Shown: positions 1 through 64,000 of the stretch, piece by piece | How positions within the stretch are numbered: the stretch's first letter is position 1 | Layout of the letters: each line of letters begins with the position of its first letter | DNA from: Spirochaetota bacterium | Lineage (GTDB): Bacteria; Spirochaetota; Spirochaetia; Treponematales; Treponemataceae | Reading direction: 5' to 3' | DNA length: 64,000 nucleotides | Assembly: GCA_016285185.1 (NCBI GenBank) | Contig: JAEEQG010000148.1 | Span: 1 to 64,000 of the forward strand | Position numbers and translations under genes: made by a program | The notes under the pieces: generated by a model | The model's input: only the letters and a program-made list of their open reading frames with translations | What the model was told of the DNA's origin: nothing | Databases searched by the model: none

Positions 1-361
1 AAGCGGTTGATTTTATTACTGTGTCATGTATAATGCAGTAGTAAATCATAACTGTTCCCGTATGGGAGCAGACACTGAATATAGTGTGTCCCTTTTCATT
101 CAGTTCTTTTATTTTTTGTGTCATTATTCAGGTGCATATCATTCACCTTCGATAATAAAGTACAAAATGTTAAGTATTTGATATTGTATTTTTATGATAA
201 CTCTTCACTTTTTTTTGTGTTTGCTATGATATTTTATTTAAAGAATATTTAATAAAAAAAATACGAAGTTATTTTTAACAGAGGTATATATGATCAAAAA
301 TCAAATAAGAGATTTTTTTTAAAATCTCATAAAACAATCCGTTAGAGAACTTTTACTAGAA

Positions 362-1261
362 ATGGGTGAGAAAAATGATACTTTAGAACAGGAACAATTG
401 CATGTTGGAGATATGACATTAGCTATTAAGCGGATTTTTTGGAATTCAGAAAAAAATCCTTTCACGCCTGAAACTTGGGATGATTACGGTTTTCAGGTTT
501 TTTCACAATGGAATGAGGATGGACTTATCCAATACCTTATAAACCATGTTGAAATAGAAAACAAAACATTTATAGAATTTGGAGTAGAAGATTATTCAGA
601 ATGTAATACCAAATTTCTTCTTATGCATGATAATTGGACAGGGTTGTGTATGGATGGATCTTCTAAGGCTATGGAAAAATTAAGAAATAATAGTTTATAC
701 TGGAAATATACAATCGAATCAAAGGCTGCTTTTATTACGAAAGAGAATATTAACCAATTAATTTCTGAAAGTGGTTTTACAGGTGATGTAGGACTTTTAA
801 GTATAGATATAGATGGTATGGATTATTGGGTACTTGATGCAATTGATTGTATAAAACCAAGAATAATTATTTGTGAGTTCAATCCAATATTTGGTGCAAA
901 GGAAAAGGTTTCTGTACCGTACAAATCAGATTTTTATCGAACTAATGCTCATTATTCAAATTTATATTGGGGAGCTTCTTTAGGAGCCTTTGATGATCTT
1001 GCAAAAAAGAATGGTTATAAACTTGTATGTTTAAACAGTGGTAGACATAATGCTTTTTTTATTAGAAAAGATGTAAAAAATAACGTACCTGAAGTATCTG
1101 TGGAAAGAGCATTTCGCGAAGCAAAATTCAGAGAATCAAGAGATAAAAAAGGAAATTTAACATTTCTTTCTCTTAAACAAGGTAGGAAAATTATTGGGGA
1201 TTTGGAAGTCTTAGATATAAATACTGGAAAATCAAAAAAAATTAAGGATTTACAGATATAA
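362..1261 (+). CDS. FkbM-like / SAM-methyltransferase-like protein of surface polysaccharide loci
   Basis: 299-aa ORF; 'FIEFGVEDYSECNTKFLL' and 'GLLSIDIDGMDYWVLDAI..PRIIICEFN' resemble FkbM-type Rossmann motifs; located at edge of glycan locus. Confidence 0.55.
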   Translation: MGEKNDTLEQEQLHVGDMTLAIKRIFWNSEKNPFTPETWDDYGFQVFSQWNEDGLIQYLINHVEIENKTFIEFGVEDYSECNTKFLLMHDNWTGLCMDGSSKAMEKLRNNSLYWKYTIESKAAFITKENINQLISESGFTGDVGLLSIDIDGMDYWVLDAIDCIKPRIIICEFNPIFGAKEKVSVPYKSDFYRTNAHYSNLYWGASLGAFDDLAKKNGYKLVCLNSGRHNAFFIRKDVKNNVPEVSVERAFREAKFRESRDKKGNLTFLSLKQGRKIIGDLEVLDINTGKSKKIKDLQI

Positions 1262-1299
1262 AAATTCCCCTCTGTTGAAACAAATGTATATGTTCACTA

Positions 1300-2139
1300 T
1301 TATCTGTGAGAGGAGACTTTTATTACTATCAATTCAGCTTTTGTGGTTTTCCCATTACATACACAGGAAACAGCTATATTAGGAAACAGAAAGACAAGTG
1401 ATTCTTTTTTCGCAGAAAGTTGCTGGTCTGCAGTCGTTAATGTAATATCTCCGGAAATAACAAAGAGTGCAGTAAAGTTTTTGGAATCGATTTCTATTTC
1501 TGTCTTTCCGCTGATATTCATTTTTTCTATCCTAAAATATTCACAGGAAAAAATACTGTTAAAACCCTTTATCGGAACGGAATGTATGGGTTGAATAACA
1601 TCAAGGCATTTTTTTACATGAACTTCCCTGTCTCGTTTCCAATCGTACAACCTGTATGTGATGTCACAGGACTGCTGTACTTCCAGAATACGCATGCCGC
1701 CTTTTATTGCATGGACTGTTCCTGCAGGAATAAAGATCAAATCTCCTTTTTTTACAGGAGTTTCAAACAGAAAGTCTTCTATTTTATTGTTAGTTATGGC
1801 TTTTTTTAATGATTCGTTATCATAGATGCTTTTTAATCCGGTTATTAACCGAGTACCTGGCTGGGCATCAAGAATATACCAACATTCAGTTTTGCCAATA
1901 GAATCCTCATTCTTAAGTGCATACTCATCATCGGGATGAACTTGAAGAGAAAGATTTTCATATGTCTGTATTAATTTTATAAGAAGAGGATATTTACCTG
2001 CAGTTATTTTGCTTATCGGGTATGTTTCGCCATCAATTGTATATGTTGATTCTTTGTTCGTAATGTTTGATACTATCCAGTTTTCATAACCCCAAACTTT
2101 TTCCGATACATAAGGCGAAAGCACATACATTTTCAACAT
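1300..2139 (-). CDS. manA: Mannose-6-phosphate isomerase, class I
   Basis: Type I PMI motifs: 'KVWGYENW', 'LSLQVHPDDEYA', 'GKTECWYILDA', 'KKGDLIFIPAGTVHAI', 'EVQQSCDITYRLYDW'. Confidence 0.93.
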   Translation of the reverse strand: MLKMYVLSPYVSEKVWGYENWIVSNITNKESTYTIDGETYPISKITAGKYPLLIKLIQTYENLSLQVHPDDEYALKNEDSIGKTECWYILDAQPGTRLITGLKSIYDNESLKKAITNNKIEDFLFETPVKKGDLIFIPAGTVHAIKGGMRILEVQQSCDITYRLYDWKRDREVHVKKCLDVIQPIHSVPIKGFNSIFSCEYFRIEKMNISGKTEIEIDSKNFTALFVISGDITLTTADQQLSAKKESLVFLFPNIAVSCVCNGKTTKAELIVIKVSSHR

Positions 2140-2372
2140 TAAAATATAATAATTATAAAAGCATCTTTTTTCAACCGTTTTTATCAGTTCATAATAATCT
2201 GCGAAAAAAACTTAATATTTTGGTTCAATCTTTTGATAAACTATTTTTATAGGTAAAGTAGGTCTTCACTACAAATAGCAAAATACGTTGTTTTTTATTC
2301 TAATGATTTTCTGTTTTATATTACCACAATCAAATTAAATATGATAAAATATTATTTGAGGAAATTCGAATA

Positions 2373-3083
2373 ATGAGTTTTTTTGAGAAAAATTGTGATA
2401 AATGCTATAAATCATATTATGTCAATAATATCATTACCATTGGTAATATGAGACTTCAATCGGTAGAATGTCCCTATTGTAAAGAGATATCTTATATTAA
2501 TTCTAGTAGTATTCCTCGAACTTCAAAGCAGTGTTTAAAAAGAATTCGACCAACTAGTGTGTTGCAAGACTTTAATAATCCTATAAAATATCCGAAGTTT
2601 CAAAATTGTGTTTATCACTTAACTTCGGAAAAGAATTTACAATTAATCCAAAAAAGAGGGTTATCATCTTATTCGCAATTAAAGGCAAAGAATATAAGTG
2701 TAACTACGGGTGGAGATGAGACATCCCTAGCTATTGATAATAATCTTGGATTAGACAAATATATTCATCTTTCTTTTACGGACTGGTGCCCGATGTTTTA
2801 TGAAAAAGAACAATTAGGAGAAAAATTATATACACTGCATATAAGTCTAGATGTTTTAGATCAGTCAGGTGTTTTATTTTGTGATAAAATTGCTACTACT
2901 AATGATGCTTTTTTCTATGATTACTTGGATTTGGATGTATTTGACTTTGAAGCTGTTTATGCTCGCTTAGACTGGAGAACACCAATTGGGCAAAAAAGGA
3001 GAAATCAAGCAGAAAAATATGAAATATTAGTACCAAACTATATCGCTCCTGAAAAAATAATCGATGCAATCCCTAGAAGTTAG
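2373..3083 (+). CDS. DarT-like (DUF4433-type) DNA ADP-ribosyltransferase toxin with N-terminal zinc-ribbon-like segment
   Basis: 'VYHLTSEKNLQLIQKRGL' (DarT-like N-terminal motif), 'YIHLSFTDWCPMFYEK', 'RRNQAEKYEILVPNYIAPEKI' (C-terminal region with conserved Glu); N-terminal CxxC (CDKC) and CxxC (CPYC) pairs. Confidence 0.72.
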   Translation: MSFFEKNCDKCYKSYYVNNIITIGNMRLQSVECPYCKEISYINSSSIPRTSKQCLKRIRPTSVLQDFNNPIKYPKFQNCVYHLTSEKNLQLIQKRGLSSYSQLKAKNISVTTGGDETSLAIDNNLGLDKYIHLSFTDWCPMFYEKEQLGEKLYTLHISLDVLDQSGVLFCDKIATTNDAFFYDYLDLDVFDFEAVYARLDWRTPIGQKRRNQAEKYEILVPNYIAPEKIIDAIPRS

Positions 3084-3786
3084 AGATTATCTTATGGCCA
3101 AGAAGTCTGTTTATTTACCAAAAAAACATGTTGTTGGTGTTGAAATAAAAAAACTGGATTATGAATGCTTCCCTGGTTTTTCACTTACTCAAAAACGAAA
3201 GTCGATAAACTCGTTGAAAGCTTCTGCAGAAACACAGGGAATAAAAAACTTTTTAGAGGTTTCTTCTAAATCCGATAATGAACTTGGAATAGCATTAAGC
3301 GCATTTAACCTCAAATTTGAAACAATCAGACCAAAAATGGTTCTTACAGTTGAAAACGTATTTCAGGCAAGTAAAGTTTTCGAACACGGCGGTCCATATG
3401 CCGATTTATTATCTGTTTCTGCTAAAGAAGCAAAACAAGATAAAAGATTAAAAACTTCTGGAAAATTACTAAAATTTAGATTCTATGGAAAAGACTATCC
3501 GACGACTCCTCCAACTTTCTTTTACGACTGGTTATATATAAATGCGTTGATAAAAAATGATAATTTGATAAACCAACTATTAAAATATGATTGTTTTTCA
3601 GATATTGAGTTTAATGATACAAAATCAATAAATTGTCAGGCATATTCTGTTGCTTTATTTGTTTCGATGAAAAAAAATGATGTAGATTTAACGCAACTCA
3701 AAGATAAATCAAACTTTTTATATATATGTAAAAAAGAGTATGAATCTAGATGGCATCAAGAAGGTAAAAAACTTATTCAATTATAA
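3064..3786 (+). CDS. NADAR-family protein, probable DarT1-type antitoxin (ADP-ribosyl-guanine hydrolase-like); start may be ATG at 3094
   Basis: 'ENVFQASKVFEHGGPYADLLSVSAKEAKQDKRLKTSGKLLKF...FYDWLYINAL', recalled as typical of NADAR proteins paired with DarT1; overlaps or abuts the DarT-like ORF. Confidence 0.68.
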   Translation: MQSLEVRDYLMAKKSVYLPKKHVVGVEIKKLDYECFPGFSLTQKRKSINSLKASAETQGIKNFLEVSSKSDNELGIALSAFNLKFETIRPKMVLTVENVFQASKVFEHGGPYADLLSVSAKEAKQDKRLKTSGKLLKFRFYGKDYPTTPPTFFYDWLYINALIKNDNLINQLLKYDCFSDIEFNDTKSINCQAYSVALFVSMKKNDVDLTQLKDKSNFLYICKKEYESRWHQEGKKLIQL

Positions 3787-3992
3787 AGAAATTTCACTTT
3801 GATGAAAATTTAAAATGTGGATTTGGAAAATGCTGGGATTTTAAGATTTCTTTAAAATCTGGAAAAAATGAAGTAGTAAATATGTCTATTGGTAGAGATA
3901 ATTCCAAAATAATAATCGTTGATTATGTGGCAGGCATGGATGAACCCAGTAAAAGCAGAAATAAAGGGATGTGCTCTTTTTGGTTTTTCTGA
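3768..3992 (+). pseudogene. Stop-free fragment downstream of NADAR, possible degraded ORF of unknown family
   Basis: About 75 stop-free codons: 'KTYSIIKKFHFDENLKCGFGKCWDFKISLKSGKNEVVNMSIGRDNSKIIIVDYVAGMDEPSKSRNKGMCSFWFF*', with no start codon at the head. Confidence 0.25.
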
Positions 3993-4042
3993 ATAATTAT
4001 ATAATCCACACGATGGCAATTTGAGAAAAAAAGTTCCTATGT

Positions 4043-5212
4043 CTAAAATTCCCACTCGGCTTCAAATCCCAAAATTCGCTCACACTGAACATTTTTTATC
4101 ATATTCATTTGTACTAAACGATGCTCAGTGAATTTTTCATCACATTGAACAATAAGATCTGTTTCTCTGATTTCTTCAACACATTTTTTGATTTCAGGGG
4201 TAAGAATTGCGCGTGCCGGAGCAACGTAGTCGCTTCCTATAACAGGGCCGCGTTTTGAAAGATATTCGTCAAAATCGAGTTCCGGTTTGCCAAAGTCAAA
4301 GCCTTCTTCTGCAAACGGAACAAAAGCCATATTAAAGTCAAAGCAGGGATTTAAAACAATGCGCTCAAAAGTTTCGTTGTTTACCATAAAGCCAAAGTTA
4401 CCGAAGTGACGGTCACAGTTAAGTGTTATGCAATCTGCAACAATCATACGGCGGAAGTCGTCTTCACAGTTGAATTCACGATAAATTTCTAAAAGTTTTG
4501 GTAGGGTTAACTTTTCTTTATAGAATAAAGAAATCGGACGATATCCAAAATCTATCGAAGTAAAAATCTTACAGTCAGAAACAACTCTACCGTCATATTT
4601 TCTTAAAGTATATTTTACTGATTTGCAGATTTTTTCAAAAACCTGACTTGCAAGAACTTCTCCATAGGGTTCAAGTCCAGTATTTCTTGCTCCGTCACTT
4701 CCGGTTTTTATAAGATGAATGCCGTCTTTTTCGTTAAGCCAGCATTTGTCATAAGCTCCGTCGGTGGTAAGTTCTGGTGAAGTTGTTGACATTTGAATAC
4801 CGAACAGTCCGTTTCCGTCGAAAGAGAGCTTTGAAATTACCTCATCAAAGTTGTTCTCATAAAGATTTGCATCATGCCAGCAGACATTTTCATTGTTGCT
4901 TTTTACCCAAAGAGTGTCTGTTAATGAAAGGCAGTGGGTGAGTGCTATAAAACCGCTTTTTGTTTTTCCTCCGCACATCTCAAGAATCTTATTGACATGT
5001 GCCCTGTGTTTTGCAGAACTTCTGTTTGCTGTCCATGTATCTATATCTTTACACCAAAAAGGCAGACTATTGTATTCCTTTACAATTTTGCAAAGTTCAA
5101 GTTCACCTTCGCCTTCGATTATAAAGTCGCAGAGAGGAGTTTCTTTGTTTATGAGAGTGTAGGTCAAGCCTGACATAATGCATATTATATCAGACTTTGG
5201 CCTTTTCCGCAA
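4043..5212 (-). CDS. HipA-like (HipA_C) kinase domain protein; start may be Met13 (about 5176)
   Basis: 'VADCITLNCDRHFGNFGF' (N-x-DRH-x2-N catalytic loop) and 'LNPCFDFNMAF' (metal-binding Asp segment) are HipA/CtkA-like. No HipB-type gene adjacent. Confidence 0.75.
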   Translation of the reverse strand: MRKRPKSDIICIMSGLTYTLINKETPLCDFIIEGEGELELCKIVKEYNSLPFWCKDIDTWTANRSSAKHRAHVNKILEMCGGKTKSGFIALTHCLSLTDTLWVKSNNENVCWHDANLYENNFDEVISKLSFDGNGLFGIQMSTTSPELTTDGAYDKCWLNEKDGIHLIKTGSDGARNTGLEPYGEVLASQVFEKICKSVKYTLRKYDGRVVSDCKIFTSIDFGYRPISLFYKEKLTLPKLLEIYREFNCEDDFRRMIVADCITLNCDRHFGNFGFMVNNETFERIVLNPCFDFNMAFVPFAEEGFDFGKPELDFDEYLSKRGPVIGSDYVAPARAILTPEIKKCVEEIRETDLIVQCDEKFTEHRLVQMNMIKNVQCERILGFEAEWEF

Positions 5213-5403
5213 AACTTTTCTTGTTTATCATTAAACAAACTTAATACAATAATAGTACGAATGTAAATTACCTTCACAGGGGATTCCGCCCAGAAGGTTA
5301 GTTCCATACCAACGGAGTTTTCTTGCTGAAGAGCATGTAAGAAGAAAGCGAATGTTACGCTCTTCAAACAAAAGATGACACTCGTTCAATAATTCAGGGC
5401 ACA

Positions 5404-5452
5404 GTAACGAAATGATTATACTGGATATTATTCTCTTTTCGCATTATAATTA
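5404..5452. repeat. Left copy of imperfect direct repeat flanking the gtrII-like gene
   Basis: gtaacgaaatgattatactggatattattctcttttcgcattataatta; compare 7087..7133. Confidence 0.7.
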
Positions 5453-5507
5453 TATATTCGAGGAAGTAAAAACAACAACATATTTTTATTATTAAAGAGG
5501 ATAAATT

Positions 5508-7019
5508 ATGAAAAAAAATCCATTAACCTTACCCATAGATAATATTAAACAAAATAAAATCGTTTTATTGTTATCCGTAATAATTTTTTTTATTTGTCAT
5601 GCATACTGTTTTATGAATATAACATACAGTCATGATTCCCTTATGATTTATCAAAACGATGGGCTTTGGCAAATATCTATAGGAAGATTTCTACAACCAT
5701 TATACAATGTTTTTTTTAGAGGATGTATTTCTGCTCCGTTGTTAATAGGAACTATTGAGTTCATATATGCTATAATTGCTTCCTTTTTAATAATAGAAAT
5801 TATTGAAATAAAAGAACCATTTCAAAAAATATTAGCAATTTCAATTCTACTGACTTCAACAACTTTAACTCTAACAAATGCAACTTATATTAATAAATCT
5901 GACATCTTTATGCTTGCACTTCTTTTTGCTACTGCAGGAGCTTATGTAGCTATAAAAAATCTTAAATTTTCATTTGTTGCTATAATATTTTTTGTAGCTT
6001 CTCTTGGATTATATCAGGCATATCTTCAAGTTGGAGTAGTTTTATTGATGTTTGATATATTTAAGGATATTATTAATAACAAAGATTTTAAAAAATTCAT
6101 TAAAAAATCAGTAATCTATGTAGCCATAATACTTTCTTCACTTATTATTTATTTTGGTTTTTTCAAATTATGCCTACATATTTTTCATATTAAACCAGCA
6201 AATACTTATAACGGATTATCAAATGTTGGAGATTTTGGTAGCTTCAAGAATATTATCGTATGTTTTTTGGGAGCATATAAATATGCAATTCGAGGACTAC
6301 TAAAACCAGTAACTATTCTCACATATGACAAATTTAAATCTATTCCCATTATAATAATAATTTTGATTTCTACTTCTTTAATTATATTCCAATCTTTTAA
6401 AAATAAACTTTCAAAAGTAAATATTATTCTTTTAGTATTACTTTTACTTTTATTGCCATTCGGTTATAATTTTGTTTATTTTATTTCACAAGGAATGGAA
6501 CATGATTTAATGACATATAGTTTTTGTGTGGTTCCTCTTTTTGCTTTTTTCTTAATTAGATGTTCTAATCTGAAATCAAAAATAATAAAAATTATTCTTT
6601 ATACGGCATTTTTAATAATATCATTTAATAATATAATTTATGCCAATCAAATTTATGTTAAGAAAAATCTTGAACGTGAATCAACTTTATCAATTGTAAC
6701 AAGAGTTATAGACAGAATAGAACAAACTGAAGGGTATACCCCTAAAGAAACACCCGTCGTCTTTATTGGTGGAATAGAGAATAATCCTAATTTATCAACT
6801 GTTAGATGTGGTTTTACTTATGAAGGTACAGGAAATAGCAGTACTGTCACTGCAACTTATAACTTGCCAACATATTTTTATGAATATTTATCGTATCCAA
6901 TAAAATTTGGTAATCAAGAACACGCTCCTGATGAAGTTTTATCTAAAATTCAACTTTTCCCGGCAAAAGATTGTACAATAATGCATGAAGGAATTCTGTA
7001 TATGAAATTATCAGATTAA
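5508..7019 (+). CDS. GtrII-type glucosyltransferase domain membrane protein
   Basis: 503-aa polytopic protein; 'YSHDSLMIYQNDGLWQISIGRFLQPLYNVFFRGCISAPLLIGTIEF' is characteristic of the GtrII family (serotype conversion). Confidence 0.75.
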   Translation: MKKNPLTLPIDNIKQNKIVLLLSVIIFFICHAYCFMNITYSHDSLMIYQNDGLWQISIGRFLQPLYNVFFRGCISAPLLIGTIEFIYAIIASFLIIEIIEIKEPFQKILAISILLTSTTLTLTNATYINKSDIFMLALLFATAGAYVAIKNLKFSFVAIIFFVASLGLYQAYLQVGVVLLMFDIFKDIINNKDFKKFIKKSVIYVAIILSSLIIYFGFFKLCLHIFHIKPANTYNGLSNVGDFGSFKNIIVCFLGAYKYAIRGLLKPVTILTYDKFKSIPIIIIILISTSLIIFQSFKNKLSKVNIILLVLLLLLLPFGYNFVYFISQGMEHDLMTYSFCVVPLFAFFLIRCSNLKSKIIKIILYTAFLIISFNNIIYANQIYVKKNLERESTLSIVTRVIDRIEQTEGYTPKETPVVFIGGIENNPNLSTVRCGFTYEGTGNSSTVTATYNLPTYFYEYLSYPIKFGNQEHAPDEVLSKIQLFPAKDCTIMHEGILYMKLSD

Positions 7020-7090
7020 CAGTGTACAGTTTTATGTGTTTTTTGCGATTGTATCTGTTCTTTATTTTGTATGTACTTACAAAATGGTAA
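7016..7090 (+). pseudogene. Truncated 5' fragment of an MBOAT O-acyltransferase gene (near-identical to 24950..25025)
   Basis: ttaacagtgtacagttttatgtgttttttgcgattgta[tct]gttctttattttgtatgtact[t]acaaaat matches the 5' coding region of the MBOAT gene at 24945 with only a few mismatches. Confidence 0.88.
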
Positions 7091-7133
7091 TGAAATAATT
7101 ATACTGGATATTTTCTCTCTTTCCATAATTAAG
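7087..7133. repeat. Right copy of imperfect direct repeat flanking the gtrII-like gene
   Basis: gtaatgaaataattatactggatattttctctctttccataatta; compare 5404..5452. Confidence 0.7.
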
Positions 7134-7167
7134 TTAACGCAACAGTATTACAATATTTACCTAATAG

Positions 7168-7286
7168 ACTGAAAACATTATCTTTTCAGCCTGGTAATAT
7201 TTTGCTGCAAGGCTTAAAACATTTTCATATAAGACTGAAAATATTTTGTTAAAAGCCTTACAAGATAATTATACAAGGCTTTTAAG
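7168..7286. repeat. Short interspersed direct/inverted repeats upstream of XRE gene
   Basis: GACTGAAAAYATT at 7168 and 7233; AAGGCTT-type motifs at 7209 and 7275 with inverse AAAAGCCTT at 7251 (hairpin with 7275..7283). Confidence 0.5.
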
Positions 7287-7314
7287 AAAATTATATAATT
7301 GGTGAATAATTTAC

Positions 7315-7343
7315 TTGACAATAAAACTATAGGATGATAATAT
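7315..7343 (+). promoter_or_regulatory. Sigma70-type promoter of XRE/ImmA operon
   Basis: TTGACA (7315..7320), 17-nt spacer, TAATAT (7338..7343). Confidence 0.7.
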
Positions 7344-7432
7344 AATATACAAATGGTGGATTTGTACTCTCGCCGTTATAAAATGGAGAAACAAATATGG
7401 GTTCAGTTTTCTGTCTGTAAGAGGGGGCTTTT

Positions 7433-7771
7433 ATGACAAATTCAAAAGAAACTGTTTTTTCCAGGAGAGTAAAAGAATTAATGAGAGAGAACCGCTATTC
7501 ACAAAAAAAACTTTGTGAGATTTGCGGTATTACAGAGGCAGCGTTCAGCCGTTATATGACGAGCGGACGCATACCGAGGACGGATGTGCTTGCAAATATT
7601 GCAAACACACTTCACACAACAAGTGACTACTTGCTTGGTAATGACAGCAGGTATGGTTACGATCAGCTTGAAATACTTCTTGCTTCAAGTAAAGACAATC
7701 TTAGTTTGAACCAAAAGAAAAAGCTGATTGCAATTCTTATGGAGGAGTATAAAAATGCTCAGGAAACCTAA
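7433..7771 (+). CDS. XRE-family HTH transcriptional regulator
   Basis: 'RVKELMRENRYSQKKLCEICGITEAAFSRYMTSGRIPRTDVLANIANTLHTTSDYLLG' is a canonical Xre/Cro HTH. Confidence 0.92.
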   Translation: MTNSKETVFSRRVKELMRENRYSQKKLCEICGITEAAFSRYMTSGRIPRTDVLANIANTLHTTSDYLLGNDSRYGYDQLEILLASSKDNLSLNQKKKLIAILMEEYKNAQET

Positions 7772-7789
7772 GAACAAAGGAGGTTATCT

Positions 7790-8362
7790 TTGCAGGAAGA
7801 TAGTGATGAACAGAGCGAAACACATTATTTGCTTCCAAACTGGAGGATAAATGAAATAATACTGATTGCTGCTCGGTTTTTGATTGATGAAGGTTATTCT
7901 GAAAATACCTTTGATTACAAGAAGGTTATTTCGAGTAAGGGCATTATAATTAAAGGTTACTCGACCTTTGACCCTGACAATCTTAAGGAGCTTCATAAGG
8001 TTTCACTAAGTTTATGGAATGAAGGCCTTTGCCTGGTATTTCCTGACAGAGAGAAAGGGAAAACCTGCTGTATGATTGCGTTTAATGATAACAAAAATGT
8101 GGCGGAAGAAATAATGAAGATTATCCTTCATGAGTTTGCTCATATAAAACTGCATCATACCGAGCAAAGTCCAAATGCAGAAGCTGAAGCAATATTGTTT
8201 TCCGAAGCGGTATTATTTCTTATCTTACCGGAAAATGGGCAACGAACAAAACTTAAGGTTGCATTGTCTGAAAGGAGAAAAAGGCTTTTTGAAGGGATAA
8301 AAGCCCGTTTAATAAAAAAACTTAATCTTCAAGGAGGTTGTATGAAAATAGGATGCAAATAA
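7790..8362 (+). CDS. ImmA/IrrE-family metallopeptidase (TTG start)
   Basis: 'IMKIILHEFAHIKLHH' HExxH zinc-protease motif; directly follows the XRE gene. Confidence 0.85.
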   Translation: MQEDSDEQSETHYLLPNWRINEIILIAARFLIDEGYSENTFDYKKVISSKGIIIKGYSTFDPDNLKELHKVSLSLWNEGLCLVFPDREKGKTCCMIAFNDNKNVAEEIMKIILHEFAHIKLHHTEQSPNAEAEAILFSEAVLFLILPENGQRTKLKVALSERRKRLFEGIKARLIKKLNLQGGCMKIGCK

Positions 8363-8364
8363 AA

Positions 8365-8407
8365 AAGCCTGTTAAAGTAAGTGCGCCAACACCTGCTTAA
8401 CAAGCTT
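8365..8407. repeat. Inverted repeat / possible weak terminator after immA-like gene
   Basis: aagcctgttaa (8365..8375) versus ttaacaagctt (8397..8407), one mismatch. Confidence 0.4.
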
Positions 8408-8418
8408 ATAAATCGGTC

Positions 8419-8482
8419 GGAGAGCCACATATGTGAATCTCGTTCAATTCAGATAAATAAAATATATCACATATGGCTCTCC
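8419..8482. repeat. Long imperfect inverted repeat (hairpin)
   Basis: ggagagccacatatgtga (8419..8436) and tcacatatggctctcc (8467..8482), complementary apart from a 2-nt bulge. Confidence 0.75.
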
Positions 8483-8547
8483 TTGTCAAAAGAAAGTTTT
8501 GACTGTTATGTCAAATAATCACTCAAAAAACAAAATAGGAGGGCTAT

Positions 8548-9261
8548 ATGCTCAATATTAAAACTGTTAAAAATCCGCTTGTAACGGATGAAACAAAAGA
8601 CGGCTTCTGCTTTAGAAGTACGTGCTCAGAATCATTAAACATTAAAAAGCTTGCGCTTGAAATGACCGACTGGAACTCTTCCTTTACGGAAGCTGACTAT
8701 CTTGGTATGCTTTCCGTATTAGGGAAAATTGTAGTAAAACACCTTGCCGAAGGCTACAATATAGAGCTTCCGTTTGGTATTGTCCGCGCGAATGTCACGG
8801 GAACCTGTGAAAATATTCAGGACGGTTTTACGCTTGGAACCGGAAACAACATACTGGGCTTTTTGTTCAATGCAAATGAAGAAACCCGTAAATATGTACA
8901 AGATAATCTTGTATACAAGCAGCTCCCGCCTGATATTACAGGAGAAGCACGGCTTTACCGTATTACTGTACTGAATGATGATGCCAGTGAGAGTAAAAAT
9001 CTTTCTGTAAGTGCAGGTAAAGTTCTGCGTCTGCATGGCCATAATCTGCGATTTGACATTGAAGATGATGCACAGGGAATATTTATGGAAAATGAAAACA
9101 CTAATACCCGTATTTCGGTTTATAACCGAAGGGGTACAAACGTGGTTGACGTTCCAATTCCTGCAGGTCTGGCAGCCGGTAATTACAATGTAAGTATTAT
9201 TACCAAGCCAGGAAACACCTACTTTACCGCAACAATTGATTCTGAAGTAACGGTATCATAG
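8548..9261 (+). CDS. HU-like DNA-binding domain protein with C-terminal Ig-like (DUF4469-type) domain
   Basis: N-terminal 'TEADYLGMLSVLGKIVVKHLAEGYNIELPFGIVRANVTGT' resembles an HU-like fold; C-terminal beta-rich 'RLYRITVLND...GKVLRLHGHNLRF...' Ig-like. Confidence 0.7.
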   Translation: MLNIKTVKNPLVTDETKDGFCFRSTCSESLNIKKLALEMTDWNSSFTEADYLGMLSVLGKIVVKHLAEGYNIELPFGIVRANVTGTCENIQDGFTLGTGNNILGFLFNANEETRKYVQDNLVYKQLPPDITGEARLYRITVLNDDASESKNLSVSAGKVLRLHGHNLRFDIEDDAQGIFMENENTNTRISVYNRRGTNVVDVPIPAGLAAGNYNVSIITKPGNTYFTATIDSEVTVS

Positions 9262-9281
9262 AGGAGGTAAAGATTTTCAAA

Positions 9282-9320
9282 ACAGAGTCCCGTAGTTATT
9301 CCGGGGCTCTGTTTTTTTTT
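9282..9320 (+). terminator. Rho-independent terminator
   Basis: acagagtcccg...ccggggctctgt stem followed by a T tract. Confidence 0.85.
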
Positions 9321-9441
9321 AAGAATAAGCTGGAAATTTGGAACGATTGTACAGGTGATAAAAGTCTAATCTATTGAATTTTGCTTTCAAATATTTTAGT
9401 ATTTAATAAAGCAGGAAAAAAAATATTATCACTTTATAATC

Positions 9442-11265
9442 ATGAAAGAATTTGAATATCCTTTTGACAGCGCATATCTTCTCAAAAAGAGAAAGTCCAT
9501 AAAGCGCGAGCTTCTGGCTGAAATTGAAGCGGCGAAAGCAGGTGGCGCAAAAATTCTTGAAAAGCGTATCGCAATCCTCGGTGGCTCAACTACGCATGAC
9601 ATACGAGACATGCTTGAGCTTTTCCTTCTGAACAACGGAATACAGCCGGAGTTTTACGAAAGCGAATATGATCAGTATTGGAACGATGTGATGTTCGATA
9701 ATGCTGAACTTGTAGAATTCAAGCCGGACATCATTTTTATTCACACATCTACACGGAATATAAGGAATTTCCCTACAATGCGTGATTCACGAGAAACTGT
9801 GGATACGCTTCTATCAGCGCAGCTTGCTCATTTTGAAGCGCTCTGGCAAAAGGCAGCAGAAACTTACAAATGCCCGATAATCCAGAACAACTTTGAACAG
9901 ACGTTCTACCGGCTTTTGGGCAACCGCGATGCTTGGGATTATAGAGGGCATCTCAATTTTGTTTCGCACCTTAATCAGAAATTCTATGAATACGCGCAGA
10001 CACACGAAAACTTCTATATAAATGACATAAATTATATTGCAAGCTGCTACGGCCTTCAAAAGTGGGCTGACCCGTTTTACTGGCACATGTACAAATATGC
10101 GCTCTGCATGGATGCAATCCCGGAATTTGCTTATAACCTTGCGAACATCATCAAGTCTGTCTACGGCAAGAACAAAAAGGCTGTTGTCTGCGATTTGGAT
10201 AACACGCTCTGGGGCGGAATCGTGGGCGATGACGGCGCGGAGAATATCGAGATAGGGCAGGAAACTTCTGTCGGTCAGCTTTACTCAGAATTTCAAGGCT
10301 ATCTGAAAGCGCACAAAGACTTGGGCGTGCTTCTTACTATTGATTCCAAAAACGACGAGGAAAATGCTCTTGCAGGCCTGAATCGTCCTGACAGTATTTT
10401 AAAACCTGATGATTTTATTGTAATAAAGGCAAACTGGAACCCGAAGGACAGAAACCTTCTGGAAACTGCAAATGAGCTGAATATCGGATCTGACGCGATG
10501 GTCTTTATTGACGACAACCCTGCCGAGCGTGAAATTGTCCGTTCGCAAATCGTCGGTTCAATAGGCGCAAAAGTTGCCGTACCGGAAATGACGGCGCCGG
10601 AAAAGTACATCAATATTCTTGACCGGAGCGGCTTTTTTGAGGTTACGCAGTTTTCTACTGATGATTTGAGCCGCAATGAAATGTACAAGGCAAATGCCGA
10701 GCGCGCAAAGCAGCAGGCAAGCTTTGCAGATTACGGAGAGTACCTGCTTTCGCTTAAAATGAAAGCAGAAATTAAGCCGTTTGCGCCGATTTATATGAGC
10801 CGGATTGCTCAGCTTACTAACAAGAGCAATCAATTCAATCTCACGACTTTTCGCTGCACTCAGGCAGATATCGAGCGTGTTGCTAACGCTCCAAATTACA
10901 TCACGCTGTACGGAAAGCTTGAAGATAAGTTCGGCGACAACGGCGTTGTTTCAGTTGTGTTTGGTCATATTGATGAAAAAGACAGCGCAATCTTTCATAT
11001 AGACTTATGGCTTATGAGTTGCCGTGTCCTGAAGCGCGACATGGAACAGTCAATGATGGATTCTCTGATGGCGGAATGTGCAGCTCATGGAATCAAAACT
11101 GTCAAAGGCTACTACTACCCAACAGCCAAGAACAAGATGGTAAAAGAGTTCTTCGCCCAGTTCGGCTTTGAAAAGACGAGCGAGGACGAAGCCGGCAACA
11201 CTACATGGGAACGCGCTGTAGAAAAGTATCAGAATCTGAACAGATATATCAAAGTAAATGAATAG
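9442..11265 (+). CDS. FkbH-like HAD-IIIC family phosphatase/acyltransferase (glyceryl-ACP-type loading enzyme)
   Basis: 'KKAVVCDLDNTLWGGIVGDDGAENIEIG' (HAD DxD; FkbH signature), 'MVFIDDNPAERE'. Confidence 0.9.
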   Translation: MKEFEYPFDSAYLLKKRKSIKRELLAEIEAAKAGGAKILEKRIAILGGSTTHDIRDMLELFLLNNGIQPEFYESEYDQYWNDVMFDNAELVEFKPDIIFIHTSTRNIRNFPTMRDSRETVDTLLSAQLAHFEALWQKAAETYKCPIIQNNFEQTFYRLLGNRDAWDYRGHLNFVSHLNQKFYEYAQTHENFYINDINYIASCYGLQKWADPFYWHMYKYALCMDAIPEFAYNLANIIKSVYGKNKKAVVCDLDNTLWGGIVGDDGAENIEIGQETSVGQLYSEFQGYLKAHKDLGVLLTIDSKNDEENALAGLNRPDSILKPDDFIVIKANWNPKDRNLLETANELNIGSDAMVFIDDNPAEREIVRSQIVGSIGAKVAVPEMTAPEKYINILDRSGFFEVTQFSTDDLSRNEMYKANAERAKQQASFADYGEYLLSLKMKAEIKPFAPIYMSRIAQLTNKSNQFNLTTFRCTQADIERVANAPNYITLYGKLEDKFGDNGVVSVVFGHIDEKDSAIFHIDLWLMSCRVLKRDMEQSMMDSLMAECAAHGIKTVKGYYYPTAKNKMVKEFFAQFGFEKTSEDEAGNTTWERAVEKYQNLNRYIKVNE

Positions 11266-11273
11266 TGTGAATT

Positions 11274-12179
11274 ATGGAGAATTCTATGGGTGAATTGGTA
11301 AATCAGTTTATTTTCAAAATTGGAGAGCGAGACCCATTTCAAAGGAAAGCTTTGGAGAAAGATGAACCCCTGATCGACGAAAAAGAAAATTTGGAACATT
11401 TTTTACAGTTTTGTGTCCAACAGAAGAAGAATACAATTGACGAGTTGGTGGAAGCTTATCTTTTTTTAATAAATATGTTTAGAGAAGAAACCTATTATTT
11501 TATTTCAAATGGTAAATACCGTTTCAGTAAATATGAGGAAATCGGAAATTCCGTGTATGGAAACCGTGATTATATGCAGAAATATATGATTGGTTTGGCT
11601 ATCTCTGACTACATTATGATTCCACATCTGAAAATGATACGTTTTTTCCAAGAGAATGTGCAGAAATTAAGCAACGGGGGGGGAAAATATTTTGAAATCG
11701 GTCCAGGTAGCGGGCAATTTCTTGTAAAAGCTATAGAAAGAGGAAATTTTACAAAATACAAAGCTTGTGATTTGAGTCAAACATCCGTAAACCTTTGTAA
11801 TGACTATTTGGCATATTCAGGTTTAATTGATAAATGTAAAGTTGAATGCAAAAATTTTTTTGATTATGGTGAAGAAGAAAAATATGATTGCATAGTTATG
11901 GGCGAAGTTTTGGAGCATGTTGAAAATCCTTCTGCAATGCTCAAGCGAATATACGAAATGCTAAAAGATGGTGGAAAAGCATTTATTACAACAGTAATAA
12001 ATGCTCCGGCTATTGATCACATATATCTTTTTTCAACCAAGGAGGAAGTTTTAAACTTGCTAGAAAATGCAGGTTTTGGAATTGAAAAATTCATTCTTGC
12101 AACTGCAGGTAATGTTCCTTTAGAAAAAGCAGAGAAAAAGAAATTTGCAATTGATATGGCAATGATACTAACAAAATAG
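11274..12179 (+). CDS. Class I SAM-dependent methyltransferase
   Basis: 'KYFEIGPGSGQFLVKAIERG' (motif I), 'YDCIVMGEVLEHVENP', 'LKDGGKAFITT'. Confidence 0.9.
   Translation: MENSMGELVNQFIFKIGERDPFQRKALEKDEPLIDEKENLEHFLQFCVQQKKNTIDELVEAYLFLINMFREETYYFISNGKYRFSKYEEIGNSVYGNRDYMQKYMIGLAISDYIMIPHLKMIRFFQENVQKLSNGGGKYFEIGPGSGQFLVKAIERGNFTKYKACDLSQTSVNLCNDYLAYSGLIDKCKVECKNFFDYGEEEKYDCIVMGEVLEHVENPSAMLKRIYEMLKDGGKAFITTVINAPAIDHIYLFSTKEEVLNLLENAGFGIEKFILATAGNVPLEKAEKKKFAIDMAMILTK
11676..11683 (+). repeat. Poly-G tract (G8) inside methyltransferase ORF
   Basis: gcaac-gggggggg-aaaatat, encoding N-G-G-G-K just upstream of SAM motif I. Confidence 0.9.
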
Positions 12180-12187
12180 GAGTTTTT

Positions 12188-12430
12188 ATGACACGGGAAG
12201 AAGTTTTTGAAAAGCTTAATGAGGTTTTCCGCGATGTATTCGATGATGAAGACATTACGGTAACAGAAACGACAAATGCTGATGATATCGAAGATTGGGA
12301 TTCTCTGAGCCACATCAACCTTGTCGTTGCGGTCGAAAAAGAATTCGGCATCAAATTCAGCATGGGTGAAACTCAGAAAATGAAGAATGTCGGCGAGATG
12401 GTAAATATCATTCTGGAACGTGTGAAATAA
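12188..12430 (+). CDS. Acyl carrier protein
   Basis: 80 aa; 'DIEDWDSLSHINLVVAVEKEFGIKF' with phosphopantetheine Ser in DSL. Confidence 0.94.
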   Translation: MTREEVFEKLNEVFRDVFDDEDITVTETTNADDIEDWDSLSHINLVVAVEKEFGIKFSMGETQKMKNVGEMVNIILERVK

Positions 12431-12825
12431 TGATAATACATCACGTTGGATTTCTAACCAAGAATCTCAAAAAATCAGAATCTGAATTTTTAGGTCTTGG
12501 TTTTGAAATCGAAAAAGAAGCAAAATTTGACCATATCAGAAAAGTGAATATTTCTTTTTTGATTAATAATGGCTACAGAGTTGAACTGATTGAACCTGTC
12601 GGAAAAGATTCGCCTCTTTATCCACTTTTGAAGCACTACAAGAATACACCATATCATTTTTGCTATGAATCAGAAAACTTCGATAAAGATATTAAAAAGC
12701 TTTCTGAAAATGGATATGCAGTGATCAATGAGCCTAAAGTTGCACCTTGCATAAATGATGGTTCTAAACAAGTGTGTTTTTTAATATCGACAAATACCGG
12801 TATTATTGAATTATTGGAGAAATAG
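12430..12825 (+). CDS. VOC family protein (methylmalonyl-CoA epimerase/glyoxalase fold)
   Basis: 'IIHHVGFLTKNL', 'YRVELIEP', 'PYHFCYE', 'GIIELLEK': His/Glu metal-ligand pattern of the VOC fold. Confidence 0.85.
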   Translation: MIIHHVGFLTKNLKKSESEFLGLGFEIEKEAKFDHIRKVNISFLINNGYRVELIEPVGKDSPLYPLLKHYKNTPYHFCYESENFDKDIKKLSENGYAVINEPKVAPCINDGSKQVCFLISTNTGIIELLEK

Positions 12826-12844
12826 GCAAAATAGGATAATTATA

Positions 12845-14329
12845 ATGACTCTCACAGGTATTAGTTTCGTTTTATTTTTTTTTATAGCATTTAATATTTA
12901 TTATTTGGTTCCTGTAAAAAAGCAGTGGTATGTATTATTAGCTGCAAGTTTATGTTTTTATGGATTAATTTCTATAAAAATGTTGTTTATATTACTTTTA
13001 GTATCTATTATTTCATATTTAGCAGCTATATTTCATAAAAAGAAGTTTTTATTCTGGTGCTTGTTCTTGCTAACATTATTTCCGCTTGTTTTGTTTAAAT
13101 ACGCTGCTTTCTTTTCAGACAGCTTGAATATTGTTTTTTCTCTTATAAAAATTAATATGAGGATTCCTCAGTTAAACTTTTTATTACCACTGATGCCTGT
13201 AGGTATTTCATTTTGGACTTTTATAAGTTTGAGTTATTGCATTGATGTACAGCAAAATGATACACATTTGGAGAAAAATTTTCTAAAACATTTATTGTAT
13301 ATTTCGTTTTTTGGATATATAACATCTGGTCCTATTGTTAAACATAATGAAGTTGCAAATCAATTATATATTGGATATAAATTTGAAATAAGCTCCGCTA
13401 TTTCAGGTTTAAAACGAATTGCTTTTGGGTATTTTAAAAAACTCTGTATTGCAGATGCTATTGGATCTGTGATAACCCCTGACATTGCGTTAACAAATAC
13501 TGGGATAACAGTATTTATTTCCTTGATATTATTTTCATTGCAATTATATTTTGATTTTTCCGGTTATACGGATATTGTTATAGGTTGTTCAAAGATGTTA
13601 GGTATTAAATTGCCTGAAAATTTTAATGCACCGTATTTTTCAAAATCAATTACAGAATTTTGGCGCCGTTGGCATATTACTTTAGGTGAATGGTTTAAAA
13701 GCTATTTATTTTATCCATTTTTAAGAACAAAGTTTATTCAAAAAATTTCTGATTTACTAGATTGGAATAAGTATCTGAAAAAAACGATACCGACTTGTAT
13801 CGCATTGTTTGTTTTTTGGTTTACTGTTGGTTTATGGCACGGAGCTTCTTTTGGATTTATTTTTTATGGGTTATTTCATGGTTCTTTTATGATTTTTTCT
13901 ACAATAATAAAACCTTTAGTGAAAGACTTTTATAAAAAACTGCCATTTTTGAAAAATAATCCATTATGGTCCTTGTTTCAAATAATCAGAACATATATCT
14001 TAGTTTGTTTAGGTTATTCATTTTTCTGGACAGGTGGCTTTCCTAAAGGAATTACAATCATAAGAAATTTATTCATTTCAGAAAACTCATATTATTCCAT
14101 TCCACTTAACTTAGGAAAACTTATTTTACCAGTGCTTTTTTCGATTATTATTCTTGGATATGAGCAATTACGATATGTAAAACCAGAATCAGATAAATTG
14201 ATTAAGGATTTTTATAACAAATGTCCTAAATTTATTAAATACATTGTTTATTCTTTAATAATATTATGTATAAGTGCTTTGATTATACGAGAACGTGATT
14301 ATGCTTCTTTTATTTATTATAAGTTTTAA
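12845..14329 (+). CDS. MBOAT family O-acyltransferase (AlgI/DltB-like), copy 1
   Basis: 'LLPLMPVGISFWTFISLSYCIDV', 'PYFSKSITEFWRRWHITLGEWFKSYLFYP', 'FTVGLWHGASFGFIFYGLFHG'. ORF extends to TTG 12806, but ATG 12845 is a better start. Confidence 0.93.
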   Translation: MTLTGISFVLFFFIAFNIYYLVPVKKQWYVLLAASLCFYGLISIKMLFILLLVSIISYLAAIFHKKKFLFWCLFLLTLFPLVLFKYAAFFSDSLNIVFSLIKINMRIPQLNFLLPLMPVGISFWTFISLSYCIDVQQNDTHLEKNFLKHLLYISFFGYITSGPIVKHNEVANQLYIGYKFEISSAISGLKRIAFGYFKKLCIADAIGSVITPDIALTNTGITVFISLILFSLQLYFDFSGYTDIVIGCSKMLGIKLPENFNAPYFSKSITEFWRRWHITLGEWFKSYLFYPFLRTKFIQKISDLLDWNKYLKKTIPTCIALFVFWFTVGLWHGASFGFIFYGLFHGSFMIFSTIIKPLVKDFYKKLPFLKNNPLWSLFQIIRTYILVCLGYSFFWTGGFPKGITIIRNLFISENSYYSIPLNLGKLILPVLFSIIILGYEQLRYVKPESDKLIKDFYNKCPKFIKYIVYSLIILCISALIIRERDYASFIYYKF

Positions 14330-14338
14330 GGGAAATTT

Positions 14339-15391
14339 ATGTTTGATTTTTATAAAAAACTTTTAAAATATTGTATTCCGTTGTTTTTCTTCATACCGAT
14401 TCCTGCTTTTATTTATTATATTGGATTAGAACATCTTTCGATTAAAGATTCGTTTGTATTGCAAAATAAAGATAGAGAGATAAAATTGGGTAAAGCTTAT
14501 AGTAATGATATACAAACAACTAGTTTTTATTATATTTTACAAGAAAAACCTGAATTTTTAATTTTAGGAGCCTCACGTGTTGCCAATTTTAAATGTGAAG
14601 ACTTTTCCGAATCTTGTTACAATGCAAATATAAATGCTATTTCTGTTAAATTCTATTTGCAATATCTTATGGAATTACAAAAGAATGGATATTGCCCTAA
14701 AGATTTGCTCTTAGGTTTGGAACAATGGTTTTTTAATAATAATTTTAATTGTGATTCTAAAGATTATTCTGATGAAATTTGTAATTATTTAAGTTTTGCT
14801 AACAAAAAACAACATATTACTCCATATGCATATAGAAAAATAGTTGATGATTTGCTTCTTGGGAAAATAAATACCAAAATGATAGAAAGTAAAAACATTG
14901 GTGTTTCTGCAAAGATGAGAAATACTGGAAGAAGTTTTTTGGGTACAGGTTATGATTATAATTTTTTTAAATTGAAAAAATCTATATATTTAGAAGATGA
15001 TCATAAAAGACTATTAAATTCAATAAAAGAAAATACCTACTTAGATAGTAGATATATCAATGGTAATGACATTAACGTAAATACGATTAATCAATTAGAG
15101 TATTTGTTGAAATTTTGTAAAGATAATAAAATAAAATTATATGTGTTTTTGGCACCATTTTCTCCTGATGTTCTTCTTGAAATGAAAACAAATGGTAACT
15201 ATCAATATTTAAATAAGATAAATAAAGTTTTAACTACATGTGTAAATAAATATAATTATCCATTATTTGATTATACAGAAATGAATAATCCAGAAATAAC
15301 ATCATATAATTTTTCAGATGGATATCATGGTGATCCGTTTGTTTATAAAATCATTACTAAAGAGATATTAGAACAAATCCATGAAAAATAA
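14339..15391 (+). CDS. SGNH-like / AlgX-DltD-like partner protein
   Basis: N-terminal TM; 'FLILGASRVANF' (GxS block) and C-terminal 'FSDGYHGDPFVY' (D-x-x-H-like); follows MBOAT. Confidence 0.55.
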   Translation: MFDFYKKLLKYCIPLFFFIPIPAFIYYIGLEHLSIKDSFVLQNKDREIKLGKAYSNDIQTTSFYYILQEKPEFLILGASRVANFKCEDFSESCYNANINAISVKFYLQYLMELQKNGYCPKDLLLGLEQWFFNNNFNCDSKDYSDEICNYLSFANKKQHITPYAYRKIVDDLLLGKINTKMIESKNIGVSAKMRNTGRSFLGTGYDYNFFKLKKSIYLEDDHKRLLNSIKENTYLDSRYINGNDINVNTINQLEYLLKFCKDNKIKLYVFLAPFSPDVLLEMKTNGNYQYLNKINKVLTTCVNKYNYPLFDYTEMNNPEITSYNFSDGYHGDPFVYKIITKEILEQIHEK

Positions 15392-15525
15392 ATTAATCAA
15401 AATTTAAAGATAGTTCCACCATATAATGCTGTAATTAATTGCGCATTTTCAATTTTGACTTAATAAAAAAAAAGAAGTATAATAATGTAATTTTATTTGG
15501 ATATTGTTTCTAGTCATTAATAAGT

Positions 15526-16662
15526 ATGGAAAAAAAACACAAATTTGATTTCTTGATAGTTGGTTCCGGTCTTTATGGGGCAACAATAGCTTATTTTGCA
15601 AAACAACAAGGCATGAAATGTATTGTAATTGAAAAACGGAATCATCTTGGAGGTAACATTCACTGCGATTTAATAGAAGGAATTAATGTCCACTCTTACG
15701 GTGCTCACATCTTTCATACATCAAATAAAAAAGTCTGGGATTTTGTAAATCAATTTGTCGTTTTTAACCGTTATACAAATTCTCCTTTAGCAAATTATAA
15801 TGGTAAACTTTATAACCTGCCTTTTAATATGAATACTTTTTATGCTTTATGGGGTTGTACAACTCCACAACAGGCTCAGGCAAAAATTGAAGAACAAAAA
15901 GCTTATTTAAACAATATTTCTCCAAAAAATCTGGAAGAACAAGCAATAACTCTGGTAGGACGAGATATCTATGAAATTCTTGTCAAAGAATATACCGAAA
16001 AGCAATGGGGCAGAGCTTGTACAGAACTACCTCCATTTATAATTAAACGACTCCCTGTTCGATTTACCTTTGATAACAACTATTTTAACGATTCTTTTCA
16101 GGGAATACCTGTTGGAGGTTACAACAGACTTATTGAAAGCCTGCTTGAAGGTATTGAAACTGTCACTAACATGGATTTCTTTTTTGACCGTGAAAAATGG
16201 GAGAGTATGGCAGAAAGAATCGTTTTTACCGGGAAGATTGATGAGTTTTTCGATTATTGTTTTGGAAAACTTGATTACCGTACTGTCCGTTTTGAAACAG
16301 AAATCCTTGATACTCAAAATTTTCAAGGTAATGCGGTTGTGAATTATACAAGCCATGAACAGCCTTTTACCCGAATTATAGAACACAAACATTTCGAACC
16401 TGAAAATCCGTCTTACCATAACAATAAAACAGTTGTTACAAAAGAATATCCATCTGAATGGATTGATGGTGCTGAGCCATTTTATCCCATCAATGATGGC
16501 AAAAATACACTGCTTTATAAAAAATATGCAAATCTTGCCACAACAAAGGCAAAAAAAGTGATTTTTGGTGGACGACTTGCAGAATACAAATATTACGATA
16601 TGGATGATGTAATTGAAAAAGCTATGAATGATTTTGAAACAATTATGGAAACAGAAAAATGA
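15526..16662 (+). CDS. glf: UDP-galactopyranose mutase
   Basis: 'FLIVGSGLYGATIAYFAKQQGMKCIVIEKRNHLGGNIH', 'GAHIFHTSNKKVWDFVNQF', 'YTEKQWG'. Confidence 0.96.
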   Translation: MEKKHKFDFLIVGSGLYGATIAYFAKQQGMKCIVIEKRNHLGGNIHCDLIEGINVHSYGAHIFHTSNKKVWDFVNQFVVFNRYTNSPLANYNGKLYNLPFNMNTFYALWGCTTPQQAQAKIEEQKAYLNNISPKNLEEQAITLVGRDIYEILVKEYTEKQWGRACTELPPFIIKRLPVRFTFDNNYFNDSFQGIPVGGYNRLIESLLEGIETVTNMDFFFDREKWESMAERIVFTGKIDEFFDYCFGKLDYRTVRFETEILDTQNFQGNAVVNYTSHEQPFTRIIEHKHFEPENPSYHNNKTVVTKEYPSEWIDGAEPFYPINDGKNTLLYKKYANLATTKAKKVIFGGRLAEYKYYDMDDVIEKAMNDFETIMETEK

Positions 16663-17390
16663 GTGATATTTTATATATAGTTCTTCCGGCATATAACGAG
16701 GAAGACAATATTGAATATGTTGTAAAATCCTGGTATGCGATTCTTAAAGGAAAAGACGAATTATCACGAATAGTTATAGCTGATAGTGGAAGTACTGACA
16801 AAACACACGAGATTCTTACTTACTTACAGAAAGAATTTTCCAAAATTATGGTTTTAAGTAATACAGGAAAATATCACGGAGAAAAAGTAATTGCCCTTTA
16901 TGATTATGCAATCAAAAGTGGGGCAAACTGGATTTTTCAGACTGATTCAGACGGTCAGACAAATCCAGATGAATTTGAAGCTTTCTGGAATCTCCGTTCA
17001 AAATATGACGGTATTTTTGGTATGCGTATTAGCCGCGGAGACGGCAAAAGCCGTGCTTTTGTAGAAAAAGTTGTATGTCTGCTTCTCAAACTATATTTTG
17101 GTGTAAAGATACCTGATGCAAATGCTCCGTTCAGACTTATGAATACAGAAATCTTGAAAAAATATCTCTACCGGCTTTCACCAGATTATAACATTCCGAA
17201 TATCATGATTACGACTTATTTTTCGTATTACAACGAAAAGATAACTTTCAATAAGATTTCTTTTAAGCCACGGCAAGGTGGTGTCAATTCAATAAACATT
17301 TCCAAAATCATAAAAATCGGATGGAAATCACTTTGGGATTTTAGAAAACTCAAAAAAGGAATGAAATATGAACATGATAAAAATGGATGA
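16659..17390 (+). CDS. Glycosyltransferase family 2 (DPM-like)
   Basis: 'YIVLPAYNEEDNIEYVVKSW', 'IADSGSTDKT', 'IFQTDSDGQTNPDEF'. Confidence 0.9.
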   Translation: MSDILYIVLPAYNEEDNIEYVVKSWYAILKGKDELSRIVIADSGSTDKTHEILTYLQKEFSKIMVLSNTGKYHGEKVIALYDYAIKSGANWIFQTDSDGQTNPDEFEAFWNLRSKYDGIFGMRISRGDGKSRAFVEKVVCLLLKLYFGVKIPDANAPFRLMNTEILKKYLYRLSPDYNIPNIMITTYFSYYNEKITFNKISFKPRQGGVNSINISKIIKIGWKSLWDFRKLKKGMKYEHDKNG

Positions 17391-19143
17391 AAAGGCAAAG
17401 GAAAAATTTGTAACAATTGTATCTATTTTTACTTTGTTTGGTGCAATATTACTTTTAATTCCTTATTTTCAAAATATATTAATTAGGGTAATAACAGAAT
17501 TAAAAGGTGATTCGTTGGCTGATCCAAAAGTTTGGATACAAAGAATATATATAATATCTTTTTCTCTGATAATCTTAACCTTTTATTTTATATATTATTA
17601 CAATAACAATAACAATAAATTTGTTGAATATGGAAGTATAATATTTCTTTTTGGATCATTATTGTTTTTTTATATATTCAAATGTACAGAATCATCTATC
17701 TGGTCGGATGAAGGCATTGAGTATTGGGTTTCAAAGAATATTTCTGGTGTTACATATGATATTTTAAAACCAAATATGTATGAACGCATCTGCTCTACTA
17801 TTCAACCACCTTTATATAATTTTTTAATGTTTTTATGGCTAAAAATATTAGATACGGAATTTTGGTTCAAATTTTTTGGTACAATATGTTTTATTGTAGG
17901 AGATATAGCATTTTTTATTCTTTGCAGAGAATTTTTTGAAATAATACCGAGCTGTATTATTACATTCATTTTTGGAATGGGACAGAATTTTATATATTAT
18001 GCTCAGGAAGCTGCCGAATACACCTGCCTTTTCTGTTTTATTTGTTGGATGATTTTATTTTTCTACAGATCATTACAAAACTATTCATGTAAAAATGTAA
18101 TTTTATATTTTGTTTTTGCTGTATTATCTATTTACAGCCAGTATGGGGCATGCTTTATTATTTTGGGTACAGGCATTATACTGTTTTTCAGAGCTTTTAT
18201 TAATAAAAAAGATGAAGTAAAAAAGAAAAACATTTTATTATTTCTATTTTGTGCTTTTTTGTGTGTAGTAGTTTTTGTATTACCTTTATTTTTCTTTTTT
18301 ATTAGAAGACAGGTACTTGGTTATATAACATCTAATGATCATAGTTATAATATTTTTAATAGAAATATTTTTTTAGATTATATTGTTAGTTTTATAGATA
18401 CGGGATCCTGGTTTTTTGGAAGATATCTTACTGTTCTATTATGTTTTATTTTTTCAATTTCTTTAGTGTTTACTATTTGTTCAAGAAAAAAATCAAATTT
18501 TTATATTTTTTATGCAATCTTAGCTGCAACATTATTTGCCTGGACATCTTACTATCTTGCTGTCAGATATAATATTTATAAAATATATTATTCAGAGGGA
18601 TTTGGTAACAGATGGGGTATGTCATTCTGTTCATTACTTGCTCTTTTCTTTTTATATTCACTTGAAATTTTATTCAGACAATTAGATAACAAGGGAATGC
18701 TCACAAAAACTATAAATTTGCTGTTTGTAATTTGTGTACTTTTTTTATGCATTACAAGACTAGACAATGCCTTATTACCTCATTATAAAAAATGTTATGT
18801 GCGTGAAGCATATGAATATTTGAAAAATATAAATCAACCTAATAAATGTATATTCGTTGAACCAATAAATGTATCGACATTTGCTTTTTATATGACACAC
18901 GATAAAGAAGCTGATTCAATTAATCAGATTTGTTTGTTAAAAAGTTATTCAGAAGAAGAATTTGAAAATAATCTTATGGATAAATCTTTTGAATCTATTT
19001 ATATTTTATGTCAATCAGAACCAACCGATCAAATTATAAATGTATTGAAAAAATTTGGATATTATAGGAGTGATGAAGTTAACACAGATAATTGGTGTTT
19101 TAAAAACCCAGCTATTATAAAATTTATTTGTAGGTTAAAATAA
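17368..19143 (+). CDS. GT-C (GT39/ArnT-like) polytopic membrane glycosyltransferase
   Basis: 'SSIWSDEGIEYWVSKNISG...IQPPLYNFLMFLWLKI' (GT39 first-loop acidic motif and PPL), many TM segments. Confidence 0.65.
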   Translation: MNMIKMDEKAKEKFVTIVSIFTLFGAILLLIPYFQNILIRVITELKGDSLADPKVWIQRIYIISFSLIILTFYFIYYYNNNNNKFVEYGSIIFLFGSLLFFYIFKCTESSIWSDEGIEYWVSKNISGVTYDILKPNMYERICSTIQPPLYNFLMFLWLKILDTEFWFKFFGTICFIVGDIAFFILCREFFEIIPSCIITFIFGMGQNFIYYAQEAAEYTCLFCFICWMILFFYRSLQNYSCKNVILYFVFAVLSIYSQYGACFIILGTGIILFFRAFINKKDEVKKKNILLFLFCAFLCVVVFVLPLFFFFIRRQVLGYITSNDHSYNIFNRNIFLDYIVSFIDTGSWFFGRYLTVLLCFIFSISLVFTICSRKKSNFYIFYAILAATLFAWTSYYLAVRYNIYKIYYSEGFGNRWGMSFCSLLALFFLYSLEILFRQLDNKGMLTKTINLLFVICVLFLCITRLDNALLPHYKKCYVREAYEYLKNINQPNKCIFVEPINVSTFAFYMTHDKEADSINQICLLKSYSEEEFENNLMDKSFESIYILCQSEPTDQIINVLKKFGYYRSDEVNTDNWCFKNPAIIKFICRLK

Positions 19144-19212
19144 GAGCTGACTTAAGCACATTATATTAATTATTTTTCACATAATTAGCATCGTAAAAGC
19201 TTTTCCATATAC

Positions 19213-20757
19213 TTATTCCAATTGTTTATCAGAATTAGAATTTTTAGCTAAATATCTAAAAAATAATGAATTCATGTAATCATATTTTATATATTGATCT
19301 TGTATAGCTTTTATTGTACGTTCATTTTCAAATTTAATATTTCCAAATGAATACACAATTTCATTTCTGTCAGTTCCATATTGCATTGTTTTTGAAGTAG
19401 ATCGTAACAATTCTGAAAGAGGTGTAAAAGATCCAATTATCAAAACAACCACAAGTATTCTTTTCCTAATTTCATGCTGTTTTGTTTTTTCATCATTTAG
19501 TAAAAAATCTATACAATACATCATAAGAATAAATGATGCTGGAATAAGACCTCGAATCAACCAACTATATTGTATAACTTTAAATAATGGAAAAATGATA
19601 AATTCAAGAAGGCTGATTATATAAAATTTTTTATATTGTATTGATTTCCCCATAACAATATAAAAAATAATAATTTCACAAAAAAGAAATACTATGAGAT
19701 TTATAAGCACTTTTGATGCAGGAAAGTGCAAAGAAAAAATAAAACCTGTAGTTTCACTGCTGCTTTCACCGCCTTTACCACAAGTATAAAATAATCCGTA
19801 GATGATTAACATTGTTATACTTGCTAATATGTTTTGGATAGAAAAAAGATTTCTAAAACATTTCTTTTCTTGATTTTGACCAATATTTTTACCTATTGCT
19901 AAAGGAACTGCACCTAATGTTGCCCACGGCGAATACGCAAAGCTTAAAGCAGAAAGACCTATACTATTTTTTGTATCCATCTGCATAAATAAAATTGTAA
20001 TAAGCCAAGTAGGTATTGCTTGATTAAATACCCAGAATAACAAAGTTGTATTTGATGAAAGTTGAAAATATGATGACCACCATTCTATATGCTCTGTTGT
20101 TATTACAGGGATTTTTGCATTTTTCAGGAATAATCCGAGGAAATCTAACCCACTAAAAAAAATAAATACAGATAAAATTATATATGATATCTTTTTCTCG
20201 TATCTTACCATATTATAGAAAACACAAAAAACTCCAATTACTGAGTAAATAAAGAGTAAATTATTTCTTCCAATTTCTCCAAGCAAAAAACATTTTGATA
20301 GGAAAGCAGGCAAAAGCCACCAAGAAAAATAGTATGAAAATACTACTTTGTCAGATGTTCCTAGAATTTGCTGTACAAATAATGATTGATTCTTTAAATC
20401 AAAGACTACTGGCCAAGAATAATCACAAAGATCCCGGTACATTGGGTTTCTTACCCAAAAATCTCCATTTTGGTATGTTCCTCCACCAATACCAGATAAA
20501 TATACCCAAAAACCGATTACAACACCGGAAATTATCCAAAATTTTATATTATCACACTTTATAATTTTAACTGACTCTTTCGTTATATTAATAAATGCTT
20601 TGTATGCCACATAAAAAAATACAATTGATGCTGGTATTGCAATGTATATTTTAAGCCAACCATAGCAGAAAATTATTATTGGTAAAATAATATACAAAAG
20701 TGAGATTAATATTATACTTTTATCCAAATCTATTTTTGATTTCATAATTACCTGCAT
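19213..20757 (-). CDS. Polytopic membrane protein, probable GT-C type glycosyltransferase or polymerase; function unassigned
   Basis: 514 aa with many hydrophobic helices; located in glycan locus on opposite strand. Confidence 0.5.
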   Translation of the reverse strand: MQVIMKSKIDLDKSIILISLLYIILPIIIFCYGWLKIYIAIPASIVFFYVAYKAFINITKESVKIIKCDNIKFWIISGVVIGFWVYLSGIGGGTYQNGDFWVRNPMYRDLCDYSWPVVFDLKNQSLFVQQILGTSDKVVFSYYFSWWLLPAFLSKCFLLGEIGRNNLLFIYSVIGVFCVFYNMVRYEKKISYIILSVFIFFSGLDFLGLFLKNAKIPVITTEHIEWWSSYFQLSSNTTLLFWVFNQAIPTWLITILFMQMDTKNSIGLSALSFAYSPWATLGAVPLAIGKNIGQNQEKKCFRNLFSIQNILASITMLIIYGLFYTCGKGGESSSETTGFIFSLHFPASKVLINLIVFLFCEIIIFYIVMGKSIQYKKFYIISLLEFIIFPLFKVIQYSWLIRGLIPASFILMMYCIDFLLNDEKTKQHEIRKRILVVVLIIGSFTPLSELLRSTSKTMQYGTDRNEIVYSFGNIKFENERTIKAIQDQYIKYDYMNSLFFRYLAKNSNSDKQLE

Positions 20758-21065
20758 TTTTATTGAATAAAGATTTATTTAAATAATTACACATAGAGAT
20801 ATTATTTAAAAAATCGATAATAAAAATATACAATATAATATTCTTTTTTTCAACAAAATAAGTATCCTTTCCTCAAATATGTACAGCTTTTGGGAATATA
20901 ATGCTTGGTAGATTCTTTACAATAAGTATAAAATTCAAATCTGACATTGTTGATATTATAACAGAATTTAGTGTTTTTCGCTAGATTCGATTTTTAAATA
21001 AAATCTATTGAGGTCTGGATAATGTACAAGTTTTGTTATACAATTTATATCATTGGTTTATTATT

Positions 21066-22175
21066 ATGCACAAACTGAGCCTTATAATTCCATGCTATAA
21101 TGAAGAAAAGACGCTCGCCAACATCGTTGAAAGATGCTTATCGCTGATTTCTGATATACTTTCACTTGAACTTGTTATCGTTAATGACTGTTCTACCGAC
21201 AACAGCGACACTGCCGCACGCAACTTGGTTCAACAATTTCCAAATACAGTAAAATATTTCAGCCACGAGAAGAACATGGGAAAAGGTGCGGCCCTCCGCA
21301 CCGGTTTTCTCAAGGCAACAGGCGATTTTGTCGGCATTCAGGATGCCGACATGGAATATAATCCGGAAGACTACCTTACAATGCTTGAGCCGCTTCTTGA
21401 CGGCAGGGCTGATGTAGTATACGGCAGCCGCTACCTTCTGCCGGATACACGCCGTGTGCTTTACTGGTGGCACACCAAAATGAACAAGTCGCTCACGGCT
21501 TTCAGCAATATGTTCACGAACCTTGACATAACTGACATGGAGACATGCTATAAGCTTTTCCGCCGAGAAGTAATACAGGAAATCGCGCCCAACCTGAAAG
21601 AGAACCGCTTCGGTTTTGAGCCGGAAGTAACTGCTGCTGTCGCTAGGGGCGGCTACCGCGTGTATGAATGTGCAATCCACTACAACCCTCGTACGGTTGA
21701 GGAAGGCAAGAAAATAAACTGGAAGGACGGCGTGCGTGCGCTCTATTGCATCATGCACTACAGCGCCAGCACCGCGCCTTTGCCGATGCAACTTATCCTT
21801 TATTTCTTCATAGGAACTTTCAGTGCAATCTGCAACATTATAACATTTCTCATTCTAAAGAAATGCGGAATTGCTTTCACGCCGTCTGTCGTTTCTGCAT
21901 TCATCGTTTCTGCACTGGTCAACTATCTGCTGTGCATTTCGATATTGTTCCGCCACAAGGCCCGGTGGAGCGGCATCGGTGAATTCTTTGCCTACATCAT
22001 CACTCTTGCTGTCATGGGCGGGCTTGACTTTATTGTCACATACGGCCTTGTTTCTGCAGGAATGGCTTCCGGCTGGGCAAAGACAATTGCAGCTGTCGCT
22101 GGCTTTTTCGGAAACTTTTTGTTGCGACGGATTTTAGTTTTCCCGGAGAGAAATAATAAGATTGAAGGAAAATAA
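21066..22175 (+). CDS. Bifunctional GT2 glycosyltransferase / GtrA-like membrane domain protein
   Basis: 'LSLIIPCYNEEKTLANIVERC', 'GDFVGIQDADMEYNPEDY', then C-terminal GtrA-like 4-TM domain ('FFIGTFSAICNIITFLILKKCG'). ORF opens at 21033; ATG 21066 preferred. Confidence 0.9.
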   Translation: MHKLSLIIPCYNEEKTLANIVERCLSLISDILSLELVIVNDCSTDNSDTAARNLVQQFPNTVKYFSHEKNMGKGAALRTGFLKATGDFVGIQDADMEYNPEDYLTMLEPLLDGRADVVYGSRYLLPDTRRVLYWWHTKMNKSLTAFSNMFTNLDITDMETCYKLFRREVIQEIAPNLKENRFGFEPEVTAAVARGGYRVYECAIHYNPRTVEEGKKINWKDGVRALYCIMHYSASTAPLPMQLILYFFIGTFSAICNIITFLILKKCGIAFTPSVVSAFIVSALVNYLLCISILFRHKARWSGIGEFFAYIITLAVMGGLDFIVTYGLVSAGMASGWAKTIAAVAGFFGNFLLRRILVFPERNNKIEGK

Positions 22176-23952
22176 TATGCTTGAATTATTAAGAACAGAA
22201 AATAAATTCAAAAAACATTTTTATGTACTTTTGAGTTTTATTTTATTAATTTCATGTTTACTAATGCTGCCGATTTGTAGGACAAATATTATAAATTTGG
22301 CAGAATTTGCATTACACAAAAACTTGAACTACGAATTCTGGAATACAATTCTTTTATATACTTTAGTGACAACCTCAAGTTTTGCTTTCTATTGGCTGGC
22401 GTCTTCCGTTTGTTATAAATACACAAAATCAGAAAAATTTGACTTAAAAAAAACAATGATATTAATATCATTACTTCTTTTTGTAATCTCATTATTAGTA
22501 CAAACAGTTGTTCTGTATGACGGTATTGTTTATGGATTGGACGATCCGGCCTATGTTGCTATTGCAAAAGCAATGGCAGAGAATACTTATAAAACTGATT
22601 TTACACGTATGTCAAATCCTGACCTTTGTATAAGATATGCAATCGGATATCCAAGTTTAATTGCAATTCCATATAAGATTTTTGGTATGAATTATTATGC
22701 GATTAAATTTGTAAATGTTCTTTTGTATGCAATTTTTGTCGTAATCTTCTTCAATTTTTTATTTTGGCTTATAAAAGATATTTCGATTTCTTTATTTGTT
22801 TCATGTCTTTTTTGCCTGAACTTCACACTTTCAAACTGGCAGAACCATACAATGTCAGATACTCCCTGTATGGTATTGTCATTGTTTAGTATTGTTTTGA
22901 TATATAATATATATTTCAGTGAATCAAAAAAGAAATATTTAAAAGCAGTTTTATTAGGTTTTTGTTTTTTTATAGCATATGAATGCCGTATGAATGGATT
23001 GGTTTGTTTTCTTACGCTTTTTTCCATGCAGATTTTAATCTGCATATCAAAATTTTTACACAATTCAAAATTTTTTGGTGTATTGGTTAATGGTTATTAC
23101 AAAATTGATTGGAAACTACATCTAGTTCCGTATATAGTATTTATAGCTTTTGTAGTAATACAAACTATTATATATCCTACTTTGCCAAGATACGATTCTT
23201 TTTATCTGGATAACTTATCTTTTAAAGTTATTTTGGAAAATTTTTCTCATTTTCATTTTATGTACAGATTTTATAGTTCTGCATGGAATGAGGTTTTTCA
23301 TCAATTTAATGAATTGAGTAAAACATCATTTTATTTGTCATTATTATTGGCTTTGTACGGGATAATAAAAAATTGGAAAAAGCTTGCAATTATTATAATT
23401 TTTACTATTGGTAATACAATAATTTATTGTCTTTGGAAAGCATTTTGTGATTTTCGCTTTTATATGCCGCTTTATATTTCGCTTGCAGTATTTTGTGCAT
23501 ACGGAGCAAAATCCATAAAAGACTGTTTTAACGAAAAAGCTGCAACAGTATTAACAATTATAGGAAAATTTTCAGTGATAATGTTTTGTGCAATGTTTAC
23601 AGTTTCAATTTTTCCGTTTTATACAGAGAATTTTAAAGATGCAATCAAGAAGAATGGGCATTCATATTCTGTTGAAGCACAGGATATTTGGGAATATATT
23701 AACAAAAATATTCCTGAAGATAGAACTTTTATTTTCAGAAGTCCTACAGAACTTTATTTATACACTAAGCATATTATAGCTGATTCAGATAAAGCAGATT
23801 ATTATCTTCACAATTTTGAGATACCGGTAGATGTAGAACGAAAGAATATACTTACGGATGAAAGTGTAGCTGATACTTTTATTGAAATATCTGGAAGACA
23901 ATTCGAGTTGGAATATTGTAATGATAAATTCCGATTGTTTCATGTTAATTAA
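22162..23952 (+). CDS. GT-C (GT39-like) polytopic membrane protein
   Basis: 'YDGIVYGLDDPAYVAIAKAMAENTYKTDF...IRYAIGYPSLIAIPYKIFG' with multiple TM helices. Confidence 0.6.
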   Translation: MKENNMLELLRTENKFKKHFYVLLSFILLISCLLMLPICRTNIINLAEFALHKNLNYEFWNTILLYTLVTTSSFAFYWLASSVCYKYTKSEKFDLKKTMILISLLLFVISLLVQTVVLYDGIVYGLDDPAYVAIAKAMAENTYKTDFTRMSNPDLCIRYAIGYPSLIAIPYKIFGMNYYAIKFVNVLLYAIFVVIFFNFLFWLIKDISISLFVSCLFCLNFTLSNWQNHTMSDTPCMVLSLFSIVLIYNIYFSESKKKYLKAVLLGFCFFIAYECRMNGLVCFLTLFSMQILICISKFLHNSKFFGVLVNGYYKIDWKLHLVPYIVFIAFVVIQTIIYPTLPRYDSFYLDNLSFKVILENFSHFHFMYRFYSSAWNEVFHQFNELSKTSFYLSLLLALYGIIKNWKKLAIIIIFTIGNTIIYCLWKAFCDFRFYMPLYISLAVFCAYGAKSIKDCFNEKAATVLTIIGKFSVIMFCAMFTVSIFPFYTENFKDAIKKNGHSYSVEAQDIWEYINKNIPEDRTFIFRSPTELYLYTKHIIADSDKADYYLHNFEIPVDVERKNILTDESVADTFIEISGRQFELEYCNDKFRLFHVN

Positions 23953-24014
23953 TGATAGCCTTGCTTTTTTTGAACTAATACTACAATATTTATTAACAAA
24001 ATAAGGAGATTTTT

Positions 24015-24929
24015 TTGTTCTTAAAAACTTTATTCAAAAACTTGAAATTTTTATGCAAAAATAATTTGTGGGATTTAAAAAGTACGAGCGAATGGGCAAA
24101 TATTGGATATATTCCAGAAACAAGAAAAATACGCTTGTTCAAAGAAATGCAACAGCATAAGCTTGTTTCATTAAAAGCGAATATTTTGAATTACGAAGAC
24201 TCAATTGAGTACATAATAAAAAACAGATGTTCATTGTGCCGGTTCGGTGATGGAGAGTTTAATATCATAAACGGTGGCGATATCCCATATCAAAAATACA
24301 ATCCGCTGTTATCAAAACGTTTGAGAGAGATTCTGATGAGTTGTTTTGAGCCTTCTGCTAATGAACGAAACATCAAAATAGCGATAGGGCGGGAGTATTA
24401 CGATTTTTCAGACTGGAACAATTTAATTTTTCCAAAATTCTTTGAAGATTATATAATGCTGAACGAAGAAAAGCTTGTTTCATTTTGTTCAGAAAATTAT
24501 GAATATCTTGCTACTGCTATGAGCCATCTTTATAACACTTTTAAGGAGTATGATTTTACTTCATATTTTGAGCATATCAAAGAAATTTGGAAAAACCGTG
24601 ATATTGTGATAATTTGCGGGGAGCGGAGTTTTAACAATATCAGCTATAATATTTTTGATTGTGCTAAGTCGGTAGAATACCTGTATGCACCGACAGAAAA
24701 TGCGTTTGACCAATATGATGAGATTCTTGCAAAGGCAAAAGCCATATCAAAAGACAAGCTGATAATTGTAATTCTTGGTCCTACTGCAAAGCTTATCGCA
24801 TGGGATTTGTTTTCCGCTGGATATCAAGCTATTGATTTTGGACATATTGCAAAGGATTATAATTCATTTATAAACAAAGAACCCCGGAATCTTGAAAGCA
24901 TTCACAGGTTTATTTGCATAGACGACTGA
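24015..24929 (+). CDS. GT-D fold (DUF1792-type) glycosyltransferase
   Basis: 'CSLCRFGDGEFNIINGGDIPYQKYNPLLSKRLREIL' (R-x-G-DGE motif), 'DKLIIVILGPTAKLIAWDLFSAGYQAIDFGHI'. Probable TTG start. Confidence 0.85.
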   Translation: MFLKTLFKNLKFLCKNNLWDLKSTSEWANIGYIPETRKIRLFKEMQQHKLVSLKANILNYEDSIEYIIKNRCSLCRFGDGEFNIINGGDIPYQKYNPLLSKRLREILMSCFEPSANERNIKIAIGREYYDFSDWNNLIFPKFFEDYIMLNEEKLVSFCSENYEYLATAMSHLYNTFKEYDFTSYFEHIKEIWKNRDIVIICGERSFNNISYNIFDCAKSVEYLYAPTENAFDQYDEILAKAKAISKDKLIIVILGPTAKLIAWDLFSAGYQAIDFGHIAKDYNSFINKEPRNLESIHRFICIDD

Positions 24930-24944
24930 TGGAGATATAATAAT

Positions 24945-26486
24945 ATGCTTTTTAACAGTGTACAGTTTTATGTGTTTTTTGCGATTGTAGCGGTTCTTTA
25001 TTTTGTATGTACTCACAAAATTCGTAATAATCTTATCAGCCGCTTTCTGCTGCTTGTCGCAAGCCTTTTCTTTTATGCATGCTGGAATCCGACTTATCTG
25101 CTTTTGATTTTAACATCTGTCGTTATCACCTGGACAAGCGGTCTTTTAATGGAAAAAGCCTCTGAGTCAGTTCATAAAAAGAAGATGATTTTAACGGCTT
25201 CTTTAGTAATAAACCTTCTGATACTGTTCTTTTTTAAATATTACGGATTCTTTACTGATACTGTTCAGTTTATTTGTTCCAAAATCGGAATGCAGGCAAA
25301 ACTTCCTGCGTTTTCCGTACTGCTTCCGGTAGGAATAAGCTTTTATACTTTTCAGGCTCTCGGTTATTCGATTGATGTATACCGTGGAACTGTAAAGGCT
25401 GAGCACAGCTTTATAACATATGCTCTTTTTGTTACTTTTTTCCCGCAGCTTGTTGCCGGTCCTATCGAACGTTCAGGCAATCTGCTTCCACAATTTAAGG
25501 TTGACCATTCTTTCGATTATGACAGAGTGACAGACGGCTTAAAGCTGATGGCTTATGGTATGTTCAAGAAAGTTGTTGTAGCAGGGCAGCTTGCCCGGTA
25601 TACGGATCTTGTTTATGCCGACATTGCAGGTTCCTCGGGAACAGCGATTGCAATTGCAACAGTATTTTTTGCATTCCAGATTTTGTGTGATTTCTCCGGC
25701 TATTCGGATATTGCGATTGGTGCGGCGCAAGTTCTTGGATTCAAACTTATGCGGAACTTTGAACGTCCGTATTTTTCTAAAAGCATTGCCGAATTCTGGA
25801 GACGATGGCACATTTCGCTTTCAACTTGGTTCAAGGATTATGTGTATATTCCGCTTGGTGGCAGTCGCTGCAGCACATTGCGACGATGTTTTAATCTTTT
25901 TGTTACATTCTTGATAAGCGGTTTGTGGCACGGTGCTGCATTCCACTTTGTTCTGTGGGGTGCGATACACGGCTTGTATCAGGTTATCGGTGTAATAACA
26001 AAACCGTTTCGTATAGCTTTGCTAAGCAAAGCCAGCATTATATCAGAAGATGGTAAGACTAAACGATGGTGGCAGTTTATCCAGACTGCATTTACGTTTG
26101 TATTGGTTTGCTTTGCATGGATTTTTTTCAGGGCTTCTACAACGGCAGATGCATTGCTCGCAGTGCAAAAATTATTCTTGTTTCCTAAAGAGATTGTTCT
26201 GTCTGTAACAGGGCTTTTGAATGGTACTATAGGATTTGGAGAGGGATTTTTCAGACCGTATACTCTGGGTTTTTACAAAAGGACTCTTGCATCTTTCATA
26301 TTATTTATTGCTGTTATCACAGTGGTATCACTTGTTGCAAGAAACAAGACTGGTTGTCAACTTATAAGAGAAAAGCCGCTGCTTGTAAGATGGAGTTTGT
26401 ATTATGCTGTTTTTGCATTTGTTTTTTATTATATGGTTGATGCAGGTCTATTTGAAGCACAGGAATTCATTTATTTTCAGTTTTAG
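24945..26486 (+). CDS. MBOAT family O-acyltransferase, copy 2
   Basis: 'LLPVGISFYTFQALGYSIDVYRG', 'RPYFSKSIAEFWRRWHISLSTWFKDYVYIPLGGSR', 'FLISGLWHGAAFHFVLWGAIHG'. Confidence 0.96.
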   Translation: MLFNSVQFYVFFAIVAVLYFVCTHKIRNNLISRFLLLVASLFFYACWNPTYLLLILTSVVITWTSGLLMEKASESVHKKKMILTASLVINLLILFFFKYYGFFTDTVQFICSKIGMQAKLPAFSVLLPVGISFYTFQALGYSIDVYRGTVKAEHSFITYALFVTFFPQLVAGPIERSGNLLPQFKVDHSFDYDRVTDGLKLMAYGMFKKVVVAGQLARYTDLVYADIAGSSGTAIAIATVFFAFQILCDFSGYSDIAIGAAQVLGFKLMRNFERPYFSKSIAEFWRRWHISLSTWFKDYVYIPLGGSRCSTLRRCFNLFVTFLISGLWHGAAFHFVLWGAIHGLYQVIGVITKPFRIALLSKASIISEDGKTKRWWQFIQTAFTFVLVCFAWIFFRASTTADALLAVQKLFLFPKEIVLSVTGLLNGTIGFGEGFFRPYTLGFYKRTLASFILFIAVITVVSLVARNKTGCQLIREKPLLVRWSLYYAVFAFVFYYMVDAGLFEAQEFIYFQF

Positions 26487-26498
26487 TTTTTATAATTA

Positions 26499-27431
26499 AT
26501 GAAAAGATTTTTAACAAAAATTGTATTAATAATTCTTCCATTTGTCTTGCTGTTATTTGTAATAAATTACGCATACAAAAAATCCTTTTACTGGAAAACT
26601 CAGCGTGTGCAGTCGAAATTTTTAAATGTACCCAATGAGATTGAGCTTGCAAATTTAGGTTCTTCTCAGGGACATTGCAGCTTTAATTATGACGATTTCC
26701 CCGAGTACAAATGCTTTAATTTTGCACTGCCTTGGCAACATAATAAATACAATTATTATGTATTAAAACAGTATGCTGATCAATTAGCTCCAGGTGCTGT
26801 ATTGATTATTCCAATTGCATATTTTGACATTACACGTATAGAAAAAGATGTTTGCCAAAATTATTATGGTATTTTGGACAGAGGTAATTTTCCTGATTGG
26901 AATATAAAAGATTGGCTGAAGGTAGAAGTTTTACCTGTTTTTTATACAAAAGAAATTTGGAAAAAACTTTGTATGACAGAAGCAAATTCTCCTATACTCA
27001 TTTCCCAAAAAATACCTATTTCTGAAAATGATCTTGCTATACAGAGTAAAGAAACATTTTTGTCATGGACAGAAAAAAATGAAGCAGAACAAGGAAAAAA
27101 AGGTTTTGAATATAATATAGAAATGATGTCTAGAATAATAGATTTTTGCTATAAAAAGGATATTGTTCCTATTATAGTAAGTATTCCGCAGATAGATGTT
27201 TTAAACAATTTATATTCACAGGCGGGGTTTTTTGATACTTTTTGTAATTTTACAGATGAATTACAAAAAAAGTATTCCTCATTGCTCTATCTTGATTACT
27301 CAAGAAGCAGAGAATATGCTAATGATAGTACTCTGTTCGGGGATGTTGCACATCTTAACATATATGGAGCAAAAAAGTTCACAGCCCAGATTGTGCAGGA
27401 TTTGAAGAATGCCGGACTGTTAGAGGAGTGA
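26499..27431 (+). CDS. SGNH-like MBOAT partner protein, tandem copy A
   Basis: N-terminal TM, 'IELANLGSSQGHCSFNY', C-terminal 'FGDVAHLNIYGAKKFTAQI' (D-x-x-H). Confidence 0.6.
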   Translation: MKRFLTKIVLIILPFVLLLFVINYAYKKSFYWKTQRVQSKFLNVPNEIELANLGSSQGHCSFNYDDFPEYKCFNFALPWQHNKYNYYVLKQYADQLAPGAVLIIPIAYFDITRIEKDVCQNYYGILDRGNFPDWNIKDWLKVEVLPVFYTKEIWKKLCMTEANSPILISQKIPISENDLAIQSKETFLSWTEKNEAEQGKKGFEYNIEMMSRIIDFCYKKDIVPIIVSIPQIDVLNNLYSQAGFFDTFCNFTDELQKKYSSLLYLDYSRSREYANDSTLFGDVAHLNIYGAKKFTAQIVQDLKNAGLLEE

Positions 27432-27441
27432 TTTTGTTACA

Positions 27442-28365
27442 ATGAAAAGATTTCTTATAAAAGTTTTATCTGTTGTTCTGCCGTTTATAATTCTTCTTTT
27501 TGTATTGAATTTTATTTATAAACATTCGTATTATTGGACAGAGGAAAGAGAAGAATCAAAATTTAATAATGTTCCTGATAATATTCAACTTGCTAATTTA
27601 GGGTCTTCGCATGGGGATGCATTTTATTATGAACCTTTTGAAGAATATGTATCGTTCAACTTCAATTTGCAGTGGCAACATCATATTTTTAACTATTATA
27701 TATTAAAACAATATGCGGATAATTTTGCTCCCAATGCTGTTCTATTAATTCCTATTTCATATTTCAATATAACTAGAATAGAAAAAGAAAATAATTTCAG
27801 ATATTACACTTTTCTTAATAGAGACAATATACCTGGTTGGAAATTTCACGAATACTTGTTATATAAGTGTTTCCCATTATTTTCTAAAATAGATGTATGG
27901 AAAAAATTATTGACTATGAACACTAAAATGGAAATTATTCCCAAAACTACTCATTCATCAAAGGAAATAACCGAATTAGTTGATTTTTATGCTAATTGGT
28001 GGTTAGGGAATGATTCTAATGTTGAAAAAGGTGAGGAAGGATTTCAATATAATATTGAAGCTGTCTCAAAAATTATAGATTTGTGTATGGAAAAAGATAT
28101 AGTTCCTGTATTAGTTTCAACACCAATAATGGATTGTCTTAATGAGAGATTTGCCAAAGCTGATTTTTTTGAAACATTTTATCGCTTTACTGATGTATTG
28201 AAACAAAAGTATACGGATATAATTTATCTTGATTATTCAGATAATATTGAATACTCGACAAATTATTCATTGTTCAATGATCCTGCACATCTCAATATAT
28301 ACGGCGAAAAAAAGTTCACGGCCCAGATTATGCAGGACTTAAAAGATGCAAATCTGCTGCAATAA
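27442..28365 (+). CDS. SGNH-like MBOAT partner protein, tandem copy B
   Basis: Paralogue of 26499..27431: 'IQLANLGSSHGDAFYYEPFEEY', 'FNDPAHLNIYGEKKFTAQIMQDLKDANLL'. Confidence 0.6.
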   Translation: MKRFLIKVLSVVLPFIILLFVLNFIYKHSYYWTEEREESKFNNVPDNIQLANLGSSHGDAFYYEPFEEYVSFNFNLQWQHHIFNYYILKQYADNFAPNAVLLIPISYFNITRIEKENNFRYYTFLNRDNIPGWKFHEYLLYKCFPLFSKIDVWKKLLTMNTKMEIIPKTTHSSKEITELVDFYANWWLGNDSNVEKGEEGFQYNIEAVSKIIDLCMEKDIVPVLVSTPIMDCLNERFAKADFFETFYRFTDVLKQKYTDIIYLDYSDNIEYSTNYSLFNDPAHLNIYGEKKFTAQIMQDLKDANLLQ

Positions 28366-28377
28366 TCTATGATTTTA

Positions 28378-29556
28378 TTAATTAATACTATCCAAAAAGA
28401 ATTTAAGACCTTCTAAATCAACAGTAAGATTATCTTCTCTCGGTTCTCCTTCAATAACAACTGTTGATGAATTGCACCGAATATAATCATAGCTTATATT
28501 GCATATGGATGAGAGAATTTTATAATGTGTATCCGGACAATAATATGGGAAAAACAATAATATTTTTGCATTTTGTTTTTGGGTAACGAAAAAAGATGAT
28601 ACACCTGATCCGGATGTAGCAATAAGATATTTTGTATTTTTAAATATTGCAATTTGTTCTGCAACAGAAAAATCTTCCGGATGTATTACAACAAATCCTT
28701 TTTTTGTTACAATGTCTTGAACTTCTTTTTCATTTGTACTATTACGTACATCCATTTTTTCTCGTGATATATATATTTTTTCGCCATACTCATTGTTCGC
28801 TGGTATAGATTCTGCCAGAAGTCTGTATACATCTTTTACAAATGAAGGCATATAGACTTTGTTAAAAAAAGTTCTATTTTTTAAAAGAATTTTCTTTTTG
28901 GAATTTATAAGTGATGTGAATATTAGCGTATCAGGTTTTAATATAGTACCTTTGGGAAGTGTAATTAATTTGTTTTGCTGAATATTGAATGTTTTACAAA
29001 TTAAGGAAACAAATTCTTTTTGAAACGGTAATTCCTGTGTAAAAACATAGTAATCAGCTTTAATTCCTGATTTCCATAACAAGTAGATTTGTGAAATGTA
29101 TTCGCACCAAAAATGTCCATAAAAATTTTCTAATCCTGAAAGATTAAAATATGCTAAAGATCCCTTTAGTTTTTTTACAGGATTTGTAGGAAAAAATTCT
29201 CCGATTCTGGGGTTTGTTTCCTGTGTTGTATATTCTTTAATAACTTGTTTTTTTGATGTATAGATTTCTTCCAATCCATTTTCAACCATTCCGTTTTTTA
29301 ATGTATATACATATAATTCAGGAATCGTTGCAGTATAGGAATCCTGATTAAAATCTTCATGAAAATTCCCATAAATATCATAACCTCTATCAATGGAAAA
29401 AATTTCTTTGTCGGTAATTTTTGTTTTAGAAAGTTCTTTAATGTCGTCAATGCTGATGGATTTTATTTTGGGGCGTAAAAAAGGAAAGATTTTAAAAACT
29501 ATCTTTAATAAAAGATGCATAAATTTTATTATAAAATCAAAAAAAGAGTTTTGCAA
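28378..29556 (-). CDS. Glycosyltransferase family 61 (DUF563)
   Basis: 'EKIYISREKMDVRNSTNEKEVQDIVTKKGFVVIHPEDFSVAEQIAIFKNTKYLIATSGSGVSSFFV' is GT61-like. Confidence 0.85.
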   Translation of the reverse strand: MQNSFFDFIIKFMHLLLKIVFKIFPFLRPKIKSISIDDIKELSKTKITDKEIFSIDRGYDIYGNFHEDFNQDSYTATIPELYVYTLKNGMVENGLEEIYTSKKQVIKEYTTQETNPRIGEFFPTNPVKKLKGSLAYFNLSGLENFYGHFWCEYISQIYLLWKSGIKADYYVFTQELPFQKEFVSLICKTFNIQQNKLITLPKGTILKPDTLIFTSLINSKKKILLKNRTFFNKVYMPSFVKDVYRLLAESIPANNEYGEKIYISREKMDVRNSTNEKEVQDIVTKKGFVVIHPEDFSVAEQIAIFKNTKYLIATSGSGVSSFFVTQKQNAKILLFFPYYCPDTHYKILSSICNISYDYIRCNSSTVVIEGEPREDNLTVDLEGLKFFLDSIN

Positions 29557-29685
29557 GTGAAGAAAGAAGTTTTACTCCTGCAAAAATTATATAAAACTAA
29601 AAAGATACGGGGTTATTGGAATAATATGTTATAATATGGTGTTGAGCTGAATTAATACTTGAAAAAAGGATAGAAAAGTTTCATA

Positions 29686-29919
29686 CTTCTTTATGGTCCA
29701 TCCGAACATTCATTTGACTATTACGATGAAATTCTTGATAAAGCAAAGAAAATTTCAAAAGATAAGCTGATAATAGCAATTCTTGGGCCTGTGTCAAAGC
29801 TTTTGGCTTGGGATTTATCGGCTCTTGGCTATCAAGTTATTGATTTTGGGCACATAGCGAAAGATTATGATTCATTCATTAAAAAAGAACCGAGAAAATT
29901 GATTTTTTTCAACTTCTAA
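29686..29919 (+). pseudogene. 3' fragment of GT-D (DUF1792-type) glycosyltransferase
   Basis: In-frame 'LLYGPSEHSFDYYDEILDKAKKISKDKLIIAILGPVSKLLAWDLSALGYQVIDFGHIAKDYDSFIKKEPRKLIFFNF*' aligns with the C-terminus of 24015..24929; no start and no N-terminal part. Confidence 0.92.
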
Positions 29920-29950
29920 TCTATACTTTTATTGATTGAGGTTCAATTCA

Positions 29951-30841
29951 ATGAAAATAGCTGTTTCAGGTGCTAACGGTTATCTGGGATATAGATTGAT
30001 AAAGGTACTGGCAGAAAAAAATAATCAAATACTGGCAATAACACGGAAAAGTTCTGACAGATTATCAGAGATTCAAAAAAAGTATGGTGAAAAAATATCC
30101 GTATGTGAATTGATTTCCGATGATTTGTTTGTTGCGGTTGAAAGTTTTAAGCCTGATTGTGTTTTTTCCACCACATGCTGTTATGAAACGGATGCAAAAT
30201 TTCTGGAGAGGACTGTAGATTCAAATTATACTTTTCCTTCAGCTTTATTAAAAGCAACTATTCATTCAGGGACTCTAACTGGTAAACTTGTTCGTTTTAT
30301 AAACATAGGTACGAGTCTGCCTTCAAACTTGAACTTGTATTCACTTACAAAAAAACAATTTTCCGAATTAGGAGAGTTTTTCGCAAATCTCGGCAAGGTT
30401 CAGTTTTTGAATGTGCTGCTTGAGTCTTTTTATGGGAGTGATGAGCCTGAAAACCGCTTTATTCCGCGAACAATTCGTAAATTAATTAAAAATGAGGATG
30501 TTGATGTTACTGAAGGAACACAGCATCGCGATTATATTTCTGAAAAAGATGCGGTAGATATTCTTTCATTTCTTACGACAGCTAATATATCTGAATCATT
30601 TATTTCTATACCAGTTGGTTCGGGCGAAAGTCCTTCAATCAGAGAAATCTTGGAATATCTTAAAACAATAACGAATTCAAAATCAATGATAAACTTTGGT
30701 GCAATTCCGTCACGGCTCAATGAGCCAAGTACAAGGGCGGATCTCTGTGTATTAAGAAATCTCGGATACACAAAAGATATAACAACATGGAAAGACGGTA
30801 TGAAAAAAATAGTGGAGGATATTAAAAAATGCGAATACTAA
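29951..30841 (+). CDS. NAD-dependent epimerase/dehydratase (SDR)
   Basis: 'MKIAVSGANGYLGYRLIKVLAEK', 'YSLTKKQF' (YxxxK). Confidence 0.85.
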   Translation: MKIAVSGANGYLGYRLIKVLAEKNNQILAITRKSSDRLSEIQKKYGEKISVCELISDDLFVAVESFKPDCVFSTTCCYETDAKFLERTVDSNYTFPSALLKATIHSGTLTGKLVRFINIGTSLPSNLNLYSLTKKQFSELGEFFANLGKVQFLNVLLESFYGSDEPENRFIPRTIRKLIKNEDVDVTEGTQHRDYISEKDAVDILSFLTTANISESFISIPVGSGESPSIREILEYLKTITNSKSMINFGAIPSRLNEPSTRADLCVLRNLGYTKDITTWKDGMKKIVEDIKKCEY

Positions 30842-31848
30842 TTAACGGCGGCTGTGGTTTTTTAGGTAGCAACCTTGCTTCTTACGGTATTAAAAACGGA
30901 TATGATATTACAATATTCGACAATCTATCACGTCTCGGTTCCTCCCAAAACCTTGAGTGGCTTAAGAGTCTTGGAAATTTCACATTTATTCACGGAGATA
31001 CCCGTAACAAAAACGATGTTGAAACTGTAATAAAAAACGGAAAATATGACGCTGTGTTCCACTTGGCGGGACAGGTTGCAATGACAACTTCTATAGAAAA
31101 TCCTTACAAGGATTTTGAGATTAACGCAATGGGAGCGTTGAACTTGTTGGACTCATTACGTAAATACAGTCCTGATACAGCTGTGTTTTTTTCATCTACA
31201 AACAAAGTATACGGTGATTTGGAACAATATGATTACGAAGAAGGTGAAAAGCGCTATACATGTAAGCAGTTCCCTAACGGTTTTGATGAATCTGTACCGC
31301 TCGATTTTAGGTCTCCGTACGGTTGTTCAAAAGGTGCAGCTGACCAGTATATGCTGGATTTTTACCGAATTTTCGGAATAAAGACAACTGTTTTCCGCCA
31401 TTCTTCAATGTACGGTTCGCGTCAGTTTGCTACTTATGATCAGGGCTGGGTGGGTTGGTTCGTGGCTAAAGCGATTGAGCTTTACAATAACCCGAAGGCA
31501 GAACCATTTACGATTTCTGGCAACGGAAAGCAAGTACGTGATATTCTTCATGCGGATGATATGATAAGCCTTTATTATACTGCATTACAGAACGTAGACA
31601 AAGTTTGTGGTAATGCCTACAACATAGGCGGAACAATGGCACAGTCGTTGAGTCTTTTGGAACTGTTTGATATGCTGAATGAGATGCTTAGTATCAAAAT
31701 GAAATACACACAGCTGCCTGTCCGCTGTTCAGATCAGAAAGTTTTTGTGGCTGATACAACAAAGATTAATTCCAAAATCGGCTGGGTTCCAAAAGTTACA
31801 GCACGCGAAGGTATTGAAAAGATGGTCAGCTGGGTAAAGACGATATAA
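30829..31848 (+). CDS. NAD-dependent epimerase/dehydratase (CDP-paratose 2-epimerase-like extended SDR)
   Basis: 'MRILINGGCGFLGSNLASYGIKNGYDITIFDNLSRLGSSQNLEWL', 'YGCSKGAADQYMLDFYRIFGIKTTVFRHSSMYG'. Confidence 0.88.
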   Translation: MRILINGGCGFLGSNLASYGIKNGYDITIFDNLSRLGSSQNLEWLKSLGNFTFIHGDTRNKNDVETVIKNGKYDAVFHLAGQVAMTTSIENPYKDFEINAMGALNLLDSLRKYSPDTAVFFSSTNKVYGDLEQYDYEEGEKRYTCKQFPNGFDESVPLDFRSPYGCSKGAADQYMLDFYRIFGIKTTVFRHSSMYGSRQFATYDQGWVGWFVAKAIELYNNPKAEPFTISGNGKQVRDILHADDMISLYYTALQNVDKVCGNAYNIGGTMAQSLSLLELFDMLNEMLSIKMKYTQLPVRCSDQKVFVADTTKINSKIGWVPKVTAREGIEKMVSWVKTI

Positions 31849-31864
31849 GGTAGAATAAAGAAAT

Positions 31865-33793
31865 ATGGAAAAATCAATTGAATTATTCGTTCCCGGAAGA
31901 TTGTGCCTTATTGGTGAACATTCTGACTGGGCAGGACTTTATAGAACACTGAATGCGAAAATTGTTCCCGGACAGGCAATTGTTACCGGAATAGAGCAGG
32001 GCATATGGGCGAAAGTTGAAAAAGCAGATTCATTTATTGTAGAAAGCAGGATTCCTGCTTACAAAGGACAGAAGCTGGAATGCGCGATGGATACCGAAAA
32101 GCTTAAGACTATTGCCAATGAGGGAGGCTTTTTTTCTTATGTTGCGGGTGTTGCTTCATATATTAATGAAAATTATAACGTCGGCGGTTTAAGAATAAAC
32201 ATAACAAAGATGGATCTACCCATAAAGAGCGGGCTTTCATCTTCTGCCGCAATCTGTGTGCTTGTCGCACGTGCTTTTAATGTTTTGTACCGCTTGAACC
32301 TGAATACGATGGGCGAAATGGCCGTTGCATACTTTGGCGAGCAGCGCACGCCATCACGATGCGGTCGTCTTGATCAGGCATGCGCTTATGGTGTAAATCC
32401 TGTAAACATGACCTTTACTGGGAATGAGATAAGCGTAAAACCTTTGAAATTAAAAGTTCCTATGTATTTTGTAGTTGCAGATTTGAATAGTCACAAAGAT
32501 ACCGTAAAAATACTGGGTGATTTGAACAAGTCCTTCCCGTTTGCGCAGTCAAAGCTGGATGAGGATGTACAGCAGGCATTAGGACCTGATAATGAAATTT
32601 TTATAAAAAAGGGAATAAGTTCTCTTGAACAGGGTAATCTTGTAGAATACGGAAAGATTATGAGGAATTATCAGGAAAACTTTGACAAAAAGGTAGCACC
32701 TGCTTGTCCTGAAGAACTTTCATCCCCGGTTCTGCATTCAGTTCTGAATGATAAAACTCTTGAACAGTGGATTTGGGGTAGCAAGGGAGTTGGTTCCCAG
32801 GGAGACGGCACGGTTCAGTTTCTTGCTAAGGATGAGGAATGCCAGAAAAAGATAATAGATTATCTTAAAAAAGAAAAAAACATGAACGGTTTTCCGCTTA
32901 CACTCAAGCCTAAAAAAGCCGTTAAAAAAGCCATTATTCCTGTAGCCGGTTTTGGGACCCGTTTGTTCCCGATGACAAAAATCATCAAAAAAGATTTTTT
33001 CCCTGTAATGGATAAGGACGGAATCCTTAAACCTGCAATACTCATTCTGCTTGAACAGCTGACTAATGCAGGAATAGAAAAGATCTGTCTTGTTGTAGCT
33101 GAAGGTGAGAAGTCACTTTATGACTCTTTCTTCAGTTCTCTTAGTGCGGAATACTATGAAAAACTGCCTGAAGAAAAAAAGCGGTATGAGGATTTGCTGG
33201 AAAACTTAAAGAACAGGGTAACCTATGTTGTTCAAAAAGAACGCAAAGGATTTGGTCATGCGGTTTTTATGTGCAGGGATTTTTGTGATAATGAGCCGGT
33301 TTTATTGCTGCTCGGGGATATGATTTATCGTAGCAATCAGAATAAAAACTGCATGGAACAGATGATCGATGCTTATGAACTTTGTGGACTCCCTGTTGTT
33401 TCAATGCACAGAGTGCCAAAAAAGGATGTGGTTCATTACGGAATTATGGCAGGAGAATGGGAAGACAAAGAACAGACAGTACTTAAACTATCTGTTTTTT
33501 GTGAAAAACCGGCCGAAGATTATGCGCAGGAGTATTTGAAGGTTGCAACAAAAAAAGAAAGTGAAAACTATTATGCCGTATTCGGTCAGTACATTCTGAC
33601 AAAAGAAGTTTTTGAAGAGCTTGAACAAAATATCAAAACCGGAAAAACAAGTCAGGGTGAATTCCAGCTTACAGATGCGCTTGAACAGACAATGGAAAAA
33701 ATCGGTATGAGAGGCTTCCTTGTAGATGGCAGGAGTTATGATATAGGATTACCGGAAAAATATATAGAAACAATAAAAACATATGCAGATTAA
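31865..33793 (+). CDS. Fused GHMP (galactokinase-like) sugar kinase and GalU-like nucleotidyltransferase
   Basis: Kinase half: 'VPGRLCLIGEHSDWAG', 'LPIKSGLSSSAAICVLVARAFN'. From about aa 350: 'AIIPVAGFGTRLFPMTKIIKKDFFPVMDKDG...PAILILLEQLTNAGIEKICLVV', 'KGFGHAVFMCRDFCDNEPVLLLLGDMIY'. Confidence 0.9.
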   Translation: MEKSIELFVPGRLCLIGEHSDWAGLYRTLNAKIVPGQAIVTGIEQGIWAKVEKADSFIVESRIPAYKGQKLECAMDTEKLKTIANEGGFFSYVAGVASYINENYNVGGLRINITKMDLPIKSGLSSSAAICVLVARAFNVLYRLNLNTMGEMAVAYFGEQRTPSRCGRLDQACAYGVNPVNMTFTGNEISVKPLKLKVPMYFVVADLNSHKDTVKILGDLNKSFPFAQSKLDEDVQQALGPDNEIFIKKGISSLEQGNLVEYGKIMRNYQENFDKKVAPACPEELSSPVLHSVLNDKTLEQWIWGSKGVGSQGDGTVQFLAKDEECQKKIIDYLKKEKNMNGFPLTLKPKKAVKKAIIPVAGFGTRLFPMTKIIKKDFFPVMDKDGILKPAILILLEQLTNAGIEKICLVVAEGEKSLYDSFFSSLSAEYYEKLPEEKKRYEDLLENLKNRVTYVVQKERKGFGHAVFMCRDFCDNEPVLLLLGDMIYRSNQNKNCMEQMIDAYELCGLPVVSMHRVPKKDVVHYGIMAGEWEDKEQTVLKLSVFCEKPAEDYAQEYLKVATKKESENYYAVFGQYILTKEVFEELEQNIKTGKTSQGEFQLTDALEQTMEKIGMRGFLVDGRSYDIGLPEKYIETIKTYAD

Positions 33794-33799
33794 AATAAA

Positions 33800-33877
33800 G
33801 GGAATATAAAACAGCCTGCAAAAACAGCTTCGACCTACGGTCTCAGAATGTTTTTGCAGGCTTGATTTTATATTCCC
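33800..33877. terminator. Long hairpin between convergent genes (probable bidirectional terminator)
   Basis: gggaatataaaacagcctgcaaaaaca (33800..33826) versus tgtttttgcaggcttgattttatattccc (33849..33877), complementary apart from a 2-nt bulge. Confidence 0.8.
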
Positions 33878-33884
33878 TAGTAAT

Positions 33885-34799
33885 TTATTTTACCTGGTTT
33901 AATTTTGATTTCAATCTATCTATTATCGTCTTATACATAACTTTGTAATCAATTCGAAATTTGTATTGTTTTGAAATTTGTCGGTATTCTTTGATATCGT
34001 TAAATTTGAGCATTGTAAGGTATTTTTTGTACTCCTGCGGATACTTTTCTTTGTTATCGTTTAAAAACATTGCACGTACAAACGCATAGTATGTATCAAG
34101 TTTATTTACTCCCGACAAAGAATCATTGCCGTTGTTGAATATGGATAAGGGCTCGTTTACAAAGTAGATTTCAGGATAATCTTCAGTTGACTGAAGAAAT
34201 AAATACAAATCGTTTCCTGAACCGTATCGCGGAAAATTCAAATTCATGTCGTTTTCAAAAGTAAGTTTGAGATTGTTTGTTACTGCTTTCCTGGAAAAAA
34301 GTGCGCAGCCGGGAGAAACCGGTGTAGAGTAGTCGTCAGAAAAAGTTGCCTGAACAAAGAATCCTGATGGATAAAAATCAGTTTTACCGAGATGATAATA
34401 ATTCTGATTTGTATTCTCATCCACATTATGAACAGTTGTTATTGAATATGCAAAAGCAATGTTCCGTTCAAAACCGGCTGCAAGTTTTTCTATACAGTCT
34501 GCGGTCATTTCATCATCTGACCATAAAAACTTTATGTAATCACCTGAAGATAGTTCAAGAGCTCGGAACCAGTTTTTTACCGGTCCTAGATTTGTTTCAT
34601 TTCTGGCTATTATAATCTTTGGGTATTTCTGCTTTAATTCTTGAAGTACTGTCCAGGTGTTGTCTGTTGAAGCGTTGTCAACACAAACAACTTCTAAGTT
34701 AGGATATGTTTGATTTATAGCGCATTCAACGGCGGTTATGATTGCTTTTTCACGGTTGTAAACTGGTATCAGTATACTTACAAGCTTATTCTGCGGCAT
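33885..34799 (-). CDS. Glycosyltransferase family 2
   Basis: 'VSILIPVYNREKAIITAVECAINQTYPNLEVVCVDNASTDNTW', 'DYIKFLWSDDEMTADCIEKL'. Confidence 0.93.
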   Translation of the reverse strand: MPQNKLVSILIPVYNREKAIITAVECAINQTYPNLEVVCVDNASTDNTWTVLQELKQKYPKIIIARNETNLGPVKNWFRALELSSGDYIKFLWSDDEMTADCIEKLAAGFERNIAFAYSITTVHNVDENTNQNYYHLGKTDFYPSGFFVQATFSDDYSTPVSPGCALFSRKAVTNNLKLTFENDMNLNFPRYGSGNDLYLFLQSTEDYPEIYFVNEPLSIFNNGNDSLSGVNKLDTYYAFVRAMFLNDNKEKYPQEYKKYLTMLKFNDIKEYRQISKQYKFRIDYKVMYKTIIDRLKSKLNQVK

Positions 34800-35637
34800 C
34801 TATTATCTCTTTTAATCCTTTGTAAATATCATATTTGGGAACGAATCCCACTTCATTCCGTAATCTTGAAATATCAGCTATGATTTTTTGTGGCTGGGTT
34901 GTTTCCATATGTTTAATATCAAGAAGGTGCTCTTTCCCCAGTAGTTTTGCGGCTGTCTGTGCATATTCTTCAAGACTGATGCCTTTGCCTGTCCCGATGT
35001 TAACGGCTCCGGTTACGTCCGAATCCAAAAAAGCGGTAAATGCTTGTGCTATGTCTTTTGTAAAAATGTAATCTTTTTCAAGCTGACCGTAATTAACCTG
35101 CATGATTTCGTTGTTTTTAAGCTTATTTAGGATAGAAGCAGTGAGCCGGGTGGGTCTTTCGTTATGTCCGTAAACATAAAAAATTCTACCCCAGCCAAAA
35201 GAAATATTATTTTTGCTGCAAAACTCTGTTGCTTTTTTATTGAGTTCAACCTTGCATTCGGCGTACAAAGTTTTAGGTTCGAGAGGATCGGTTTCTTTTA
35301 GCGGAGTGTCTTTGAAGTTGTATTCAAAACATGTGCCTGCAAAGACCACACGCTTACCGCCGTTTTTTGCAAACTGTTCGAGCATGTACATACTGGAATC
35401 AAGATATTTTTTGTTTATGTCGCTTGAAAGATAGTTTTCTCCGGTAAACCATGCAAAGTGTAATAAATATTCGGCTTTACATTTTTTAATAAAATTAACA
35501 ACATTTGCTCTATTGAATAAATTACAAATTTTTGATGTAAGACATATCACATCAAAACTTGCATTTTTCAAAGGAAGTACTGCTTCTTTTCCGATGAGAC
35601 CGGTTGAACCTGTAAGAATAACTTTTTTAGTACTCAT
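34786..35637 (-). CDS. NAD-dependent epimerase/dehydratase (SDR)
   Basis: 'KKVILTGSTGLIGKEAVLPLKNASFDVI', 'YAECKVELNK' (YxxxK). Confidence 0.88.
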   Translation of the reverse strand: MSTKKVILTGSTGLIGKEAVLPLKNASFDVICLTSKICNLFNRANVVNFIKKCKAEYLLHFAWFTGENYLSSDINKKYLDSSMYMLEQFAKNGGKRVVFAGTCFEYNFKDTPLKETDPLEPKTLYAECKVELNKKATEFCSKNNISFGWGRIFYVYGHNERPTRLTASILNKLKNNEIMQVNYGQLEKDYIFTKDIAQAFTAFLDSDVTGAVNIGTGKGISLEEYAQTAAKLLGKEHLLDIKHMETTQPQKIIADISRLRNEVGFVPKYDIYKGLKEIIDAAE

Positions 35638-36437
35638 TTTTTTATCAGCTTATTGATTTTTCTTATACAGCGGTGAAATATATCATTCTGGAACCAGCTT
35701 TGTTCCCAGTAGTGGATACCATAAGTATTAGGAGTTATGTATTTGGATTTTACGGATACAACGGATTGTGATTCTGAATTTGGAACCGCAAAAAAGTATT
35801 CGGCAGGTACAAATGCTACGGAAGAATCGATTTTATCAAGGTTTTCACGGAATAATGAGGTTATAAAGCGTGGACCTGTTGTATTTATTATTTCAAGTGT
35901 ATCGGTTGTGTTTGTAGGCTTTATCTTATTGCATATTTCATTTATTAAAAATGTATCTGGAGCAGATGCTATCATTGCATTCCCAAATTCGGGCTTGTCA
36001 TAAAACTGTATGCCGGAGACAAAAGTTGAGCAGTCCGCTATGTCATCCAGCGGTTTTAAACATTCAAAGTCCGTATCAAAATAAAAACCGCCGTATAAGC
36101 GCAAGATCTCATACCGCGCAATATCGGATTTTGTTCCATAGTTGCTGATTTTTTTGAACTGTTTTGCAAATCTGAAACCGGTTATATTAAGAATACTTTC
36201 TTCGTTCCATAAAATCATTTTCCAATCCGGATTATACTTTCTGAATGTATCCAAAAAATGTTGATATTTCTCGGGTAACTTGCTGCCTAACCAAATATGG
36301 TGAATTATGTGCGGGATGTGATTTGTTATGGGTTTTTGGTTGTTTAACCAGTTTTGATACTGATTTTCAAAAGGATTATCTTGCACAATAGTACCTGTAT
36401 TAATCTGCAAATAAAGCAAGAAAACGGAGTCTTGCAT
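35634..36437 (-). CDS. GT32-type glycosyltransferase (OCH1/DXD sugar-binding)
   Basis: 'IPHIIHHIWLGSKLPEKYQHFLDTFRKYNPDWKMILWNEESI', 'KSDIARYEILRLYGGFYFDTDFECLKPLD'. Confidence 0.93.
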   Translation of the reverse strand: MQDSVFLLYLQINTGTIVQDNPFENQYQNWLNNQKPITNHIPHIIHHIWLGSKLPEKYQHFLDTFRKYNPDWKMILWNEESILNITGFRFAKQFKKISNYGTKSDIARYEILRLYGGFYFDTDFECLKPLDDIADCSTFVSGIQFYDKPEFGNAMIASAPDTFLINEICNKIKPTNTTDTLEIINTTGPRFITSLFRENLDKIDSSVAFVPAEYFFAVPNSESQSVVSVKSKYITPNTYGIHYWEQSWFQNDIFHRCIRKINKLIKK

Positions 36438-37218
36438 AGAACCGTATAAAGATATTTAATCTGTGAATAAGTATATCAAATTTTGTTATGGCTGGATTTT
36501 CACAGACTGCTTGTATAAATGTTTCTTCATCTTTTTTTAGTATGTCTTTTTTCTTGAAAAGATTTGATGTTTCGTTACCAATACTTACCCTGTATCGTAC
36601 AAGACAATCTTTTATGAAGGCAAAATCACCGTATCTGGCAAGACGAAGCCAGTATTCCCAGTCGGGCGAGTAGGGAACGGAATTTGAGAAAATACCGGCT
36701 TTAAGCATTGCTGATTTTTTAAACATAACGTTGCTTGGTTCACCAAAAAGATTTTTTGTCCTGAATGATTTTTTTATAATTTTATCACCGTTAATTATAC
36801 AGTTCCTTGAAAAATTTCTTCTTTGCAATAAAACCTCATTATCAGCATTAACTATAAAAGTCCCGCTGCTTACAGCAACAAGATTCTCATGCTCTGAAAG
36901 AAACTTGTATTTGCGCTCTATACAGTCTTTTTCAAGTTCATCATCAGCACATAAGAGTTGGATATAGTCGGTATCGGCTTTTTCCAGACATTTGTTCCAG
37001 TTGTTTACCATGCCGCAGTTTGTTTCATTCTGAAAAAAACTTATTCTTTTATCAGTGAATGTTTTTACCACATCTAGTGTTTTATCCGTAGAACAGTTGT
37101 CGACAATGATGAGCTGCCAGTCTTGAAATGTCTGGTCTAAAACAGACTGTATAGTAGAGGCGATAGTTTTTTCCGCATTATAAACAGGAATACAAATACT
37201 TACTGATGGTTTATTCAT
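36400..37218 (-). CDS. Glycosyltransferase family 2
   Basis: 'VSICIPVYNAEKTIASTIQSVLDQTFQDWQLIIVDNCSTDKT', 'DYIQLLCADDELEKDCIERK'. Confidence 0.93.
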   Translation of the reverse strand: MNKPSVSICIPVYNAEKTIASTIQSVLDQTFQDWQLIIVDNCSTDKTLDVVKTFTDKRISFFQNETNCGMVNNWNKCLEKADTDYIQLLCADDELEKDCIERKYKFLSEHENLVAVSSGTFIVNADNEVLLQRRNFSRNCIINGDKIIKKSFRTKNLFGEPSNVMFKKSAMLKAGIFSNSVPYSPDWEYWLRLARYGDFAFIKDCLVRYRVSIGNETSNLFKKKDILKKDEETFIQAVCENPAITKFDILIHRLNIFIRFYARLRFLALFAD

Positions 37219-38539
37219 AGCCTACAATGGTATTTATTCCGAAAAATTTTGCAATAGGAATATTTTCATAAGGATTAAGGTCTTCCAGATTCCATTGTGA
37301 ATTATGTCGTTCACCGGAATGAATGATTTTAAAACTATAATCATAAATTCCACTTTCTTTCCCTGTATTCATAACACTGATTCTGTTATTCCATCTTTGA
37401 AGTGTATTGAGAATGTCGAGAGTGGATACGGTAAAAGAATGAATAAAGACAATACCACAGACAAGAAGAGCTGCTGCAATGAATCGTTTAGCCTGTTCTT
37501 CAAGACAAATAGTGGAAAAACCGTCAAAAATAAAAATGATAAGGAATATGACGGCAAAGAGATAAGCCCTGTGCGGGAAAACAGGTGACAATACCATGGA
37601 ATATACTGATGCTAAAGCCGCCAAAATGTATAAAAGGTGAATGTATTTGAATTTTTTCTGAAGTATAAGTTCAAAAAGAACTATTGAAGCTGCAATCAGT
37701 AGGAAAGAAAGTTCTTTACAGGAATCCAAACTGATGTAATAAGCCCTTTTTACTGTTGTTTTAATAAATTGAAAGAGAGAAAAAGCTTCTCCACCCGTAA
37801 TTTGACTTGATCTGTTATGAGATCCCGGCGCCATTAAAAGCATTACAAACCCGAATAGGAATGCGAGTGTTCCGAGGACTTCAAATGCTTTTATTTTTTC
37901 TTTTATTACTATTTTCCTGATATAATAGGCGATTAATAGAATAAAGACAGCGGCTGCTGCATTCTCCACGGACCAACCGGTTAAAAATCCTAAAGGTAAT
38001 GCAGAATATAAAAGAATTTTACTTGTTTTTTTATCAGAAACAGAATTAAAGTACGGTATTAAAAAGAGAATAAGCGGGATTACCGGCCAAAGATAAACGA
38101 TTGCACCTGTGAGCCAGAGATAGTTATGACCGTATGCGGGAGTAAAAAGCCAGAAGCTGACAAAAAGTGTAATAAAGTAAAGGCTTTTGTATTTATTGTT
38201 TTTATTAACCAACCGCATAATCAAATATAAAAATAAAAAGTATACGGCTGTGTTAAAAAAATTGAATAAAAGCTTGTTTTTAATACACACAAAAAATGTT
38301 ATCACTATAAGTGAAAGAGTTCTTCCGCTCCATGTAAAGTATTCGGTTTTAATGGAAGTGGCTGCATCTTGTATAGTCTTTATTTCTTCAAGTGTTGAAC
38401 AATCATACATTCTGCAGTAATCATCTATAATGTACGGTGTAATGCAGTTCAAAAAGAAAAATAATATAACGGTTGTGATTACTGAAATAACAAGTAATTT
38501 TTTGTCATTTTTATCTATCCAGTTTATTACTTTTTCCAT
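37211..38539 (-). CDS. Polytopic membrane protein, DUF6056-like
   Basis: 'ITPYIIDDYCRMY...EYFTWSGRTLS...TPAYGHNYLWLTGAIVYLWPVIPL'. Confidence 0.65.
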   Translation of the reverse strand: MEKVINWIDKNDKKLLVISVITTVILFFFLNCITPYIIDDYCRMYDCSTLEEIKTIQDAATSIKTEYFTWSGRTLSLIVITFFVCIKNKLLFNFFNTAVYFLFLYLIMRLVNKNNKYKSLYFITLFVSFWLFTPAYGHNYLWLTGAIVYLWPVIPLILFLIPYFNSVSDKKTSKILLYSALPLGFLTGWSVENAAAAVFILLIAYYIRKIVIKEKIKAFEVLGTLAFLFGFVMLLMAPGSHNRSSQITGGEAFSLFQFIKTTVKRAYYISLDSCKELSFLLIAASIVLFELILQKKFKYIHLLYILAALASVYSMVLSPVFPHRAYLFAVIFLIIFIFDGFSTICLEEQAKRFIAAALLVCGIVFIHSFTVSTLDILNTLQRWNNRISVMNTGKESGIYDYSFKIIHSGERHNSQWNLEDLNPYENIPIAKFFGINTIVGYE

Positions 38540-38547
38540 ATTTTCTC

Positions 38548-39501
38548 CTAATCAAGTATTGTATCTATAATAAATCTTGGTCTGTGTTTTGATTCAAGAT
38601 ATATTTTGCCAACATATTCGCCGATTACACCGATTGAAAAAAGCTGTAGTCCGCCCAAACCCCATATTGAAATAATGATACTAGACCAGCCGTCTACAGT
38701 TTTACCGCCCGTAAAATGATTTATTAGCACGTATAAAAGTAGTGCAAAGCAGACAATAAAGACAAAAAGCCCCAGTGTGGTTATAAACCGTAGCGGTTTT
38801 ACACTAAGGGATGTAATACCGTTGAGGGCAAGAGCAATCATTTTGCTTAAAGGATAATGGGTCTTTCCTGCAGTGCGTTCTTTGCGTTCATAATAAACGG
38901 TTGTACTTTTAAAACCGAGCAGGGGAAACATTCCCCTTAAAAAGAGATTTACTTCCCTGAATCCGTCCAGCGCATTAAGAACTTTCTTGCTTGCAAGTCT
39001 GTAATCTGCGTGATTATATACGATATCCGCTCCGAAAGTACTCATAAGTTTGTAAAATGATTCAGCCGACCATCGTTTAAAAAATGAATCTGTTTTTCTT
39101 GAACTGCGTACTCCGTAGACTATTTCATTGCCTTCATAATATTTTGTGATGAAATCTTTTAGAACTTCAATATCGTCCTGTAAATCCGCATCCAGGGAAA
39201 TTGTAAAATCGCACATATCCTTGACTGTCATAAGCCCTGCAAGGAGCGCATTCTGGTGTCCTCTGTTTCTGGAAAGTCTTATCCCGGAAAAAATTGGATT
39301 CTGGCTGTGTAGATCAGATATGATACTCCATGTCATATCCTTTGAACCGTCGTCAATAAAACAGATTCTGCTTTTAGATGTAATAAGTCCATCATTTATA
39401 AAACCTTCCATTTTTTCAGCCAGTATTTTTGCTGTCTGTGGCAGAGCTTCTTCTTCGTTATAGCATGGTATCAAAAGATAAAGTGCTTGTGACGTATTCA
39501 T
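38548..39501 (-). CDS. Glycosyltransferase family 2, GtrB/DPM1-like with C-terminal TM helices
   Basis: 'LYLLIPCYNEEEALPQTAKIL', 'FTISLDADLQDDIEVLKDF', 'GEYVGKIYLESKHRPRFII'. Confidence 0.94.
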   Translation of the reverse strand: MNTSQALYLLIPCYNEEEALPQTAKILAEKMEGFINDGLITSKSRICFIDDGSKDMTWSIISDLHSQNPIFSGIRLSRNRGHQNALLAGLMTVKDMCDFTISLDADLQDDIEVLKDFITKYYEGNEIVYGVRSSRKTDSFFKRWSAESFYKLMSTFGADIVYNHADYRLASKKVLNALDGFREVNLFLRGMFPLLGFKSTTVYYERKERTAGKTHYPLSKMIALALNGITSLSVKPLRFITTLGLFVFIVCFALLLYVLINHFTGGKTVDGWSSIIISIWGLGGLQLFSIGVIGEYVGKIYLESKHRPRFIIDTILD

Positions 39502-39513
39502 GGAATATCCTTG

Positions 39514-40053
39514 TTAAAAAGGGCTTTTGAATTCAGAAAAAGCAGGATGTTTCAAATCTCTTGTTGATATGATTGGTTGTTTAATATCCCAATCATACCC
39601 GAAAGAATCGTAGCGTATTCCTTTGTCATTTTCCGGTGAATAACAGGTTGTCTGCATATAATGCATGATTGTATTGTCTTTCAGGGACTTAAATCCGTGA
39701 GCAAAACCTTTTGGAATGTAAAGATATTTTGGATTGCTGCCTGTTAGTTCGCTTTCATAGTATTTGCCGTATGTAGAAGAGTTTTTTCTAAGGTCAAGGC
39801 AGACATCAATCACACTGCCTGTAATCACATATATGATTTTTGTGTGATCGCACGGCGGTGTCTGAAAATGCATACCGCGGATTACATTTTTTGCGTTTAC
39901 GGAATAATATGTTTCCTTAAAATCAGTATCAAGACCTAAGGATTCAAATTCTTTAGAACTGAATAGTTTTTTGAATGCGCCTCTGTTGTCGGTAAGATAA
40001 GGTGATTCAATTACATAAAGCCCTTCAAAATCTGTCTTTGTAATGGAAAACAT
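39514..40053 (-). CDS. dTDP-4-dehydrorhamnose 3,5-epimerase family protein (divergent RmlC paralogue)
   Basis: 'LYVIESPYLTDNRGAFKKLFSSKEF', 'NVIRGMHFQTPPCDHTKIIYVITGSVIDVCLDLRKNSSTYGKY', 'LYIPKGFAHGF'. Confidence 0.88.
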   Translation of the reverse strand: MFSITKTDFEGLYVIESPYLTDNRGAFKKLFSSKEFESLGLDTDFKETYYSVNAKNVIRGMHFQTPPCDHTKIIYVITGSVIDVCLDLRKNSSTYGKYYESELTGSNPKYLYIPKGFAHGFKSLKDNTIMHYMQTTCYSPENDKGIRYDSFGYDWDIKQPIISTRDLKHPAFSEFKSPF

Positions 40054-40063
40054 ATTATAAAAT

Positions 40064-40936
40064 CTATAATCCTTTTATAAAAGTTTCAAGGCTTTCCTGC
40101 CATTGCGGAATAGTCCAGTCAAGGACTGTGGAGATTTTTCCCTTGTCAAGAACAGAATAAGCCGGTCTTGTGGCTGGTGTAGGGTATTCGGAAGTTGAAC
40201 ATGGCGAAAGAGAAGATTCTTTTTCAAGCAGATTGTATTTTAGTCCAAGCCGTTGTATTTGTTGGGCAAATTCAAACCAGTTTGTTTCTCCAAGGTTTGT
40301 AAAGTGATATGCCCCGAACGGGATATCCGTTTTTTTTACAAAAGTGACGATTGCTTTTGCAAGGTCTGCTGCATAGGTTGGGGTTCCGTACTGGTCATTT
40401 ACAACCTTTAGAGGTTTTTGTTCTTTCATAAATTTAAGCATTGTAAACACAAAGTTTTTGCCATGCTTGCCGTAAAGCCATGCAGTGCGAATTATGTAAG
40501 CGTTATTAAACACTGCCTGTATCGCTTTTTCGCCTTCATATTTCGTGTTCCCGTAAACCCCCGTGGGATTTGCAGGGGCGTCTTCTTTGTATGGAATTTT
40601 TGCTTTTCCGTCAAAAATGTAGTCTGTGGAAATATGAATAAGCTTTGCGCCGTATTTTTTAGCGATAGAAGCAATATTACCGGGCCCTGTCGCATTAAGA
40701 GTATGACAGAGTTCGGTGTCACTTTCGGCTTTATCAACGTTTGTGTAAGCGGCGCAGTTTATGATATATGAGAGTGATTTCCCGTCCTTTACCAGTTTTG
40801 CCGCAAATGCATCCAGTGCGGATTCATCAGTTATATCAATTTCTCTGTCTGTGCCTGCAAATTCAATGTTTTCTTTTTCAAGCAGCTCCGCTGTTTCTTT
40901 GCCGAGCATGCCGTTACAGCCTATTAACCAAACCAT
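40064..40936 (-). CDS. rfbD: dTDP-4-dehydrorhamnose reductase
   Basis: 'MVWLIGCNGMLGKETAELL', 'INCAAYTNVDKAESD', 'HISTDYIFDGKAKIPYKEDAPANPTGVYGNTKYEGEKA'. Confidence 0.96.
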   Translation of the reverse strand: MVWLIGCNGMLGKETAELLEKENIEFAGTDREIDITDESALDAFAAKLVKDGKSLSYIINCAAYTNVDKAESDTELCHTLNATGPGNIASIAKKYGAKLIHISTDYIFDGKAKIPYKEDAPANPTGVYGNTKYEGEKAIQAVFNNAYIIRTAWLYGKHGKNFVFTMLKFMKEQKPLKVVNDQYGTPTYAADLAKAIVTFVKKTDIPFGAYHFTNLGETNWFEFAQQIQRLGLKYNLLEKESSLSPCSTSEYPTPATRPAYSVLDKGKISTVLDWTIPQWQESLETFIKGL

Positions 40937-40950
40937 GTCAGTATCCCTTG

Positions 40951-41502
40951 TTAAAAGTATTTTTTAGAGCGGTCAAAAGCCGGGTGTTTTTTGTCTTTTT
41001 CTGAAAGAAGAGGTGGACACGATAATTCCGGCCATTTTATGCCGATTTGTTCATCATTCCAATTGATTCCGGCTTCATCTTCGGGATGATAAAAATCAGT
41101 GCATTTGTATGCAAACAAAGCTGTTTCTGAGATTACGACAAAACCGTGCGCAAATCCCTGCGGAACATAAAACATATTATGTTTTTCTGCGGAAAGGATT
41201 ACGGAATAATATTGCCCAAAAGTAGGAGAGTCTGCCCTCAAATCAACAGCAACATCAAAAACCTCGCCCTGTACGGCAGATACAAGTTTGCCCTGAGGAT
41301 GAGTTTTTTGATAGTGGAGTCCGCGCAAAACACCGTAGCTTGATTTTGACATATTGTCCTGTACAAATTTCATGTCCAGTCCGGCTTCAAAAAAATCGCG
41401 CTGACTGTATGTTTCAAGAAAAAAACCTCTTGAATCGCCGAATACTTTGGGTTGAATTTCATAAAGTCCTTCAATAGGACATTTTTTTACTTCTATAGGC
41501 AT
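40951..41502 (-). CDS. rfbC: dTDP-4-dehydrorhamnose 3,5-epimerase
   Basis: 'EIQPKVFGDSRGFFLETYSQRDF', 'VLRGLHYQKTHPQGKLVSAVQGEVFDVAVDLRADSPTFGQY', 'YVPQGFAHGF'. Confidence 0.96.
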   Translation of the reverse strand: MPIEVKKCPIEGLYEIQPKVFGDSRGFFLETYSQRDFFEAGLDMKFVQDNMSKSSYGVLRGLHYQKTHPQGKLVSAVQGEVFDVAVDLRADSPTFGQYYSVILSAEKHNMFYVPQGFAHGFVVISETALFAYKCTDFYHPEDEAGINWNDEQIGIKWPELSCPPLLSEKDKKHPAFDRSKKYF

Positions 41503-42377
41503 TATGAGTTCTCCGCAATAAATTTGAGGTATGCGCCGTAATCGGTCTTATAGCCTTTGGCATATTCGAGCAGGGTTTCTTTATTAATCCATCCGTTTCT
41601 GTATGCGATTTCTTCTATGCATGAAACGTAATATCCCTGACGTTTTTGGATTGTTGCGACAAAATTGGATGCTTCCAAAAGGCCGTCGTAACTGCCTGTA
41701 TCGAGCCATGCCATGCCGCGGCCTAAAAGTTCTACCGAAAGTTTTTTTTCAGAAAGGTATGCGTTATTAAGAGAGGTGATTTCTATTTCGCCGCGTGCGG
41801 ACGGTTTTACGTCCTTTGCTTTTTTACAGACTGTATTATCATAAAAATAAAGACCGGGTACGGCATAATGTGATTTTGGAACAGACGGTTTTTCTTCGAT
41901 TCCGGTAACTTTTCCGTCGGATGCAAACTCAACGACACCGTATTGTGTCGGATCTTTTACGTAATATCCGAATATGACGGCGCCGGCTTCTTTTTCAATT
42001 CTTTCTCTTGCATTGCGTAATGTACGTGTAAAGCTCTGACCGTAAAAGATATTGTCCCCCAGAACAAGCGCACATGAATCATTGCCTATAAAGGTTTCGC
42101 CAAGAATAAATGCGTCAGCGAGGCCTCTGGGTGCTGTCTGAACGCAGTAGTCAAATCTCATGCCGAGTTGTTCTCCGCTTCCGAACAACTCCCTGAATAC
42201 CGGCAAATCTCTTGGTGTAGAGATGATAAGTACTTCCCTTATGCCTGCAAGCATAAGAACTGAAAGCGGATAATAAATCATGGGTTTGTCGTAAAGCGGC
42301 AGTATCTGCTTTGAGACAGCCTTTGTAACGGGATACAGGCGGGTTCCTGAACCACCTGCAAGAATTATTCCTTTCAT
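41502..42377 (-). CDS. rfbA: Glucose-1-phosphate thymidylyltransferase
   Basis: '[54 protein letters not shown]'. Confidence 0.98.
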
Positions 42378-42385
42378 GCGTACCT

Positions 42386-43273
42386 CTATATTACGTCAAC
42401 GAATGTGCGTTCGTTACGGTTAAATAATACTAAGCCAAAAAACAAAAACAGAAAAGTCATGCCGAGACTTATTAAAATCATTAGAGGTGGAACTGAACCT
42501 GCACCGTAAAAAAAGATTCGGAACAGTTCTACCGGTGCAGAAACAGGATTTATGTAAAAAAACCAGGAAAATGATTCAGGAGCTTCTGAAAGCGGGTATA
42601 CAATCGGAGTTATGTACATCGCGAGTGAAATGCCAAACCCCAAAAGCTGGTTCAAATCGCGGTATTTGGTGGTGAGAGCGGAAAAAATCATTCCCATGCC
42701 GTCGCCCAATAAACCTATCCAAATAACAAGCAGAGGAAAAAGGATTATCATCCATGAAGGATGAACGTTTGCCCCGATTATAAGGTAGTAAACATAGAAT
42801 ATCAAAAGACAACAGAACTGGATTCCCATTTTTATGGCTGCGCTCACCGTATTTGAAATTGTAACGGTAAGACGCGGAAAATAAACCTTGCTGAATATGC
42901 CGACATTATTGGAAAATGTTCCTGCCGCCGTGTTAAGACAGTTTGTAAAATATGTCCAAAGCATTGTACCCGCAAAATAGAACAGAATGTACGGCACTCC
43001 GTCGGTTCCGATTTTTGCGAGGTTACCGAATATAAACGTATTGATAACCGTTGTTACAAGCGGCTGTACCACATACCATATTGGTCCGAGGACAGTCTGC
43101 TTGTATTGGGTTGTAAAATCGCGCTTGATAAAAAGCCAAATAAGGTCACGGTACTGCCAGACTTCCTTCAGGTTAAAATCCAGCAGTTTGTGTTTGGATT
43201 CAAGGACTAAGTCCCAGTTTTCATCTTGTTTTACGGCTTCAACTGTTTTTGCATTCATACTGATTGCAGACAA
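42386..43273 (-). CDS. ABC-2 type polysaccharide export permease (Wzm-like)
   Basis: '[72 protein letters not shown]', C-terminal '[15 protein letters not shown]'. Confidence 0.94.
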
Positions 43274-43306
43274 TTATAGCATAATGCCCGTTTATATTCA
43301 ATGAAT

Positions 43307-44056
43307 TTACAGCTTTGAGAATATGTATTTGCAGAAAGTCGTAACTCTGTTTATGAACGAGTTGTCAATCTTGTCCTTGAGTATTATGACGTTGGGTGCG
43401 TTTACGCCGCCGAGTCCGTAAAGGATGATGCTGTCTCCTTCGCGGAATGCGTATACGAATGACTTCATTGCGTTGGCTTTTGCGCATGTCATTCCGTCGA
43501 CAATTTTTACACCGGAGTCCTGTATTTTTACAGGCTCTGTGTTATTTGAAGCATACAAAAGCATATCGTCTTTTTGGACAATATCAATATTTGTGGTAAT
43601 AATACCGAACGGGCTCATCTCAAGGTTTGCCAGAATATTAGAGGTTTCTGCTGTTTCTGTCTTGGAGAGTACAACTGCGGAAGAGTAAAGATCGTACCAT
43701 CTTTGTGTTCTCTGTCCAAAATAAGGAATTCCGACATAGCTTTCGACATCCGTAAGTTCTTTGCGGAGTGTATCAAAAATGTGTTCGTTGCCTTCATAAG
43801 GGATTTTCTGGATGATTTCTACCAGATACGGCGGTTTGAGTGCTTTTACAGTGGATATTACAGATTTGGCATCCTCATTTATTTCGTTGAGTGAGATTTT
43901 TTTTGCGTTGCCGATGTTACGGACAAGTACTTCGCCGTTTTCGAGCATTGTTTTTTCAGAGTCAGAAAGGTTGTTGTTGAAAATTTGTGCGTGAACAAAA
44001 AACGTGTAATAGAGTGCAAATACTGTTAAAATAAGTTTCTTCATTGTGTTTGTCAT
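43307..44056 (-). CDS. Exported protein, possibly DUF6675-like
   Basis: Signal peptide 'MKKLILTVFALYYTFFVHAQ'; otherwise uncharacterised 249 aa. Confidence 0.6.
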   Translation of the reverse strand: MTNTMKKLILTVFALYYTFFVHAQIFNNNLSDSEKTMLENGEVLVRNIGNAKKISLNEINEDAKSVISTVKALKPPYLVEIIQKIPYEGNEHIFDTLRKELTDVESYVGIPYFGQRTQRWYDLYSSAVVLSKTETAETSNILANLEMSPFGIITTNIDIVQKDDMLLYASNNTEPVKIQDSGVKIVDGMTCAKANAMKSFVYAFREGDSIILYGLGGVNAPNVIILKDKIDNSFINRVTTFCKYIFSKL

Positions 44057-44200
44057 TGTTGCCTCCGTTTTAGGTTAATCAACTAATAAACAGTACAGAG
44101 AAAAAAAAGAAACAGAATAAAACAATTTTTTTTGATTTTCTTAATATTCACTATGAAAATTTTGTGATATACTTTTTTTCATAAGTAAAAAGGAGTTTTT

Positions 44201-45394
44201 ATGGGTGTAGCGGCACAAGTGCTGAAGGCTATGGAATCATCTTCGGCAATCAGAAAAGCGTTTGAAGACGGTTTACAGTTAAAAAAACAGTACGGAGAAA
44301 AAAACGTATATGATTTTTCTTTGGGTAATCCTGATTTGGAACCACCTGAGGAAGTTGAGAATATTATTAAGAAAATCGCATCTTCCGGCGAGAAAGGAGC
44401 TCATGCCTATATGCCCAATGCCGGTTATATGGAAACAAGAGCCGCTATGGCCGAAAAAGTTTCATCAGAGCAGGGCGTAAAAGTTGGTGCTGACGGTGTT
44501 GTTATGGCTGTAGGTGCCGCAGGTGCGTTAAACGTAATTTTTAAGGCGATTCTTGAACCGGGTGACGAAGTTATCGTACCGGCTCCGTTTTTTGCGGAGT
44601 ATACGCATTATTGCGCAAATCACGGCGGGAAGCTAGTACCTGTAAGTACAAAGGATGACTTTTCTCTTGATTTGGATGCTATAGCAGCCGCACTTTCTAC
44701 AAAGACAGCGGCTGTTCTTATTAATTCCCCGAACAATCCTACCGGAAAAATCTATTCTGAAAATGATATAAAGGCTCTTGCTGCACTACTTGAAGAACAC
44801 GCAAAAAAGGGACGAAAACCATATATAATCGCTGATGAGCCTTACAGAGCCATTACTTACGGCGGTAAAAAGGTTTCGGCTCTTTTCCCGTTTTATGATG
44901 CGGCGATTGTAGCTTCATCCTTCGCTAAAAACCTTAGCCTGCCGGGTGAAAGAATTGGTTATCTTGCAATAAATCCGGCCTGTCCTGACAAGGATGAGTT
45001 ATTTGCCGCATGTGTTTTTGCCACGCGCGTTCTCGGATATGTAAACGCTCCGGCTTTTTTCCAGAAAGTTGTGGCACAGGCATGGAAAGTTCCGGTAGAT
45101 TATTCCTCATATTCTGAGCGCCGGGATGCTTTGACCGGTGTTCTTAAAAAAGCAGGCATCGAGTTTGCTGAGCCTGAAGGCGCTTTTTATCTTTTCTGCA
45201 AAGTTCCCGCAAGAAAGACGGACGGTTGCACTGATGAAAATCTGTTCTGTGATTATCTAAAAGAGTACCGTGTTCTTGCAGTACCAGGAACGGGGTTCGG
45301 TAAAAAAGCCTGGTTCAGGCTTGCATATTGTGTTTCAAAGGATACTATAACAAACAGTCTGGATTCTTTTGTTCAGGCAGCAAAGAACTGGTAA
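44201..45394 (+). CDS. Pyridoxal-phosphate-dependent aminotransferase (class I/II)
   Basis: 'VYDFSLGNPDLEPPEEV', 'INSPNNPTGKIYSE', 'IADEPYRAITYGG', 'ASSFAKNLSLPGERIGYLA'. Confidence 0.94.
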   Translation: MGVAAQVLKAMESSSAIRKAFEDGLQLKKQYGEKNVYDFSLGNPDLEPPEEVENIIKKIASSGEKGAHAYMPNAGYMETRAAMAEKVSSEQGVKVGADGVVMAVGAAGALNVIFKAILEPGDEVIVPAPFFAEYTHYCANHGGKLVPVSTKDDFSLDLDAIAAALSTKTAAVLINSPNNPTGKIYSENDIKALAALLEEHAKKGRKPYIIADEPYRAITYGGKKVSALFPFYDAAIVASSFAKNLSLPGERIGYLAINPACPDKDELFAACVFATRVLGYVNAPAFFQKVVAQAWKVPVDYSSYSERRDALTGVLKKAGIEFAEPEGAFYLFCKVPARKTDGCTDENLFCDYLKEYRVLAVPGTGFGKKAWFRLAYCVSKDTITNSLDSFVQAAKNW

Positions 45395-45409
45395 AATACA
45401 GGAGTTAGT

Positions 45410-46882
45410 ATGCGTATATTAATGGTTAGTGCAGAGGCGGCACCTTTTGCAAAAACAGGCGGACTCGCGGATGCGGTCTCGGCTCTTTCGATAGCGCTTT
45501 CAAAACTGGGGCATGATGTACGTATCGTTATGCCACGGTATTACAAAATCGACCGGGCAAAGCTGACCAAGCTTGAAGGTCCGATGGGTGTTCCGTGCGG
45601 TTATACGGAAGAATGGACTGCAGTATATACCACAAACATGCCTGGAACTGAAAAGCTTCCTGTGTATTTTATTGATAATGAAAAGTGTTTCGGTCGTGAC
45701 GGCGTATACGGTGTCCCGTCTGATCCTGATTTTTCCGACAATCCTTTCCGTTTTTCACTGCTTTGTAATGGTGCCTTTCAGCTTTGCCGCAAACTTGACT
45801 GGTATCCGGACATAATTCATGCTCATGACTGGTCAGCAGCACTTGCGCCTGTCCTACTGCGTTTTAATGAAAGACACGGCGGTTTTGCGCATACAGCAAG
45901 CGTTTTTACAATTCATAACCTCGGATATCAGGGTGTTTACAGCAAACATTCGTATCCTCTTTTAGGTATTGACTGGCAGCATTTTTATTCAGCCGGTTTT
46001 GAAGATTATGACAGGATTAACTTTTTAAAATCCGGTTTAATTTCTTCTGATGTCCTAACAACAGTTTCTCCTACTTATGCCCGTGAGATCCAAACTCCCG
46101 AAGGAGGTTTCGGACTTGACGGCATATTACGGAGTCGCAGCGGTGACTTGCGGGGAATCCTTAACGGAGTTGATACGGAAGTTTGGAATCCTTCAAAAGA
46201 TACATGCATTCCAAAAACATATACAGCAAGAACTGTTGCCTCTGGTAAGGCAGCCAATAAAAAGGCCCTTCAGGAACAAATGGGATTGGAAGTAAATCCA
46301 GATATCCCGCTTTTTGGTATTGTAACTCGTCTTGTAGACCAGAAAGGTATTGCCGAATTATTCGCGCCTACATATGGAAGTACCTACAGTATGTGCGCAA
46401 ATATGCGCATGCAGATGGTTGTTCTCGGTTCCGGTGAAAGCTGGTGCGAAAACGAGCTTAGGACTTTGAACAATTCGTTGTCAAATTTCTGTGCATATAT
46501 CGGTTATAACGAAAAACTAAGCCACCTGATAGAGGCGGGCAGTGACTTTTTCCTTATGCCTTCGCATTATGAACCATGCGGCTTGAACCAGATGTATTCA
46601 CTCTTGTACGGAACGCTTCCGATTGTTCGCAGGACTGGTGGTCTTGCTGATACTGTTCAAAATTATAACGAAGCAACCGGGGAGGGAACCGGTTTTATTC
46701 TGGATTATCTTTCTCCAAACAGTCTTTATGATACAGTCGGCTGGGCTGTTTATGCATGGTACAACAAAAAAGACCATATAGCGCAAATGCGTAAAAGGGC
46801 AATGGCGCAGAACTTTGGTTGGGATGTATCCGCAAAACAGTATGTGGATTTGTATGAATCTGTTCTTAAGAGGTTTAACTGA
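45410..46882 (+). CDS. glgA: Glycogen synthase (GT5)
   Basis: 'MRILMVSAEAAPFAKTGGLADAVSALSIALSKLGHDVRIVMPRY', 'FTIHNLGYQGVY', 'MPSHYEPCGLNQMYSLLYGTLPIVRRTGGLADTV'. Confidence 0.97.
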   Translation: MRILMVSAEAAPFAKTGGLADAVSALSIALSKLGHDVRIVMPRYYKIDRAKLTKLEGPMGVPCGYTEEWTAVYTTNMPGTEKLPVYFIDNEKCFGRDGVYGVPSDPDFSDNPFRFSLLCNGAFQLCRKLDWYPDIIHAHDWSAALAPVLLRFNERHGGFAHTASVFTIHNLGYQGVYSKHSYPLLGIDWQHFYSAGFEDYDRINFLKSGLISSDVLTTVSPTYAREIQTPEGGFGLDGILRSRSGDLRGILNGVDTEVWNPSKDTCIPKTYTARTVASGKAANKKALQEQMGLEVNPDIPLFGIVTRLVDQKGIAELFAPTYGSTYSMCANMRMQMVVLGSGESWCENELRTLNNSLSNFCAYIGYNEKLSHLIEAGSDFFLMPSHYEPCGLNQMYSLLYGTLPIVRRTGGLADTVQNYNEATGEGTGFILDYLSPNSLYDTVGWAVYAWYNKKDHIAQMRKRAMAQNFGWDVSAKQYVDLYESVLKRFN

Positions 46883-47403
46883 TGCTCAAATACATTGTGA
46901 AAATGCTTAAATCCCTGAATGCCAATTCGCATCCGGGGGAGATTGCCCATGCTTTTGCATTCGGTATGCTGCTGGGCTTTTTGCCAAAGACATCCGCTCT
47001 TTGGTATATTTTATTTATTATCTGTTTATTCCTCAGGATAAACAAGGGCGTGTTCTTTCTTTCGATTTTGTTCGGTTCGCTTATTTCGCCTCTTTTAGAT
47101 CCTCTGTTTGACAACATCGGTTACTGGTTCCTTACAATTCCTGCACTTGCACCTACTTTTCAAACGCTGTTGGATATTCCGTTCGTTGCTTTCACAAGAT
47201 TCAATAATACTATTGTAGCAGGTTCATTAATATTCTCTATAATCGCATATATTCCGTTTTATGTGTTGATAAGGCTTTTTGTTTCAGCCTGGCGAAAAAA
47301 GCTTCAGCCGCTGCTTGCCCGGAATCCTGTTGTAAAAGCTTTTATGAAGATGCCTTTGGTTAAGAATATTGTTTCACTCGCTAAAAAAATTGAGGTTAAG
47401 TAG
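46882..47403 (+). CDS. TIGR03546-like membrane protein
   Basis: 'PGEIAHAFAFGMLLGFLPKTSALWYILFIICLFLRINKGVFFLSILFGSLISPLLDPLFDNIGYWFL'; paired with TIGR03545-like gene. Confidence 0.75.
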   Translation: MLKYIVKMLKSLNANSHPGEIAHAFAFGMLLGFLPKTSALWYILFIICLFLRINKGVFFLSILFGSLISPLLDPLFDNIGYWFLTIPALAPTFQTLLDIPFVAFTRFNNTIVAGSLIFSIIAYIPFYVLIRLFVSAWRKKLQPLLARNPVVKAFMKMPLVKNIVSLAKKIEVK

Positions 47404-47404
47404 T

Positions 47405-49597
47405 ATGGATAAAACTAAAATTCCTTATATTTTTGATGATGATTTCTCTGAAAAAGAGTTTGAAAAAAAACTTCTTTCCAAAATATATGTTCCCGCTGAC
47501 CAGCAGTTTGTTTCTGATTTGTATGAAAAGTCTGAAGAAGGTATCTACAGTCTGAAGAAGGACCTGGAACTTTCAAAACAGCAGCAGAAAAAATTAAAGA
47601 CTATCGCAACTCAGATGAAAAAACAGAAAGGACGTATCAAACTCCTTCCACTTATTGTTACAATCGCAGTTATCGTTCTTGCTGTTATGACGGTCATCAC
47701 TTTTAAAAACAGAATTGTTAAAAAGGCTATGACGGTTGCACTGGAGTCCGTATTCGGAGCAAAGTGCGATATTTCTTCCGTAAACCTTAAGATTTTGGAT
47801 TCAAGTCTGCGCGTAAAAGAAATAGCAGTCGCGAATAAAGATGAGCCGATGAAGAATCTTTTTGAACTTTCGGACATTAATATAGATTTTGACTTGGTTC
47901 AGCTTTTAAAAGGCAGATTTGTAATGGATGAGATTCTTGCGGAAGGTATTCAAGTAGGTACTGACCGCGAGGTGTCCGGTGAACTTCCGAATAAGAAAAA
48001 AGATAAAAAGGAAGAATTGACGGAAGAAGAAGCCGCGCAGGTAAAGCCGATTCAGGAGCAGATTGCGGATTTGATAAAGGAAAAAACAGGGGTTTCCGCA
48101 GAGGGCGTTACCCATATGTTTGCCCAGTATGATCCTAAAACAATGGTAAACGATTTTTACGACCAGATGCAGTCTCCAAAAATTATACAGAATCTTCAGC
48201 CGCAAGCAGAAAACCTTGTTTCGGGTTGGAAAACCACAGCGGAACAGATGGATCATGATGTAAAAGACTTTACTGAAAAGGCGCAGGTTCTTGTATCGAC
48301 GGATATAAGCAAAATAAATGATCCTGTCGTGCTTAAACAGCTTCTTGAAAACCTGAATGCGGTTCTTACACAGGCTGATACGATTAAAACTTCAGTTGAG
48401 AGTGCCGTTACAAAAGTTAAAGATGATGCAAATACAATTAATACCATCACAGTAGACATGAAAAATGCCATAAATGCTGACTTTGCTATGGTAGATACAA
48501 AGGTAAAGCAACTTTCTTCACTTGATATTTCAAAAGCTGCAAGACTTTTTTCCGGTGATTTGGACCAGCCGGCTCTGCAGCTTATTTCCAAATATCTCCC
48601 GACTGCAAAGATGGCTTTGGACAAAATCCAGGAATTCCAGAATTCCGGTTCAAAAGAAGCAAAAGCTGAAAAAACAAAGAAAAAGACTGCAACAAACCGT
48701 CTTGCGGGCAGGAATGTGGAATACAGGAAAGATACTATACCTGACTTTTTGATACGGAATCTTTCTTTGTCGGGAAAGGATGTTAAGCGTGACTTTGCGC
48801 TTTCCGGAAACATAAAGAATATTTCGAACGACTGCGACAAACTTGATAAGCCGGTAGAGGCTTTTGTCAAACTGAACAGGAACAGTGTAAATACAGAAAC
48901 TCTTTCTGCTATCGTTGATATGCGTAAAAACAGGACACAAAAGGCAATCAGTGCTTCGCTTACAGGCAGCAATTATTCTTTCAAGGATTTTACAATACCG
49001 AATATGGAAAACACAGCCGGTATCCCGTTTATTTCAGGACTTGCCAATATAAAAGCTGATTTGGCTTTTGACACCGATTTGAGTTTTGATCTTGCGGGTG
49101 CGCTTGATTTGACGCAGGCTGCAATAAAGGTCAAACCGTTTGAACCGGAATTCGCTTATTCCTTGTATACTAGGGCTGTTGAGCCTATTACACAGTTTGT
49201 GCTTTCCGCAAATGCGGGCTATGATCCCAAAACATTGCTCAAACTGCTGATTAATTCCGATTTGGATAAAAAGCTTTCGGAAAGTATGCAGGTTCTTTTC
49301 AGACAGGAACTGACAAATGCTAAAAATCAGATAGAAACTCTTGCAAAGCAGGAAATAGAAAGACTTTCGGGTCCTCTGGAAGAACAGCTTTCAATGTTCG
49401 GAGACATAAAATCACTGGTTAACACTGACGGTGACAACTATTCCATAAACAAAAAGCTTGTTGAAGAAAGAATCAGCGAGATTCGTAAAAAACTTACAAC
49501 TCAGCTTACAAACAGTGATCAGACAAATCAGGTTGTTGACCAGCTTCCTGACGGTGTAAAAGACGGAGTAAAAGATGTTCTTAAAAAACTGTTTTAG
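47405..49597 (+). CDS. TIGR03545-like protein (membrane-anchored, AsmA-like features possible)
   Basis: Single TM 'LLPLIVTIAVIVLAVMTVITF' then a large extracytoplasmic region; start ATG 47405 just after upstream stop. Confidence 0.75.
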   Translation: MDKTKIPYIFDDDFSEKEFEKKLLSKIYVPADQQFVSDLYEKSEEGIYSLKKDLELSKQQQKKLKTIATQMKKQKGRIKLLPLIVTIAVIVLAVMTVITFKNRIVKKAMTVALESVFGAKCDISSVNLKILDSSLRVKEIAVANKDEPMKNLFELSDINIDFDLVQLLKGRFVMDEILAEGIQVGTDREVSGELPNKKKDKKEELTEEEAAQVKPIQEQIADLIKEKTGVSAEGVTHMFAQYDPKTMVNDFYDQMQSPKIIQNLQPQAENLVSGWKTTAEQMDHDVKDFTEKAQVLVSTDISKINDPVVLKQLLENLNAVLTQADTIKTSVESAVTKVKDDANTINTITVDMKNAINADFAMVDTKVKQLSSLDISKAARLFSGDLDQPALQLISKYLPTAKMALDKIQEFQNSGSKEAKAEKTKKKTATNRLAGRNVEYRKDTIPDFLIRNLSLSGKDVKRDFALSGNIKNISNDCDKLDKPVEAFVKLNRNSVNTETLSAIVDMRKNRTQKAISASLTGSNYSFKDFTIPNMENTAGIPFISGLANIKADLAFDTDLSFDLAGALDLTQAAIKVKPFEPEFAYSLYTRAVEPITQFVLSANAGYDPKTLLKLLINSDLDKKLSESMQVLFRQELTNAKNQIETLAKQEIERLSGPLEEQLSMFGDIKSLVNTDGDNYSINKKLVEERISEIRKKLTTQLTNSDQTNQVVDQLPDGVKDGVKDVLKKLF

Positions 49598-50594
49598 AAT
49601 TATTCTGCTTGCTCTGACTGCCTGTATTTGTTTTTCTTGTGATAAAATTCTGCCCGAACAAAAAGAAAACAAAGAGATTGTGGTACCGGATATCAGTATC
49701 CAGGGAAAATCATATGAAAAAACTGGTTTTATCTATGTAAACGGTGGAACCGTAAAAGGCAAGGAAACGTTTGCCACAGATACGATTCCTGTTTTTATGG
49801 TTGAAAACGGAAATGAAGAATCATGCCACGTTTTGCAAAAAAGTACGTTTGAACCCAAAACAACGACGATTGTGCAGTCTTTTTTGCTCGGGAAATATGA
49901 AGTTACACAGGAATTTTATGAAGATGTATTAAATACGGCCGCAGATTCAGAAACCGGTATAAATCCTGCACCGTCGTATTTTGTTTATGATATATCTGAG
50001 AATGAGAGGCAGAATCTAAGACCTGTTGAACGTGTAAGCTGGTTTGATACCGTATATTTTTGCAACAGATTGAGCAGATTACAGAATCTGGATTGTGTTT
50101 ATGAAATGTCTTTAATCGATGTTAACAGCGAAACACATTCTATAGAAAGCGCAATTGTCCGTGCTGATTTGTCCAAAAACGGATACAGGCTCCCTACCGA
50201 AGTTGAATGGGAATATGCCTGCCGCGGTGGCAATCCAAAATCTGATGAATGGCTTTATACATATTCCGGCAGTAATGAAATGGATTCTGTTGCATGGCAT
50301 TGTACCGAAGGCAATTACAATATTCCGACTGATACCGGTGACGTTACAAGAATCGGGAAAACACATGAAGTTGGTTTAAAATCCCCAAATTCTCTCGGTT
50401 TTTATGACATGACAGGAAATGTTCAGGAATGGTGTCATACTGATGAAGAAGGTAATGCCGTTGCAAGAGGCGGCAGCTGGTACAGGGTTGAAGGGGAAGG
50501 TACTGTAAATTTCAGGGCTGTTTTGGAAAAACAGACTGTAAACATAGGCTGCGGATTCCGCCTGTGCCGTGTTCCGTATCAGGACGAGTTTTAA
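49575..50594 (+). CDS. Formylglycine-generating enzyme (SUMF1)-fold lipoprotein
   Basis: Lipobox 'LTACICFSC'; 'LGKYEVTQEFYEDVL', 'VERVSWFDTVYFCNRLS', 'GYRLPTEVEWEYACRGG', 'NSLGFYDMTGNVQEWC', 'ARGGSWY', 'GFRLCR'. Confidence 0.93.
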   Translation: MFLKNCFRIILLALTACICFSCDKILPEQKENKEIVVPDISIQGKSYEKTGFIYVNGGTVKGKETFATDTIPVFMVENGNEESCHVLQKSTFEPKTTTIVQSFLLGKYEVTQEFYEDVLNTAADSETGINPAPSYFVYDISENERQNLRPVERVSWFDTVYFCNRLSRLQNLDCVYEMSLIDVNSETHSIESAIVRADLSKNGYRLPTEVEWEYACRGGNPKSDEWLYTYSGSNEMDSVAWHCTEGNYNIPTDTGDVTRIGKTHEVGLKSPNSLGFYDMTGNVQEWCHTDEEGNAVARGGSWYRVEGEGTVNFRAVLEKQTVNIGCGFRLCRVPYQDEF

Positions 50595-50692
50595 AAACGG
50601 CTGACTGCCTTGTATTTTGAATTGCCATAATATATAATTTGTAAACAGGTGTCTTTGGACACTTTGAATATGTTATAGGAGAATATAGCATT

Positions 50693-51997
50693 ATGGAGAA
50701 CTTTTTTAAACTCAAGGAACGAGGAACGACTGTCGGCAAAGAAGTCATTGCCGGTATAACAACCTTTCTCGCTATGGCTTACATTCTTGCTGTAAACCCT
50801 GGAATCCTTTCAGCATCAGGAATGGATTTTGGTTCTGTATTTACAGCTACAGCAGTTGCTTCTGCTATTGCAACGCTTGTTATGGCCTTTGCCGCAAACC
50901 TGCCTGTTGCACTGGCACCTGGAATGGGACTTAACGCATTCTTTACCTACACAGTAGTTCTCGGAATGGGTTGTTCATGGCAGTTCGCTCTTACAGCTGT
51001 ACTTTTGGAAGGTATTCTTTTCATTATTCTTTCACTGGTTGGTGTTCGTGAAGCGATTATCAAATCAATTCCTGCAAGTCTCCGCAAGGCTGTTGCTGTA
51101 GGTATCGGTCTGTTTATCACATTGATCGGTTTGGCAAACGCAGGTATTGTTTCATCAGAAACAGGAACAATCATTGGTTTTGTTAATTTGAACCTCCAGA
51201 ATTCTGCCGCATTGGTTGCAGTTCTCGGTTTGATCATTACAATCATTCTTTACGTTCTTAAAGTACCTGGTTCTGTTTTAATCGGTATTGCTATTACAAC
51301 AATCATCGGTATTCCGTTCGGAGTAACTTCAGTTCCTGAAAATTTCAAAGCTGTTTCACTCCCAGCTGCACCTTATTTCTTTGAGTTTGAATGGTCAAAT
51401 GTTCTTACTATGAAGTTCTTCATTGTTTTCTTCACATTCCTCTTTACAGATATGTTTGATACAATCGGAACCCTCATGGGTGTTACAGAACAGGCCGGAC
51501 TCACAGACAAAAACGGTGACATTCCTAACGCTAAAGGCGCTTTGTTTGCAGATGCTGTAGGTACAGTTGTCGGTTCTATTTTCGGTACTTCAACAGTAAC
51601 ATCATTTGTTGAATCTTCAGCAGGTGTTGCATCAGGCGGACGCACAGGTCTTTCTTCTGTTGTTACATCTATCTTCTTCCTGTTGGCATTGTTCCTCAGC
51701 CCGTTGTTCGCTCTTGTTCCAAGTGCAGCAACAGCTCCTGCATTGATTTTTGTAGGATTCCTGATGATCAAGTCTGTAGCAGGTATCGATTTCAGCGATG
51801 TTACAGAGGGAATCCCCGCATTCATCACAATCATGGTAATGCCTTTCTCATATTCAATTGCAAAAGGTATTTCCTGGGGTATCATTGCTTACGTTATCTG
51901 CAAGGTTGCCGGTAAAAAAGCAAAAGACATTCCTGTTGTTACATGGATTTTGGCAGCAATCTTCCTGTTTGACATTATCTTTGAAGCAGTGAAATAA
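50693..51997 (+). CDS. NCS2 family permease (PbuG/AzgA-like purine transporter)
   Basis: 'GKEVIAGITTFLAMAYILAVNPGILSASGMD', 'LAPGMGLNAFFTYTVV', 'DMFDTIGTLMGVTEQAG', 'GTSTVTSFVESSAGVASGGRTGL'. Confidence 0.96.
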   Translation: MENFFKLKERGTTVGKEVIAGITTFLAMAYILAVNPGILSASGMDFGSVFTATAVASAIATLVMAFAANLPVALAPGMGLNAFFTYTVVLGMGCSWQFALTAVLLEGILFIILSLVGVREAIIKSIPASLRKAVAVGIGLFITLIGLANAGIVSSETGTIIGFVNLNLQNSAALVAVLGLIITIILYVLKVPGSVLIGIAITTIIGIPFGVTSVPENFKAVSLPAAPYFFEFEWSNVLTMKFFIVFFTFLFTDMFDTIGTLMGVTEQAGLTDKNGDIPNAKGALFADAVGTVVGSIFGTSTVTSFVESSAGVASGGRTGLSSVVTSIFFLLALFLSPLFALVPSAATAPALIFVGFLMIKSVAGIDFSDVTEGIPAFITIMVMPFSYSIAKGISWGIIAYVICKVAGKKAKDIPVVTWILAAIFLFDIIFEAVK

Positions 51998-52029
51998 ATC
52001 GTAGACTGGAATTTTTCAGTCTGAAATCA

Positions 52030-52062
52030 AAAGCCCGTTGTCTTATGATAACGGGCTTTTTT
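52030..52062 (+). terminator. Rho-independent terminator
   Basis: aaagcccgttgtcttatgataacgggctttttt. Confidence 0.92.
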
Positions 52063-52092
52063 ATTTGTCTATTGAAAAAATGTTCATATATA

Positions 52093-52122
52093 AAAAAAGC
52101 TCATCTTTATGATGAGCTTTTA
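52093..52122. terminator. Hairpin downstream of tRNA-Gly (bidirectional-looking terminator)
   Basis: aaaaagctcatctttatgatgagctttt. Confidence 0.75.
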
Positions 52123-52124
52123 AG

Positions 52125-52196
<72 letters not shown>

Positions 52197-52258
52197 AAGT
52201 CAATTTACTCTGTATTTATAGCAAAACAAATAAAATTAGTCAAGCGGATGTCTAAAAC

Positions 52259-52960
52259 TTATTTTTTCAGCATACTGCCGAGAACATTGCCAATGAGGGA
52301 TGCTGCATCGGTTGCGCCTGTCTTTTTGGAACTGGAACCTGTTTTGCCGGAGGCTGGTTTCTTTGCGGCAGAAGGTTTTTTACCGGAAGAAGAGGTATTT
52401 GTTGAAGTTGCTCCAAGAAGTCCTGTAAGGAGTGAACCAACATCCACATTCTTCAAAAGACCGCCTACAAGGTCTGTAACAGCGGAACCGGAAGAAGACT
52501 GTTCTTTACCGAGCAGACTCATCAAAAGCGGTGCAGCAGCGGAAAGAATTGATGTTGTTTTGTCTGCACTTACACCGGCTTTTTTTGCGATTTCCTTTGT
52601 TGTTGCTGAACTTGGAGAACCGATTAAGTGTGAAAGGATTTTGGAACCATCAGTTAAATCAACGTTTTTGAAAAATGAACCTAGGTTGGAATTATAATCT
52701 TTGGCGTGAGAAGCAAGTGCTTCTGTAAAACCTGCAGCGGTTTTGGAATCTTTTGTCTGGGCGCTGACACCCTTCAATAAAGCCGGAACAGCAGCCTGCA
52801 GAACGCTTTTTACTTCCTCAGGTTTTGAATTTGTACATTTACCTACATTACTAATACTGCTTGAGCTTAATAATGTATTCAACAATGCGGATGCATCCAT
52901 ATTTTGTACTCCTTGAAAAAATATACAACTTATTATAAATGCGAAATGATTATTGGTCAA
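52259..52960 (-). CDS. DUF937-like protein (start may be about 52900)
   Basis: 'SNVGKCTNSKPEEVKSVLQAAVPALLKGVSAQTKD...AKKAGVSADKTTSILSAAAPLLMSLLGKE'. Confidence 0.85.
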   Translation of the reverse strand: MTNNHFAFIISCIFFQGVQNMDASALLNTLLSSSSISNVGKCTNSKPEEVKSVLQAAVPALLKGVSAQTKDSKTAAGFTEALASHAKDYNSNLGSFFKNVDLTDGSKILSHLIGSPSSATTKEIAKKAGVSADKTTSILSAAAPLLMSLLGKEQSSSGSAVTDLVGGLLKNVDVGSLLTGLLGATSTNTSSSGKKPSAAKKPASGKTGSSSKKTGATDAASLIGNVLGSMLKK

Positions 52961-53010
52961 ACAAAATAAAAAGTGACAAAAAATAGAATTTAAAAACTAT
53001 ATAAATAAAT

Positions 53011-54390
53011 ATGAAACTATTTCAAAAAATGAACTCGATGAGCTTTGCAAGCATTTTTGCAGTTTCAAGCTTGTTCAGTTTATACACGTCACTTATGTTT
53101 TCCGTACAGGCTGCTTATTATATATCCGCAGTACTAGTAATTATTTCGCTGAATCTTGTATTAAAAAAAGAATTTCATTTTATTTTTGCGGCTGGTTTTA
53201 TGTTGGGAATCTGCATATCCTTACAGACGATAAAAAACAACAGTCCAATTATAAGTCTGATTCCTGATGAGGATATCAGGCTTATACAGGGAATTGTACT
53301 TTCAGATCCTGTTCCTAAAGAAAATGACAATTATTGCTTTACAATAAAAACAGAGATTGCTAAATCTGAAAGCATGATAAGTACAGCAAAAGGGAACATA
53401 AATGTTTTTGTACAATCAGACTTGATTGAAAAGCCTGATAGAGAGATTGTGCTAACAAGGCAAATGCAAACTCGTGTATTAATAGAGCAGGGAGCCCGTT
53501 TTTATTTTACAGGCAGATACAGTGTCAAAAACAACAGCTTTTATGCGGATAAAGCTGTATTTTTGGAATGGAATAAAAAGATATACAAAACCCGTACTAA
53601 AATGCGCAGGAGACTCAAAAAGACGTTGCTGTCATGGGGTGATGCCGGGACATTGCTTCTTGCTCTGGTAACCGGTACCAGGGAGTTTGTCCCTGTAAAA
53701 CTACGGAATAACTTTACACAGACGGGTATTGCCCATATTCTTGCATTATCGGGAATGCATCTGGCAATAATCGGCGGTTTTGTTAAAAAGCTTTTTAAGA
53801 CTTTTTTAGGTACTAATACTGCTATACTTATAACGTTACTGGCATGTGGTTTCTTTTTGTGGTTTGCCGGAGTCAGTCCCTCATTACTGAGAGCTTTTAT
53901 CTGCCTTTTTATTTCTACAATATTTGAATTCTTGGGTATAAATATAAAAAACATTACGATTCTCTCTTTAAGTTTTTTAATTCAAATTGCGCTTTTCCCT
54001 GAACATTGTCTGTCACTGTCTTTTATGTTGTCTTATACAGGATTGGCCGGTATTTATCTTTTTATGGAGTTTTTTAAATGGATTTATACGGGATATCTGC
54101 GTCTGCCGAAAAAACTTGCAGAAAGTATTGCTGTTTCAACTGCGGCACAAGCGGGTATACTTCCCGTCAGCATATTCTGCCTCAAACAGATAGTACCAGT
54201 TGGAATTATTACAACATTATGTGTAAGTCTTTTTATAAGCCTGTTTTTTATTTTAGGAATATTTGGTATAATCTTTTCAGTGGTTTTTAACGGATCTTCA
54301 GCGGTATTTTCTTTTCTGCTGAGTATGATTTATGCAATAATTTGCAAAATTATCGACTTTTTTACGCTGTTTCCGCCTATAAACCTCTGA
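53011..54390 (+). CDS. ComEC/Rec2-family competence protein
   Basis: 'RNNFTQTGIAHILALSGMHLAIIGGFVKKLF', 'LWFAGVSPSLLRAFICLFISTIFEFLG', N-terminal OB-like DUF4131 region. Confidence 0.92.
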   Translation: MKLFQKMNSMSFASIFAVSSLFSLYTSLMFSVQAAYYISAVLVIISLNLVLKKEFHFIFAAGFMLGICISLQTIKNNSPIISLIPDEDIRLIQGIVLSDPVPKENDNYCFTIKTEIAKSESMISTAKGNINVFVQSDLIEKPDREIVLTRQMQTRVLIEQGARFYFTGRYSVKNNSFYADKAVFLEWNKKIYKTRTKMRRRLKKTLLSWGDAGTLLLALVTGTREFVPVKLRNNFTQTGIAHILALSGMHLAIIGGFVKKLFKTFLGTNTAILITLLACGFFLWFAGVSPSLLRAFICLFISTIFEFLGINIKNITILSLSFLIQIALFPEHCLSLSFMLSYTGLAGIYLFMEFFKWIYTGYLRLPKKLAESIAVSTAAQAGILPVSIFCLKQIVPVGIITTLCVSLFISLFFILGIFGIIFSVVFNGSSAVFSFLLSMIYAIICKIIDFFTLFPPINL

Positions 54391-54405
54391 ATTAATAGGA
54401 GTAAT

Positions 54406-55251
54406 ATGCTTGATTATGATTCTCCTTCTGCATTGAAAGCATTCCTTGATTCAAAAGGAATGAGCATGCAGAAAAAATTCGGCCAGAATTTTCTCATAAA
54501 TGCAAATGCACGCAAAAAATTAGCGGATGCACTTAATATCACTAAAGGCTCAACTGTTTGGGAAATAGGGCCGGGCTTGGGTGCTGAAACATGCCTGTTG
54601 CTGGATAAAGGTGCAAACGTTACTGCTTTTGAGATAGATAAAGGTTTTGTGAGCGCTTTGCGTGAACTGTTTAACAACTATGATAATTTTTCCATTGTTG
54701 AAGGAGATGTTCTGAAAACCTGGAAAAAACAGCTCGAAACAACCGGAATACCGGACAGGCTTTTTGGAAATCTGCCTTACAACATTGCGGCAACAATTCT
54801 TGCAGATTTTATTACTGAAGGTGTCCGTTTTGATTCTGTTGTAATAACCGTTCAAAAAGAAGTTGCCATGAGAATTTGTGCAAAACCCGGAACAGAAGAT
54901 TATTCTTCATTTTCTGTACTGTGCCAGTGGGCTTATGATACAGAACCCCTGATGGATTTGGCGGGCGGTTGTTTTTGGCCGCGCCCCAATGTTGATTCAA
55001 GAGCTGTAAAACTTACAAAAAAGCAGGATTGGCCGCGCTGTAAAGATCCTGGTTGTTTTATGAAAATGCTCAGAGGTTTATACGTTTCACGACGTAAAAC
55101 CATAAAAAATAATCTAACACAGTTTTTATCAGATGGTACTGCCGCCGATGTAATATTGCAAAAAGCAGGCATAAACCCCATGACAAGGGCTGAGACACTG
55201 CCGTTGGAAGAACTGTTGCATTTATCCGATATTGTATTAGAATATATATAA
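54406..55251 (+). CDS. rsmA: 16S rRNA (adenine1518-N6/adenine1519-N6)-dimethyltransferase
   Basis: 'KKFGQNFLINANARKKLADALN', 'VWEIGPGLGAETCLLL', 'LFGNLPYNIAATIL'. Confidence 0.96.
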   Translation: MLDYDSPSALKAFLDSKGMSMQKKFGQNFLINANARKKLADALNITKGSTVWEIGPGLGAETCLLLDKGANVTAFEIDKGFVSALRELFNNYDNFSIVEGDVLKTWKKQLETTGIPDRLFGNLPYNIAATILADFITEGVRFDSVVITVQKEVAMRICAKPGTEDYSSFSVLCQWAYDTEPLMDLAGGCFWPRPNVDSRAVKLTKKQDWPRCKDPGCFMKMLRGLYVSRRKTIKNNLTQFLSDGTAADVILQKAGINPMTRAETLPLEELLHLSDIVLEYI

Positions 55252-55264
55252 AAGCGAGAAAAAA

Positions 55265-55963
55265 ATGAGTATAAGCGATAATATCAAGAATATACAAAAC
55301 ATAATTGAGGATGAAGAAAAAGAAGCGGGCAGAGTTTCCGGTTCTGTCAAACTGATGGCTGTGAGCAAATTTCATACTTCAGAAGAGATAGAAGAAGCAA
55401 TAAAGGCTGGAATATGCCTGTTCGGCGAAAACCGCGTACAGGAAGCTGAAAGCAAATTCCCTGCACTTATACAAAAATACCCGGATATTTCACTGCATAT
55501 GATTGGTTCTTTACAGCGAAACAAAGTTAAAGATATTGTAAAAATTGCATCCTGTATTGAGTCTGTAGATCGTAAGGAATTGATAGAAGAAATCGAAAAA
55601 CAGTGTAATAAGATAGATAAAACCATTTCTATTATGTTTGAAATTCATACCGGTGAAGAATCAAAATCCGGCTATACAACGGAAGAAGCCCTTGAAGAAA
55701 GTATCTCATATTCATTATCCTGTCCGCATATCGTTCCTATTGGTTTTATGACAATGGCGCCGTTTACGGATAATCAGTCGGATATAAAGGCATCTTTTAA
55801 GAAACTTGTTGAGATTGCAGAAAAGATGAAGTCCAAATTTCCTTCAATAAAGTTTTATGAGCTTTCAATGGGAATGAGCAGTGATTACAAACTGGCAATT
55901 CCCGAAGGCTCTACTATCGTTAGAATCGGCACAGCCATATTCGGCGAGCGGAAAAAGGTATAA
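55265..55963 (+). CDS. YggS-family pyridoxal phosphate homeostasis protein
   Basis: 'LMAVSKFHTSEEIEEAIKAGICLFGENRVQEAESKF', 'HMIGSLQRNKVKDIV', 'LSMGMSSDYKLAIPEGSTIVRIGTAIFGER'. Confidence 0.96.
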   Translation: MSISDNIKNIQNIIEDEEKEAGRVSGSVKLMAVSKFHTSEEIEEAIKAGICLFGENRVQEAESKFPALIQKYPDISLHMIGSLQRNKVKDIVKIASCIESVDRKELIEEIEKQCNKIDKTISIMFEIHTGEESKSGYTTEEALEESISYSLSCPHIVPIGFMTMAPFTDNQSDIKASFKKLVEIAEKMKSKFPSIKFYELSMGMSSDYKLAIPEGSTIVRIGTAIFGERKKV

Positions 55964-55965
55964 AA

Positions 55966-56430
55966 ATGAAAAAACTGTTCTTTTGTCTGAGTTGTTTTAT
56001 TGTTTTATCTTCGTTAATTTTTGCGCAGAAGATTGAAGTTGAAGGTGCTGAGCCTTATCAGTATGAGGAATTTCCTGAATGGGCACATCAATTGCGTCGT
56101 TCTGAGATAATTACGGTTGGTTCATATCCCTTTACTGTTATGGCTGTAGGATTCGGATATTCATTTTACAGATACTTTGCAAATAATATGGACAACAAAT
56201 ATTCTCCGAACCCTTTTATGAACGCCAACAACAAGAACTATTCAGCTGAAGAACAGAAAAAGATGATAAAGTACGCGGCCGGAATGAGTTTTGGTATAGG
56301 TCTGACAGATTTTATAATCAATCAGGTTATTATATCGAAAGAGAAAAAACAGGAAAAACTTAAAGAAGAAGCCTGGGATCCGGATATTGAGATTATTCCC
56401 GTAAAGAAAGATACCGGCAGCATGGAGTGA
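55966..56430 (+). CDS. Exported hypothetical protein
   Basis: Signal peptide 'MKKLFFCLSCFIVLSSLIFAQ'; 154 aa in an apparent operon. Confidence 0.7.
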   Translation: MKKLFFCLSCFIVLSSLIFAQKIEVEGAEPYQYEEFPEWAHQLRRSEIITVGSYPFTVMAVGFGYSFYRYFANNMDNKYSPNPFMNANNKNYSAEEQKKMIKYAAGMSFGIGLTDFIINQVIISKEKKQEKLKEEAWDPDIEIIPVKKDTGSME

Positions 56431-56436
56431 AAAAGT

Positions 56437-57384
56437 GTGAACACTATTTCCATAGTTGCAGATGAAACACTCACATCTCCAATTCGTCTTGATGTTTATG
56501 CGGCTTCGTTACCGGAAGGAATTTCACGTTCTCGCTTAAAAAACGGACTGAAATCGCTAAAAGTGAACGGAATACCGGCTAAGCTTTCAAAACAGATTAA
56601 AGCCGGTGATTTAATCGAGATAGAATGGGAAAATACTGTTACAGATACAATTGAACCGCGTAATATTCCGCTTGATATTTTGTATGAGGATAAAAGGGTT
56701 ATAGTTGTAAACAAAAAGCAGGGAATGGTCGTTCATCCAGCGGCAGGTAACTGGGACAATACGCTGGTCAATGCTTTGTTTTTTTATTTGGGCAAATCTG
56801 TTGAAAAAACGGAATCATTGGAACAAATGCGCCCGGGAATCGTACACAGGCTGGATAAAGACACTTCTGGTACGATTATTACCGCAAAAGACAAGGATGC
56901 AGAAATCTGGCTGCAGAATCAGTTTCAAAAGAGGCGTGTAAAAAAAGAATATATTGCGATTGTAACCGGTAAACCGCCTAAACCACGTGGTTCAATTAAA
57001 ACTGGCTTGACTCGGGATTCACGAAACCGGAAAAAGTTTACATGGTGCGATATTGACAAGGGAAAGTTTGCACATACCATATTCAAATGTGTATGCACAT
57101 ACGGAAACTATTCTCTTATGCGGCTTAAACTAAAAACCGGAAGAACACATCAAATACGTGTACATATGAAATATCTGGGATGTCCTATACTGGGCGATCC
57201 TGTTTACGGAAAAAAAGACAAACTTTTTACAACAGCGACACTTATGCTGCATGCAAGAAAACTCGGCATTCGGCTGCCTGATTCTGAAGACTTTGTGGTA
57301 TTTGAATCACAGATACCCGAAAGATTTAAAAAAGTTATGCATATGCTGCATAAAACCTATGACAGAGAAAAATGGCATTTATAG
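56437..57384 (+). CDS. RluA/RluD-family pseudouridine synthase with S4-like N-terminus
   Basis: 'ILYEDKRVIVVNKKQGMVVHPAAGN', 'GIVHRLDKDTSGTIITAKD', 'LKTGRTHQIRVHMKYLGCPILGDPVYG'. Confidence 0.95.
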   Translation: MNTISIVADETLTSPIRLDVYAASLPEGISRSRLKNGLKSLKVNGIPAKLSKQIKAGDLIEIEWENTVTDTIEPRNIPLDILYEDKRVIVVNKKQGMVVHPAAGNWDNTLVNALFFYLGKSVEKTESLEQMRPGIVHRLDKDTSGTIITAKDKDAEIWLQNQFQKRRVKKEYIAIVTGKPPKPRGSIKTGLTRDSRNRKKFTWCDIDKGKFAHTIFKCVCTYGNYSLMRLKLKTGRTHQIRVHMKYLGCPILGDPVYGKKDKLFTTATLMLHARKLGIRLPDSEDFVVFESQIPERFKKVMHMLHKTYDREKWHL

Positions 57385-58121
57385 CAAAAACTGTAAGTAC
57401 AGAACCGAAAATCGTTTTTGAGGATACTCATTTTGTCATTGCAGAAAAGCCTCACGGTTTGCCGACTGCTCCTTTAAAAGAAGATGAAACCGACAATCTG
57501 GTTTCTTTTATCACATACAAATACCCGCAGGCAAAAACAGTAAAAGGGAAGAAGACGATAGAATATGGTCTGCTTCACAGGCTTGATACCGAAACACACG
57601 GACTTGTTGTAATGGCACTTGATCAATCTTCATACGATTTTTTGCAGAACGAACAACTGAATGACAGATTCCTTAAATATTATACAGCTTATTGCAATAC
57701 TATTAACGTAAACATCGAACAGGTAAATAACGAATACCTTATTCAGAGTTATTTCAGACCGTATGGTATAAAAGGTAAAAAAGTATCACCGGTGAGTGTT
57801 GAAGAGTTCAGTAAAAAGTCGCATATAGCAAAAAAATGTTCACCTGTTTTATACACAACAAGGGTTATTAAAACCGAAAAAGAACAGAAAAATTATTACA
57901 AAGTATTATGTTGCCTGACAAGAGGATTCAGGCATCAGATACGGTCCCATCTCGCATGGAAGAATTATCCGATAATATCTGACAGCCTTTATAATGAAAA
58001 CGGCATTGAAGAAAATGTACCTCTTCAATTACATGCAAGTGCAGTATCTTTTGTTCATCCTGCAACCGGTGAAAAAGTATTCGTAAGTTTAAGTGAGTTT
58101 TTTACTTCTGATACAAGATAA
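57372..58121 (+). CDS. RluA-family pseudouridine synthase, second copy
   Basis: 'FVIAEKPHGLPTAPL', 'GLLHRLDTETHGLVVMALDQ', 'TRGFRHQIRSHLAWKNYPIISDSLYN'. Confidence 0.9.
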   Translation: MAFIAKTVSTEPKIVFEDTHFVIAEKPHGLPTAPLKEDETDNLVSFITYKYPQAKTVKGKKTIEYGLLHRLDTETHGLVVMALDQSSYDFLQNEQLNDRFLKYYTAYCNTINVNIEQVNNEYLIQSYFRPYGIKGKKVSPVSVEEFSKKSHIAKKCSPVLYTTRVIKTEKEQKNYYKVLCCLTRGFRHQIRSHLAWKNYPIISDSLYNENGIEENVPLQLHASAVSFVHPATGEKVFVSLSEFFTSDTR

Positions 58122-59476
58122 AAAGAACCTGTTGCAAGCAGTATTGCGCCTTCTTCCGCAGAACAGATGAGTGCTTCACTTATTAATGAGGTATAATCCT
58201 TACTTTCATAGTAGGGCGTTTTGTTTTTTTCGCAGAGAGGTATAAAAACTTTTGTAAGTTTATTATAATCAGCTTTCTTTTTTTCACCGGGTATTGTAAA
58301 GAAAAATCTGTTAAAATCAACCGAACCATTAAAAAAAAGTGGAGCAATATTTTCAATCTTTTTATCAGCAGCAGCAGCAAACAACACATTACATTTTCTA
58401 CCCGGGAACATATTCTTTAAGGTATCTATTGTTATGCGGATACTGTTTTCTGTATGCGCACCATCAAGAATTATTTTGAAATTGTATGATTTTTTATACA
58501 AATAGTCATCTATTTCAAAACGACCTTGTAGTCTTGTCTTGTTAAGTCCTGCCTCTATAGTTTTTTCATCAATATCAGGCATTGCCACTTTAACCGCAAG
58601 TGCGGCTAATGCGGCATTTTGTACTTGAACTTTGCCCAAAAGATGCAGATTTGCAATAATTTTGCTCTTAAAAAGCGGATCTTTTTGCCCTTTCAAGTGA
58701 AAGTTACCAAAATCCAGTGTAATATTCATAGTATTCAAAGCTGAATCATAATTGTATGCATATGTCTTAAGAATATGTTCTAAAAAATAAACAGGTGCAT
58801 GTTTTTTTAATGCCTGCAGCCAAAAAACTCTTTTTGCTTGAAAAGATTGTTTGGAAACACATACTGGAGTATGAGGTTTTATTATCCCAGCTTTTTCAAA
58901 TGCTATTTTGGGTATCGTATTACCCAAATATTCGGTATGTTCAAGTTCTATAGGGGTTATGATACTGACAAGCGGTGTAAGGATATTTGTTGCATCAAAT
59001 CGTCCGCCGAGACCTGTTTCAAAGACACCATAATCAATGTGTGCATTGCGGAATGTTAAAAAGGCGAATAAAGTCATCAGTTCAAACCATGAAGCCTGCT
59101 CAAAACCGAGTTTATCAAGCTTTTCGCTGATTCCATCTATAAAGGCAATGAGTTCTTCTGCGGCCTGTTCGTAGAAGAGATTTTCAAACCTGCCGTCCGC
59201 TTTCCCGACCCGTTCGAGAAAATCAATTATATGTGGAGAAGTGTATAAACCCTCGTTAAAACCTGCCTCATGAAGAATAGAAGCAATCATTGCCGAAACA
59301 GAGCCTTTGCCTTTTGAGCCGGCTATATGAAAGGATTTGAAAGTATCCTGAGGGTTGCCCAATTCATTTGCAAGCAGGGATATTGTTTTTAAAGAAAATT
59401 GTTTTGTTCTTTTTTGTCTTTCGTAATTTGCAGCGGATTCCAGCCAGGTCTGAAAACCGATCATCGAAATATTCAT
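58055..59476 (-). CDS. folC: Folylpolyglutamate synthase/dihydrofolate synthase
   Basis: 'FHIAGSKGKGSVSAMIASILHEAGFNEGLYTSPHIIDFLERV', 'GVFETGLGGRFDATNIL', 'ILDGAHTENSIRITIDTL'. Confidence 0.94.
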   Translation of the reverse strand: MNISMIGFQTWLESAANYERQKRTKQFSLKTISLLANELGNPQDTFKSFHIAGSKGKGSVSAMIASILHEAGFNEGLYTSPHIIDFLERVGKADGRFENLFYEQAAEELIAFIDGISEKLDKLGFEQASWFELMTLFAFLTFRNAHIDYGVFETGLGGRFDATNILTPLVSIITPIELEHTEYLGNTIPKIAFEKAGIIKPHTPVCVSKQSFQAKRVFWLQALKKHAPVYFLEHILKTYAYNYDSALNTMNITLDFGNFHLKGQKDPLFKSKIIANLHLLGKVQVQNAALAALAVKVAMPDIDEKTIEAGLNKTRLQGRFEIDDYLYKKSYNFKIILDGAHTENSIRITIDTLKNMFPGRKCNVLFAAAADKKIENIAPLFFNGSVDFNRFFFTIPGEKKKADYNKLTKVFIPLCEKNKTPYYESKDYTSLISEALICSAEEGAILLATGSFYLVSEVKNSLKLTNTFSPVAG

Positions 59477-60637
59477 TTAAAGTCCTGTAAAAATACGGGG
59501 AACTCTTTTGTTTATTCCACAGGTGATTTCGTAGGGTATTGTCTGGAGTATTTTAGCTAAGTCGGCAGCATCAGGAGAGTTTTCCTGCGGACCGAATATT
59601 GTTACAGTATCCCATCTTTGTACATCATGGTTTGTTCCCAGATTAACCATACATTGATCCATACAGATTCGTCCGACAACTGGATACAGTTTACCTTTTA
59701 TCATTACTTTAAGTTCCGGTGAAAGATGCCTGAAAAGACCGTCAGCATAACCTACAGGCAGTGTTGCGATATCGGTATCTTCTTCGGCGGTCCATGTTCT
59801 TCCGTAAGAGATTGAATCACCCTTTGAAATTCTTTTAATTGAAACAACCTGTGTTACAACTTCCATAACAGGTTTTAGCGGAATAGGGCAACCTTTCTTT
59901 TCTTCCAGATGCTTTTGTATCCGTTCGTTTTCTGAAGCTGCATCGGGATAATAACCGTAGACGATTATTCCAGGGCGGACCATGTCAAAATGTGTTTCAG
60001 GATAAAGAAGAACTGCGCCGGAGTTTGCACAATGTATAATTCCCGGGTCAATCTTACATTTTTTTATTGACTCTATAGCTGTTTTAAAATTGGTAAATTG
60101 TTGTTTTGTATAGGCAATATCGTCTTCTTCCAATGAGTCTGATGTGGCAAAATGGGTGCAGATCCCTTCAAGGAAGAGGCCTTTCTGTGATGTTATAAGC
60201 TTGGCAATTTCGGCAGCATCACGATAAGAACAACCCAATCTGCCCATTCCCGTATCGATTTTGAGATGTACGGGGATAGTTCTGTGCATTTTTTCAGCTG
60301 TCTGACCGAGTTCAATTATAAAATCCTTGTCAAACACAAGCGGTGTAATTGAATGAACGATTATGGACGGTATTTCGTCCGGAGTCGGAAGACTTAAAGA
60401 CAGAATCGGTGAAACAATACCTGATTCCCGTAATTCAATACCTTCCGATACAGAAGCGACTGCAAGAAAGTCAGCACCACTTTTTATTGCGGCTATCGCG
60501 ACACGTGTTGCACCGTGACCGTATGCGTTTGCTTTTACAGGAATACAAAGCTTAACTTTTGGAGAAACAAATTTTCTGATAACTTCAATGTTGTAGCGAA
60601 GGTTATCTAGATGTATATGTGCCTGTGTCGCCCTCAT
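59477..60637 (-). CDS. alr: Alanine racemase
   Basis: 'AHIHLDNLRYNIEVIRKFV', 'CIPVKANAYGHGATRVA', 'KIDTGMGRLG', 'SYGRTWTAEEDTDIATLPVGYADG', 'GRICMDQCMV'. Confidence 0.96.
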   Translation of the reverse strand: MRATQAHIHLDNLRYNIEVIRKFVSPKVKLCIPVKANAYGHGATRVAIAAIKSGADFLAVASVSEGIELRESGIVSPILSLSLPTPDEIPSIIVHSITPLVFDKDFIIELGQTAEKMHRTIPVHLKIDTGMGRLGCSYRDAAEIAKLITSQKGLFLEGICTHFATSDSLEEDDIAYTKQQFTNFKTAIESIKKCKIDPGIIHCANSGAVLLYPETHFDMVRPGIIVYGYYPDAASENERIQKHLEEKKGCPIPLKPVMEVVTQVVSIKRISKGDSISYGRTWTAEEDTDIATLPVGYADGLFRHLSPELKVMIKGKLYPVVGRICMDQCMVNLGTNHDVQRWDTVTIFGPQENSPDAADLAKILQTIPYEITCGINKRVPRIFTGL

Positions 60638-60651
60638 CTTGATACGATCCT

Positions 60652-62064
60652 TTACAGGTTACTAATCAGCCATTCTTTGAAAGTGGCATAATCGTTTTTC
60701 ATTTTTATGGACATATCCGGTAATTTCATGATTTTTTGCAGTCTGTCCGGTATGGGCGGTTCTTTGTGAATTGCCTGAGAGACAATCTCTCCGAATTTGG
60801 AAGGATGAGCTGTTTCAAGAACTACACCTACAGCTTGTTTGTTCAATACTGCTTTTCCCCATTCAGGAACATTCGGAGTCAATCCTGGCTCCGCGGGGTT
60901 TGTTTTTTCACCTTTGATGAGTTTTTCCATTCCGCCGTGTATTACATCATACCATGCCTGCCAACCTACTGCACCGTGCGGATCGATTATATAGCCGGTT
61001 AAATCATTGCATTTTTTGATTGCGTTTAGTGTACCCGGATTATCAAGCCAGTACGATGCAAACAAATTACGAACCTGATCGTAGCTGTACATATAGCGGA
61101 TGCGCTCATAATTGCTCGGAGCACCGACATCCATTGCGTTTGAGTATGTCTGGACGGAAGGACGTGCTTCATAAATTCCGGAATTAATCCAGTCTGGAAT
61201 AGTGTGGTTGGAATTTGTAGCGGCGATAAATCCTGTAATCGGAGCACCCATTTCTCTTGCGATAAGACCTGAAGTAAGATTACCGAAGTTTCCTGAAGGA
61301 ACCGACATGATTACTGCAGGGTTTTCGATTTTGTTGTCAAGTGCGCAGCGGTGTTTTACTTCCATTGCGGCATATGTGTAATAAAAACTTTGTGGTAAGA
61401 GTCTTGCTATGTTAATTGAATTTGCGGATGAGAGACGGAATCTTTTGCGTAGTTGTTCGTCAGTAAAAGCTGTTTTTACGAGCTTTTGGCAGTCATCAAA
61501 TGTACCGTCAACTGACAGGGCCCTTACATTGCCTGTAAATGTGGAAAGCTGTTTTTCCTGCAGCGGGCTTATTTTGCCTGTAGGGTACAGGATTGTAACA
61601 TCTAGTCCCGGTACATTATGGAATGCGCTTCCTACAGCACTACCAGTATCACCGGATGTAGCGACGAGAATATGCAGAAGGTCGTCTTCATCTTTGTTGA
61701 AGTATGACATTACACGTGCCATGAATCTTGCGCCAAAGTCTTTGAATGCGCATGTGGGACCGTGAAAAAGCTCAAGGACATATGTAATCCGGTCAATAGG
61801 AACTACTTGTGCAGGAAATGGATATGCGTCAATGATTATGGACTGTATGTCAGCATCAGGAATCTCAGAACCTGCAAAAAGTCTGGTTGTTTCGAGTGCT
61901 ATTTCACGGAAAGTAGGTACTGTGCATTTGGATAATAAATGATCCGGTAGTTTTGGAAGTGTCTCCGGTACAAAAAGGCCGCCTGTTTTTGAATTCATTC
62001 CCTTTAGGACGGCAGTCCTAAAATCGACGGCTACCGACGTATCTCTGGTATCTTTATATAGCAT
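60652..62064 (-). CDS. thrC: Threonine synthase
   Basis: 'LELFHGPTCAFKDFGARFMARVMSYF', 'VATSGDTGSAVGSAFHNVPGLDVTILYP', 'SVPSGNFGNLTSGLIA'. Confidence 0.97.
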   Translation of the reverse strand: MLYKDTRDTSVAVDFRTAVLKGMNSKTGGLFVPETLPKLPDHLLSKCTVPTFREIALETTRLFAGSEIPDADIQSIIIDAYPFPAQVVPIDRITYVLELFHGPTCAFKDFGARFMARVMSYFNKDEDDLLHILVATSGDTGSAVGSAFHNVPGLDVTILYPTGKISPLQEKQLSTFTGNVRALSVDGTFDDCQKLVKTAFTDEQLRKRFRLSSANSINIARLLPQSFYYTYAAMEVKHRCALDNKIENPAVIMSVPSGNFGNLTSGLIAREMGAPITGFIAATNSNHTIPDWINSGIYEARPSVQTYSNAMDVGAPSNYERIRYMYSYDQVRNLFASYWLDNPGTLNAIKKCNDLTGYIIDPHGAVGWQAWYDVIHGGMEKLIKGEKTNPAEPGLTPNVPEWGKAVLNKQAVGVVLETAHPSKFGEIVSQAIHKEPPIPDRLQKIMKLPDMSIKMKNDYATFKEWLISNL

Positions 62065-62198
62065 TCCAGAATTATAGCGACTATTGTTTGTTTTAGCAAT
62101 ACATACATTATGTTTACGCAGCTTGTACCGTATTACAAAGACTGAAAAAAATAACTTGATTTATTTGAAAAAAGCTTTATAATTAATAAGGAAATAGT

Positions 62199-62543
62199 AT
62201 GGATGATGATTTAAAAAATAAATTCAAATCAAAACTAAATTGTGACGGATTTATAAAAGTAACCGAGAATCCTACAACTACATTGACTTCTGAACAAAAA
62301 GCCCTGTTAAACAGAAAGGGGAATGTGTATTTTAACTCAGGGGACATAAACACAGCGCGCAGAATTTTCCTTGCAACAGGATATTCCGACGGCCTCTCCA
62401 GAGTAGGTGATACATACCAGAAGCGCGGTGATGAATTGAATGCATTAAAATACTATATTCTTGCGCATAATAAGCACAAATCGGAACCGCTTCTTGAAAA
62501 AGCAGCACAAATGATATCATTCTTACTAAACGAAGAGGAATAA
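62199..62543 (+). CDS. Small hypothetical protein with one TPR-like segment
   Basis: 114 aa; 'RKGNVYFNSGDINTARRIFLATGYSDGLSRVGDTYQKRGDELNALKYYILA'; good RBS spacing, adjacent to TPR gene. Confidence 0.75.
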   Translation: MDDDLKNKFKSKLNCDGFIKVTENPTTTLTSEQKALLNRKGNVYFNSGDINTARRIFLATGYSDGLSRVGDTYQKRGDELNALKYYILAHNKHKSEPLLEKAAQMISFLLNEEE

Positions 62544-62548
62544 CAAAA

Positions 62549-63700
62549 ATGTCTGATTTATTTGATCAAATGACACCGCCGGATTTGATGCCAGAGATCC
62601 CTGTGGCAGAAGAAGACCCAAAATTAAAGGAAATTTCTGAGCTTTCAAAACAAGGTTATGCTTTTCTTAAAGAAAATAATATAGACAAAGCAATAGATTC
62701 ATTCAATAAAATCCTTATTATCGACGACAACAATAATTATGCGCTCGTTGGACTTGGAGATTCTGAACGCAAACAAAGACATTTTACAGAGGCTACTGAA
62801 TATTATAATAAGTGTCTGCGCTATCATCCCGGCAACAATTATGCGCTGTTTGGTCTTGCGGATTGTTACAAGGCAATGAATCAGTATCACAAAGCTATCG
62901 AGATTTGGGAAAGATATCTGGTACACGATGACAAGAATATTACGGTACTGACACGTGTCGCCGACGCTTATCGAAAAATACGTGACTTTAAAAAGTCAAA
63001 AAATCTTTATCTGCAGGTTCTTGATGTAGAAGAAGACAATGCATACGCCTTGATTGGTCTCGGACACCTTCACTATGATTTTAAAGAATATCGTGACGCT
63101 CTTTATTACTGGACCAAAATGTATGATTCAGGTAACGGTTCAATAGATATCCGTGTTCTTACTTCAATAGGTAACTGTTACCGCAAACTTAAAACCTTTG
63201 ATAAGGGAGTTCATTTCTTTTCACTCGCTCTTGATATGGAACCGAACAACTTTTATGCACTGTTCGGTATGGCGGACTGTTACAGAGGTCTTAACCAGCA
63301 CTCAAAATCAATCATTTATTGGAACAGAATTCTTGAAAACGATCCGGGTAACAAAGTAATACTTACAAGAGCCGGTGACGCATGCCGCAATATGGGCGAT
63401 TTTGATGCGGCTACAAGATATTATCAAAAGGCTCTGGACATTGAATTTGATATCTATGCCGTTTTGGGTCTTGCATTGATTAGCAAAGCTCAGGGTAATT
63501 TTGAAGAAGCTATTTCAAGCTTAAGCAAACTTATTCAGGGTGATCCTAAAAACTATCGTCTTTATATGGATTTGGCAGACTGTTATGTTAAGAACGGACA
63601 GAAAAAACAGGCGATTGAATCTTTGCAATCTTTCCAGCGATATGGGATCCGCTGTCAGATTTTAAACGATTATCTGGACAATCTGCTTCAGGAAAGATAA
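62549..63700 (+). CDS. Tetratricopeptide-repeat protein
   Basis: Repeated ~34-aa units, e.g. 'AIDSFNKILIIDDNNNYALVGLGDSERKQRHFTEATEYYNKCLRYHPGNNYALFGLADCYKAMNQYHKAIEIWERYL'. Confidence 0.94.
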   Translation: MSDLFDQMTPPDLMPEIPVAEEDPKLKEISELSKQGYAFLKENNIDKAIDSFNKILIIDDNNNYALVGLGDSERKQRHFTEATEYYNKCLRYHPGNNYALFGLADCYKAMNQYHKAIEIWERYLVHDDKNITVLTRVADAYRKIRDFKKSKNLYLQVLDVEEDNAYALIGLGHLHYDFKEYRDALYYWTKMYDSGNGSIDIRVLTSIGNCYRKLKTFDKGVHFFSLALDMEPNNFYALFGMADCYRGLNQHSKSIIYWNRILENDPGNKVILTRAGDACRNMGDFDAATRYYQKALDIEFDIYAVLGLALISKAQGNFEEAISSLSKLIQGDPKNYRLYMDLADCYVKNGQKKQAIESLQSFQRYGIRCQILNDYLDNLLQER

Positions 63701-64000
63701 TTGGATACAAAACCTGTATCACTGATTGGATACTTACCTGAAGAAATCTATTCTGAACTTGCTCTGGACAAGCCTTTCAGGGCAAGACAGATTTTTAAAT
63801 GGATATATGCCGGAGTTCAATCATTTTCAGAAATGACTGACTTGTCAAAGGATTTAAGAGCTCTCCTTGAACAAAAGGCCGTTCTTTATACCACAAAAAT
63901 AAAACAAAAACTCCAGGATCCTGACGGTACTATAAAATTACAAATTGAGTTGTCAGACGGCATTTTTATCGAAACCGTTCTTCTTGTTGATGCGGAAGAA
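63701..64000 (+). CDS. rlmN: 23S rRNA (adenine2503-C2)-methyltransferase, 5' part (runs off window; TTG start)
   Basis: Translation 'MDTKPVSLIGYLPEEIYSELALDKPFRARQIFKWIYAGVQSFSEMTDLSKDLRALLEQKAVLY...DPDGTIKLQIELSDGIFIETVLL' is typical of the RlmN N-terminus. Confidence 0.92.
   Translation, partial: MDTKPVSLIGYLPEEIYSELALDKPFRARQIFKWIYAGVQSFSEMTDLSKDLRALLEQKAVLYTTKIKQKLQDPDGTIKLQIELSDGIFIETVLLVDAEE

Follow-up and report, generated by a model that had tools for sequence, protein, structure and literature searches.

The best-known MBOAT surface-acylation systems transfer acetyl or D-alanyl groups. What, then, would be transferred, and from which donor, by an MBOAT whose gene is packed into one cassette with genes for an FkbH-type protein and a stand-alone ACP? 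Such a cassette lies at positions 9442-15391 of a 64,000-nucleotide stretch of spirochaete DNA (contig JAEEQG010000148.1; hereafter, the window). FkbH proteins have glyceryl loading as their known function, and FkbH together with an ACP makes glyceryl-ACP in the tetronate and methoxymalonyl pathways (PMC7489565). Our analysis of the sequence suggests that the cassette is likely to serve carrier-protein-fed acylation of a surface glycan, in the manner of the Dlt system but with FkbH replacing the adenylating ligase DltA.

Six tightly packed genes in a sugar-gene region

As listed in Table 1, the cassette consists of six genes in the order FkbH, methyltransferase, ACP, VOC, MBOAT, and SGNH-motif protein. 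The original prediction had described six tightly spaced genes on one strand, and all six open reading frames were recovered at these coordinates. The FkbH and methyltransferase genes are separated by 8 bp, as are the methyltransferase and ACP genes; ACP and VOC overlap by 1 bp, and 9 bp lie between the MBOAT gene and that of the SGNH-motif protein. The spacing of VOC and MBOAT depends on the start codon, with a 20-bp overlap from TTG 12806 (507 aa) and a 19-bp gap from ATG 12845 (494 aa); the ATG is preceded by AGGA and is probably the start that is used. A promoter and terminator scan gave sites that were not commoner than in shuffled sequence.

Table 1. Genes of the cassette, with positions in the window
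Product	Coordinates	Strand	Length and basis
FkbH-type HAD-IIIC phosphatase/acyltransferase	9442..11265	+	607 aa; TIGR01686 and FkbH_N
SAM-dependent methyltransferase	11274..12179	+	301 aa; Methyltransf_23, UbiG-like core
Stand-alone ACP	12188..12430	+	80 aa; PP-binding
VOC protein, FkbH-linked subfamily	12430..12825	+	131 aa; Glyoxalase_4
DltB-like MBOAT O-acyltransferase	12845..14329 (ATG) or 12806..14329 (TTG)	+	Pfam MBOAT
Membrane-anchored protein with SGNH-type motifs	14339..15391	+	Motifs and position only

Most of the genes that we scanned, over 5.5 to 33.8 kb, encode glycosyltransferases, UDP-galactopyranose mutase, and other sugar functions. A second MBOAT gene is present in the window at 24945-26486. 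GC content is ∼40% over the FkbH and methyltransferase genes versus 26-30% in much of the surroundings, and none of the seven other genomes of the same genus that we searched contained an FkbH match; these two observations fit an acquired, accessory cassette. The host is a rumen Treponema, and the gene set is common to many gut Clostridia.

FkbH, ACP, and the methyltransferase

The FkbH protein scored 268.9 bits against the TIGR01686 domain, above the curated cut-off of 146.65, and 57.2 bits against FkbH_N, and its N-terminal and HAD parts match BF1531 (PDB 3slr) with an E value of 1.4e-49. Loss of its catalytic residues would have counted against the original prediction, and these residues are kept: the HAD residues D251, D253, T255, S302, K335, D357, and D358 are invariant in an alignment of 12 FkbH proteins, as is the C-terminal Cys527 (in LMSCRV). 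We predict that FkbH loads the ACP with a glyceryl unit from 1,3-bisphosphoglycerate. The phosphopantetheine site of the ACP is Ser39 within WDSL, in agreement with the stand-alone ACP with a DSL serine that had been proposed, and the protein is 64-85% identical to the FkbH-adjoining ACPs of eight other loci from the clade of the window FkbH (W clade). The methyltransferase scored 60.6 bits against Methyltransf_23 and under the cut-off of the UbiG model, has ∼130 additional N-terminal residues ahead of its UbiG-like core, and gave only partial, weak PDB matches. Close relatives of this enzyme were absent from 196 Treponemataceae and 388 Clostridia genomes, and the gene occurs in none of the 80 gene architectures of FkbH-clade relatives.

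FkbH-MBOAT linkage across genomes

Counted per locus and ignoring the shared ancestry of loci, FkbH is followed by an ACP in 75 of the 80 W-clade loci and has an MBOAT no more than 9 kb away in 63, in Treponema, Lachnospiraceae, and others; the linkage persists through gene-order changes and inversion. Conserved co-occurrence of FkbH, ACP, VOC, and MBOAT genes, put forward earlier as a check on the prediction, is thus present across phyla. Counting in the same way, we found 67 FkbH loci in 388 sampled Clostridia genomes, 25 with an MBOAT within 5 kb, and 22 of these 25 also have a stand-alone ACP. Every full-length W-clade FkbH on a long enough contig in this sample (21/21) has an MBOAT within 5 kb. 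The cassette is therefore no chance cluster. A PKS or NRPS is fused to or near FkbH in 14 of the 67 Clostridia loci; set against this figure, the MBOAT linkage (25/67) explains many clostridial FkbH genes that stand away from polyketide synthases.

A VOC subfamily partnered with FkbH and ACP

The VOC protein had been noted for its His/Glu ligands, and the set H5/E52/H76/E127 is both present and invariant across 19 homologues. Its closest PDB matches are 3hdp and 2qh0 (E value, 7e-33), the "glyoxalase I" of C. acetobutylicum, which shares with the cassette protein and with methylmalonyl-CoA epimerases the VOC fold, the four H/E/H/E ligands, and a thioester alpha-carbon chemistry of the kind that we propose for the cassette. 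Searching genome contigs with the window VOC as the query returned no match, and relatives were gathered through the FkbH-clade alignment and with the C. acetobutylicum VOC as the query in the sampled Clostridia. The best 13 of 22 matches in the 388 Clostridia genomes all adjoin FkbH and ACP, and the weaker matches that were inspected by open reading frame lie within methylmalonyl-CoA mutase/decarboxylase-type operons. FkbH-VOC fusions were found in two megasynthases. Unlike methylmalonyl-CoA epimerases, which have EEQ(K/R) at this site, FkbH-linked VOCs mostly have D34-x-x-R37, and the window VOC scored 43.9 bits against the epimerase model TIGR03081, under the cut-off of 114.95. By their FkbH/ACP linkage, H/E/H/E ligands, and D-x-x-R signature, the FkbH-linked VOCs are a distinct subfamily, and the VOC is a dedicated partner of FkbH and ACP. 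Because relatives of 3hdp adjoin FkbH and ACP, a natural substrate other than the glyoxalase or methylmalonyl type is suggested, and we infer that the VOC is an epimerase of an ACP-bound 2-hydroxyacyl unit (glyceryl-ACP).

A DltB-like MBOAT and its predicted partner

DltB takes its acyl group from a carrier-protein thioester, and DltB is the closest solved structure to the cassette MBOAT, both by sequence profile (E value, 1.4e-38) and by fold (6bug; E value, 1.1e-13). The MBOAT scored 46.2 bits against Pfam MBOAT and 153.5 bits against the DltB equivalog model TIGR04091, under its cut-off of 375; His290 and His345 (507-aa numbering) are conserved. We built a tree of MBOATs and rebuilt it without the long-branch row L180_nf, and the main clades were the same in both. 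FkbH-linked MBOATs fall mainly in one clade of 41 rows (UFBoot/SH-aLRT, 100/100), in which the window MBOAT (W_MB1) sits on a long branch of 1.49 changes per site, so that its exact place is less sure. Inside this clade is a group of six rows (100/99) without FkbH, most of which have as neighbors a DltA-like AMP ligase, a carrier protein, or both. Since FkbH-linked and DltA-like-ligase-linked loci share the clade, what seems to have been exchanged between them is the enzyme that loads the carrier. The FkbH-adjacent MBOATs of L053, L066, L097, L108, L110, and L145 belong to another clade, and L053 and L066 additionally carry a main-clade MBOAT. The DltB match and the clade's pairing with a DltA-like ligase and carrier are best read as pointing to a donor borne by the ACP rather than to acetyl-CoA, as the original prediction had proposed.

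The sixth protein has an N-terminal hydrophobic segment and the motifs GASR (77) and DGYH (327). It gave no Pfam or NCBIfam match, and profile iteration found no relatives in any fetched locus; a single-sequence structure model (pLDDT 37) was left out of the analysis. The earlier description as SGNH-like is a weak assignment drawn from the two motifs and the hydrophobic segment. From these features and its position, we predict that it works with the MBOAT on the extracytoplasmic side, in the place taken by DltD, AlgJ, or PatB.

A proposed acylation route and its alternatives

In the route that we favor, FkbH would take glyceryl phosphate from glycolytic 1,3-bisphosphoglycerate, remove the phosphate, and pass D-glyceryl to the ACP phosphopantetheine, probably via its conserved Cys, as is expected of its family. 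The metal-dependent VOC would epimerize the 2-hydroxyacyl thioester carried by the ACP by acting on its C2 proton, and the methyltransferase may O-methylate the glyceryl unit while it is bound to the ACP. Judging from DltB homology, the ACP in the cytoplasm would hand the acyl group to the MBOAT, which would carry it across the membrane; there, MBOAT and SGNH-motif protein would esterify an extracytoplasmic glycan built by the neighboring glycosyltransferase genes. Because the host is a spirochaete, teichoic acid is an improbable acceptor. The linkage, the FkbH residues, and the DltB match uphold the outline of the C3-ACP and MBOAT scheme first suggested for this locus; the SGNH identity in that scheme is tentative, as are methylation of the glyceryl group by the methyltransferase, an orphan enzyme, and the choice of glyceryl over a tailored C3 unit as the acyl group.

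Alternatively, a separate acyltransferase might move the C3 unit from the ACP onto a sugar nucleotide or a lipid-linked sugar within the cytoplasm; the MBOAT and SGNH-motif protein would then be an unrelated pair, transferring O-acetyl or other acyl groups and encoded in the same glycan locus. Such transfer is expected for dimethylglyceryl-pseudaminic acid in Campylobacter, the NeuB-type loci L139, L141, L147, L150, and L159 have FkbH, ACP, and VOC without an MBOAT, and MBOATs are frequent in glycan loci, the window having its second one. However, the window cassette has no cytoplasmic acyltransferase, the W-clade FkbH is tied to a single MBOAT clade in which a sister group is paired with another ACP loader, and of the markers searched, only FkbH, ACP, MBOAT, and an SGNH-like gene turned up in minimal loci such as L039, L044, and L048. 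We therefore consider cytoplasmic transfer unlikely.

It seems quite improbable that the donor is some other C3/C4 acyl-ACP, such as lactyl or 3-hydroxybutyryl, with FkbH serving only as an acyltransferase or as a phosphatase for a different substrate. MaoC and SDR do replace VOC in 11 of the 80 W-clade loci, and this pair could convert glyceryl-ACP to lactyl-ACP or act on 3-hydroxybutyryl-ACP, but both are absent from the window cassette, whose FkbH has the HAD and Cys residues that 1,3-bisphosphoglycerate chemistry requires and belongs to a family known for glyceryl loading (PMC7489565). We give very little weight to the idea that FkbH, methyltransferase, ACP, and VOC form a small secreted-metabolite pathway of the methoxymalonyl or tetronate kind with the MBOAT and SGNH-motif genes as chance neighbors. 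The methoxymalonyl-ACP set does include FkbH, ACP, and an O-methyltransferase (PMC7489565), and several FkbHs from Clostridia form part of PKS/NRPS fusion proteins; yet our gene scan over 5.5 to 33.8 kb turned up neither a ketosynthase nor a condensation domain nor an acyl-CoA dehydrogenase, and the FkbH-MBOAT linkage recurs.

Comparison with known systems

Like the proposed route, the Dlt system (DltA, DltC, DltB, and DltD) has a stand-alone carrier charged in the cytoplasm, an MBOAT of the DltB fold, and an anchored extracytoplasmic partner. There, an ATP-dependent D-alanine ligase charges the carrier, whereas FkbH would do so in the cassette; the gene scan around the cassette found no AMP-binding (DltA-type D-alanine ligase) protein, and FkbH occupies that place. 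The cassette also differs in having tailoring enzymes and an MBOAT that scores under the DltB family cut-off. AlgI/AlgJ/AlgX and PatA/PatB likewise combine an MBOAT with an SGNH-type partner to O-acetylate surface polymers, but they use acetyl with no encoded acyl-ACP supply, whereas the cassette encodes an ACP, its loader, and tailoring enzymes. The tetronate and methoxymalonyl polyketide sets differ in that a FabH-like synthase or dehydrogenases feed a PKS; the cassette has VOC and MBOAT and no PKS, and our gene scan over 5.5 to 33.8 kb found neither those dehydrogenases nor a FabH-like synthase with PKS.

Flagellar glycans of C. jejuni bear dimethylglyceric acid, which is absent from strain 12664, where the fkbH-domain gene cj1302 is a pseudogene, and from strain 12661, which is without the "epimerase" gene cj1301, both as correlations only (PMC7099621). 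The Cj1295-Cj1302 region resembles the cassette in its fkbH-domain and "epimerase" genes within a surface-glycan locus and in its methylated glyceryl product (PMC7099621). It differs in that no MBOAT is reported and the acyl group is on the nonulosonic acid of flagellin. Clostridial FkbH-ACP-VOC loci with NeuB, DUF4910, and Antibiotic_NAT resemble the Campylobacter region by gene families, which we take to include Cj1295-type DUF4910 and Antibiotic_NAT. DUF4910/Antibiotic_NAT genes adjoin FkbH in L031, L147, L150, and L159, and no Cj1295-type DUF4910 or Antibiotic_NAT gene was found among those scanned around the window cassette.

Significance

A Dlt-like decoration route charged by FkbH seems to be undescribed, as none of the open-access papers searched connected FkbH with an MBOAT in the setting of a glycan. 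More broadly, we see an even chance that this is a widespread class of systems in gut anaerobes, in which FkbH taps glycolysis, tailoring enzymes (VOC, MaoC with SDR, and others) are swappable, and a DltB-type MBOAT exports the product to glycans, and that the VOC subfamily, including the C. acetobutylicum "glyoxalase I," is a new family of 2-hydroxyacyl-ACP epimerases. The cassette also offers a testable new substrate for that structurally solved enzyme. If the proposed route is correct, surface chemistry would be coupled to glycolytic flux via 1,3-bisphosphoglycerate, without acyl-CoA or ATP-dependent ligation, and glyceryl, lactyl, or methylglyceryl esters, which are base labile and readily lost during standard glycan analysis, would join the surface chemistry to be expected of rumen and gut bacteria.

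The cassette in the window

An ORF check recovered the six genes at the positions given in the original prediction, either overlapping or separated by gaps of 8 to 9 bp. The FkbH scored 268.9 bits against a TIGR01686 cut-off of 146.65, and a family-profile search returned no match for the sixth protein. The assembly supplying the window comprises 173 contigs (2.77 Mb).

Positions of the cassette, of other window features, and of one gene fusion in a relative locus
Feature	Position	Strand	Description
Upstream ORF	8548-9261		Directly upstream of cassette; no NCBIfam match; by eye, resembles HU-like DNA-binding protein with C-terminal beta domain
Cassette	9442-15391	+	FkbH; methyltransferase; PP-binding ACP; Glyoxalase_4 VOC; MBOAT; SGNH-motif protein
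Cassette MBOAT start	12845		ATG, the more likely start
Second MBOAT	24945-26486		Clade other than that of the cassette MBOAT
Second MBOAT locus	24945-28365		MBOAT, then two SGNH-motif proteins (about half identical; motifs GSSQ/DVAH and GSSH/DPAH); no FkbH nearby
Fused ORF	31865-33793		GHMP kinase and nucleotidyltransferase; possible bifunctional sugar kinase/pyrophosphorylase supplying glycan precursors
FkbH-VOC fusion	L162:5247-14714		Pair within PKS/NRPS protein

The closest named relatives of the window FkbH (82-85% identity) come from uncultured Spirochaetaceae and Treponema assemblies. Because no FkbH match was found in the seven other same-genus genomes searched, and because the GC content of FkbH and its neighbor exceeds that of much of the surrounding DNA, the cassette looks acquired.

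Linkage of FkbH, ACP, and MBOAT

The co-occurrence expected from the original prediction was borne out in 80 fetched loci, all from the clade of the window FkbH: an ACP adjoins FkbH in 75, and an MBOAT lies within 9 kb in 63 (within 3.7 kb in 33). VOC (41 loci), MaoC (11), and SDR (8) genes also occur, VOC and MaoC never together (0/80; Fisher P = 1.6e-4, shared ancestry ignored). In L033 and L034, the loci with the closest FkbHs (82-85% identical), MaoC and SDR genes replace the methyltransferase and VOC, and the MBOAT is only 36-37% identical to that of the window despite the similarity of the FkbHs. The FkbH-ACP pair is thus conserved, while the modules around it are swapped. FkbH with a dehydratase and a ketoreductase could yield lactyl-ACP, as proposed for bryostatin.

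Three loci (L035, L036, and L045) carry an aldo/keto reductase and, between FkbH and ACP/MBOAT, MaoC and what by eye are split transketolase-like halves, which makes them another tailoring variant. A long conserved surface-glycan locus of Lachnospiraceae (L054-L111) has the order SGNH, FkbH, ACP, membrane glycosyltransferase, inverted VOC, GtrA, second membrane glycosyltransferase, radical-SAM-like protein, and a further SGNH. Upstream of this run lies a divergent MBOAT pair.

In a less biased sample of 388 Clostridia genomes, FkbH was present in 55. Among 67 loci inspected, 25 had an MBOAT within 5 kb (P about 2e-19, for a background assumed, not measured, at 8 MBOATs per 3 Mb), 22 of these also with a stand-alone ACP. 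The others were FkbHs fused into PKS/NRPS (9), of NeuB type (7), near KS or condensation domains (5), or other (21, many on short contigs). Given enough contig, an MBOAT accompanied all 21 full-length FkbHs of the window clade (at least 55% over 1.7 kb). L147, L150, and L159, clostridial loci that combine FkbH, ACP, and VOC with NeuB, DUF4910, and Antibiotic_NAT genes, resemble the flagellar-glycan locus of Campylobacter jejuni.

Dimethylglyceryl-pseudaminic acid is found on flagellin of C. jejuni 11168 and is absent both from strain 12664, in which the fkbH-domain gene cj1302 is a pseudogene, and from strain 12661, which lacks the "epimerase" cj1301 (PMC7099621). Defects in these genes track the lack of this acid, a correlation that we draw from that paper, which did not itself test it.

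The acyl donor

In a 63-row MBOAT tree, the cassette MBOAT grouped with those of L033/L034 (95/91) inside a 41-row clade (100/100). This clade contains a 32-row group (100/99) exclusively from FkbH loci and a 6-row Treponema group (100/99) without FkbH, most of whose loci examined (L197-L200 and L202) have DltA-like AMP ligases, stand-alone carrier proteins, or a LysA-like decarboxylase as neighbors; none of these was found within the stretch read of L201. The MBOAT type is therefore the same where the ACP-loading enzyme differs, an argument for an acyl-ACP as its donor. In the Treponema loci L197-L202, an MBOAT and an SGNH-like gene accompany a DltA-like ligase, a carrier protein, and a LysA-like PLP decarboxylase; the cargo of this Dlt-like system may be an amine or amino acid.

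The predicted fold of the cassette MBOAT (pLDDT 88.8) best matched DltB. Membership of the Dlt system was considered, and we keep the cassette outside it because it lacks the Dlt ligase and falls short of the DltB cut-off.

A candidate epimerase

The window VOC matched Clostridium acetobutylicum "glyoxalase I" (PDB 3hdp/2qh0; 7e-33). With the latter as query against the 388 Clostridia genomes, the 13 best matches (E up to 5e-16) all adjoined FkbH and ACP, and the four weaker ones inspected by ORF lay in methylmalonyl-CoA mutase/decarboxylase-type operons (neighbors judged by eye). Two further strong matches (L159 and L160) likewise adjoined FkbH and ACP; matches without this linkage began at about E 2e-16 (L161). 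All 13 VOC-bearing genomes were among the 55 with FkbH (hypergeometric P = 2.5e-12, shared ancestry ignored). In L162 and L220, a single PKS/NRPS megasynthase protein holds both FkbH and VOC, suggesting an epimerized glyceryl unit in a non-ribosomal product.

In alignment, the FkbH-linked VOCs keep all four VOC ligands and mostly have D-x-x-R where methylmalonyl-CoA epimerases have EEQ(K/R). Both glyoxalase I and methylmalonyl-CoA epimerase shift a proton on the alpha carbon of a thioester; since glyceryl-ACP is a 2-hydroxyacyl thioester, C2 epimerization would be the simplest cofactor-free reaction for these proteins, and we give epimerization of the ACP-bound unit an even chance.

Of the other steps, glyceryl is very probably loaded onto the cassette ACP by FkbH, and the MBOAT probably draws its acyl group from that ACP. 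The sixth protein seems rather likely to be an SGNH-type partner; that the methyltransferase targets the C3 unit is a tentative reading, slightly short of even. The cassette is real, conserved, and out of the ordinary, and is best filed as a new form of carrier-protein-dependent MBOAT surface acylation.

Follow-up and report, generated by a model that had tools for sequence, protein, structure and literature searches.

A short poly-G tract in an accessory methyltransferase gene of a spirochaete acyl-modification cassette as a possible phase-variation switch

The window analyzed here, a 64,000-nucleotide stretch of a Treponemataceae genome (contig JAEEQG010000148.1), contains a run of genes for the modification of acyl groups, one of which carries a tract of eight guanines:

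9442-11265, + strand: FkbH-type HAD-IIIC protein (TIGR01686, E=5.4e-80; 39% identity to the Paroceanicella FkbH over 411 aa)
11274-12179, + strand: class I SAM-dependent methyltransferase (Methyltransf_23, Pfam PF13489, E=2.1e-16)
11676-11683, + strand: G8 homopolymer, read from the sequence as GGG GGG GGA with a following A
12188-12430, + strand: acyl carrier protein with a DSL serine motif (PF00550, E=5e-5)
12430-12825, + strand: VOC/glyoxalase-fold protein, methylmalonyl-CoA epimerase-like (PF13669, E=2.2e-15; TIGR03081 below cut-off)
12845-14329, + strand: MBOAT O-acyltransferase, DltB/AlgI-like (PF03062, E=5.7e-12; a relative lies in a Tistrella cassette)
14339-15391, + strand: last gene of the cassette, a protein with one N-terminal hydrophobic stretch and no family match

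All of the cassette genes lie on the + strand with intergenic gaps of -1 to 19 bases, and the GGAG ribosome site of the acyl carrier protein (ACP) gene overlaps the methyltransferase stop codon. An FkbH domain, a dedicated ACP and an acyltransferase are found together in this one gene run; the preliminary description had placed the methyltransferase in such an acyl cassette, and domain matches for its FkbH, ACP, VOC and MBOAT neighbors bear this out. From what is known of its family, FkbH presumably loads a glyceryl (three-carbon) unit onto the ACP. The position of the last gene suggests that its product is perhaps a partner of the MBOAT protein, and the gene 3' of the Tistrella MBOAT showed no detectable relation to it. 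Scans for promoters and terminators within the cassette gave matches at chance level. GC content ranges from 45% in the FkbH gene through 40% in the ACP gene and 33% in the methyltransferase gene to 24-27% in the MBOAT gene and the last gene, a mosaic which suggests that the cassette may have been put together piecemeal. The surrounding window encodes glycosyltransferases, a UDP-galactopyranose mutase, GtrII and, at 24945-26486 in the same glycan region, a second MBOAT protein (PF03062).

Full-length relatives of the methyltransferase, with 26-29% identity, occur in two FkbH cassettes on alphaproteobacterial plasmids, whose gene sets (ACP-FkbH-MTase-VOC on Paroceanicella pD4M1C and FkbH-MTase-ACP-MBOAT on Tistrella pTM1) overlap that of the window. 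Because these relatives adjoin FkbH and ACP genes together with a VOC or an MBOAT gene, we consider the cassette to be a real unit. It also appears to be accessory, since 58 other relatives yielded no comparable FkbH at E <= 1e-60 and the methyltransferase had no match in 392 other spirochaete genomes at E <= 1e-12. A search of 98 relatives for a further strain copy of the methyltransferase gave distant matches only, a scan of genome contigs returned an Omnitrophica relative (33%) as its sole match, and the gene was found neither in viral contigs, whether by DNA pattern or by protein search, nor in phages. Solved structures gave weak partial matches. Family-level matches in relatives were rejected as orthologs, being generic Rossmann methyltransferases, and were left out of the tract comparison below. 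Cassettes that form glyceryl-ACP through FkbH are known from the FK506-type extender pathway, and by analogy with these families the glyceryl-ACP product would here be methylated and transferred to a glycan.

The G8 tract is uninterrupted and lies within the methyltransferase ORF, where it is read as AAC GGG GGG GGA AAA (N-G-G-G-K) directly 5' of SAM motif I, FEIGPGSGQ. This placement agrees with that given in the preliminary description, as does the predicted effect of a one-base slip, namely truncation before the SAM site. As sequenced, the gene is in the ON frame and encodes an intact product of 301 aa, with the tract mid-gene at codon 134. In silico substitution of the tract length yielded a 150-aa product for G7 and a 140-aa product for G9, both of which lack motif I, and over the range from -2 to +2 all out-of-frame lengths gave products of 139-151 aa while the in-frame length gave 301 aa. 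Tract length would thus toggle between full-length and truncated methyltransferase, as in a contingency locus, and eight guanines lie within the G/C cut-offs used for such loci in Campylobacter (at least 7; PMC6321876) and in T. pallidum (at least 8; PMC7864442). No second switch element was found among the tandem repeats of the window. Translation may in fact begin at an ATG at 11286, for which a GGAG is better positioned.

In an alignment of the three methyltransferases, the tri-glycine region reads SNGGGK, PAGGAH and RPGYRH with no indel, and only the middle glycine is invariant; the preliminary description had named a glycine run conserved with synonymous interruptions as evidence against a switch, a pattern that the homologs, with PAGGA and RPGYR there, do not show. 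The GC-rich Paroceanicella gene encodes its glycines as GGC GGC rather than as a G run, and no G tract was present where read in the two alphaproteobacterial relatives, a comparison weakened by their great distance (26-29% identity). The alphaproteobacterial cassettes differ from that of the window, which combines a G8 tract with a location inside a glycan locus. Given that GGG makes up 7.7% of Gly codons and that the tri-glycine is unconserved, the tract is not imposed by constraint on the protein, and this favors a switch. Judged by relatives this distant, the tract seems not to have been inherited from a tract-bearing ancestor. Conservation in orthologs is a supporting feature of contingency loci and not a requirement for membership.

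The principal alternative to a switch is that the G8 is a chance homopolymer, in which glycines of a flexible loop happen to be written GGG GGG GGA, purifying selection holds the frame and the run has no switching role. We regard this as a serious contender whose probability falls somewhat short of even. Within the window, G runs comprise 41 of length four, two of length five, none of six or seven, and then the G8, the sole run of at least six; however, dinucleotide shuffles of the window contained a mean of 0.30 G8 matches, and because 21 of 100 shuffles held at least one, the window alone proves little. The whole 2.77-Mb assembly is more informative: counted with overlaps, it holds 49 G six-mers, 12 seven-mers, 6 eight-mers and 2 nine-mers, which correspond to exact counts of 31 G6, 2 G7, 2 G8 and 2 G9 runs. 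Three of the four runs of at least eight fall in a single paralog array, leaving only two independent loci in the genome, a scarcity that favors a switch. This number is nonetheless close to the ~1.8 runs of at least eight per genome (0.041 G/C runs per window of coding sequence) predicted by a codon null model, in which synonymous codons were resampled in the window ORFs and the result was scaled on the assumption that the coding density and composition of the window hold genome-wide. An origin by chance is consistent with this value and with the intact methyltransferase frame. One of the two G7 runs encodes Ser-Gly-Gly-Val in the flagellar gene fliG and the other lies in an LtaS-like sulfatase gene; no signs of switching were seen at either, indicating that near-threshold runs can arise without such a role.

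The same null model expects ~55 G6, ~10 G7 and 0.07 G9 runs, and in comparison both G6 (31 observed) and G7 (2 observed, ~fivefold fewer) are depleted in this genome, unlike runs of at least eight. Extrapolating the observed fall from G6 to G7 gives ~0.1-0.3 runs of at least eight per genome. That the methyltransferase tract reaches eight despite the depletion of G7 argues against chance and for a switch. Overall, the G8 is locally unusual and a mild, not decisive, outlier genome-wide, where a chance origin is not impossible.

The other three runs of at least eight all occur at codon 11 of near-identical paralogous lipoprotein genes on two contigs (C146:10204-11507 and C99:28041-29404; loci L036 and L033), whose ends overlap except for a single base, so that the three genes probably make up one tandem array. 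Each gene consists of a start codon with a ribosome site, the G tract, a signal peptide with a lipobox and a Gly/Ser-rich body that is beta-helix-like, with Beta_helix_3 below cut-off. With G9, two copies remain open for 289 and 297 aa, while the third carries G8, is out of frame and stops after 20 codons. Since the leaders are 97-98% identical, the change in tract length is recent, and the contrast between the out-of-frame G8 and the in-frame G9 copies indicates that slippage at such lengths has occurred in this lineage.

In congeners, tracts of G8-G15 are found at the 5' ends of genes encoding secreted GH5 cellulases and within the linkers of lipoproteins, and ON as well as OFF alleles occur. 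In congener G006, a leader reading ATG-AAA-GAT-ACT-ATG-TAT-AGA-A, with small variations, is followed directly in 7/7 copies by G8 or G9 and then by a signal peptide; by frame, two of the seven are ON and five OFF. This family has members in G006 (L064, L068, L071, L088, L090, L092 and L095) and in other congeners (L057, L061 and L066), and where the bodies were tested, in G006 and in two further congeners, they proved to be GH5 cellulases (PF00150, E 1e-30 to 1e-45), which are apparently phase-variable. In a second family (L062, L072, L079, L093, L094 and L096) the tract directly follows the lipobox cysteine, except in L072, where three Gly codons intervene; copies with G8 are in frame and one with G9 is out of frame. 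A GGDEF gene in congener G002 (contig 7; L050) contains an out-of-frame mid-gene G10. At two further loci, L060 and L069, G9 tracts at ~1501-1509 lie between TTGACA and TATAAT-like hexamers with spacers of 19 and 18, making them candidates for promoter-spacer phase variation. Two N6/N4 DNA methylase genes (L080 and L085) contain an internal G8 and are possible phasevarion candidates; both are simply in frame, which counts in favor of a chance origin for the methyltransferase G8. The remaining congener tracts are intergenic or permit no clear interpretation.

These ON and OFF calls are frame calls from draft assemblies, in which error in single tracts is possible, yet the pattern is hard to obtain from error because position, strand and leader recur. 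From these alleles we conclude that poly-G slippage is truly at work in the genus, for which phase variation of this kind has good support, and the general premise of the preliminary description, that poly-G tracts act as switches, gains from the in-frame and out-of-frame alleles carried by both genome and genus. This genus-wide repertoire is a stronger finding than the methyltransferase tract itself, and a literature search found no report of poly-G phase-variable cellulases and lipoproteins in this genus. For the methyltransferase the comparison cuts both ways: genus poly-G alleles, G8 included, appear real and favor a switch, whereas most of the clear switch loci have their tract no more than ~25 codons from the start or directly behind the lipobox, and the mid-gene position of our tract disfavors one.

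Strong precedents in other bacteria favor a switch as well. Among the phase-variable genes of Campylobacter, SAM-dependent methyltransferases bearing G8-G10 tracts are frequent (PMC6321876), and UbiE_3, Cj0170 and others resemble the gene studied here in combining a poly-G tract of 8-10 with a SAM-dependent methyltransferase whose product is altered by a one-base slip. The likeness extends to tract and enzyme class; length variation between isolates is documented in Campylobacter, whereas here there is one sequence. The cut-offs of that study moreover take in tracts whose mutation rate may be too low to allow reversible switching, which weighs against a switch at this length. Of the tracts of at least eight guanines assayed in T. 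pallidum, only one did not vary in length (PMC7864442), and the tracts of tpr, tp0126 and the in-ORF tp0798 and tp0969 are of the same type and length range, some of them within ORFs; the window, too, appears to come from the treponeme family. The best-studied of these act in promoters and have measured variation, in contrast to an in-ORF tract known from one sequence; the poly-G tract described in the tp0126 promoter (PMC7864442) is resembled by the promoter-spacer tracts of L060 and L069.

Collectively, we tentatively favor a reading in which the G8 is the phase-variable slippery tract of an accessory methyltransferase and alters an acyl group of a glycan, to which we assign a chance just below even; slippage with a functional consequence we put at about one half, and the methyltransferase tract as a contingency locus of known kind is plausible but unproven. 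Under this reading, the G8 would be a coding tract prone to slippage, among the shortest that can be phase-variable and now in the ON frame. The methyltransferase would probably methylate an ACP-bound glyceryl-type unit made by FkbH and ACP, and the MBOAT protein would then transfer the methylated unit to a surface glycan. One-base slippage during replication would give rise to cells with a 140-150 residue fragment without the SAM site, and these may add an unmethylated group or, should the early stop have a polar effect, less of the group. Were the tract to vary, surface glycan chemistry would differ from cell to cell, a cheap defense against phages or host antibodies. The more specific proposal that this spirochaete employs the poly-G slippage regime which appears to act on its own lipoproteins and on the secreted cellulases of its congeners to switch whether an ACP-borne acyl group decorating its surface glycan is methylated is rather unlikely, and this target class is not among the congener poly-G loci seen. 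Weighing against a switch are also the length of the tract, near the shortest plausible, its derivation from a single assembly with one tract length, and the number of chance runs that the codon null allows. A further alternative, that the tract is a costly mutation hotspot whose slipped loss-of-function mutants are purged rather than a selected switch, fits its in-frame state, short length, mid-gene position and absence from orthologs, which points to a recent or lineage-specific origin, but we judge it improbable given that the cassette is accessory and its loss need not be costly.

Elsewhere in the window, at 2373-3786, a DarT-like ADP-ribosyltransferase gene is followed by an overlapping ORF, and the two possibly form a DarTG toxin-antitoxin pair with the ORF encoding the putative partner.
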